A stretch of 31,779 nt of DNA, taken from the IMG/VR virus record IMGVR_UViG_3300034019_000634, positions 1 through 31,779 of that record; one strand, written 5' to 3'. This stretch comes from a virus. This document shows, piece by piece, positions 1 to 31,779 of this stretch; within the stretch, counting starts at the first letter, position 1; every line of letters begins with the position of its first letter. The translations under genes were made by a program, and so were the position numbers. The notes under the pieces are model-generated. The model was not told the origin of the DNA and did not search any database. It worked only from the letters and a program-made list of their open reading frames with translations.

Positions 1-187
1 CGTTATAAGGAACTAAATTTGTAACTAATCCAGTTAAATGTATCATATCCGAATAACCTACTTGCTTCCACCCTCTACCTCTTGGTACTGGCAAGGTGTG
101 CATATCAATAATATTTTGTTTAGTTAGTTCTCTACCTTCTTGTGTGGCTGTGCAGTGAATTACTAAGTATTTTAATTTATTTTCCAT
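1..187 (-). CDS. N-acetylmuramoyl-L-alanine amidase (endolysin), partial
   Basis: Only the first 62 residues lie in the window; the gene runs off the left edge. The N-terminus reads MENKLKYLVIHCTA, and YLVIHCTAT followed by a GRELT segment and the block GWKQVGYSDMIHLTG is typical of the amidase_2 / T7-lysozyme family. These zinc enzymes cut the amide bond between N-acetylmuramic acid and L-alanine in peptidoglycan. The His near residue 11 is the expected first zinc ligand; the remaining ligands would lie outside the window. No signal peptide is visible, so export would need a holin, and a small membrane protein that could serve is at 4643-4882. The ATG begins 5 nt after a TATATTTG box, so the message may be leaderless. 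Family assignment is confident; the role in host lysis is inferred from family and position. Confidence 0.88.
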   Translation of the reverse strand, partial: MENKLKYLVIHCTATQEGRELTKQNIIDMHTLPVPRGRGWKQVGYSDMIHLTGLVTNLVPYN

Positions 188-191
188 ATTA

Positions 192-199
192 CAAATATA
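192..199 (-). promoter_or_regulatory. -7 promoter box (TATATTTG) for the amidase gene
   Basis: TATATTTG on the minus strand fits the Bacteroidota TAnnTTTG box and lies in the 20-bp gap before the amidase gene. The A of the amidase ATG is 5 nt after the final G, about where transcription should begin. No TTTG is seen at the -33 distance, so this is a partial match. Confidence 0.45.
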
Positions 200-207
200 A
201 ATAAAAT

Positions 208-981
208 TTATAAACCAGCGGCTGTTAATGCTTTAACTTGTTTAATTAATGTTTCTAAATCAGCTACTATTTTACCTGCTTGGTTACCAGTATAACTTGC
301 TGGTAATGTTGTTGACCACGGATCACCTGCTGAACCTGCCGCTAAAAGTTTAGCCGCTGCCGAATCAGGGTCTGAATCATAATTTGCTAATATTGCTTCC
401 CAAACACCTTGTACTAATTCTTCAACAGTTGCCTGTGATTGATTAACATATATTTGAGCTTCCATTCTTGCAACACCTTTTAAGTTTGCTGTTAAAGTAG
501 CAGTTCCATTCATTGTAGATGCCATTTTAACTGTTAAAGATAATCCTGATGTTAATACGCTAGTTCCTGCTAAAGTGGCTGACATTGCTATCCTTGCAGA
601 TACATTTCCAACTAATGTAGATGTACCTGTTAATGTAGCAGCTAATTGAATCCTAATTGATAAACCTGCCGTTAAAACACCTACACCATCCAATGTAACA
701 GCCATTGCAGAAGCACCCATCATTCCTGATGTTAAAGTACTACTTCCTGCTAGTGTATTAGAAGAAGATAATTCTCCTCCTTTTATTGCAAATATCCAAG
801 AATAAGGTGGTTCTGTACCTGTAAATATAGAAGCTCTTTTTAATAAACTTGTTGTAGTTGTATCAGGAATATAATAACTATACCAACTACTAGGCTTGTA
901 ATTTGAATACAAGTTAGTAAAGTTACCTATCGCTCGACCAGGTGAACTGTTTAATACGCTATAGTTATTTAGTAAACTCAT
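208..981 (-). CDS. Virion protein with about five 20-residue repeats (tail or fibre candidate)
   Basis: This 257-residue protein has no catalytic motif. Residues about 75-176 hold roughly five repeats of 20-21 residues with the pattern T(L/M)xGxxxLTxxL followed by alternating hydrophobic positions, for example TLTGTSTL and TLAGTSVL. Such beta-strand repeats are common in phage tail and fibre proteins. The C-terminal third changes character: a VWEAILANY segment, a DPWSTTLP turn and a final helix (IVADLETLIKQVKAL) resemble the C-terminal region of some tail-associated proteins. It lies between two paralogous structural genes and the amidase, consistent with a late virion gene. Specific function unknown; virion location is inferred. 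Confidence 0.6.
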   Translation of the reverse strand: MSLLNNYSVLNSSPGRAIGNFTNLYSNYKPSSWYSYYIPDTTTTSLLKRASIFTGTEPPYSWIFAIKGGELSSSNTLAGSSTLTSGMMGASAMAVTLDGVGVLTAGLSIRIQLAATLTGTSTLVGNVSARIAMSATLAGTSVLTSGLSLTVKMASTMNGTATLTANLKGVARMEAQIYVNQSQATVEELVQGVWEAILANYDSDPDSAAAKLLAAGSAGDPWSTTLPASYTGNQAGKIVADLETLIKQVKALTAAGL

Positions 982-987
982 TGATAA

Positions 988-2178
988 TCAATTCCATACC
1001 GTAGTTATAGTACCCGAAAAAGCTGAGCCAGCAACCGTATTAACACCACTACCATATAATAAATATAAAGCCGCTGTATCGTAAATTCTAGGCAGTGATG
1101 GCATTTCAGTTAACAAGTTTCTTTCTGCTGCTAAACCTAATGTAGATAAAGGTATTTCAGTAATTTCTTTAATTAAAGCTACTGTATACATTGCTGTTGA
1201 ATTTGTATAGTTAGCTGAATGTTGTAGTGAATTTATTTGAGCTATACCATTATCTCCAGACATTAAAGGTACTGTATAATTGTATTTACCTGTACCTGTA
1301 GCACCTGTATAAAGTATATGTGAATTAGTTGCTCCAGACTTACCAACTGGTAAAACAGTAGGTGTAACTCTACCTGTAGTTTGTGCTGAATTAGTATAAT
1401 CTGATAATGATAAATTGGGTGTAACTGCTCCTAATGCTGTTGCCGCAGGATTAAAATAAATTGCTTGAACACCAGCTCCATTTGTGTATCTTGGAAGTAA
1501 CCAAGTTATAGTATGTGTACCTGTTCCAGCGTCTGTAATATTAATTTGTGTTCCTGCAATAGCATTAGCATAAGTAGTAGCCACTTCAAATGTACCATCA
1601 GTCATTCTAATTAAAAAGTAATCTGTAGCAGTAGCTAAAGGTGCAGGAAGTGTAGTAGTTGTTGTAAACCTAACTCTTGTTCCTGTTAATAAATTACTTG
1701 GTATTGACGCTGTTGATGTGTAAGTACAAATATCTGTACCTGCATCAGCAGTAAAAGTATCACTTCTACCTAATGTATTTGTACAAGCTTGTGCTGTTAA
1801 TGTAGGTAAATCAGCAGCAGCCATTCTATAATAACCAATTACATCAATTAGTTTTATAATTCCTGGTACAACAGTTGCGGCAGCACTTACAGCCGTCATA
1901 TTTAATAAATACTTATAATAGTTTGACGCTTGAACGTTTCCGCCATGTTGAATTGTAGATGCACTTGTTGTAGTATCTAATACTGGTACAAATGTTTTAC
2001 TAGAACCTGTATCAAATAAAGCATCAGCAGGTGGATTACCAGCACCTCTAAATAGAGTATGAAATTCATTAGCTACAGCATTGGCTGTAGGATTAAAGTT
2101 CTTTCCAAAGTTATTTTTAAATGTTTGACCATTGCTTAGTGCGTTTATTAATTGGTCGTGTGATGCTATTCCAGCCAT
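988..2178 (-). CDS. Virion structural protein, paralogue of the next gene upstream
   Basis: This 396-residue protein is a diverged copy of the 377-residue product at 2194-3327. The two share a domain of about 90 residues (here about 140-227) with SNLLTGT, a DYFLIR.(T/S)DGT strand, an NI..(A/N)GTGTHT hairpin and WLLPR. That domain is a widespread small beta domain in phage structural proteins. They also share a C-terminal block with LPRIYD. The N-terminal 120 residues are much less alike. Transcription appears continuous with the neighbours (15-bp gap upstream, 6 bp downstream). Two tandem copies suggest paired components of one assembly, such as a tail or baseplate ring, but that is inference. 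Confidence 0.62.
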   Translation of the reverse strand: MAGIASHDQLINALSNGQTFKNNFGKNFNPTANAVANEFHTLFRGAGNPPADALFDTGSSKTFVPVLDTTTSASTIQHGGNVQASNYYKYLLNMTAVSAAATVVPGIIKLIDVIGYYRMAAADLPTLTAQACTNTLGRSDTFTADAGTDICTYTSTASIPSNLLTGTRVRFTTTTTLPAPLATATDYFLIRMTDGTFEVATTYANAIAGTQINITDAGTGTHTITWLLPRYTNGAGVQAIYFNPAATALGAVTPNLSLSDYTNSAQTTGRVTPTVLPVGKSGATNSHILYTGATGTGKYNYTVPLMSGDNGIAQINSLQHSANYTNSTAMYTVALIKEITEIPLSTLGLAAERNLLTEMPSLPRIYDTAALYLLYGSGVNTVAGSAFSGTITTVWN

Positions 2179-2193
2179 TGTATTTTATTTTAA

Positions 2194-3327
2194 TTAATTA
2201 AATATTACTTTTAAATTTCCTGTTACTACAGCAGTTGCTAATGTTCCATTAGGTAGTCCTATAAAGCCTAAAAAGGCATCATCATATATTCTAGGTAATT
2301 GTGCGCTATGTAGTAAATAATCTTTCTCTACTGGAGCGTCTATACCTCTTATTAATGTTTCTGCTAAAGGTCTTACTAAAACTATTGAAAAGAATCCTGT
2401 ATCTACTCCATTCATTTGAACCGATTGAATACTTCTTACTCCTTTATCGCCAGATTGTAAGCTTATAAATGGTCCAGCAGTATTTACACCAACAGCTAAA
2501 GCTGAATTTGTTATAGTACCCAAAACACTTGATGTATTTTGAGGTATGTTTCCAGATGTTCTACCTGCTACTCCTTCACTATTTGTATAGTTCACTGTAA
2601 ATGTTTGTCCACCTGTTCTAGCACCTGTTGTAATAGCCATCATTTGTACACCTTCTCCATTACCCCATCTTGGTAATAACCATTTTAGTGTATGTGTTCC
2701 TGTACCATTATTTAAGATATTTACACAAACTCCATTTCTAGCATTATCTAATGTTGTTGCTAATCGACAAGTTCCATCAGATACTCTAATCAAATAATAA
2801 TCACCAACACTTAACCCTAAAGGTAATGTTCCAGTTGTAGATAGTGTTACTAAAGTTCCTGTTAATAAATTTGCAGGAATAAATGTAGTTGTTGTATATG
2901 TTAGTAAATCATTTGTAAAATCTGCTGTAAAATCAGCAAAAGAAGGTGGTGTATTTGTACAAGTTTGTAATCCTGTTTCGGAATCGTCAAATGTTGGATA
3001 GTATAATAAATAATCTAATAATAACATTTGCATTGGTAAGGCTGTTACTGTTGGATTCCATATAGTTGTTTTTCTAAGATGTTTTTGAGCTGGTAATACA
3101 TTTGCTCCATGATACAATCCTAAATCTGTTGATTGATATACTTGTGTAGCTGTTAAAGGAGAAGCATCAAACCATTGTTTTGCCTTTGGATTTCCAGCGG
3201 CATTTGCAAAATCAAACCAAATTCCAGCAGTAGTAGCCTGAGTAGGATTCTTCCTAAACTGGTAATTGCGAACTCTTCCTTCAAGTTCTGCATCTACTAC
3301 TGATTTTATTCCGTTGAATCCTGGCAT
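2194..3327 (-). CDS. Virion structural protein, paralogue of the next gene downstream
   Basis: This 377-residue product carries the same beta domain at about residues 131-217 (ANLLTGT, DYYLIRVSDGT, NGTGTHTLKWLLPR) and the same LPRIYD block near the C-terminus as the 396-residue protein downstream. The N-terminus is distinct, with FRKNPTQATTAGIWFDFANA, a conserved-looking region rich in Asn and Ala. No enzyme motif is seen. It follows the zinc-ribbon-like gene by 3 bp, so it belongs to the same late transcript. The paralogy is directly visible; the structural role is inferred from composition and context. Confidence 0.62.
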   Translation of the reverse strand: MPGFNGIKSVVDAELEGRVRNYQFRKNPTQATTAGIWFDFANAAGNPKAKQWFDASPLTATQVYQSTDLGLYHGANVLPAQKHLRKTTIWNPTVTALPMQMLLLDYLLYYPTFDDSETGLQTCTNTPPSFADFTADFTNDLLTYTTTTFIPANLLTGTLVTLSTTGTLPLGLSVGDYYLIRVSDGTCRLATTLDNARNGVCVNILNNGTGTHTLKWLLPRWGNGEGVQMMAITTGARTGGQTFTVNYTNSEGVAGRTSGNIPQNTSSVLGTITNSALAVGVNTAGPFISLQSGDKGVRSIQSVQMNGVDTGFFSIVLVRPLAETLIRGIDAPVEKDYLLHSAQLPRIYDDAFLGFIGLPNGTLATAVVTGNLKVIFN

Positions 3328-3330
3328 ATC

Positions 3331-3783
3331 TTACATTGCTAAACTACTTTTACCAACAGCTACAGCTTCCATTTCCGCTATAACTTTAGCACCTTCACAT
3401 TTACAATTAAATATCGGTGGATTAACATGGTCAACTGAAACTTGAGTTCCACAAATACTACAATTGTATATTTCATTTGAATCTACTAATTGATTAGTTA
3501 TTGTTCCTACTTCAAAAACAGGTTGAAATATATTACTAATTTTAATATCAGGAATTGAACCTTCTAAAACAAGGTTTCCTTTATGGTAAACTTTCATTCC
3601 GTTTACTATGTCCGATTTACCTATACATTTTGGAAATACCACTTCGCTAGTATTAAATATTTTACCATTACCAGTTAATGAGAACTCACAATTTTGAGCT
3701 TCATAACCTTCATAGTTAGTTTCAACTTCTCCATTGAAAAGTTTAACTATAACATCTTTTTTATTAAATATTGGCAATACCAT
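3331..3783 (-). CDS. Small phage protein with a possible zinc ribbon
   Basis: The 150-residue product has a beta-rich N-terminal part and two cysteine pairs near the C-terminus, C108-x2-C111 and C127-x-C129, in CSICG and CKCEG. Four cysteines in this layout suggest one bound zinc ion, although the second pair has one spacer residue where two are usual. Its start overlaps the stop of the upstream 136-residue gene by one base (TAATG type), so the two are probably translationally coupled. It may be a tail adaptor or tip component; no family is recognised with certainty. Confidence 0.5.
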   Translation of the reverse strand: MVLPIFNKKDVIVKLFNGEVETNYEGYEAQNCEFSLTGNGKIFNTSEVVFPKCIGKSDIVNGMKVYHKGNLVLEGSIPDIKISNIFQPVFEVGTITNQLVDSNEIYNCSICGTQVSVDHVNPPIFNCKCEGAKVIAEMEAVAVGKSSLAM

Positions 3784-4193
3784 TATGCCTCCGTTGCTAC
3801 TAATGCCCCAATTGCAAAGTTAGGTGTAATACCTGGACTTAATGAACGAGGCGTTGTTAACGCTCCGAAATAAATAATTGTACCTGCTCCTGAAGCAGTT
3901 GTTACAATACCGCAATAAGTAATTGATTCTGTTGCAGTTGTATATTCAGGAAACGTAATCGCTGCTACATTGCTTGAAGATGCACTAGAAGCTGCTGTAA
4001 ATCCTGTTGCGGCAGTTACTAATACCCTTGCATAAGAAGCGTCTGTAGCTTCGTTAGTATTAGCTGAACCGCCAACTCCTGGTGATATTGTATATAAAGC
4101 AACCCATCGGCTAACATTTGCTCTCCAAGACGGATCTACTGCTCTTAAATTTGCGTTTAATGTGTCATCGGCTGACGCTGTACTTTTTGGCAT
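3783..4193 (-). CDS. Small beta-rich phage virion protein
   Basis: The 136-residue product has the pattern of a widespread small phage protein type: WVALYTISPG near the start, a SYARVLV strand, an FTAASS..SSNVAAITFPE stretch and a C-terminal G.L..P...SPG..P.F..GAL region. Members typically sit among tail or decoration genes and are almost all beta strand. It contains no cysteine ligands or enzyme residues apart from one isolated Cys. It overlaps the zinc-ribbon-like gene by one base. Identification is by pattern resemblance only. Confidence 0.5.
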   Translation of the reverse strand: MPKSTASADDTLNANLRAVDPSWRANVSRWVALYTISPGVGGSANTNEATDASYARVLVTAATGFTAASSASSSNVAAITFPEYTTATESITYCGIVTTASGAGTIIYFGALTTPRSLSPGITPNFAIGALVATEA

Positions 4194-4205
4194 ATTATTG
4201 TTTTT

Positions 4206-4640
4206 TTAAATTGTTATATTAATACTAGTTAAATTATCGTTTATATCATAATCTAAATCCTTTGTATAAACAAAAGAATCAGATGTTCTTGTTGTTACTA
4301 TTTGTGTTAAATTTCCTAAAGTGTAAATATACGAAATAGAATAATATTGTACAAGTCTACTTGGTGAATCCCAAATATTTAATTCGGTTAAATCATCGCC
4401 AGTATAAATTAGTTCTTTGTATCTTTGTAAAGTATCTGTTAGTTTTAAATCTAATAAAATGTTGTTTATTTCACTATATTGAGCTGTCGGAGTCCAATCA
4501 TCTTCAATAAATCTACCACCTGTTCCTTGTGTGTTTGTGCATTGATATATTATACCATCTTTTATACAACATTCTAAATAAAAATATTGTCTTGGAGCTG
4601 TAAATTCCCTTAGATTTTTATATACATCGTTTTCAGCCAA
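4206..4640 (-). CDS. Hypothetical protein in the late region
   Basis: The 144-residue product is not recognised. It begins with MAENDVYKNL, has two cysteines near residues 24-25 (ECCIKDG) and a C-terminal half of probable beta strands with many Tyr, Thr and Ile residues. No signal peptide or membrane segment is visible. It starts 2 bp after the stop of the holin-like gene, so it is read on the same late transcript. A tail or host-contact role is possible from position but not supported by any motif. Confidence 0.4.
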   Translation of the reverse strand: MAENDVYKNLREFTAPRQYFYLECCIKDGIIYQCTNTQGTGGRFIEDDWTPTAQYSEINNILLDLKLTDTLQRYKELIYTGDDLTELNIWDSPSRLVQYYSISYIYTLGNLTQIVTTRTSDSFVYTKDLDYDINDNLTSINITI

Positions 4641-4642
4641 TG

Positions 4643-4882
4643 TTATTTTTTCGATTCTAATTTATCAACACGATATTTAACCTCTTTTACATCCTCCTTT
4701 AAGTTTGTATGATCATTAGCTAATATACCAAGTTCATTTTTAATTTGATTTAAAACAGTTTCAATGCCACCCATTTTAGCTACCATTGATTTACCTATCC
4801 ATGCTAAAAAGCCTAAAAAAGTAGTTATTACAAATCCAATAATTGTAAGTAATATATTTTGTTCTGTTGCTGTTAGTGTCAT
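4643..4882 (-). CDS. Small membrane protein with coiled coil, holin-like
   Basis: The 79-residue product has one strong transmembrane segment at about residues 8-30 (ILLTIIGFVITTFLGFLAWIG). A charged, probably coiled-coil tail of about 45 residues follows, rich in Glu, Lys, Leu and Val, ending KYRVDKLESKK. A single N-terminal membrane helix plus helical tail resembles phage holin or XhlA-type haemolysin-like accessory proteins, although XhlA has the reverse order. It lies upstream of an amidase in the same transcription direction but seven genes away. A holin role is plausible, not proven; another membrane-anchored virion factor is the alternative. Confidence 0.45.
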   Translation of the reverse strand: MTLTATEQNILLTIIGFVITTFLGFLAWIGKSMVAKMGGIETVLNQIKNELGILANDHTNLKEDVKEVKYRVDKLESKK

Positions 4883-4884
4883 AA

Positions 4885-6846
4885 TTAGAATCCTATTGCT
4901 GTTTCAATTATTGATGCTACTATTGGTTGCCCTGCTCCGTTAATATGTATGCCATCAGGACTATACGTTGGATTAATAGCAAAACCAGTACCCAATAAAG
5001 GCGTATATAAATCAATCGTGTTTGTAAATCCTGCTTCTATTAAAGTTTTTAATCCACTATTATCCGACGCGTTCAAAGGTGGAATACAACATACATATAT
5101 TGTTGCACTTGGTATTAATGCGTGTATAGTATTGTAAAGTGTTTGTAATTTAGCAAAAACAGTAGCGTTACTATCTCCTAAATATTTATTGTTAGTCCCT
5201 AAATTAATAACTACTATTGCAGGGTTTAAACTTGCTATTTCGTTACCGTTAACATCTTCAACCTTTGCACCTGGCCCGCCGTAAACATTGTAATATCTTC
5301 CTAATCCAACACGCTCAGTAATTGCATTAGGTTTATAGTCTGCAAAGAATCTAAAGAAGTTGCTGTCACCTACAAAACAAACATCAGCATTTAATTCAGC
5401 AGGGCTAAAGTATTGAAAATAACTCCCTGTTTGTGTTGCTCCACTTGTGTTAACTTGGTAATTACATGAAATTGTAAAGCGTTCAAATGAACTTTTATAT
5501 CCACTTGGTGAGTATTGTAACATCCTTGTAAACAAACCATCATTTGATATTGCACCCATTGCTGGAGTAAATGCCATTGGTGCTATGTTAGTTTGTGGGT
5601 ATGTAATACCAAAGTCGTAGAAATGTGAATGTACTAAAGTGCCACCATTATAAACTCTTAACGTATAAAGGTTTTTATGGTTTTGTAAATCAAGTCTTAA
5701 ATTATCACCGTTTGAAGGGATAACAGAAGTGGCAGAAGTGCTTAATAAATTTGTTCCTGTTGCTCCGTTTCTAAAATAAATGTAACCCGTACTAATATCG
5801 TAAACAGCATAAAAATTATTGTATAAACCAATAGCGGCTACAAATAGCCCTTTAGCAGCATTTGTTACTTCAAAGCCTGTACCATTAGAACTAAATACGC
5901 CACTTGTGTTTATGTAGTTACTTCCTATTGATAACCTTGCAAAGTCATCACTAAAAATATTACCTTTCATTGGCTTAGGCGTCCAAACTGTATTTGATTT
6001 TAAAAGTCCTAAACGGTAATTAAAATCGGCTTGGTCTATTTGACTACTTGCACCTTTACCCCATTTATAAACTTCTTTTGTAGATTCACGAAGTACTGCA
6101 TCGGTAACAGTATAATGTATTCCTAAACAGTAATCTTCAAAAATAGCAAAAGAAACTCCTGGATTAACATTATCATCAACAACAACACCATTTTTCCATA
6201 GCCTTAATGTTGACCCCCTTACTTCTATTGCAGTTGTTCCAATTGCGCTACCTTGTGAACTAAATAATTCAGCTACAGAAGCATTAGAAATATTTAATAA
6301 TCCTTTCGCTAAACCTGAATAACGAGCCGCTACAAAAGAATTTATCCCCGAAGCATTATCGCACCAAACGCCCGCCTCTAATTCAAAACCCCCACTTGAT
6401 CCACTACCCTCTGTATTTACGTGAATATAAATAAATCCATCTGCAAGTTTAAAAGCCTCTGCATTAACGTTATCAATAAATCCGTTCTTTAAATATTTAC
6501 CTGCTCCACCTGTATAGCCTGTTGTTGCCCACGTTGGTGCGCCATTTTCTACGATAGGAAAGCTACTGCTAATAGCGTTAACCTTTGCATTTGCTTGTGT
6601 GTTGATTCCAAAAAAGTAATCATAATCAAACGCCTCTTTAATACCGCCCTCCTCCATTGGTAAGCCATTAAATACTTTTAAACCTAAGAAAAAAGATTTA
6701 ATTAATTCCTGTTCTGGTGTACTTGGTGCATTTGGTAAACGGTCAAGGTAAGCTTGACCATCATAATCAACTGGGTATAATGCAGGAACAGTGTTTGATG
6801 CTGTTTTTATTAAAATTAAACGTCTATTTATATTAATATTAGGCAT
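4885..6846 (-). CDS. Large virion protein with C-terminal SGNH/GDSL hydrolase domain
   Basis: The 653-residue product has a C-terminal SGNH-type esterase domain from about residue 485. Block I is GDSN (nucleophile S495), block III is GTNN (about 550-553), and block V is SPDGIH with D631 and H634 as the remaining triad residues. The family removes acyl groups from sugars or other esters. The N-terminal 480 residues contain probable beta-sandwich stretches such as WCDNASGINSF and an FSDDFARLSIGSNY segment near the middle, resembling lectin-like folds. Placed between small virion genes, it is best read as a surface or tail protein that trims host polysaccharide or capsule esters during adsorption. 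The hydrolase domain is well supported; the substrate and virion location are inferred. Confidence 0.75.
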   Translation of the reverse strand: MPNININRRLILIKTASNTVPALYPVDYDGQAYLDRLPNAPSTPEQELIKSFFLGLKVFNGLPMEEGGIKEAFDYDYFFGINTQANAKVNAISSSFPIVENGAPTWATTGYTGGAGKYLKNGFIDNVNAEAFKLADGFIYIHVNTEGSGSSGGFELEAGVWCDNASGINSFVAARYSGLAKGLLNISNASVAELFSSQGSAIGTTAIEVRGSTLRLWKNGVVVDDNVNPGVSFAIFEDYCLGIHYTVTDAVLRESTKEVYKWGKGASSQIDQADFNYRLGLLKSNTVWTPKPMKGNIFSDDFARLSIGSNYINTSGVFSSNGTGFEVTNAAKGLFVAAIGLYNNFYAVYDISTGYIYFRNGATGTNLLSTSATSVIPSNGDNLRLDLQNHKNLYTLRVYNGGTLVHSHFYDFGITYPQTNIAPMAFTPAMGAISNDGLFTRMLQYSPSGYKSSFERFTISCNYQVNTSGATQTGSYFQYFSPAELNADVCFVGDSNFFRFFADYKPNAITERVGLGRYYNVYGGPGAKVEDVNGNEIASLNPAIVVINLGTNNKYLGDSNATVFAKLQTLYNTIHALIPSATIYVCCIPPLNASDNSGLKTLIEAGFTNTIDLYTPLLGTGFAINPTYSPDGIHINGAGQPIVASIIETAIGF

Positions 6847-6849
6847 CTA

Positions 6850-7365
6850 TTAATCTTGCAAGAAACCAAAGTTTATAGATAAAGTTGTTGAATTAGCTGC
6901 GTAAGTTGGAGTTCCTGTTGTTATTACAACATAATATAAATCTAGTCCACCATTAGTTTTTAATACTTGTGAAAAAGCATCGCTGTCATATATTGATTTA
7001 GAGTCAATTGATTCATAATCAGTAGCTGCAATATTTATTTTAGCTATTTCTTGTGTAAAAGCCGTTCCTGAACCCCAAACAAAAGCTGAATTATCAGTTG
7101 TTGTTGCTCCCAACGGCAATGAATCAAATATTAGTATTGTTAATGCTGCACTTTGAGCCGCTGTATCTTTTACTTGTATTGACTTCAATATAGCTGTACC
7201 GTTTACAACTGTTACAACATCTTTTAATTGTTGTATTGTTCCAACACAATCTCCAGAACTATAAGCTCCTGCACTTGTTGTAATAGGTGATTTTATTAAT
7301 AAAGATTTACCGCCAGTAGTGATACCAGCGGTTAATTTTCTCCAAACTTCTGAAATGGTAGACAT
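6850..7365 (-). CDS. Small phage structural protein
   Basis: The 171-residue product starts MSTISEVWRKL and contains AGAYSSGDCVG, a SIQVKDTA strand and LTILIFDS, a beta-rich arrangement seen in small phage structural proteins that lie next to capsid or tail genes. It has no cysteine pair, membrane segment or catalytic motif. It is 20 bp downstream of the 229-residue fibre-like gene and 3 bp upstream of the SGNH protein, so all three are probably co-transcribed. Decoration or fibre-associated function is an inference from composition and context. Confidence 0.5.
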   Translation of the reverse strand: MSTISEVWRKLTAGITTGGKSLLIKSPITTSAGAYSSGDCVGTIQQLKDVVTVVNGTAILKSIQVKDTAAQSAALTILIFDSLPLGATTTDNSAFVWGSGTAFTQEIAKINIAATDYESIDSKSIYDSDAFSQVLKTNGGLDLYYVVITTGTPTYAANSTTLSINFGFLQD

Positions 7366-7385
7366 ATTTTTTATGTTTTAATTAA

Positions 7386-8075
7386 TTAAACTATACGTGA
7401 TAAAATACCAACAGTAGCACTTTGTAAATACAATTGGTAACGAGCTAATTTATTTACAGTAGAACAAGTTAATGTTGCTCCACCAGTAATAACAGGTGTT
7501 GCTACAGCTATTGTTGCTCCAGCGTCAACTGCTAATGTTAATCCATTTGAACCTGTTGTATTATCTGTTACAAATTCTAATACTGTTCCTGCTCCAATTG
7601 TTACACCTGCTGCTGCAAATGCTGTTATGATATTAGCAACTGAATCTAACGTTAAGGTTACAGCGGCGGCTGTGGTTGATTTTAAACAACCTGCAATTAA
7701 ACCATTTTTAACCTCTGTTAAAGTCCATCCAACAGTTGTATCTACAGCGGCTGTATAAGGTGTCATTTTACGTATAATATTCTTGCTGATAGCTAATTGA
7801 CCACCAATTTGAGCATTTTTAACTACACCTAATCCACCTGCTGTTTTAACAGCACCTGTATCTGTACTTGTTGATTCTGTTGTTAATGAAGATACAATAG
7901 CTCCACTAAATGTATTTGTTCCTGTGTACGTATTACTTCCTGCATAAGTTCCTGCATTTGTAAATACTTGGCTAAATATAACTGCATCGTTAGCATTTAT
8001 ACCATCTAATAAATTTCCTAATCTTGTAGGAAATGGAGTTAATTGAGTTGTTCCGTTTATAATTTTAAGTCCCAT
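7386..8075 (-). CDS. Fibre-like virion protein
   Basis: The 229-residue product is rich in Ala, Thr, Val and Gly. Residues about 40-95 hold short repeats (AGTYAGSNTY, TGTNTFSGA) followed by TGAVKTAGGLGVVKNAQIGG. The segment TGA..TAGGLGV.KN..IGG is a familiar trimeric fibre element in phage head and tail fibres. The C-terminal half, with ITAFAAAGVTIGAGTVLEF, looks like a beta-structured head domain. It is the first gene after a terminator (8090-8122) and has no recognisable promoter, so its expression may depend on read-through. A head-fibre or tail-fibre role is likely; which one cannot be told. Confidence 0.55.
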   Translation of the reverse strand: MGLKIINGTTQLTPFPTRLGNLLDGINANDAVIFSQVFTNAGTYAGSNTYTGTNTFSGAIVSSLTTESTSTDTGAVKTAGGLGVVKNAQIGGQLAISKNIIRKMTPYTAAVDTTVGWTLTEVKNGLIAGCLKSTTAAAVTLTLDSVANIITAFAAAGVTIGAGTVLEFVTDNTTGSNGLTLAVDAGATIAVATPVITGGATLTCSTVNKLARYQLYLQSATVGILSRIV

Positions 8076-8089
8076 AATATTTTGTTTTT

Positions 8090-8122
8090 AAAAAAGGGGA
8101 GAAATCTACTGACAACTCCCCT
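8090..8122 (-). terminator. Rho-independent terminator after the 539-residue virion gene
   Basis: On the minus strand a 7-bp stem AGGGGAG/CTCCCCT with a 14-nt loop is followed by a run of T. It lies between the 539-residue gene and the fibre-like gene, and no TAnnTTTG box follows it. Confidence 0.75.
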
Positions 8123-8149
8123 CTTATGATTATTTTTTTATTTAATTAT

Positions 8150-9769
8150 TTACACTAACCAGTTTATAGTTGATGTTGCAATTGAATGATTTACAACTGT
8201 ATCAGGGTCTCCACCGCCAATGTTTGTGTTTAAGAAAAATGGAATCATTTCATCTCCTGCATCAAACACTAAAGCTGTAGTTCCTGCTGAATAAACAGGG
8301 TAAGTAACACCGTTTCTCTTAGCCGTAACAACACCATTAATATCAACATTAACAACATACTCTTCATAAGCTGCGTCTGTTGGTACAACAGTTGTGTTAG
8401 TTGCTACTGTAGCAGCGTTATTTAATATACCCCAAGTGTAAACTAAATCTCCTAAGAAACCAATTGCACCTAAGTCTGTGTAGTTATTAAAGTCAGCAGC
8501 GTGAGCGGCTTTTTTACGGAAACCAACATAAAGATTTGCGTCTGTATGGTCAGCAGTAATTGTTTTGTAAACAAAACTAAATTCTTGTTTACCTACAATA
8601 AATGATTGATTATTAACAGTTGTTAATGCTGGAGTGTATTCAGCACCTTCAGTAGCTGTTAAATCTTGATCTAAAACTAAACCAGTGTTTCCTGGAGTTG
8701 GAACTGTAATTGTTTGTGTACCAACTTGGTTATAAACGAATTGACCGTAATCTGTTGCAACTTTATTTTCTCCAGTTGTTGTTGGAACTGCACCAGCAGC
8801 ACCTTGAAATAATATTGGAGAATCATAAAATTCAATCCAAGAATTAACATCACTTGAATATAATTGAGAAATGTGCTTACGCATAATTCTTTCAAACGCT
8901 AAGAAACCAGCTAAATTACCAGTATCTGAACCTGTACCATTATCAACGGCAACTGCTTGCATTTTAGGAACTAAAGCTAATTGACCACGTTGGTTATGAG
9001 CTGAAGCATCTACTAATGAAGTGATAACAAAAATATCATAATTTTGTCCACTTACTGCTGGTAAATTATTGTTTGCAGAAGTTGTAGACTTGGTTGTAAA
9101 TGATAAACCATTTAACAAACCTTGTAAATAACCACTCAATAAACCACCATAATAAGCATCTACTACTGGAACTCCAGCAGCTAATGTTGCACCAACACCA
9201 CTTGCAATTACAGCGGCAGTTGTAGTTGAAACGTTTGTTGCTAAGAAACCAGAACCATCATTGTTTTCAACTGGTAATACTTCTGATGCACCTAAACGAC
9301 CTGTTCCTGTTTGTGAGAACGCAGGGTAGTAACCAGCATCATCTGTTACTGTAAATCCATTACCGCTACCTAAAGAAGCAGCTACTACAAAGTTTTTAGA
9401 GTCTGCATTAATAGCAGCAACTAAAGCTAAACTGATAGCTTCACGTTGTAATGCTGCTGTTGCACCTAAATCTGTAATGTTTGATGGTGTTACATAAAAA
9501 TATGGTTTAAGTTGTTCGGCAGCACCGTTACGAATACGATTAGTGTCGCCAATTAATACTCCATATCTAGTTCCACTTGTTGGTGTATAAGCAGTAGCTC
9601 CAATTGTTATAACTTGAACTACTTCTGCTTTGTACTTAATTTGTGTGATAGAAGAAATACGAGACTTTCTTGTGCCAGACAAACCTGCAACGGTTAATAC
9701 TCCGTTACTGCATACTACGTCACTCGCTGCGGATGTGCGTAATAATACTGATTCCTGATTTTGATTCAT
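8150..9769 (-). CDS. Virion structural protein, 539 residues, unassigned
   Basis: The product is rich in Ala, Gly, Thr and Val, with few charged residues. It includes YGVLIGDTNRIRNG, an ALVAAINADSKNFVV segment resembling core domains of contractile or tube proteins, and a C-terminal third of alternating beta strands (EFSFVYKTITADHTDANLYVGF). I see no enzymatic motif. It is preceded by a 132-bp gap and followed by a terminator, so it is separated from its neighbours in transcription. Such separation often marks an abundant virion protein. Candidates are a head-decoration, tail-tube or fibre-like protein; the sequence does not decide among these. Confidence 0.5.
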   Translation of the reverse strand: MNQNQESVLLRTSAASDVVCSNGVLTVAGLSGTRKSRISSITQIKYKAEVVQVITIGATAYTPTSGTRYGVLIGDTNRIRNGAAEQLKPYFYVTPSNITDLGATAALQREAISLALVAAINADSKNFVVAASLGSGNGFTVTDDAGYYPAFSQTGTGRLGASEVLPVENNDGSGFLATNVSTTTAAVIASGVGATLAAGVPVVDAYYGGLLSGYLQGLLNGLSFTTKSTTSANNNLPAVSGQNYDIFVITSLVDASAHNQRGQLALVPKMQAVAVDNGTGSDTGNLAGFLAFERIMRKHISQLYSSDVNSWIEFYDSPILFQGAAGAVPTTTGENKVATDYGQFVYNQVGTQTITVPTPGNTGLVLDQDLTATEGAEYTPALTTVNNQSFIVGKQEFSFVYKTITADHTDANLYVGFRKKAAHAADFNNYTDLGAIGFLGDLVYTWGILNNAATVATNTTVVPTDAAYEEYVVNVDINGVVTAKRNGVTYPVYSAGTTALVFDAGDEMIPFFLNTNIGGGDPDTVVNHSIATSTINWLV

Positions 9770-9901
9770 AATTTATTTTTTTTTAGATTGTTATGTTTGT
9801 AAAATTAAAGTTTTTAACGGTTAATACGTAATATGTTTTTAATAAGTTTTCAACATAATTAACTGATAATCAAATAATTATAGTGTAACTTTTTATCACA
9901 A

Positions 9902-10678
9902 TTAAGATTTATTAGCTTGTTTCTCCGAAAATGCCGACCTGTTATAATCTTGTGTAACACCACTTAATATTTCAGCAGCCATTTTAGCTATTTGTGGATG
10001 TGTTTTTTCTGGTAATTCAACCGTTACTGTATTACTTGCTAATATTACAGTTCCACTTGTTAACGCTGTTGTTCCTGCTAAAAATTGAGTGCCTATAGCG
10101 TATGTTATAGAATTTTCTACTGATACATCAACTGCTATGTAAGAACTACCAATAGCTAAAGTTCCACCTGCTGTTATTAATTGTGCATCAGTTCCTATAG
10201 TAAATGTATTTGGTTTTTTTAAGTAGTTTAAAGCTGCACTTGTTATTGTGCCTGTTCCATGATATATTTTAAAACCTGTTAAGCCTTGTAAATAATAAGG
10301 TTTAGCATCAGATGGTTTTCTAAATGTATCTTCTAATAATGGACCAAGTTCGTTTTGATTTGTTGGTCTGCAATATGTTGTTACACCACCTATTGTTACA
10401 AATAGAGATGTTAGGAAATAATAATCAGCTGGAAATAATGCTACATCGGCAGTTGGTGCTGCTGTTTGTGTTTTTTGTAGCGTATATAAATCATCAGATA
10501 TAACTTGTTCTGATTGAAAACTTATATTTTTATTTGGTAAATAATCATTTAAAATATTATCTATATAATTTCTTATTGCGTTATCTGTAGCATTGTCGTA
10601 TTCCTGTCTCTGGAAACGTGCGCTACGTGTTACATCTAAATAAGTATCTATTAAGTTTGCTATTTGTATTGCGTTCAT
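9902..10678 (-). CDS. Head-tail connector-like protein
   Basis: The 258-residue product has a helical N-terminus (MNAIQIANLIDTYLDVTRSARF), a central part with LFPADYYFLTSLFV, a CRPTNQNELGPLLEDTFRKP segment and a YYLQGLTGFKIYHG turn, then a LNYLKKP strand. The C-terminus is a helix (THPQIAKMAAEILSGV). The proline- and tyrosine-centred order, with 'P..Y', 'RPTN' and 'LKKP' elements and a final helix with a His-Pro, resembles phage adaptor or head-completion proteins of Bacteroidota podovirus-like genomes. Its place shortly after the capsid gene fits that role. Family membership is judged by pattern only. Confidence 0.5.
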   Translation of the reverse strand: MNAIQIANLIDTYLDVTRSARFQRQEYDNATDNAIRNYIDNILNDYLPNKNISFQSEQVISDDLYTLQKTQTAAPTADVALFPADYYFLTSLFVTIGGVTTYCRPTNQNELGPLLEDTFRKPSDAKPYYLQGLTGFKIYHGTGTITSAALNYLKKPNTFTIGTDAQLITAGGTLAIGSSYIAVDVSVENSITYAIGTQFLAGTTALTSGTVILASNTVTVELPEKTHPQIAKMAAEILSGVTQDYNRSAFSEKQANKS

Positions 10679-10690
10679 ATTTATATATTT

Positions 10691-10722
10691 AAAAAAAGGA
10701 GAATTTTTTAAGTTCTCCTTTT
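10691..10722 (-). terminator. Rho-independent terminator after the coiled-coil head gene
   Basis: Minus-strand stem AAAGGAGAA/TTCTCCTTT with a 9-nt loop, followed by T residues. It is placed just after the stop of the 380-residue gene. Confidence 0.78.
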
Positions 10723-10728
10723 ATGTTT

Positions 10729-11871
10729 TTATTCAGATACTTCTGATTTCTCTTTTTCTATTTTTTCTTTTAGTTTATCAATACTTTCTCGTACTGGCTT
10801 AAAGTGATGAAGCCCTTTAGAGATGTTACCACCTATTTTTTTAGCTTCTTCTTTTAATGCTTCTAATTCATTTACTAATTCTGGATCTGCTTCAATTTCA
10901 GAATCTAATTGTTCACGAATAGAATCGGTACTTGATTTCTCTAATTTGGCTTTTGTTTCTGCTAATTCTTTTTTAAGAATAGCTAATTCAGTAGCCATAT
11001 CGTTTTTAGTGTTTAAAGGTTCTGCTTTAGCCATTGATTTCTCAGATTGTTTTAGCTTTTCACGTCCTTTAATATCTAACGCCGATTTAACGTCTGGATA
11101 TTTTTTAAAGTATTCATAAACAGCAGGCTCATTGTGACCTAAGAAACGTCCCTCATAATGGTAGCCGTCTAATGAATCAAATGTAATTACACCTGTATTT
11201 ATACATCTGTTTAAAATTGTTACTAATTCACGATTTGGATTATCCCAAATTTGTAAGAATTGAGAAGGGTTTTGTTCTGCTCTTTTTAATACTTCTGATG
11301 TTAAAATAGGTAATGAAGTTGTTTCAGTCATAATACCTAAATTTCGAGCCATATTATAAAGTTCTTCACCATATAATGACATAGCCACATCAATAGAACG
11401 TCTTGCGTCTGTAATACGCTTAATTTCCAAGTTAGCGGCTTTCTCAGCGTCATGTACTCTAAAGATATGTACCGCTTCATTTCTACTTAAATTAGGAGAG
11501 CCTAACACGATTGTACTTCTTAATAATACAATTGCTTTCTTTCTCTCATTTGGAATGCTTAAATCGAATGTATTAAGTCCTGATAAAGATATTCCTAACC
11601 ACTTTAATTCTTTTGTGCGGTTATCAACGCCAATACATATACCAATCAAAACATCTGATTGTAAATCTTTTGTTGCTCTGTAAATATATGATTGTATTGG
11701 TGACCTAGAATTTTTTTTAATAGATTCTAAAACTATAATTCCAGAGCTTGGTAATAAATCTTTATCATCCAAGTCTATCACTTTGTGTTCAATTCCGTTA
11801 CCGTCTTTTATAAGTTTGTATGGTAACTCCTTTGCAACTTCTATGCCTGTGGCACTTTTTTCTATTTGCAT
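10729..11871 (-). CDS. Capsid-adjacent protein with C-terminal coiled coil
   Basis: The 380-residue product has a globular region of about 270 residues, including GICIGVDNRTKELKWLG and a YHYEGRFLGHNEPAVYEYF block. A highly charged helical tail from about residue 275 follows, with ELAILKKELAETKAKLEKS and a terminal KLKEKIEKEKSE. It is directly downstream of the major capsid candidate and upstream of the connector-like gene, and is bracketed by terminators. The arrangement suggests a head assembly or head-completion factor. I do not recognise a named family. The coiled coil and position are seen; the role is inferred. Confidence 0.5.
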   Translation of the reverse strand: MQIEKSATGIEVAKELPYKLIKDGNGIEHKVIDLDDKDLLPSSGIIVLESIKKNSRSPIQSYIYRATKDLQSDVLIGICIGVDNRTKELKWLGISLSGLNTFDLSIPNERKKAIVLLRSTIVLGSPNLSRNEAVHIFRVHDAEKAANLEIKRITDARRSIDVAMSLYGEELYNMARNLGIMTETTSLPILTSEVLKRAEQNPSQFLQIWDNPNRELVTILNRCINTGVITFDSLDGYHYEGRFLGHNEPAVYEYFKKYPDVKSALDIKGREKLKQSEKSMAKAEPLNTKNDMATELAILKKELAETKAKLEKSSTDSIREQLDSEIEADPELVNELEALKEEAKKIGGNISKGLHHFKPVRESIDKLKEKIEKEKSEVSE

Positions 11872-11902
11872 AATTTGTTTTTTTAATTGTTTATAATTTT
11901 AT

Positions 11903-11931
11903 AAAAAAGGGTTGTTTATAGCACAACCCTT
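11903..11931 (-). terminator. Rho-independent terminator after the major capsid gene
   Basis: Perfect 9-bp stem AAGGGTTGT/ACAACCCTT with a 7-nt loop, followed by a T run on the minus strand, 17 bp after the capsid stop codon. No new promoter box is seen before the next gene. Confidence 0.82.
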
Positions 11932-11947
11932 AAAGCTATTATTTTTA

Positions 11948-13453
11948 CTATGCTGCTTTATAGATAATACCGCAAATAGCTGTATTATAAATATTAAACA
12001 TATCTTCTTTTAACATTGCATATTTTGTAACGTCAACCTCAGATTGTACTAAACCAGACTCTCCTGTTAAACCTAACATTTTAGCTTCAACGTAATCACG
12101 TTTAACTCCGTTAGCTTCTTTACAAAGAATTTCCATTGTTGGTTTGTCTTCAGTTGTTAAACCAATAAAGTAGTAGTTACTTGATTGTAACAAACGTCCG
12201 TCATTACCACGTTGAGGGAAAATTTCTGGATCATCAAACAAAGTATGAATCATAAATAACACTTTGTTACCATTGATGTTAAATGAATCGTATTGGAAAC
12301 CAGCGTCAACACTTGCTCCACCTGCTTGTTCTGTTTGATTTACAATTTGAACTAATTGGATGTTTTGACCACCAAGTAAGTTTTGCATTTTACGTTGTGC
12401 GTTAGCATAACCATCTGTACCTGTTACACATACCCAAGTGATACCTTGAACTGTATTAGAACCTAATTGTAAAGTTCTCATCATGTCTTCAAAGTCATCT
12501 TCAGTAGCTTCTCCATTAACACCTGAACCAGTCATTGTGTTAGTACCTGCAACTTGCTCTTCAAAACCATCACCAATAATGATTGGTAATCCTGTTTCTG
12601 GGTCAGTACCTAAACTAGATTCTGTACGTAATGTACCATCTGTGTTTTTCATTGTAGATACACCTAACCATTTGTTACGCTCGTTTTCAACTGTCATTAA
12701 CGCTTTAGCTTGGTCTAATTTCCAATATAACCAACCGATTTTTTGTCCATCGGCATATTCATACCACAATACATCTGATTGCGCTCCACCTGTAATAGCA
12801 CAAGTTTTACGTTGAATAGTCATGTGATTAATGAATGAATCTGGTTTTTTATCACGGCTATCTGAACGTAATGAACCTTCTGAATAAGCAGTATAAATAG
12901 GGAAACATGATTTAGTTGAACCAACATCAGTACTGAAAGTAAATGTTGAACCAGCAATTAATAATTTGAAAGTGTACAACCAACCTGAAGCAGATGAACC
13001 TGTAGGGTAAGATTGAACACGTGCTTGTTTACCTGAAGGGAAACGTACCACGTGACCAGGATATAATGTTTGGTCTAACATTTTTAATTGGAAAGTTCCA
13101 TCAGGACTTACTCCACCTACTTGAGAGATAATAACAGCAGCACGCTCAATACGTCCGATAATATCGAAACGGTAAGCGTTGTTACCAATACCTTTATCTT
13201 CTTGTGCTGGTTTAAGAGTTCCTGTTTTTGTACGTTGAGAAGGGTCAACGAAGTAAGAATTACCACCTGCGCCTTTTTTAACAGCTCCAGATGTTAATAA
13301 CGTCATTAAATAACGTTTGTTTTTCATTTCTAACATATTGCGAATCGCTGGTTTTACAGCTTGATTTGCAATTAAGTCATTTTGTGTGGTACAAGTGTCT
13401 TCTGAGAATGTACCTCTACGAACTTGTATTTGTCCAGCATTTTGTTGTGCCAT
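11948..13453 (-). CDS. Major capsid protein (candidate)
   Basis: The 501-residue product is the best candidate for the major head protein. Its size suits the large capsid proteins of Bacteroidota podovirus-like phages. It lies directly after an acidic scaffold-like gene and is followed by a strong terminator. Composition is balanced, with few cysteines and long beta segments. Notable regions are an N-terminal helix with QAVKPAIRNMLEMKNKRYL, a DKGIGNNAYRFDIIGRIERAAVI strand pair, and a GTDGYANAQRKMQNLLGG helix near residue 345. The C-terminal part (YDSFNINGNKVLFMIHTLFDDPEIF) fits the axial domain of an HK97-type fold, but I cannot show the fold. No protease site is evident. Confidence 0.7.
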   Translation of the reverse strand: MAQQNAGQIQVRRGTFSEDTCTTQNDLIANQAVKPAIRNMLEMKNKRYLMTLLTSGAVKKGAGGNSYFVDPSQRTKTGTLKPAQEDKGIGNNAYRFDIIGRIERAAVIISQVGGVSPDGTFQLKMLDQTLYPGHVVRFPSGKQARVQSYPTGSSASGWLYTFKLLIAGSTFTFSTDVGSTKSCFPIYTAYSEGSLRSDSRDKKPDSFINHMTIQRKTCAITGGAQSDVLWYEYADGQKIGWLYWKLDQAKALMTVENERNKWLGVSTMKNTDGTLRTESSLGTDPETGLPIIIGDGFEEQVAGTNTMTGSGVNGEATEDDFEDMMRTLQLGSNTVQGITWVCVTGTDGYANAQRKMQNLLGGQNIQLVQIVNQTEQAGGASVDAGFQYDSFNINGNKVLFMIHTLFDDPEIFPQRGNDGRLLQSSNYYFIGLTTEDKPTMEILCKEANGVKRDYVEAKMLGLTGESGLVQSEVDVTKYAMLKEDMFNIYNTAICGIIYKAA

Positions 13454-13513
13454 AATTTATAATTTTAAAAGTTTGAATTAATTTATTTAACTCAACTATT
13501 AAAACTATATTTT

Positions 13514-14689
13514 TTATTTAAAAGCAGGGTCGTTTGCGACTCTATCTATACCTGATGCGTAATTGTTTTTTGTTTCTGTGGTTGTTGTGTTTGCCATGCC
13601 TTTATTAGTAGCATCTTGAGGTATATTATGTTGTGCTTTCATTTTGGCTAAGGTTGCTTCTTCTTGCGCTTTGGCTTTCAGATAAGACAAACCTTGTTTA
13701 CCGTATTTCTTCCATAACATAAACTCCGCAATATCATCAGGGTTTTTCAAAAGTTGCTCAGTCGCTCCGTTACTAAATTCGTTAAGGAGAGTTCGCTTGT
13801 TATCGTCTGTAAGTTTTTTATCCATAAACGTTGTCTTTTTGTCCAACGCTGTTTTAAATGAATTTAATTCTTGCAAACGCTTTTGTTCCTTGACTTGCTC
13901 TTGTCTGGCATTATATTGATTTATTTGTTCTTTTCTTTGTGTATTAATGTTGTCTTCCATTAATTTAAGACTATTCATTAATATTCCGTGTTCAAGCTCC
14001 ACTTTTCCATCGGCAACCATTTTTTCAATTTGATAGTCAATTTGTTCGGGTGTATAAATTGCTAACCCTTCTAAATTTTTTCTAATCAATTGTTCTGGTG
14101 CTAATGCTCTTAATTCATTAATAGAATTAATTGGTGCGTTAATTTGTTCTAATGTTTGCCCTTGAGCCATTAAATCAAAAATTAACTTAGCCTCTGAACG
14201 TGTTTCTTCTGGCAGTATTTCAAAAACATTTTCTTTATTTATAGCGGCTAATTGTTCGTATTCCGCTTTTATTTTTTCTTTTTCAGCATTTAATACTACT
14301 TCAAAACCTTTATCTTCTGAGAAGTCTTCTGGAATTGGAATTTCATTTGCTTCTAAATAAGCCTTCCAAGTACCTTGTTCTGATGCAATAGTGTTAGTAT
14401 CGTCATCTTTAAAACCGTCTTCTTCTGTTGCTGTTTCGGTTTTTTCTTCTGCTTTAGTATCGTCTTTAAACGATTCTTCTTCAGTTTTTTTCTCTTCAAC
14501 TATTTCAGTTTCAGGTTTTTCACCTTCTAATTTAGCTGTTTCTTCAGTTGCTGTTGTTGTTTCTTCTACTGGTTTTTCTGTTGCATTATCGGTGTCAAAT
14601 ATAAAATTTGGGTCTTGCGATAATCTATCTAAACCAGCTGCTACTTCAGTCTTTGACTGCTCCTGTGGAGTTGCTGTTGTTTCTGACAT
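13514..14689 (-). CDS. Acidic scaffold-like protein with matching end motifs
   Basis: The 391-residue product has a long Glu/Thr/Lys-rich disordered segment (about residues 30-110), then charged helices with probable coiled coil (about 120-370). It lies just before the capsid gene and is the first gene behind a promoter, typical for a scaffold. The N- and C-termini carry matching motifs: AAGLDRLSQDPNF at residues 17-29 and ASGIDRVANDPAFK at 378-391. A repeated short motif at both ends is unusual and could bind the capsid protein at two sites. It could alternatively be a scaffold-like minor head protein; no protease motif is seen. Confidence 0.65.
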   Translation of the reverse strand: MSETTATPQEQSKTEVAAGLDRLSQDPNFIFDTDNATEKPVEETTTATEETAKLEGEKPETEIVEEKKTEEESFKDDTKAEEKTETATEEDGFKDDDTNTIASEQGTWKAYLEANEIPIPEDFSEDKGFEVVLNAEKEKIKAEYEQLAAINKENVFEILPEETRSEAKLIFDLMAQGQTLEQINAPINSINELRALAPEQLIRKNLEGLAIYTPEQIDYQIEKMVADGKVELEHGILMNSLKLMEDNINTQRKEQINQYNARQEQVKEQKRLQELNSFKTALDKKTTFMDKKLTDDNKRTLLNEFSNGATEQLLKNPDDIAEFMLWKKYGKQGLSYLKAKAQEEATLAKMKAQHNIPQDATNKGMANTTTTETKNNYASGIDRVANDPAFK

Positions 14690-14724
14690 ATTATTTTATT
14701 AATTGTTTATGAACGTTTATTTTA

Positions 14725-14752
14725 CAAATATACATAACTTATTAATAATCAA
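14725..14752 (-). promoter_or_regulatory. Promoter for the scaffold-capsid unit
   Basis: TATATTTG (14725-14732) preceded at 17 nt by TTG (14750-14752) on the minus strand. It lies between the terminator at 14784-14814 and the scaffold ATG, leaving a leader of about 30 nt. The -7 box is a full match; the -33 element is weak. Confidence 0.6.
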
Positions 14753-14783
14753 TATAAAAAGAAATTAACAATGTTATTAATAA

Positions 14784-14814
14784 TAAAAAAGCCCAACTTT
14801 TTTAAGTTGAGCCT
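14784..14814 (-). terminator. Rho-independent terminator after the 94-residue gene
   Basis: Minus-strand stem GCTCAACTT/AAGTTGGGC (9 bp, one G-T pair) with a 4-nt loop and a T run. It ends the unit containing the nucleotidyltransferase-like gene and the two small genes, before the scaffold promoter. Confidence 0.85.
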
Positions 14815-14840
14815 TTATTGTTTGTTATTTTTTTTAATTT

Positions 14841-15125
14841 TTATTCGTAAACTGTAATTGTTTTTTCTTTTGGAGTAACTTCTTTTGGCTCATAACCATC
14901 AAAATCAGTTCCATTATAAGATGAGTAAAATCCAGAAATTGATAAATAAACACCATGTTCCTCAAAAAAATATACTCTTTCCCAATCTTCACCTTTACCC
15001 TCTCCACCTTGACCAAAAACTTGTTTTATTTTTCCGAAAACCGCTTCATCAAATTCGCCATATCCAATATCTGAATTAGACATATCTAATTCTTTTGTTT
15101 TTTCTATTATTTCTTTAAAATTCAT
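14841..15125 (-). CDS. Small conserved-type phage protein, unknown function
   Basis: The 94-residue acidic product has a central WERVYFFEEHGVYLSISGFYSSYNGTDF segment, likely two beta strands and a Gly-Tyr-rich turn, and ends KEKTITVYE. The gene immediately upstream ends with the very similar QITIYEPI, so the two may be distant paralogues or share a partner. Proteins with this strand-turn pattern occur in other Bacteroidota phages, but no function is known to me. It is 13 bp downstream of its partner and followed by a terminator. Confidence 0.5.
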   Translation of the reverse strand: MNFKEIIEKTKELDMSNSDIGYGEFDEAVFGKIKQVFGQGGEGKGEDWERVYFFEEHGVYLSISGFYSSYNGTDFDGYEPKEVTPKEKTITVYE

Positions 15126-15138
15126 GTTTTATATTTTT

Positions 15139-15426
15139 TTAAATTGGTTCGTATATTGTTATTTGTTTTGCTACGCCTTGTACAAATTTTAATTCTGCAA
15201 TTTTATCGTTATCTCCATAACTATCTGTTCTATATGATATTTGTAAAAATACATTTGTCGGCATTTCGGGGTGTCTGTAATATTTTAATGTTTCATTATA
15301 ATCGTCTTGGTTGCCATTACCCACATCAGGAACTCCCCAATGTCCTTTTTCTTCATTTAAGAAGTATTGTTTCCTTGTCTTTTCTGATAATAATTCGTTT
15401 AGTATTTTAATGTTTATTGATTCCAT
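15139..15426 (-). CDS. Small phage protein, possible partner of the 94-residue protein
   Basis: The 95-residue product has an N-terminal helix (NIKILNELLSEKTRKQYFL), a PEMPTNVFLQISYRTDSYGDND strand pair and the C-terminus QITIYEPI. Strand order and the ending resemble the 94-residue product downstream. Its start overlaps the end of the upstream nucleotidyltransferase-like gene by 20 bases, so the three genes form one unit. No motif gives a function. Confidence 0.5.
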   Translation of the reverse strand: MESINIKILNELLSEKTRKQYFLNEEKGHWGVPDVGNGNQDDYNETLKYYRHPEMPTNVFLQISYRTDSYGDNDKIAELKFVQGVAKQITIYEPI

Positions 15427-16147
15427 CTTCTATTTTTTTTATGTAGTTAAATTTTGGTTTATGTAATTCTATATAGTTTTCTAGAATAAATATCATTGTA
15501 AATTTTGGCGCATGGCTTATAATAAATTTTTTAAGCATTCTTGAATAAGCAATTTTATAATCTAAATCTTTAAATCGCTCATAAGCCATTACCATAACTT
15601 CTTCTCTTATTAATTCTATCTTTTGTTCGTGTGTTAATTGATTGTACTTTTCTTCTGAAAGTTCTACCTCCTTTCCATCTTCTAAAATTGTTGAGTAAAT
15701 TGGTGTGGGGTTTATTATTAAGTGTAAGTCGTCATGTTGAGCTGTATCGTAATTTATTTTATTAGTAAAAAAATCTTCTTTAGTCATTTTTAAATCACTA
15801 CGCTTATTTTTACCATGAAACGTTTGCCAATAATCATAAAGATTATTAAAAAGAATAGAGTCGATTTTACAACCTTTATTTAATAAAAATTGCAAATCAA
15901 ACATATGTTTTTGCCAATTAATATTCCAAAATAAATGAGATGCTTTTAATGTAACTAAGTCATCTTTTGAAATAACCGTATTAGTAAACGGTTTATATTT
16001 ATTATAAATTATCGGATTTTGCAAATACTCAATGCCGTTTTCCGACTTTAGCTTACTATCAATATTAACTATATAATCAATATCTTTTGGTTCTCTATTA
16101 AAATCAGGAAATAAATGTTTAATTGCAGAACTGCCTATTAATATCAT
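15407..16147 (-). CDS. Nucleotidyltransferase-like protein
   Basis: The product begins MILIGSSAIKH (start chosen at 16147; an in-frame ATG at 16171 would add eight residues). GSSAIK at residues 5-10 followed by KDIDY, giving D22 and D24, is the G-S...D-x-D signature of the minimal nucleotidyltransferase fold, which transfers a nucleotide to an acceptor. Later residues include HLFWNINWQKHMFDLQFL and TAQHDDLHLIINP, with charged helices at the C-terminus. I chose the inner start because a canonical promoter box, TACATTTG, lies inside the longer version and ends 5 nt before this ATG. It sits between portal and scaffold, an unusual place for such a gene. The acceptor could be protein, RNA or a small molecule. 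Confidence 0.6.
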   Translation of the reverse strand: MILIGSSAIKHLFPDFNREPKDIDYIVNIDSKLKSENGIEYLQNPIIYNKYKPFTNTVISKDDLVTLKASHLFWNINWQKHMFDLQFLLNKGCKIDSILFNNLYDYWQTFHGKNKRSDLKMTKEDFFTNKINYDTAQHDDLHLIINPTPIYSTILEDGKEVELSEEKYNQLTHEQKIELIREEVMVMAYERFKDLDYKIAYSRMLKKFIISHAPKFTMIFILENYIELHKPKFNYIKKIEDGINKH

Positions 16148-16151
16148 ACTA

Positions 16152-16183
16152 CAAATGTAGTACTTTTTCACACAATAAACAAA
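16152..16183 (-). promoter_or_regulatory. Promoter for the nucleotidyltransferase-like gene
   Basis: Minus-strand TTTG (16180-16183), 20-nt spacer and TACATTTG (16152-16159): a full Bacteroidota promoter. The chosen ATG lies 5 nt after the box, so the message is probably leaderless. Confidence 0.75.
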
Positions 16184-16192
16184 TTTATTTTG

Positions 16193-18409
16193 TTAAATTT
16201 CATTATTTAACATTTCGTTATCGGCTTTTTGTTGATTTTCATACATCTTACCTGTAGCTTTATTATTATCTATATCTTTCTGAACCTCGCCAGCAACTAC
16301 TATTTCATTAATTTTTGCCGCTTGATTATCTTCTCTATTTTCTTTAGCTATTTGTATTTGTGTTTCTAAGTTTTGTTGATTTTGTGCCGCTGCCGCTTCT
16401 TGTTGTGATTGTTGCGATTGTTGTGCTAATGCCTGTACTCTCTCTAATGCGTTTTCAAACACTTGTTCTGCTTCTACAATTGTTTCAGATAATTCAAATC
16501 TTAAAGCATCAGCCATTTCAATTTGCTTACCATTCAATCCAAATTCCATTAAGCCTTGCATTCTTTCTTTCAATTTCAAATATCGTCCTCCATCTTCAAT
16601 ATGAATACCATAATCTCGCATACCAAGTTCTCTAGTTACTTGCATATACCTAAATTTATCTGTACCTAATATTTGCTCTCCTTTATCTAGTTTATAAAAA
16701 GCCCAACTTACTTTAGTAGCTTCTACTATTACCGTCATTGCCTTTTCTACAAATAATTGCATTTGATAAAACAATGGTTCTGTTATTGTTCTACTTGCAT
16801 TTATCGCCGAATTGGTATTACTTACAGTTGCCGATGCGGAAACCATACCTTCTCTATTCTCATTAATACCAGTAATTCTATCTAATGTATTTAAAATATT
16901 ATTCTGCAAAGCAATCAATTGAGGAAATGAACTACTAAATCCTAAATCCAATTCTTTAATAGCATGAGCCAATTCTAAATTTCTATTACCTACATTTCCT
17001 GCTGCCATTGAATTATAAGTGGAAACACCGTCATCCAACATTTCTTGCAATACTTTAGTATAAGTTTTATTTTTAGGTAATGCTGCTAAATCCATAAACA
17101 CCACTTTACCTTTAGCTCTATTCAACTCTTTCATTATTTGATATTCACAAACATCAAATGCTAAGTCAAAATTCTCAATCAATTTCTGTAATGATATTCT
17201 CATTCCATCTGTAGTGCCAAATAAGCAACCTACATAAGATGAATCCATAATTCTACTTGGTGTATCAAATCGGCGCATCTGGAACGGTTTACGTTGCAAA
17301 TTCACATATATAATTCCTCCTAAGCAAGTACCTTCCCATAAATCTTCTTCATACTTAGTAACTATTTTAAATTCTCCATTCGCTTCTCCTCTGTCATATT
17401 TAGCTTTATTCGCTTCGTAAATTTCTGGTGGTATCTCTTTAGTTATCTCTGTAGTAGTGTCATCATAATCCAATTGATTAGGTGTCTTAGGCATTATTTT
17501 ATAATAACTAGGCTTAACCGACTTCCATTCAACGTGTATTACATCAACCATTATTTGTTGATTAACTAAACGCATTCTGTAACGTCTATCGTTGTTAATA
17601 TAAGAACTTGGATTTTGTCTTACTTGTTCTAGTTTTGCTCTATCTTCTTTTGTTAATTCGTATCTCAATAATACTTGATGTAAAGGCATTGATTGTCTTG
17701 CACCTTTTACCACACTTTTTTCTAAGAAGTCATCGTTATCAATTTCTTCATATATAGCATCTCTCGGATCAATTCTTGTAAAGTCTACATCGCCGTTTTG
17801 GTCTATCTCCACTTTAGCAAAACATTTAGCTACTATCCTTGCATCTCTAAATAAATCTGAAAACTTTTTTATTAATCTTAATGCTCTAACTTGCTCATTT
17901 ACAATTACTTGCATTATATCTTCCTGCTTATCTTTAGCAGACATTTTAAGCCAAATCGGGTCGTCTTCGTTTTGTGGTACTTGCGCTCCTTCCATTACAT
18001 CCACACCAGCAACTGTTTTTAATACTTCTAGTTCTTGTTTAGCAATCATAGCTCCTGTCATTAAATCCATTTGCTCCATCTTTTCAGATTTAGCTTGGCT
18101 ATTAATTGTTTGTACAGAAGCATTTAAAGGTCGTTTAAGCCATTCTCCTTCTAATAGGTATTGTTTGGCTCGTCCAACTTTATAAGATACAAATTTAGCC
18201 CTAGATTCTTTTCCATAAATTTTAGTAATCCATTCTGTACTTGCTACTGAACGCTCTCCATTGTATGAGCGATAAAGTTCTGAATCTTGTTGTTTATAAC
18301 CGTCTTGATAGTCTAATAGTGATAATCCGTAATTAACGCATTTTTTAGCCCATTCAGGCGTTTTTTGTATTTGTGGAATGTCTTGTGGAGGTAATAACGA
18401 ATAACTCAT
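16193..18409 (-). CDS. Portal protein
   Basis: The 738-residue product forms the dodecameric ring at the packaging vertex. It has an N-terminal helical region (PEWAKKCVNYGLSLLDY), long charged helices, a FTRIDPRDAIYEEID segment near residue 225 typical of portal wing domains, and a C-terminal region of conserved helices (RDYGIHIEDGGRYLKLKERM). Residues about 660-720 are rich in Gln, Asn and Glu, a typical low-complexity barrel or crown tail. Its size is large for a portal but in the range of large Bacteroidota podovirus-like phages. It has its own promoter and lies beside the terminase and methyltransferase genes. The assignment rests on size, domain order and position. Confidence 0.75.
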   Translation of the reverse strand: MSYSLLPPQDIPQIQKTPEWAKKCVNYGLSLLDYQDGYKQQDSELYRSYNGERSVASTEWITKIYGKESRAKFVSYKVGRAKQYLLEGEWLKRPLNASVQTINSQAKSEKMEQMDLMTGAMIAKQELEVLKTVAGVDVMEGAQVPQNEDDPIWLKMSAKDKQEDIMQVIVNEQVRALRLIKKFSDLFRDARIVAKCFAKVEIDQNGDVDFTRIDPRDAIYEEIDNDDFLEKSVVKGARQSMPLHQVLLRYELTKEDRAKLEQVRQNPSSYINNDRRYRMRLVNQQIMVDVIHVEWKSVKPSYYKIMPKTPNQLDYDDTTTEITKEIPPEIYEANKAKYDRGEANGEFKIVTKYEEDLWEGTCLGGIIYVNLQRKPFQMRRFDTPSRIMDSSYVGCLFGTTDGMRISLQKLIENFDLAFDVCEYQIMKELNRAKGKVVFMDLAALPKNKTYTKVLQEMLDDGVSTYNSMAAGNVGNRNLELAHAIKELDLGFSSSFPQLIALQNNILNTLDRITGINENREGMVSASATVSNTNSAINASRTITEPLFYQMQLFVEKAMTVIVEATKVSWAFYKLDKGEQILGTDKFRYMQVTRELGMRDYGIHIEDGGRYLKLKERMQGLMEFGLNGKQIEMADALRFELSETIVEAEQVFENALERVQALAQQSQQSQQEAAAAQNQQNLETQIQIAKENREDNQAAKINEIVVAGEVQKDIDNNKATGKMYENQQKADNEMLNNEI

Positions 18410-18431
18410 CTCTGTGAATAATTTTTATCCC

Positions 18432-18462
18432 CAAATATAATTGTTTTTCAGTTAGTTACAAA
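18432..18462 (-). promoter_or_regulatory. Promoter for the portal gene
   Basis: Minus-strand TTTG (18459-18462), 19-nt spacer and TATATTTG (18432-18439). The leader to the portal ATG would be about 17 nt. Both elements match the Bacteroidota consensus. Confidence 0.8.
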
Positions 18463-18474
18463 TTAAAGTTATGA

Positions 18475-19914
18475 TTATTTAATAAAACTAAATATATGGG
18501 CAATTACATCAATCGTCCAACCATTTCCTAGCATTTTATATCTCTGTGAATCTGAAACGTGAGCCGTGAATCCATCTGGTACTGTTTGTAAACGTTCACA
18601 CTCTATTGGTGTTAGTCTTCTAATTTTATTAGTATTTATTAAATTGCTACCACAACTTAATTGCGACATTAATGCAGGGCTTATTCCATTAATATCGTAA
18701 ATTCTATTTTGTTGAAATGGTTGTTTGCCACCAATTTCAGTTGAAGGATTTAATTGCATAACTAAACCTGTTCCATAAACGTCTTCTCTTGCTCTTGCCA
18801 TAAGCGTAGTGCTTTTTTCTGTTTTACGAACACAGAAACCTTCATCTTTTCTATAATCGCAACCGTAAGCTAAGTTGTCTTTTCTAATTTCAACAGCATT
18901 TGTATTTCCTGTATCTAAACAATAAGTTTTGCCGTCAGTACGGGTCAGATGACCCGTACCTCCTTTTTTTGGGTCACCACTTCTTGGCATCATGTTGTGA
19001 ACTATTAAATCCATATCGCTATGGTTTCCACCAGAATGTCCACCTGCCGTAAAACAACTTGCTTTATCTTGATTATTACTTATCTTACCTTTTTTATCAA
19101 TTTTTAAAATATCACTAACAACCTGTCTACAATCGCCACATCTTATTCCAACTCCTTTATAATAAGAAGAGTCTATTGTCATTGATTTATCTTTTGATGT
19201 TGATTTATTAATTAACTCATTACCTAATAATTTCATTGACTTTTCACTCAAATAATATTTTTCATCCACTTCACTCTCTAAAACGTCTTTCAATAATATT
19301 CCTTTATCTTTTGGTTGTGTAATTTTACATACTAAATCCCCAAATAAACCATCACTTTCAGCACCTATATTTGTCCAATATAATCTCCTTCTATTTTGTG
19401 CCGATACTAATGCACTATTTATTTCAATTGGGTTTATTCCTATTGCTTGTGTTAAAATCTTCTGCCATTTTTCACCCATCATTACATTTTCAAGCAAAAA
19501 TTTTACATCTGGATTGTATTTACGAATATCTGTTAATATTCTTATATACTCCCAAAATAAATAAGATTGCCCTTCAAATTCAAAACCGTTATGTCTTAAT
19601 TCTAAATAGTGTTCTATTGTTAATATTTCAATATTATCTTTTGTAGACATTCCTTTACGTTTACCTGCAAAACTAAATGATTGACAAGGGCTACCACCAA
19701 TAAGTAATGAAATTGGTTTTAATTTACTTACATCTACATTTTTTACATCGCCCAACCGAATTATATCTGGGTAATTAGCATTACTTACTATTTGAGCGTA
19801 TTTATCAATTTCACTTGCGTAATACGTGTCAACTTTTATATTTTGTTTTTCAAGTGCTATTCTGCCACATGACATTCCATCGAAAAGTGATAATACTATT
19901 TCTCCATTAACCAT
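18475..19914 (-). CDS. DNA (cytosine-5)-methyltransferase
   Basis: The 479-residue product has the ordered motifs of C5 cytosine DNA methyltransferases. Motif I is LSLFDGMSCG (8-17), motif IV is GGSPCQSFSFAG with catalytic C77, motif VI is LLENV (ENV at 142-144), motif VIII is QNRRRLYW (173-180), and the C-terminal GN motif is KMLGNGW (460-466). The 240 or so residues between motif VIII and the C-terminal RLTPIECERLQ block would hold the target-recognition domain, longer than in many phage enzymes. It uses S-adenosylmethionine and probably protects phage DNA from host restriction. It begins 2 bp after the terminase stop codon, so it is part of the packaging operon. No partner endonuclease is in the window. 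The target sequence cannot be read from the protein. Confidence 0.93.
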   Translation of the reverse strand: MVNGEIVLSLFDGMSCGRIALEKQNIKVDTYYASEIDKYAQIVSNANYPDIIRLGDVKNVDVSKLKPISLLIGGSPCQSFSFAGKRKGMSTKDNIEILTIEHYLELRHNGFEFEGQSYLFWEYIRILTDIRKYNPDVKFLLENVMMGEKWQKILTQAIGINPIEINSALVSAQNRRRLYWTNIGAESDGLFGDLVCKITQPKDKGILLKDVLESEVDEKYYLSEKSMKLLGNELINKSTSKDKSMTIDSSYYKGVGIRCGDCRQVVSDILKIDKKGKISNNQDKASCFTAGGHSGGNHSDMDLIVHNMMPRSGDPKKGGTGHLTRTDGKTYCLDTGNTNAVEIRKDNLAYGCDYRKDEGFCVRKTEKSTTLMARAREDVYGTGLVMQLNPSTEIGGKQPFQQNRIYDINGISPALMSQLSCGSNLINTNKIRRLTPIECERLQTVPDGFTAHVSDSQRYKMLGNGWTIDVIAHIFSFIK

Positions 19915-19916
19915 AA

Positions 19917-21977
19917 TTAATCCAAACTTAAAAATCGCTTCTCATCTATTTTTTTTAATCTCTCTACCTCTTTTTTATCGTGCAAACTTTGTATAATACT
20001 TGTTTTCACAACTTTATTTCCATTTGCATCTGTCGTCCACTCTGGTAAACTAAACACATCGTCATTCATAAAGTCTTTGCTGTCTCTTGGTGCTAATTCA
20101 CTACTTGTATCTTGCATCAACGCAATTCCATAAGCATCTGCCAAGTCATTATCACTTCCAATCTCTACTTCATCATAATTTTGCAATTGATTTATTAACT
20201 CAGGAAACCAAATAGTATCTTTACAATTATCATACACCGCCGTTTGCATTCTACCTACCATCAACGGCTTACTATAGTTATTTAAACTAACTCCATAAGT
20301 ATGTGTTTGCTCCGAATTAGGTGATTCGTATTTCTTTGGTCTATACGCTAAAACATTCTCGTAACCTCTGTCTATAAAGTAATTAAATATTAATTTATTA
20401 GCTAAGTCTATCAGCACCGAATTAGCCGACTTAGTATCTAAATGAAAGTGTATAGCCAACTTCAAACACATTTCATAAAACATTTCTTTCCTCTTTGGTC
20501 TTGCACATATCACCGCTACTGGTGCTAATTGCATTTTATCGCCAATAACATTTCTTCTTATCAATACACACATCGCTCCTTTAGATTTACTCGTCTTTGC
20601 TTTATCCTGGTCATAACTGTCTATTCCTGCACAAAATAAATTATCATGTGTATCAATCGGGTGTATATGGTCTTTGTGTATAAATATTGAATTATCGTCA
20701 TCCAACGAATCATCTATAATTAACTCAACCTTAAACGGATATTCCATACCTCCGTTTTTATCTTTTATCCATTCTAATCTGCATCTGAAATATTGTAGTG
20801 GGTTACTACTGATTAAGTCAGCCTGGTCTTGCATAATTTCGGTGTCGAAAACATTTACTATTGTTTTTCTAAAAACATCTTGCTCGGTAAGTGGGTAATC
20901 CTTTAAATGCTCTTGATATTTCTCTTGGTTTTTGCTTTTAAGTATTTCTTGACGTTCTGAAATTATTGCTTCTTCTGCTGCTTTTATGTCTTCAACTCCA
21001 ATTATTTCAAATGACTTGTGTTCTTTTAGTAAATGTGGTGTTTCTGGCGTTCCTAAAGTACAACCACCATAATAGGGTTTGTGAAACCTTTTTGCTGTTA
21101 TTAAAAAAGGAACAAAGTTATTTTGTCCTCTATTAGCTTCCTCCCATATTTTTTTAAAATCTTTACTTCCCTTATTCATATTTCCCCCTGTGCCGTACAA
21201 ATACATTGAACCTATTTGTTTAGAACCATCCATAACACAAGGTCTAGTATGTGCAACAAATTGTTCTAATTTTTCAAACTCACCACACTCTTCAGCTAAT
21301 ACAGTATTTAAAAAAAGTCCTTTAAAGAGAGAAGGGTTTTTATAAAAAGTTCTTACATATATTGAATTTTTAGAACCGCCATCAATCATTCCTCCATCGT
21401 CACCTTTGTATTTATAACCAAAAATCACTTCATTATCATTGTCTTTTAATTTTTTTAATCGTAATTCTGGTGGTAATAAACTATCTCCAGCTCTCCATTT
21501 TTTCATAAAATCTTGAGCGTATGTGTCTTGTCCAGCGGCAATTCCACATTGATATGCACCATTAGTAAATCTAACATCGTAATCTATTTTTGCTTTTTGA
21601 AAATACTCTGAAATACCTCCACGTCTTTTTTTAGGGCAAATAAAGTTTAGTCCATTGCTTCCAACATAATCAACTAAGTATGTTAATTCTAAGTGTAAGT
21701 CAACCATATCAGGCGTTATAATACCATTAATTGTTGCCATAAGGTTGAAATTCATGTAATAGTAGTATCTACCAGGTATAAATAAATTACCAGTTTGCAT
21801 ACCATTTTTAATTACCCATAATTGGTCATTCCAAAAAGATTCATGTGCTGGTGTACCAATAACATTTGGGTTCAATATACTATCTGCTTCTTTAGGTATT
21901 CCACCTCTTGCAATTGGAGATGGATTAAACCCTTTACCTTTAAAATATGGTGATTTTAATATTTGTAATACTGACAT
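19917..21977 (-). CDS. terL: Terminase large subunit
   Basis: The 686-residue product is the packaging motor. An ATPase-like region begins with a Walker A-like CPKKRRGGISE (about 114-124), in which the usual G-K-S/T is replaced by GGIS. A probable Walker B follows, LFLNTVLAEECGEF with E229 and E230, then a YGTGGN coupling motif (261-266). The nuclease domain follows, with AGIDSYD (D453, D456), VLIDLANK (near 521-528) and DLADAYGIAL (D611, D614), the usual acidic residues of the RNase H-like fold. It overlaps the upstream small-terminase candidate by one base. The altered Walker A lysine is notable but appears in other phage terminases with RxxG-type loops. Function is confident from the two-domain motif set. 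Confidence 0.85.
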   Translation of the reverse strand: MSVLQILKSPYFKGKGFNPSPIARGGIPKEADSILNPNVIGTPAHESFWNDQLWVIKNGMQTGNLFIPGRYYYYMNFNLMATINGIITPDMVDLHLELTYLVDYVGSNGLNFICPKKRRGGISEYFQKAKIDYDVRFTNGAYQCGIAAGQDTYAQDFMKKWRAGDSLLPPELRLKKLKDNDNEVIFGYKYKGDDGGMIDGGSKNSIYVRTFYKNPSLFKGLFLNTVLAEECGEFEKLEQFVAHTRPCVMDGSKQIGSMYLYGTGGNMNKGSKDFKKIWEEANRGQNNFVPFLITAKRFHKPYYGGCTLGTPETPHLLKEHKSFEIIGVEDIKAAEEAIISERQEILKSKNQEKYQEHLKDYPLTEQDVFRKTIVNVFDTEIMQDQADLISSNPLQYFRCRLEWIKDKNGGMEYPFKVELIIDDSLDDDNSIFIHKDHIHPIDTHDNLFCAGIDSYDQDKAKTSKSKGAMCVLIRRNVIGDKMQLAPVAVICARPKRKEMFYEMCLKLAIHFHLDTKSANSVLIDLANKLIFNYFIDRGYENVLAYRPKKYESPNSEQTHTYGVSLNNYSKPLMVGRMQTAVYDNCKDTIWFPELINQLQNYDEVEIGSDNDLADAYGIALMQDTSSELAPRDSKDFMNDDVFSLPEWTTDANGNKVVKTSIIQSLHDKKEVERLKKIDEKRFLSLD

Positions 21978-22531
21978 TATTTTTTTCTATTAATAACAGA
22001 TTCGTATAATTTTTTATTTTTCTGTAATTTCTCTAAATAACTTAATTCTTGATCTCCTTTTAACTGACCATCTGAAATTAATTTATCTGTTATCTCGTGT
22101 TCTAATTCTTGAATTGACCTCCTTAACGTATCAATGTTTTTAAGTTTTGTTTGTAATTCTTTTTCAGTTAAATTAGAATTAATTTGTTGTTGTATGTCGT
22201 CAATTGTTATTTGATATACTTTTGCCAATTCAACTTTTGGATCGTACTGAAGGCTTTTGTATGCGTTTACAGCGTTAGTTATTCTACTGTTTGCTACTGG
22301 TTCTTCTAAAGCAGATAATAGTTTTGGGTTGTTATCTCCATATACTCGCATTATAGCGTATGCTATACGTGAACGCTCGTTGTGTTGGCGATATATCGAA
22401 TAGTAATCATAAATGTATGAAATAACCAAAATTTCTTTTTCATCTAATGCTGAAAATTCAGGACACATTTTAAGAACTATTGGTCTTAGAATTATGTTGT
22501 TACGTGTATCTACGTCTAAAAGCAGGCTCAT
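21977..22531 (-). CDS. Terminase small subunit candidate
   Basis: The 184-residue product has an N-terminal helical domain and a second half (about 95-180) that is almost all charged helix, with EKELQTKLKNIDTLRRSIQELEHEIT as probable coiled coil. A position immediately before the large terminase and translational coupling on both sides (ATGA with the upstream gene, TAATG with terL) are what is expected of a small terminase subunit, which binds phage DNA and starts packaging. I do not see a convincing helix-turn-helix, so the call rests on position, size and helical content. Confidence 0.5.
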   Translation of the reverse strand: MSLLLDVDTRNNIILRPIVLKMCPEFSALDEKEILVISYIYDYYSIYRQHNERSRIAYAIMRVYGDNNPKLLSALEEPVANSRITNAVNAYKSLQYDPKVELAKVYQITIDDIQQQINSNLTEKELQTKLKNIDTLRRSIQELEHEITDKLISDGQLKGDQELSYLEKLQKNKKLYESVINRKK

Positions 22532-23280
22532 ATTAATTCACTTATATTCATCGGCGAACCGACAGTTAATAACTCTTTAATTTTCTCTTTATGCGTGTTT
22601 AGAAGCAATATAACATCGTTTTTCATGTATGGAACTACTATACGTTGATGCGTTTGTGTAGTCGGATTAATCAAGTGTATAAATAGTTGCTTACACCTCT
22701 TGTTTAAAAGTTTTTCTAATTGAAAGGCGTAATATGATAATTGAAAAATTATTTTTATTTGTTTAGTATAAGACAAATGATTCATCGGCTCGAATAGCCA
22801 ACCTTTATGTTCGTGTAAGTCATCTTTCTCAAATACCTTAAAATCACTCATAACGAATTGCCCATCACCTCTTGCGCTTGTTAATCCGAATGTATCTGGA
22901 CTACCTGCTATTAAATATTCTTTATTGTAAACAACTTTTTGATTAAAGATACTGTGATAATCTTTATATTCATCGGCAACACTTCTTACTAAATCTACTA
23001 TATCATTATTAGCTTCTTCTATTTGTTTTGTTTTAAAATACACTTCTAGTGCTTTATCAATTCGCACTCCAGCTTCTCTTTGTTGCGCCCACTTGTCCAT
23101 TACTACATCCACGCTTGTACCACTACTTTTTGCTACACCATAAGATGCTCCTAATGAATTAAAAGGCTTGATTAAAAAATTATCACTAAATGATGAGAAA
23201 CCCATATACTTTTGTCCATTGTTATCCAAGTATTGATGAGTTTCTTCATCAAGTTTAACTAACTCTTTGTATAATTCCAT
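22528..23280 (-). CDS. PD-(D/E)XK nuclease, RecB/Cas4-like
   Basis: The 250-residue product has the ordered motifs of phage RecB-like nucleases: an E/H-bearing N-terminal region (LDEETHQYLDNNGQKYMGFSS), then EYLIAGSPDTFGL (E121, D129), the catalytic core SDFKV (D146, K148) and a QLSYYAFQL helix (Q180). These residues coordinate metal for cutting DNA ends. The family usually serves recombination, replication or repair. There is no Cys cluster of the Cas4 iron-sulphur type visible. It lies in the packaging/recombination operon, coupled to both neighbours by overlapping stop and start codons. It could process DNA for the phage recombination pathway; no recombinase is seen beside it. Confidence 0.8.
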   Translation of the reverse strand: MELYKELVKLDEETHQYLDNNGQKYMGFSSFSDNFLIKPFNSLGASYGVAKSSGTSVDVVMDKWAQQREAGVRIDKALEVYFKTKQIEEANNDIVDLVRSVADEYKDYHSIFNQKVVYNKEYLIAGSPDTFGLTSARGDGQFVMSDFKVFEKDDLHEHKGWLFEPMNHLSYTKQIKIIFQLSYYAFQLEKLLNKRCKQLFIHLINPTTQTHQRIVVPYMKNDVILLLNTHKEKIKELLTVGSPMNISELI

Positions 23281-23936
23281 TAACCTACTTTTTGTAATTG
23301 TAAAACAGTTGCAGAATCTTCATCTAATTCAAAATCCTCAATATGTGTAACCATACTTCCTTTCTTTTCTAAATACTCTGTACAAAACGCTTTTTGTTCT
23401 GCTTCAGACATCGCATCAAACTGCTCTGGACTTATTGTTTCTTTACCTTTTTCTGTTTGTTGTTTGATAATTTTATAAGCAATTTCTGTGTCTGTTGCTT
23501 TTTTAGTACCATCGTAATAAGCTATTACTTCTTCCAATAATTCTCCAATTATTTTTTGAACTTTATCAAAATGTTCGTATTCATCGTCCTCTGTCATCAA
23601 CGGCGTATTGATAGCAATTTTCTTATCAAAAAATGTATTATATTTACCACTAATTAAAAATGTTTCGTTAGTTATTTTTAAACCAATTACATCAATATCA
23701 TTTATGATATATTTACGTTCTGCTTCTTCAAGTGATCCGTGAATTAATCCACAAATTTCACCACAATATTCTCTTAATTCCTTTAGTTTGTTTTCTAGTC
23801 CTAAATGAATCGGATAGTGTTTGTTTTCTGTAACATCTGTGTTGAAAGAACGTCCGTCTTTATCTTCAGTTTTGTTGTAGATTATTGAAAGCCCTTTTAA
23901 GCCATCTCCTAATACTTTGATTTTTTTGATTTGCAT
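23280..23936 (-). CDS. Unknown protein adjacent to the PD-(D/E)XK nuclease
   Basis: The 218-residue acidic product is not recognised. It begins MQIKKIKVLGDGLKGLSI, has an IHLGLENKLKELREYCGEICGLI helix, a central beta region (NDIDVIGLKITNETFLISGK) and an acidic C-terminal tail. Overlap by one base with the nuclease start and a 1-bp gap from the preceding gene show tight coupling. Small genes next to phage nucleases are often single-stranded DNA-binding or annealing factors, but no such motif is visible here, so function remains unknown. Confidence 0.5.
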   Translation of the reverse strand: MQIKKIKVLGDGLKGLSIIYNKTEDKDGRSFNTDVTENKHYPIHLGLENKLKELREYCGEICGLIHGSLEEAERKYIINDIDVIGLKITNETFLISGKYNTFFDKKIAINTPLMTEDDEYEHFDKVQKIIGELLEEVIAYYDGTKKATDTEIAYKIIKQQTEKGKETISPEQFDAMSEAEQKAFCTEYLEKKGSMVTHIEDFELDEDSATVLQLQKVG

Positions 23937-23937
23937 A

Positions 23938-24273
23938 TTATTCTGTTTTTAATTCTGTTTCTACTTTTGTTTCATCGGCAACTTCAGGCACATTACTCAA
24001 TATCGCAGCAATGGTCTGCTCAATTGAAACTCCAAGTATGTATTCTCCAGATGTTACTTTGTTTAATCTGTCCTTAACCATCTGTAAATCAGCACCTTTA
24101 GCTTGTTTTTTGCTTTCTTTTAGATTGTTTTTTAAGAATTTAAAGATTTCTCTAGCTACCATTAGTGACAATAATTCATTTTCAGCCGTTCTTTCTGAAA
24201 ATTCAAAGTCATATTCGTTTTCTTTAATCTCTATTTTGAAATTAATTGTTCCTTCGATTATTTTATTTTCCAT
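23938..24273 (-). CDS. Small acidic protein, first gene of the packaging operon
   Basis: The 111-residue product is Glu- and Lys-rich, with a KIEIKENEYDFEFSERTAENEL strand-helix region, a FLKNNLKESKKQAKGADL helix and an acidic C-terminal tail (PEVADETKVETELKTE). I do not recognise a family. It is the first gene behind the canonical promoter at 24290-24321, with a leader of about 11 nt, and is 1 bp before the next gene. It may be a structural adaptor or regulator of the unit; there is no motif to support either. Confidence 0.45.
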   Translation of the reverse strand: MENKIIEGTINFKIEIKENEYDFEFSERTAENELLSLMVAREIFKFLKNNLKESKKQAKGADLQMVKDRLNKVTSGEYILGVSIEQTIAAILSNVPEVADETKVETELKTE

Positions 24274-24289
24274 TTTTAGTTAATTTATA

Positions 24290-24321
24290 CAAATGTAGTA
24301 ATTATTTACACTAATTCCAAA
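24290..24321 (-). promoter_or_regulatory. Promoter for the recombination-packaging operon
   Basis: Minus-strand TTTG (24318-24321), 20-nt spacer and TACATTTG (24290-24297), both full Bacteroidota consensus elements. Its upstream part overlaps the end of the YopX gene. It would drive the genes from 24273 to 18475. Confidence 0.82.
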
Positions 24322-24740
24322 TTATTTTTTAGTAAATATAAATTTTCATAGATATTTCCAGCTAATTCAAACTTCCTTAGCTCCAATTCACTTACATTGT
24401 GATACACTTTATAGTCATCCACATCTCCTTGAGCTAAACACAACTTAAATCCATCGTGTATTAACACCCAATAGCCTGTATTTGTCTTTACTATATCATT
24501 AATACTATATTTTTTATGATTTACGTCTTTTATCGGCAACATCATATTAACCACATATCTACTCTCCACATCGTCAATCAATTTTTCCACTCCATCAACC
24601 CTTTCTCTTATCATTACTTCACCTCTTTGCGTGAGTAATATCTCTTTTAAATCCTCATTTTTTACTCCATTTTTACTGTACTCTGGTTTAAACCATTTAC
24701 TTTCTTTGTTATCCCAAACTCTAATTTTTATTTGTTCCAT
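24306..24740 (-). CDS. YopX family protein
   Basis: The 144-residue product begins IKIRVWDNKESKWFKPEY and ends FELAGNIYENLYLL, the beginning and end of the YopX domain, a phage and prophage family with a small beta-rich fold. The middle holds KYSINDIVKTNTGYWVLIHDG, also in family order. YopX proteins occur in temperate and virulent phages of Firmicutes and Bacteroidota; their biochemical role is not settled. It lies after a 91-residue gene (2-bp gap) in the early leftward group. The 3' end carries the -33 element of the next promoter. Confidence 0.8.
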   Translation of the reverse strand: MEQIKIRVWDNKESKWFKPEYSKNGVKNEDLKEILLTQRGEVMIRERVDGVEKLIDDVESRYVVNMMLPIKDVNHKKYSINDIVKTNTGYWVLIHDGFKLCLAQGDVDDYKVYHNVSELELRKFELAGNIYENLYLLKNNLELV

Positions 24741-24742
24741 AA

Positions 24743-25018
24743 TTAAATTTTTTCTATTTCTTGTTTAATTTCTTGCCAATATTTATAAGTTGCCGATTCT
24801 TTAACATCTTCTGATTTCATATTCATAACTTCAAATAATGTATTATATGTTCTTACCCAAACATTTAATACTTCGTCACAACATATTAATGCACATTTTT
24901 TCGCAACTCCATTTCTTTCTGAGCCATCAAAACTATCAAGCTCATAAGTTTCTTCTTTTATTTTATTAAACAATAAAATCGCCTTTTCTTTTGCTGTTAA
25001 TTTTACTTCTTCTGCCAT
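24743..25018 (-). CDS. Small helical phage protein, unknown function
   Basis: The 91-residue product is almost all helix: KEKAILLFNKIKEETY, a VAKKCALICCDEVLNVWVRT segment with a Cys-Cys pair, and a final YKYWQEIKQEIEKI. Small Bacteroidota phage proteins with an AKKCALIC.DE core and a YWQE.K.EIEK end are familiar, but I know of no function. Its start overlaps the end of the helicase gene by 16 bases, so it is translated with it. Confidence 0.5.
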   Translation of the reverse strand: MAEEVKLTAKEKAILLFNKIKEETYELDSFDGSERNGVAKKCALICCDEVLNVWVRTYNTLFEVMNMKSEDVKESATYKYWQEIKQEIEKI

Positions 25019-26550
25019 GTTTTATTTTTTCTTTTAAAATTCCAAATGTTATAACTTGCTTGTCCTCTTGTTATAGGTTGACTCACATCAAATCCTAATC
25101 GTTTTAATTCTTCTATATCTACTTTCCTTGCTGGTAATTCATCTAATACTTCTTGAGCCATCGCCTTTGTATAAACTGTATCATTTACTGGATAACCTAA
25201 GTCATATAAAAACTTTGCTTGTGCTTCTGTTGCTACTTCTTTTAATCTGTCGCTAATCATCTTAGGTTTCGATTTCAACGGCAACAATTGTACTACTTCA
25301 TCTTTAGTGATATTACCTTCTATTTTAGCCCTCCTTGCTTCTAATATTTTTTCTTTATTTTCCTTTGTTACATATACCCTTTCTTCCAACGGCAATGCTT
25401 TATCCAAATTCCAAGCGTTTATTAAACTATGCTTACTTGTATTATCTACAAAGTCCAATATTACGCAATTTTGACCAAACTTTTCTACATATTTATCACT
25501 TTTTAATCTACTACCCCTTCCTGTACTTTGTAACCATTTAGTTAAGCTTTTAGTCGGACAACATTGTCCTATTACCCCAACATCAGGATGGTTAAATCCA
25601 GTTGTTAATATATTTACATTCATCAACACATCTATCTCACCCCTCTTAAACTTCCTTACTTTATCATTCCTATCTCCAGTCAATTCTTCATTACTACTAA
25701 CTGCATCTGCCGATATACCAGCTTCTAAAAACACTTCCAACAGATCCAAACAATGTTGTATATCAACACAAAAGAATATCCCTTGTCTTCCTTTACCATA
25801 CTCCAAATATTTATCAACAATTAATTTATTCCTGGAGTAACAATTCACTTCATTAGATAATTCCTTTTGATTCAAGTCCCCACCTAGTGTATGTATATTG
25901 TCTAGCGAAACATTAGTTCTAACTTTAATTCCATTCAATTCACATAACCATCCATCTCTTACCCCATCGCCGATATTATATTCAAATGTTATTTCATCAT
26001 AAATATCACTCATTGATACACCGTCAGCCCTTGTTGGTGTTGCTGTTAAGCCTAGTAATAGTTTTGGCGTGAAATATCGCAATGGCTCACTGAAAGTTTT
26101 GGACAAAAAAAGGTGACTTTCATCAGTTACAATACAATCAAAATAATCTGCATCTACTTTATCTAATCTCCTATACAACGTCTGTGCCGAAGCCATTACT
26201 ATATCAGCATCTATATCAAATAAGTCAGCTTTTATACATCCTATTTTATATCCTTTATCCAATCTTCTACCCAATTTTACCCAATTTAAAAACTCAACGC
26301 TTTCTACTTCTTTTGAAACTTCATCTCCAAATTTATCAGACACAAATGCCAATGCCGACTGTTCAATCAACTCTTGTGTATGTGTTATCCATAAAACCCT
26401 TTTAAATCCAAGTCTTTCAATTAACTTGACTGCTAAAAAAGTTTTTCCGCCACCAGTGAATAAAACACATAATTGATTCTTAACCCCTCTTTTTAAAGCG
26501 GATTCTACATTGTCAATAGCTTTACTTTGGTAATTCCTTAGTTCTTTCAA
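25003..26550 (-). CDS. Superfamily 2 DNA/RNA helicase
   Basis: The 515-residue product has the ordered SF2 helicase motifs: a Q-motif-like RNYQSKAI at the start, Walker A TGGGKT (32-37), motif II DESH (143-146), motif III LTATPTR (168-174), and motif VI QSTGRGSR (341-348). DESH with a STGRGSR motif VI fits the RecG/UvrB/type III restriction-like branch of DEAD-like helicases, not the RNA-specific DEAD-box branch. A 150-residue C-terminal extension includes AKFLYDLGYPVNDTVYTKAM, a possible SAP-like or other DNA-binding add-on. It is likely to unwind nucleic acid during replication, recombination or transcription. It follows an unknown gene by 5 bp. Which process it serves is not shown by the sequence. 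Confidence 0.9.
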   Translation of the reverse strand: MKELRNYQSKAIDNVESALKRGVKNQLCVLFTGGGKTFLAVKLIERLGFKRVLWITHTQELIEQSALAFVSDKFGDEVSKEVESVEFLNWVKLGRRLDKGYKIGCIKADLFDIDADIVMASAQTLYRRLDKVDADYFDCIVTDESHLFLSKTFSEPLRYFTPKLLLGLTATPTRADGVSMSDIYDEITFEYNIGDGVRDGWLCELNGIKVRTNVSLDNIHTLGGDLNQKELSNEVNCYSRNKLIVDKYLEYGKGRQGIFFCVDIQHCLDLLEVFLEAGISADAVSSNEELTGDRNDKVRKFKRGEIDVLMNVNILTTGFNHPDVGVIGQCCPTKSLTKWLQSTGRGSRLKSDKYVEKFGQNCVILDFVDNTSKHSLINAWNLDKALPLEERVYVTKENKEKILEARRAKIEGNITKDEVVQLLPLKSKPKMISDRLKEVATEAQAKFLYDLGYPVNDTVYTKAMAQEVLDELPARKVDIEELKRLGFDVSQPITRGQASYNIWNFKRKNKTWQKK

Positions 26551-26555
26551 TTAAA

Positions 26556-27248
26556 TTACTTTTTAATTTTACAATACTTTTCCCACAATTCACGATTTAC
26601 ATCTAATGATGTGATCATATCTTCACTTTTATAAAAATATAAAATTGGAGTTTCTGTAGTCGTATCACAACTTAATCTGTTTCCGATATTAATGATAGTA
26701 AAATAATTTTCTCTATTGTAAAATTTACCTTCGTTATATTTTGCGCAAATATGAGTGAGCTGCGCATAAGCTAAAGCTGATTCCGCATCTTCTTTTGTTT
26801 TGAAAACGTTAATTGCACTGCACCCTTCGGATGGTACATAATTAGTTACTTGTCCTAATTTAGCATTAGCTTCTTTTATGTAAAATCCACCTCCATTAAA
26901 ACTCTCCTCCCAAGTAAAACCTTTTTTGCCTTCCAATTCTTCTTTTGTGAAGTTTTCTAATAACCATTTTGCTGTTGGAGTACAAGTTGAATTTTCTTTT
27001 AAGCATTCAAATTGATATAGCTCTCTTGCCGTCTCTAACGACATCTTGATTTGTTTTTCCATTTTTATTTCTGTTTTTAGTTTGAAGTATTTATTAAATA
27101 CTCTTTTAGTTATATGAAATTTAAAATTAATTATAAAACCTGAAGGTAACTCCTCTGTTATTTCATATTCTTCACCAACCTCAATAAATCCATCGTTTTT
27201 TATACAAACCAGCACATCGCCGACTTTCAATTCTTGTTCTTTATCCAT
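26556..27248 (-). CDS. Unknown protein with two apparent parts
   Basis: The 230-residue product appears to be two pieces. Residues 1-60 form a small beta unit (ELKVGDVLVCIKNDGFIEVG). From M63 a second unit begins (KMSLETARELYQFECLKEN) with KWLLENFTKEEL and a FKTKEDAESALAYAQLTHI helix, patterns common in small Bacteroidota phage proteins. There is an in-frame ATG at the junction that could start a separate, shorter protein. Either a fusion or two overlapping genes is possible; the open frame is continuous. Function unknown. Confidence 0.45.
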   Translation of the reverse strand: MDKEQELKVGDVLVCIKNDGFIEVGEEYEITEELPSGFIINFKFHITKRVFNKYFKLKTEIKMEKQIKMSLETARELYQFECLKENSTCTPTAKWLLENFTKEELEGKKGFTWEESFNGGGFYIKEANAKLGQVTNYVPSEGCSAINVFKTKEDAESALAYAQLTHICAKYNEGKFYNRENYFTIINIGNRLSCDTTTETPILYFYKSEDMITSLDVNRELWEKYCKIKK

Positions 27249-27269
27249 TTCTTATCCGTTTTTATCCAT

Positions 27270-27593
27270 TTATTTATTACTATACCTAAACCCCAATTCC
27301 TTATCAAACTGATACCCCCACAACTTCTCCGCCAACTTAAACGTCTCCACATATATCGAACTCATAACCTTCTCTCCGTCCACATACAAATAAACCCTCC
27401 TTTTATAATTCTTATAAAACCACGCTTTTTCCTTCTCCCTTATATCTCTTACCATCCTATCAGCCTTTACGTGCTTATATTTCTCATTCAACCGCTTCGC
27501 CGTCATATAACTTATCCCAAACTCCATCGAAGCCCCCTTTATCCCATTCTCATAAACCTCATTCCTAAATCTCTGTTGCTCTTCTTTATTCAT
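27270..27593 (-). CDS. Small basic protein with possible helix-turn-helix
   Basis: The 107-residue product has GIKGASMEFGISYMTAKRLNEKY at about residues 17-39, a short helix-turn-helix-like segment, followed by a basic stretch and a VYLYVDGEKVMSS strand pair. It lies between two small genes with gaps of 21 and 1 bp. Its base usage differs from neighbours, with long C tracts on the plus strand, and the opposite strand is also open. A DNA-binding role is suggested only by the weak helix-turn-helix pattern. Confidence 0.45.
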   Translation of the reverse strand: MNKEEQQRFRNEVYENGIKGASMEFGISYMTAKRLNEKYKHVKADRMVRDIREKEKAWFYKNYKRRVYLYVDGEKVMSSIYVETFKLAEKLWGYQFDKELGFRYSNK

Positions 27594-27594
27594 A

Positions 27595-27990
27595 TTATTC
27601 TATAATTAATTCCTCTCCAGTTAAAGCAAAATAAAAATTCTGTAATTGATGCACGTATTCTATATTAAACGATATTGGGTAAAGTTCAGAATCATCCTCA
27701 TATTCAATATAACAAGCGTAAGAATCTAAATGTTTTAAATATATAAAGTGATAAACTAAATCATTATAACCCTTTCTAAAACTATTCACGTATTTCTCAA
27801 ACCCAAACTTAACTAACCATTCTTCTGTTAGTGGTATTGGACTTATTGATTCAGCATTAATATTTTCCATCAAAACCAATTCAAAGGTTAAATCAACACC
27901 GCCTGAATTATATACATTATAAACTTTTGATTCATCTCCCTCGTGGTCATACACGCAATTACCAATTCTCAACTCACTTACTTTTATCAT
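27595..27990 (-). CDS. Conserved-type Bacteroidota phage protein
   Basis: The 131-residue product begins IKVSELRIGNCVYDHEG, has the central block PIPLTEEWLVKFGFEKY and ends LQNFYFALTGEELIIE. This order (a 'LRIGN.V' start, 'IPLTEEWL.KFGFE' and 'LQN.YFALTGEEL' end) is familiar in small proteins of Bacteroidota phages and mobile elements, but no function is known to me. It is the rightmost gene of the leftward block. A weak TATTTTTG box lies about 46 bp before its start. Confidence 0.6.
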   Translation of the reverse strand: MIKVSELRIGNCVYDHEGDESKVYNVYNSGGVDLTFELVLMENINAESISPIPLTEEWLVKFGFEKYVNSFRKGYNDLVYHFIYLKHLDSYACYIEYEDDSELYPISFNIEYVHQLQNFYFALTGEELIIE

Positions 27991-28035
27991 ATACCCTAAT
28001 TTTACTACTTATACGCCGATAAATTAAAAAGGTTA

Positions 28036-28043
28036 CAAAAATA
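28036..28043 (-). promoter_or_regulatory. Possible -7 box (TATTTTTG) of the early leftward block
   Basis: TATTTTTG on the minus strand, 46 bp before the first gene of the block. No -33 TTTG is seen at 17-21 nt, so support is limited. Confidence 0.3.
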
Positions 28044-28058
28044 TTAATTTATTTTGTT

Positions 28059-28090
28059 AAAAAATAAAACCCACTATATCTCAAGTGGGT
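28059..28090 (-). terminator. Second terminator of the tRNA cassette
   Basis: Minus-strand 7-bp stem ACCCACT/AGTGGGT with an 8-nt loop, then TTTTATTTTTT. It follows the stronger terminator at 28121-28151 and also separates the tRNA unit from the leftward coding block. Confidence 0.75.
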
Positions 28091-28120
28091 CTGCCAAAGA
28101 TTTTCTCATCTAAGGGGGGT

Positions 28121-28151
28121 AAAAAAACAACGCCGATTCGGGCTCAGCGTT
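28121..28151 (-). terminator. Rho-independent terminator downstream of the tRNA
   Basis: Minus-strand 8-bp stem AACGCTGA/TCGGCGTT with a 7-nt loop, followed by G and seven T. It starts 44 nt after the tRNA 3' end. Confidence 0.85.
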
Positions 28152-28194
28152 AAAAGCCTTTATAGATTCCAAACCAAAGGTAAAGAATTTTTTG

Positions 28195-28268
28195 TTGCGC
28201 TAACAGGATTCGAACCTGCGACCTTTTGGTTATGAGCCAAATGAGATAGACCACTTCTACATAGCACA
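28195..28268 (-). tRNA. tRNA with CAT anticodon (Met or lysidine-type Ile)
   Basis: A 74-nt cloverleaf on the minus strand. The acceptor stem TGTGCTA pairs with TAGCGCA (one T-G pair), and the anticodon stem TTTGG/CCAAA holds the loop CTCATAA with anticodon CAT. The T arm GCAGG-TTCGAAT-CCTGT is canonical, with one G-T pair. The D arm is less regular: its first pair would be T-C and its loop is 9 nt with the conserved GG. The 3' CCA is not encoded and must be added. A CAT anticodon serves elongator methionine, or isoleucine AUA if the C is modified to lysidine; the initiator is unlikely because the acceptor stem starts with a T-A pair. An AT-rich phage would benefit from an AUA-reading tRNA. 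Confidence 0.85.
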
Positions 28269-28271
28269 CCA

Positions 28272-28303
28272 CAAATATAACCCCTTTATCCTAAACCTCC
28301 AAA
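28272..28303 (-). promoter_or_regulatory. Canonical promoter of the tRNA gene
   Basis: Minus-strand TTTG (28300-28303), 20-nt spacer and TATATTTG (28272-28279). The box ends 3 nt before the tRNA 5' end, so transcription starts at or next to the mature end. Confidence 0.85.
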
Positions 28304-28677
28304 TCTAAACCTAACTATTTCGTTACTATTAAACTTAATTATTTTATTACCATTATAAACCCCCCCAAAAAAAAATTATAAAAAATTTTATTGTGGGCGT
28401 AACCCTATGGTATCATATCCCCTTCCTAAAAAGTAGGGGGTAGGCAACCGCTATGGGGGGGAGTCGAAACGAAAGACAAAGATTTAAAAAAGAATTATTT
28501 TAAAAGAAATGATAAAAAGAAAGGGTTTAACCCTATTGTGTTAGATCCATTGAGATAAGCACCCATTGAAATAAAACAATTGAACAAAGTATATACCCCA
28601 GTAAATAAAATAAATATACCATGCTTATTAGCTTATTTAGAATGAGTATAAATATAGTGTGTTATGCAACCTTTTGC
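28304..28677. other. Non-coding stretch with C, A and G tracts
   Basis: No open frame of note lies in this roughly 370-bp stretch between the tRNA promoter and the next gene. It holds a C7-A9 junction near 28362-28378, an AT-rich segment, a mixed segment with several G or C runs ending in G7 near 28455-28461, a purine-rich segment, and the 13-nt palindrome AGGGTTTAACCCT near 28523. An origin, a packaging site or a regulatory region is possible; nothing here identifies one. Confidence 0.5.
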
Positions 28678-28685
28678 TATCTTTG
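28678..28685 (+). promoter_or_regulatory. -7 box (TATCTTTG) for the rightward 125-residue gene
   Basis: TATCTTTG on the plus strand fits TAnnTTTG and leaves a leader of about 21 nt. No TTTG is seen at the -33 position. Confidence 0.45.
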
Positions 28686-28711
28686 TAGTATAAAAGGTAA
28701 ATACTAAAATT

Positions 28712-29089
28712 ATGGCACATATCGAAGAATTGATTAAAAGGGCTGTTTTTGAAATTAAGACGGCTAATACATTTAATAATGATGATTATATACGTAAAGA
28801 AAAATGTATATTAATAGATGACTGCTTCAGGGTAATGAAGGCTTCAATACCTTTAAATGCTGTTTATTATGATTTAATAAACGGCGAATGGTGGGAAACC
28901 TTTTGCGCTTTATATGATCTTAGTATAGATGATTTAGAATTATTACTGGCTCGTTTATCGGCTGAGTTAAAAAATTACATGATTATTAACCAACGGCAAA
29001 GTATGAGCGCTTCAATATATCCTAATTGGGTTTATCTTACTGGCAGAAACCCGAATACATTTAGAAAGGATTCACCAGATTGTGATTGA
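28712..29089 (+). CDS. Unknown small protein, rightward
   Basis: The 125-residue product is mostly helical and acidic, with an N-terminal helix (MAHIEELIKRAVFEIKTA), a YYDLINGEWWETFCALYDLSIDD segment and a basic C-terminal part. It is not recognised. It is read toward the leftward helix-turn-helix gene, and the two stops are only 20 bp apart. The start at ATGGCACAT has the TAnnTTTG box at a suitable distance. Confidence 0.55.
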   Translation: MAHIEELIKRAVFEIKTANTFNNDDYIRKEKCILIDDCFRVMKASIPLNAVYYDLINGEWWETFCALYDLSIDDLELLLARLSAELKNYMIINQRQSMSASIYPNWVYLTGRNPNTFRKDSPDCD

Positions 29090-29109
29090 ATAAATAGTTT
29101 GGTTTTTGG

Positions 29110-29337
29110 TTACAATTTTGTGATAGCATCGGGTTTTAATATTGCTATTTCATAACCCATATATTTAAGTATTTTTATACCCTCTTCAAAAGTAAACGTA
29201 TTATTATTTTCTCTTCGCTGGTATGTTTTAATCTCCATCTTTAAATAGTTTGCCACTTCTAACTGGGTTAGTTTTCTTTCAATTCTTAGCTTTTTAATCA
29301 TAAAAGTATATTTTTGTCCTTTATATTGGTGTTTCAT
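29110..29337 (-). CDS. Small XRE-type helix-turn-helix protein
   Basis: The 75-residue product has a Cro/CI-like fold: KLRIERKLTQLEVANYLKMEIKTYQRRENN, with TQLEVANYL and KTYQRREN as the two helices of the helix-turn-helix (about residues 23-45), then EEGIKILKYMGYEIAI. I chose the ATG at 29337; a TTG 9 nt upstream is in frame but is less likely. It probably binds DNA near its own gene: a 22-bp direct repeat, one mismatch apart, lies on both sides of the start codon. It is the last gene of the leftward accessory group and may repress it. Confidence 0.72.
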   Translation of the reverse strand: MKHQYKGQKYTFMIKKLRIERKLTQLEVANYLKMEIKTYQRRENNNTFTFEEGIKILKYMGYEIAILKPDAITKL

Positions 29338-29366
29338 CGGCTTCAAAAGTGTATTTTTGTCCTTTT
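29302..29366. repeat. 22-bp direct repeat across the start of the HTH gene
   Basis: Two copies that differ at one base lie at about 29302-29323 and 29345-29366, 43 bp apart; both begin AAAAGT and contain TATTTTTGTCCTTT on the plus strand. The first is inside the coding region (residues around KGQKYTF), the second upstream. This is a possible autoregulatory operator pair or a duplicated N-terminus. Confidence 0.7.
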
Positions 29367-29389
29367 ATACACCTCTATTTTAACCCTTT

Positions 29390-29791
29390 TTAAGCGTTTA
29401 TTGGTTCTTTTATTGGGTTGGGTTGGTTCAATCTAAATACTATCTGGTTAACTGTTTCTAACTCGTTTAAAGCCTGGTTAAGGGTGTAAAATCCATTAAA
29501 ATAGGTTAATACTTCCTGCTTTTGTAGCCTGTTTATTATCATATTTAATCCGCTGTGTGTTAGTGGTTTAGCCTCTATTTTGTGGGTGTTTTTAATATAT
29601 ATAATTTTGGTTAAAATTTGGGTTTGGGTTTGGTTGTTGTTTTTAAAGGGGTGATTTTTGAAAAGATGATTTAGAGCTATTGTTGTTAAAATTTGGTTTG
29701 TGTTTGTGGTGTTTAGTTGTGATAGTATTAGAGCGTATAATGAGTATGTGTTGTTAATTGGTATTATTAATGCTTTACTATTTGTTTTCAT
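29390..29791 (-). CDS. Possible winged-helix protein, Asn/Thr rich
   Basis: The 133-residue product is rich in Asn, Thr, Ile and Leu. Residues about 60-112 look like a winged-helix domain: LTKIIYIKN, then LTHSGLNMIINRLQKQEVL as a recognition-type helix and TYFNGFYTLNQAL as a wing. No DNA-contact residues can be named. Its ATG is directly preceded by GCCGCCG, like two other genes in this group. It is probably co-transcribed with the HTH gene 52 bp downstream. A regulator or replication-associated role is possible. Confidence 0.5.
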   Translation of the reverse strand: MKTNSKALIIPINNTYSLYALILSQLNTTNTNQILTTIALNHLFKNHPFKNNNQTQTQILTKIIYIKNTHKIEAKPLTHSGLNMIINRLQKQEVLTYFNGFYTLNQALNELETVNQIVFRLNQPNPIKEPINA

Positions 29792-29850
29792 CGGCGGCTT
29801 AGATTGGTTTAATGTGGTTAAAATTGATTTAAAGGGGTTTTAATAGGGTT

Positions 29851-30030
29851 TTAAGACAATAAAAAACCGTTTTCAATTAATCGCTTGTCTAAATCTGTTA
29901 ATGGTTTTGAATTGGGTTTAAAACCTCTTTTAATTCTATAGTCTTCGATCTCTATTATTATAGCTTTTATAGTTCTTTTGTATTCTAAATGTTTTAACCA
30001 TTCTATAAATGTTTTAAATTGTTGGTTCAT
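29851..30030 (-). CDS. Small 59-residue protein
   Basis: Found by reading the minus strand. The frame begins MNQQFKTFIEWLKHLEYKR, continues with a charged IIIEIEDYRIKRGFKP segment and ends LDKRLIENGFLLS. It is helical, basic and lacks a membrane segment. Its ATG is directly preceded by AAGCCG, as in other genes of the group, and it begins 12 bp after the stop of the 50-residue gene. Spacing and start context support a real gene; no function is visible. Confidence 0.55.
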   Translation of the reverse strand: MNQQFKTFIEWLKHLEYKRTIKAIIIEIEDYRIKRGFKPNSKPLTDLDKRLIENGFLLS

Positions 30031-30042
30031 CGGCTTTTGTGG

Positions 30043-30195
30043 TTAATTGAATAAATGATTTTTATTATTACTTATTTGAGTGTTATTATTTACTTTGTTT
30101 ATATCCTGTATTAACTGTTCTTTAATCTTTTTTAATAGGCTTTTATGCTCCTTTGATTCATCGGCGGTCCGTGGCTTTTTATTTTTATATTTCAT
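30043..30195 (-). CDS. Small 50-residue basic protein, first of the leftward accessory group
   Basis: Found by reading the minus strand. The product begins MKYKNKKPRTADESKEHK, has a helix KSLLKKIKEQLIQDIN and ends with a Asn-rich tail. The start is preceded by CCTTGCAA, which resembles the leader motif of the rightward genes that diverge from the same region. It is likely to be the first gene of the leftward group; no motif gives a function. An overlapping ATG after GCCG at 30165 opens only a nine-residue frame. Confidence 0.42.
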   Translation of the reverse strand: MKYKNKKPRTADESKEHKSLLKKIKEQLIQDINKVNNNTQISNNKNHLFN

Positions 30196-30383
30196 TTGCA
30201 AGGCTTGTAAATAGTGGTTTTGATGGTGTAAAGTTAATCAATTTTATTAAGGTTTCAAAATAAATATAAAAATAAATGTAAATTAATTGCATTGATATAC
30301 AGATAGTTATAAATTATTTTGTGTAAAATAATACTATAAATGTAACCTTATTAATTTATTTACGTTTAACTATATAAATAAAC

Positions 30384-30410
30384 ATTATTAACCTTTAAAA
30401 ACCTTGCAAC
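30384..30410 (+). promoter_or_regulatory. Recurring 5' leader, copy 1
   Basis: TATTAACC, TTTAAAAACC and TTGCAAC end right at the ATG of the 94-residue gene. Related leaders precede the other rightward genes (30733-30758, 31324-31349, partly 30990-31008). Confidence 0.6.
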
Positions 30411-30695
30411 ATGAAAAACGAAATTAAAGAACTAAACAGGCTAAGAGCCTTTAAAGTTGAAACATTAAGCGCAACAGATAACAAGCCGACCAGAATTAAA
30501 TTAACTGACTTAAGATACAGTAAAACTGTTATTTTAAGTTATGGCGCAAAACACAACAGCCTAAAGGATGTTATAGAGGATTTTTTTAATAAAATAGGTA
30601 TTGAATTAACCGCTCAAACATGGGCAGAAGATAAAAACAGTATTCATTTATACGGTATCTATTTAACTGAAAATTTTGACATACAAATTAAATAA
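30411..30695 (+). CDS. Small unknown protein, rightward group, gene 1
   Basis: The 94-residue product contains FKVETLSATDNKPTRIKLTDLRYSKTVILSY, a beta-rich segment seen in small proteins of Bacteroidota plasmids and phages ('TLxATxxKPTRIKxTDLR'), then a charged DVIEDFFNKIGIEL helix. No function is known to me. It diverges from the leftward group across a 215-bp gap and is the first of four consecutive small genes with similar leaders. Confidence 0.6.
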   Translation: MKNEIKELNRLRAFKVETLSATDNKPTRIKLTDLRYSKTVILSYGAKHNSLKDVIEDFFNKIGIELTAQTWAEDKNSIHLYGIYLTENFDIQIK

Positions 30696-30732
30696 ATTGC
30701 AACCTTTAAAAACAAATAACGTATAAAATAAA

Positions 30733-30758
30733 TATTAACCACTTAAAACCCTGCAAAC
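30733..30758 (+). promoter_or_regulatory. Recurring 5' leader, copy 2
   Basis: TATTAACCACTTAAAACC followed by CTGCAAAC and the ATG. It aligns without gaps to the leader at 31324-31349 over 26 nt, with 19 identical positions. Confidence 0.65.
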
Positions 30759-30989
30759 ATGAAAACTGTAATTAATAACAACCTGAGAGTATACCAAGTT
30801 TTAACAAGCAACGGAAAGCAATTTTTTTGTAACATTGAAGACTTAAACAAAATAGTAAAAGAAAATAACCTGCAACCTGGTTATTTTAAAATAAATCATT
30901 TTTGGAATAATAAAGCCCAAAAAGTGAGTAAAAAAGATTTAAAAGCCTTCTTTGAAGGTAGCCAATTAAAACAAGAATTTTATTATTAA
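30759..30989 (+). CDS. Small unknown protein, rightward group, gene 2
   Basis: The 76-residue product contains RVYQVLTSNGKQFFCNIEDL and PGYFKINHFWNNKAQKVSKKDL, giving a strand-helix-strand outline. Similar YQVLTSNGKQ / HFWN.K proteins are found in Bacteroidota mobile elements, but no function is known to me. It lies 63 bp after gene 1 with its own copy of the recurring leader. Confidence 0.55.
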   Translation: MKTVINNNLRVYQVLTSNGKQFFCNIEDLNKIVKENNLQPGYFKINHFWNNKAQKVSKKDLKAFFEGSQLKQEFYY

Positions 30990-31008
30990 TATTTTAATAC
31001 TTGAAAAC

Positions 31009-31281
31009 ATGGAAAATTTAACAACAACACCAGAAATAAAAAAAGCTAATAAATACAATTATATTTTAGTTATACAGCAACACTTTGGAAGTTGGGAAGA
31101 TGTGAGCGAATACGAAGCCGACAGCCAACAAAACGCCAAAGAATACGACAATAAAATACTAATTAATTCTAAAGGTAGGGAATACAAGGAAACGCTTTTA
31201 AAACACGATTTAAGAGAATACCAGCGCACGGGATACCCCACAAGGGTAATATTTAGAAAAGAACTAAATAAGATTAACTGA
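31009..31281 (+). CDS. Small unknown protein, rightward group, gene 3
   Basis: The 90-residue product has NYILVIQQHFGSWEDVSEYEADS followed by a charged helix and a C-terminal YPTRVIFRKELN strand. The pattern of an N-terminal VIQ strand with W-E-D-V-S-E-Y and a final R(V/I)IFRKEL is familiar from small proteins of Bacteroidota plasmids and phages. Its leader is the most diverged of the group (ACTTGAAAAC before the ATG). A hairpin follows the stop codon. Function unknown. Confidence 0.55.
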   Translation: MENLTTTPEIKKANKYNYILVIQQHFGSWEDVSEYEADSQQNAKEYDNKILINSKGREYKETLLKHDLREYQRTGYPTRVIFRKELNKIN

Positions 31282-31300
31282 TGAGCTGTAATTCAGCGAA

Positions 31301-31324
31301 ACAAGGGTATTAAAATACCCTTGT
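31301..31324 (+). repeat. Perfect 10-bp inverted repeat after gene 3
   Basis: ACAAGGGTAT and ATACCCTTGT around a 4-nt TAAA loop. It lies 19 bp after the gene 3 stop. No U run follows, so it may be a processing or regulatory hairpin instead of a strong terminator. Confidence 0.75.
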
Positions 31325-31349
31325 ATTAATCAACTAAAAACTTGCAATT
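31324..31349 (+). promoter_or_regulatory. Recurring 5' leader, copy 4
   Basis: TATTAATCAACTAAAAA followed by CTTGCAATT and the ATG of gene 4. It aligns with the copy at 30733-30758 and begins at the last base of the hairpin at 31301-31324. Confidence 0.6.
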
Positions 31350-31643
31350 ATGAAAACAGTAAATTATAATAGAAGCCGCATATATTCAGGATGCGAACTA
31401 ACAGAAGAAACACAAAACGAAATTATTAACACCTACAACTTTGAAAAAAGTGACGTTTTAGACACTTGTTTTGTTAAATATATTAATAAGTGTTTAGGGG
31501 TTGAATTTATACCCCTAGATATGTTTATGCGAATAGATAAACAAATTTTTAACGGTGTTTATAGTACGTCTGCCTTTAGTGGTTATTTTATTAAATTTAA
31601 CAGCTCAGGTGATCAGGTTTTAATAGCTTATAAATATTGTTAA
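31350..31643 (+). CDS. Small unknown protein, rightward group, gene 4
   Basis: The 97-residue product begins MKTVNYNRSRIYSGCELTEE, includes two central cysteines, and ends with AFSGYFIKFNSSGDQVLIAYKY, a probable beta hairpin. It is not recognised, although strands of this kind occur in small mobile-element proteins. The gene follows a hairpin and a copy of the recurring leader. No membrane segment is seen. Confidence 0.55.
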   Translation: MKTVNYNRSRIYSGCELTEETQNEIINTYNFEKSDVLDTCFVKYINKCLGVEFIPLDMFMRIDKQIFNGVYSTSAFSGYFIKFNSSGDQVLIAYKYC

Positions 31644-31690
31644 CATTTGCCTGCTGTTTACTTGCAAGGTTTTAAAGCAGGTAAAAAACA

Positions 31691-31735
31691 CCGATAACAA
31701 GCTAATAACACACCGTTGTTAGTTTGTTACATCGG
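31691..31735. repeat. Long imperfect inverted repeat near the right edge
   Basis: A 15-bp stem (31695-31709 with 31715-31729, including G-T pairs) around a 5-nt ACACC loop. It is flanked by CCGAT and ATCGG that could extend the stem past a small bulge. There is no T run. Confidence 0.6.
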
Positions 31736-31764
31736 CAAACCAGCAACCAAAACCAAACCAAAAC

Positions 31765-31779
31765 ACCCTTTAAAACTTA
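31765..31779 (+). promoter_or_regulatory. Start of a fifth leader copy, cut by the window edge
   Basis: The last bases, ACCCTTTAAAACTTA, match the middle of the recurring leader. A further small gene probably starts just beyond the edge. Confidence 0.4.

Follow-up and report, generated by a model that had tools for sequence, protein, structure and literature searches.

Small accessory genes in a phage of a putative Bacteroidota host begin behind a recurring leader, which we take, with somewhat better than even confidence, to be a start-associated translation element of their operon, with genes turning over behind it. In the window (the whole stretch of 31,779 nucleotides analysed), TTAAAACCYTGCAA stands 1–3 nt ahead of the ATG in three of the four rightward small genes (30411, 30759 and 31350). 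The fourth rightward gene (31009) has a variant leader, and a leftward ORF (30195) has the leader end only. A relative phage with ∼50% identical packaging and capsid proteins carries TTAAAACCCTGTCAAnn-ATG ahead of three genes in its own small-gene row. At the level of sequence, the comparisons below establish that the leader keeps this position by the ATG, is mainly restricted to the small-gene row, and is spelled in a way that depends on the genome and not on the gene that follows.

The record is a linear virus fragment (31,779 bp, 32% GC). Its terminase, portal and major head protein genes, assigned through PHROGs families, lie on the minus strand, and the portal is distantly related (22–26% identity) to portals of crAss-like phages. 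Small genes occupy both strands at the right end, where the rightward row of four spans 30411–31643. Megablast against the phage collection found no relative, tblastn of the four row proteins against phage and plasmid records gave no match, and Pfam, NCBIfam, PHROGs and PADLOC returned no convincing match for them. A PADLOC match of accessory gene 3 to pAgo (E 0.002, 14.5 bits) was judged spurious. One relative, G003, was recognised via its terminase, which is 53% identical to that of the window. Genes were called with a simple, home-made program, and G003/G004, G006/G008 and L079/L082 are close to one another. The features of the window are as follows.

30196–30203 (−): CCTTGCAA directly 5′ of the ATG (30195) that opens a leftward 50-aa ORF, without the TTAAAA part
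30340–30370 (+): degenerate promoter-like motif GTAACCTT-N12-ACGTTTAAC heading the rightward row, found by eye; it fails the motif used for counting
30386–30410 (+): leader copy 1, TATTAACCTTTAAAAACCTTGCAAC-ATG(30411), edit distance 1 to the 14-mer defined below
30411–30695 (+): accessory gene 1, 94 aa, without database relative
30733–30758 (+): leader copy 2, TATTAACCACTTAAAACCCTGCAAAC-ATG(30759), edit distance 0
30759–30989 (+): accessory gene 2, 76 aa, member of a conserved family that also occurs in the small-gene rows of other viral contigs
30990–31008 (+): leader copy 3, TATTTTAATACTTGAAAAC-ATG(31009), a weak match of variant type TTAATACTTGAAAAC, edit distance 3
31009–31281 (+): accessory gene 3, 90 aa, with a homologue in G009
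31324–31349 (+): leader copy 4, TATTAATCAACTAAAAACTTGCAATT-ATG(31350), edit distance 2
31350–31643 (+): accessory gene 4, 97 aa, without database relative
31646–31685 (+): hairpin with a 10-bp stem (z −2.2), its loop holding TTGCAAGGTTTTAA
31765–31779 (+): possible fifth leader copy ACCCTTTAAAACTTA, cut by the record end

An earlier note on this DNA had described four rightward small genes behind related leaders, and every element lies where it was described, copy 3 being weak. Its count of 19 matches over 26 nt between copies 2 and 4 was confirmed by hand. The leader end that it placed ahead of the first leftward gene is present at 30195 but lacks the TTAAAA part. No contig overlapping the right end of the record, where the possible fifth copy is cut, was found. 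Position −3 is A in each of the four window leaders, most leaders are predicted to fold weakly, and most leader-bearing genes begin with ATGAAA. The type of copy 3, TTAATACCTGAAATT, also occurs in G003 and G008. The AlphaFold model of accessory gene 2 has the order beta-beta-alpha-beta-beta-alpha, and a fold search with it gave no significant match. Between genes 3 and 4, a near-perfect hairpin (ACAAGGGTATT/AATACCCTTGT, 31301–31325, +) overlaps the start of leader copy 4 and could be a terminator or processing site. In three consecutive leftward small genes (29341, 29795 and 30034, −), GCCG directly precedes the ATG (GCCGATG), a second string associated with gene starts, this one in the opposite operon.

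Enrichment was scored with a 14-mer from the window, TTAAAACC[T/C]TGCAA, at an edit distance of ≤2 and 0–3 nt before an ATG. Matches precede 4 of 984 ATGs in the window, all small-gene starts (30759, 30411, 31350 and, on the minus strand, 30195), and one first-order Markov shuffle of the window gave one match. The same 14-mer precedes 3 of 747 ATGs in G003, all of them starts in its small-gene row, with none in a single shuffle; there the leader is spelled TTAAAACCCTGTCAA. Copies in G008 are weaker, mostly three edits from the window 14-mer. Matches within two edits are found only in the small-gene region and are thus confined to non-structural genes. The four window leaders have a pairwise score of 12.8 versus 7.5 ± 0.6 in dinucleotide shuffles (0/300 reach it), and none of 300 random leader sets from the phage's leftward genes reached the mean of the four row leaders. 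In 11 of 15 rows the leaders are more alike than in every one of 300 dinucleotide shuffles; recurrence is weak, and does not beat all shuffles, in G008, G314, L105 and L098. Dinucleotide shuffles take no account of base preference at particular positions; large-gene leaders, which control better for it, exceed dinucleotide shuffles in similarity by just 0.17–0.33. General A-rich start context explains part of the leader similarity and is present ahead of structural genes too. The check proposed earlier, motif enrichment before genes of related genomes relative to shuffled sequence, was run and gave a positive answer in the 14-mer scans, the permutations and the row shuffles. Exact-motif scans of viral contigs gave mostly chance matches within genes. 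A host-wide chromosomal leader was considered and rejected: the G003 spelling occurs in 2 of 296 Bacteroidota genomes, and the window spelling gives 15 scattered matches across all genome contigs, estimated to be close to chance.

Leader spelling could be compared with gene identity across genomes. G003 and G008 have in common a 39-bp stretch (37/39, 95%) that ends exactly at the ATG, one leader being identical over 30 nt, and a second leader pair, TATAAACCCTGTCAATT-ATG, has a similarity score of 23. The proteins behind both near-identical leaders align no better than shuffles. Conversely, the G009 homologue of accessory gene 3 (43% over 79 aa) lies behind a different leader. Homologues of accessory gene 2 occur in seven other contigs at 48–79% identity, and in three further contigs besides, in co-directional rows of small genes; the window's leader was found in none of the seven. 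Several rows with gene 2 homologues have a recurring leader of their own, AACTTTAAAAACTTAAAA in L082, AACCTTAAAACCTTAA in L083 and L090, and AATTTAAACAnnAAGCAAA in L081. Over 12 rows with 138 leaders, the composition-corrected similarity of leaders of non-homologous genes is 1.32 within a genome versus 0.74 between genomes. Permuting genome labels gave a mean of 0.80 ± 0.07, and 0 of 2000 permutations reached 1.32, so spelling goes with the genome rather than the gene. The same contrast in the window is +5.47 for leaders of non-homologous neighbours versus −0.57 for leaders of homologues in other contigs, the latter from eight homologue pairs, seven of them accessory gene 2. The 41 homologous between-genome leader pairs average +1.7, driven largely by the close pair L079/L082. 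Rows of unrelated genes with a spelling of their genome's own suggest a common gene-start signal, with genes being swapped behind it. The earlier suggestion of gene exchange behind a conserved leader stands in this respect, as near-identical leaders front unrelated proteins and homologues elsewhere lack the window leader.

On the favoured reading, a single promoter at the head would serve the whole row. Each start site would combine an unstructured A-run with a phage-typical core, CCYTGCAA in the window and CCCTGTCAA in G003, which may be favourable for initiation or specifically recognised there. Incoming genes would land behind resident leaders, or neighbours' leaders would be copied, by recombination in the leader and intergenic stretch; the leader would stay while genes turn over. 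Bacteroidota ribosomes do not use Shine-Dalgarno sequences; what tunes their initiation is low structure together with A at −3 and −6 (PMC6847099). A phage RNA-binding trans-factor was sought, and RRM_1 and ribosomal S21 were absent from eight records, all fragments, which counts against the favoured reading, as do the four weakly recurring rows and the small set of four window genes with its poor copy 3; an Rfam search gave only tRNA and a sub-threshold histone hairpin. The phage encodes a tRNA-Met with a CAT anticodon (28194–28268, −). A GGG/CCC anticodon stem is typical of initiator tRNAs; this tRNA lacks it in its sequence and was rejected as an initiator. For Bacteroidota starts, the question is what marks strong ones beyond A-rich context, and rows with the same leader offer natural replicates that can be tested with reporters. 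They also suggest how phages gain accessory genes ready for expression, and the leader is a handle on small phage genes missed by annotation.

It is very improbable that the leader is instead a per-gene promoter or operator, bound as DNA by RNA polymerase or a phage regulator. Such a site would suit the 63–68 nt gaps ahead of copies 2 and 4 (the window gene gaps are 63, 19 and 68 nt), the palindromic TTGCAA, and the putative promoters within extended start-associated sequences of cluster K (PMC11373665). However, leader-bearing genes start 13, 21, 37 and 37 nt after the previous stop in G003 and 11–18 nt after it in G007, so that a promoter would have little or no non-coding space. The cores of relatives are not palindromic, and the position of the leader relative to the ATG is constant. 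The Bacteroidota sigma-A −7 box is defined as TAHHTTTG (PMC6847099); none occurs on the plus strand of window positions 29603–31779. A separate promoter-like motif, GTAAC[C/T]TT-N(11–14)-GTATA, has 12 matches in the window and relatives (overlapping loci included) and none in shuffles. Its matches are always intergenic, mostly 16–64 nt ahead of a gene, and it stands at the head of both the G003 row and, at 28036 (minus), the leftward operon of the window. Sites of the form TGTAAC[CT]TT-N12-..GTATAA lie at 28036–28010 (−) in the window, in L007 at 4676 (+) and 3621 (−), in L067 at 17073 (+) and 13365 (−), in L064 at 12742 (−), and in L063 at 2279 and 4035 (+). The motif resembles an ECF-type sigma site and overlaps a TAHHTTTG box in some cases. 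Together, the short stop gaps, the motif at operon heads and a row devoid of −7 boxes speak for a translation-start element rather than per-gene promoters. The earlier proposal of common control therefore survives for translation and not for per-gene transcription; one putative transcript with a start signal ahead of each gene fits.

Two further explanations keep the leader but give it another origin or role. Ordinary A-rich Bacteroidota start context could have been multiplied when leader-gene units were recently duplicated in tandem, their coding parts diverging afterwards, with no special role for CCYTGCAA. This is unlikely, even though TTAAAA-like runs precede structural genes too, the alignment of copies 1 and 2 continues through the first ∼50 nt of the ORFs (100 columns, 72%) and the ATGAAA start is common to most leader-bearing genes: the proteins align no better than shuffles, near-identical leaders are kept between non-homologous genes in G003 and G008, gene 2 homologues elsewhere lack the window leader, and structural leaders fall short of the similarity among row leaders. 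Alternatively, the leader might be primarily a recombination target, a short shared homology for gene exchange, with expression secondary. The 39-bp match of G003 and G008 argues for this, since it spans the leader between the genes, stops at the ATG and is flanked on either side by non-homologous genes. We nevertheless hold it to be decidedly unlikely: no recombinase site or inverted-repeat structure was seen, leader divergence between genomes fits selection on starts at least equally, and recombination does not require constant spacing to the ATG.

The hairpin after gene 4 raises the idea that the leaders are a shared RNA target and that its loop would pair over the start sites, controlling all leader-bearing genes. 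A 14-nt stretch of the loop, TTGCAAGGTTTTAA (31662–31675), is exactly reverse-complementary to the leader consensus TTAAAACCTTGCAA. When all window starts were ranked by predicted duplex formation, 30411 came 1st, 30195 (minus) 2nd, 30759 4th and 31350 5th. Among 300 simulated windows, none held an exact antisense copy and nine held a copy within one mismatch. No antisense leader copies within 1–2 mismatches were found in the rows of relatives. We regard such pairing, proposed from these predictions, as highly doubtful; if true, any gene put behind the leader would enter the same post-transcriptional regulon. The antisense match may have arisen by chance or be what remains of an inverted leader.

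The closest known kind, by position and distribution, is the Start-Associated Sequence (SAS) of cluster K mycobacteriophages, a 13-bp sequence present in 11–19 copies, typically 3–7 bp before starts of non-structural genes (PMC3203893). Cluster EF Microbacterium phages have a motif similar to SAS (PMC7302621). As in the window, the cluster K SAS with its extended form (ESAS) and the EF motifs are short and asymmetric and lie a few nt ahead of the start codons of several non-structural genes that are unrelated to one another. Motifs of related phages are themselves related but differ by group, the motifs are absent as such from host genomes, and a role in translation is suspected. Both stand by the ATG of several genes, SAS 3–7 bp and the window leader 1–3 nt ahead of it. 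However, the SAS consensus, GGGATAGGAGCCC, has a Shine-Dalgarno core, whereas the window leader has no such purine-rich core. Half of the SAS copies have 17-bp inverted repeats or a promoter in front of them (ESAS), whereas the window copies have no repeated inverted repeat and the promoter-like motif is confined to operon heads. Here, in addition, spelling changes from genome to genome. Gaps at SAS genes are mostly >50 bp; those of the window are 63, 19 and 68 nt, and leaders of relatives often lie 11–37 nt from the previous stop (13–37 nt in G003). Without a Shine-Dalgarno-type sequence or ESAS repeat, the leaders are thus a variant of SAS rather than a member. They share A at −3, an A-rich, weakly structured leader and the lack of Shine-Dalgarno with the Kozak-like A-rich start context of Bacteroidota (PMC6847099). 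That context is a position-wise base preference, whereas here a string of 14–15 nt is repeated along a single gene row and missing from the large leftward genes. Searches of the open-licence literature turned up no account of leaders like these in phages of Bacteroidota.

Two other observations were made in relatives. A 21-codon mini-ORF (MQTNLLTIxEL...) is conserved in two related phages after non-homologous genes (L068 5427 and L064 14531). In L067, GNGYGNG repeats encoded by a GCCGTN tandem array make up most of a 268-aa ORF (11363–12169, −).
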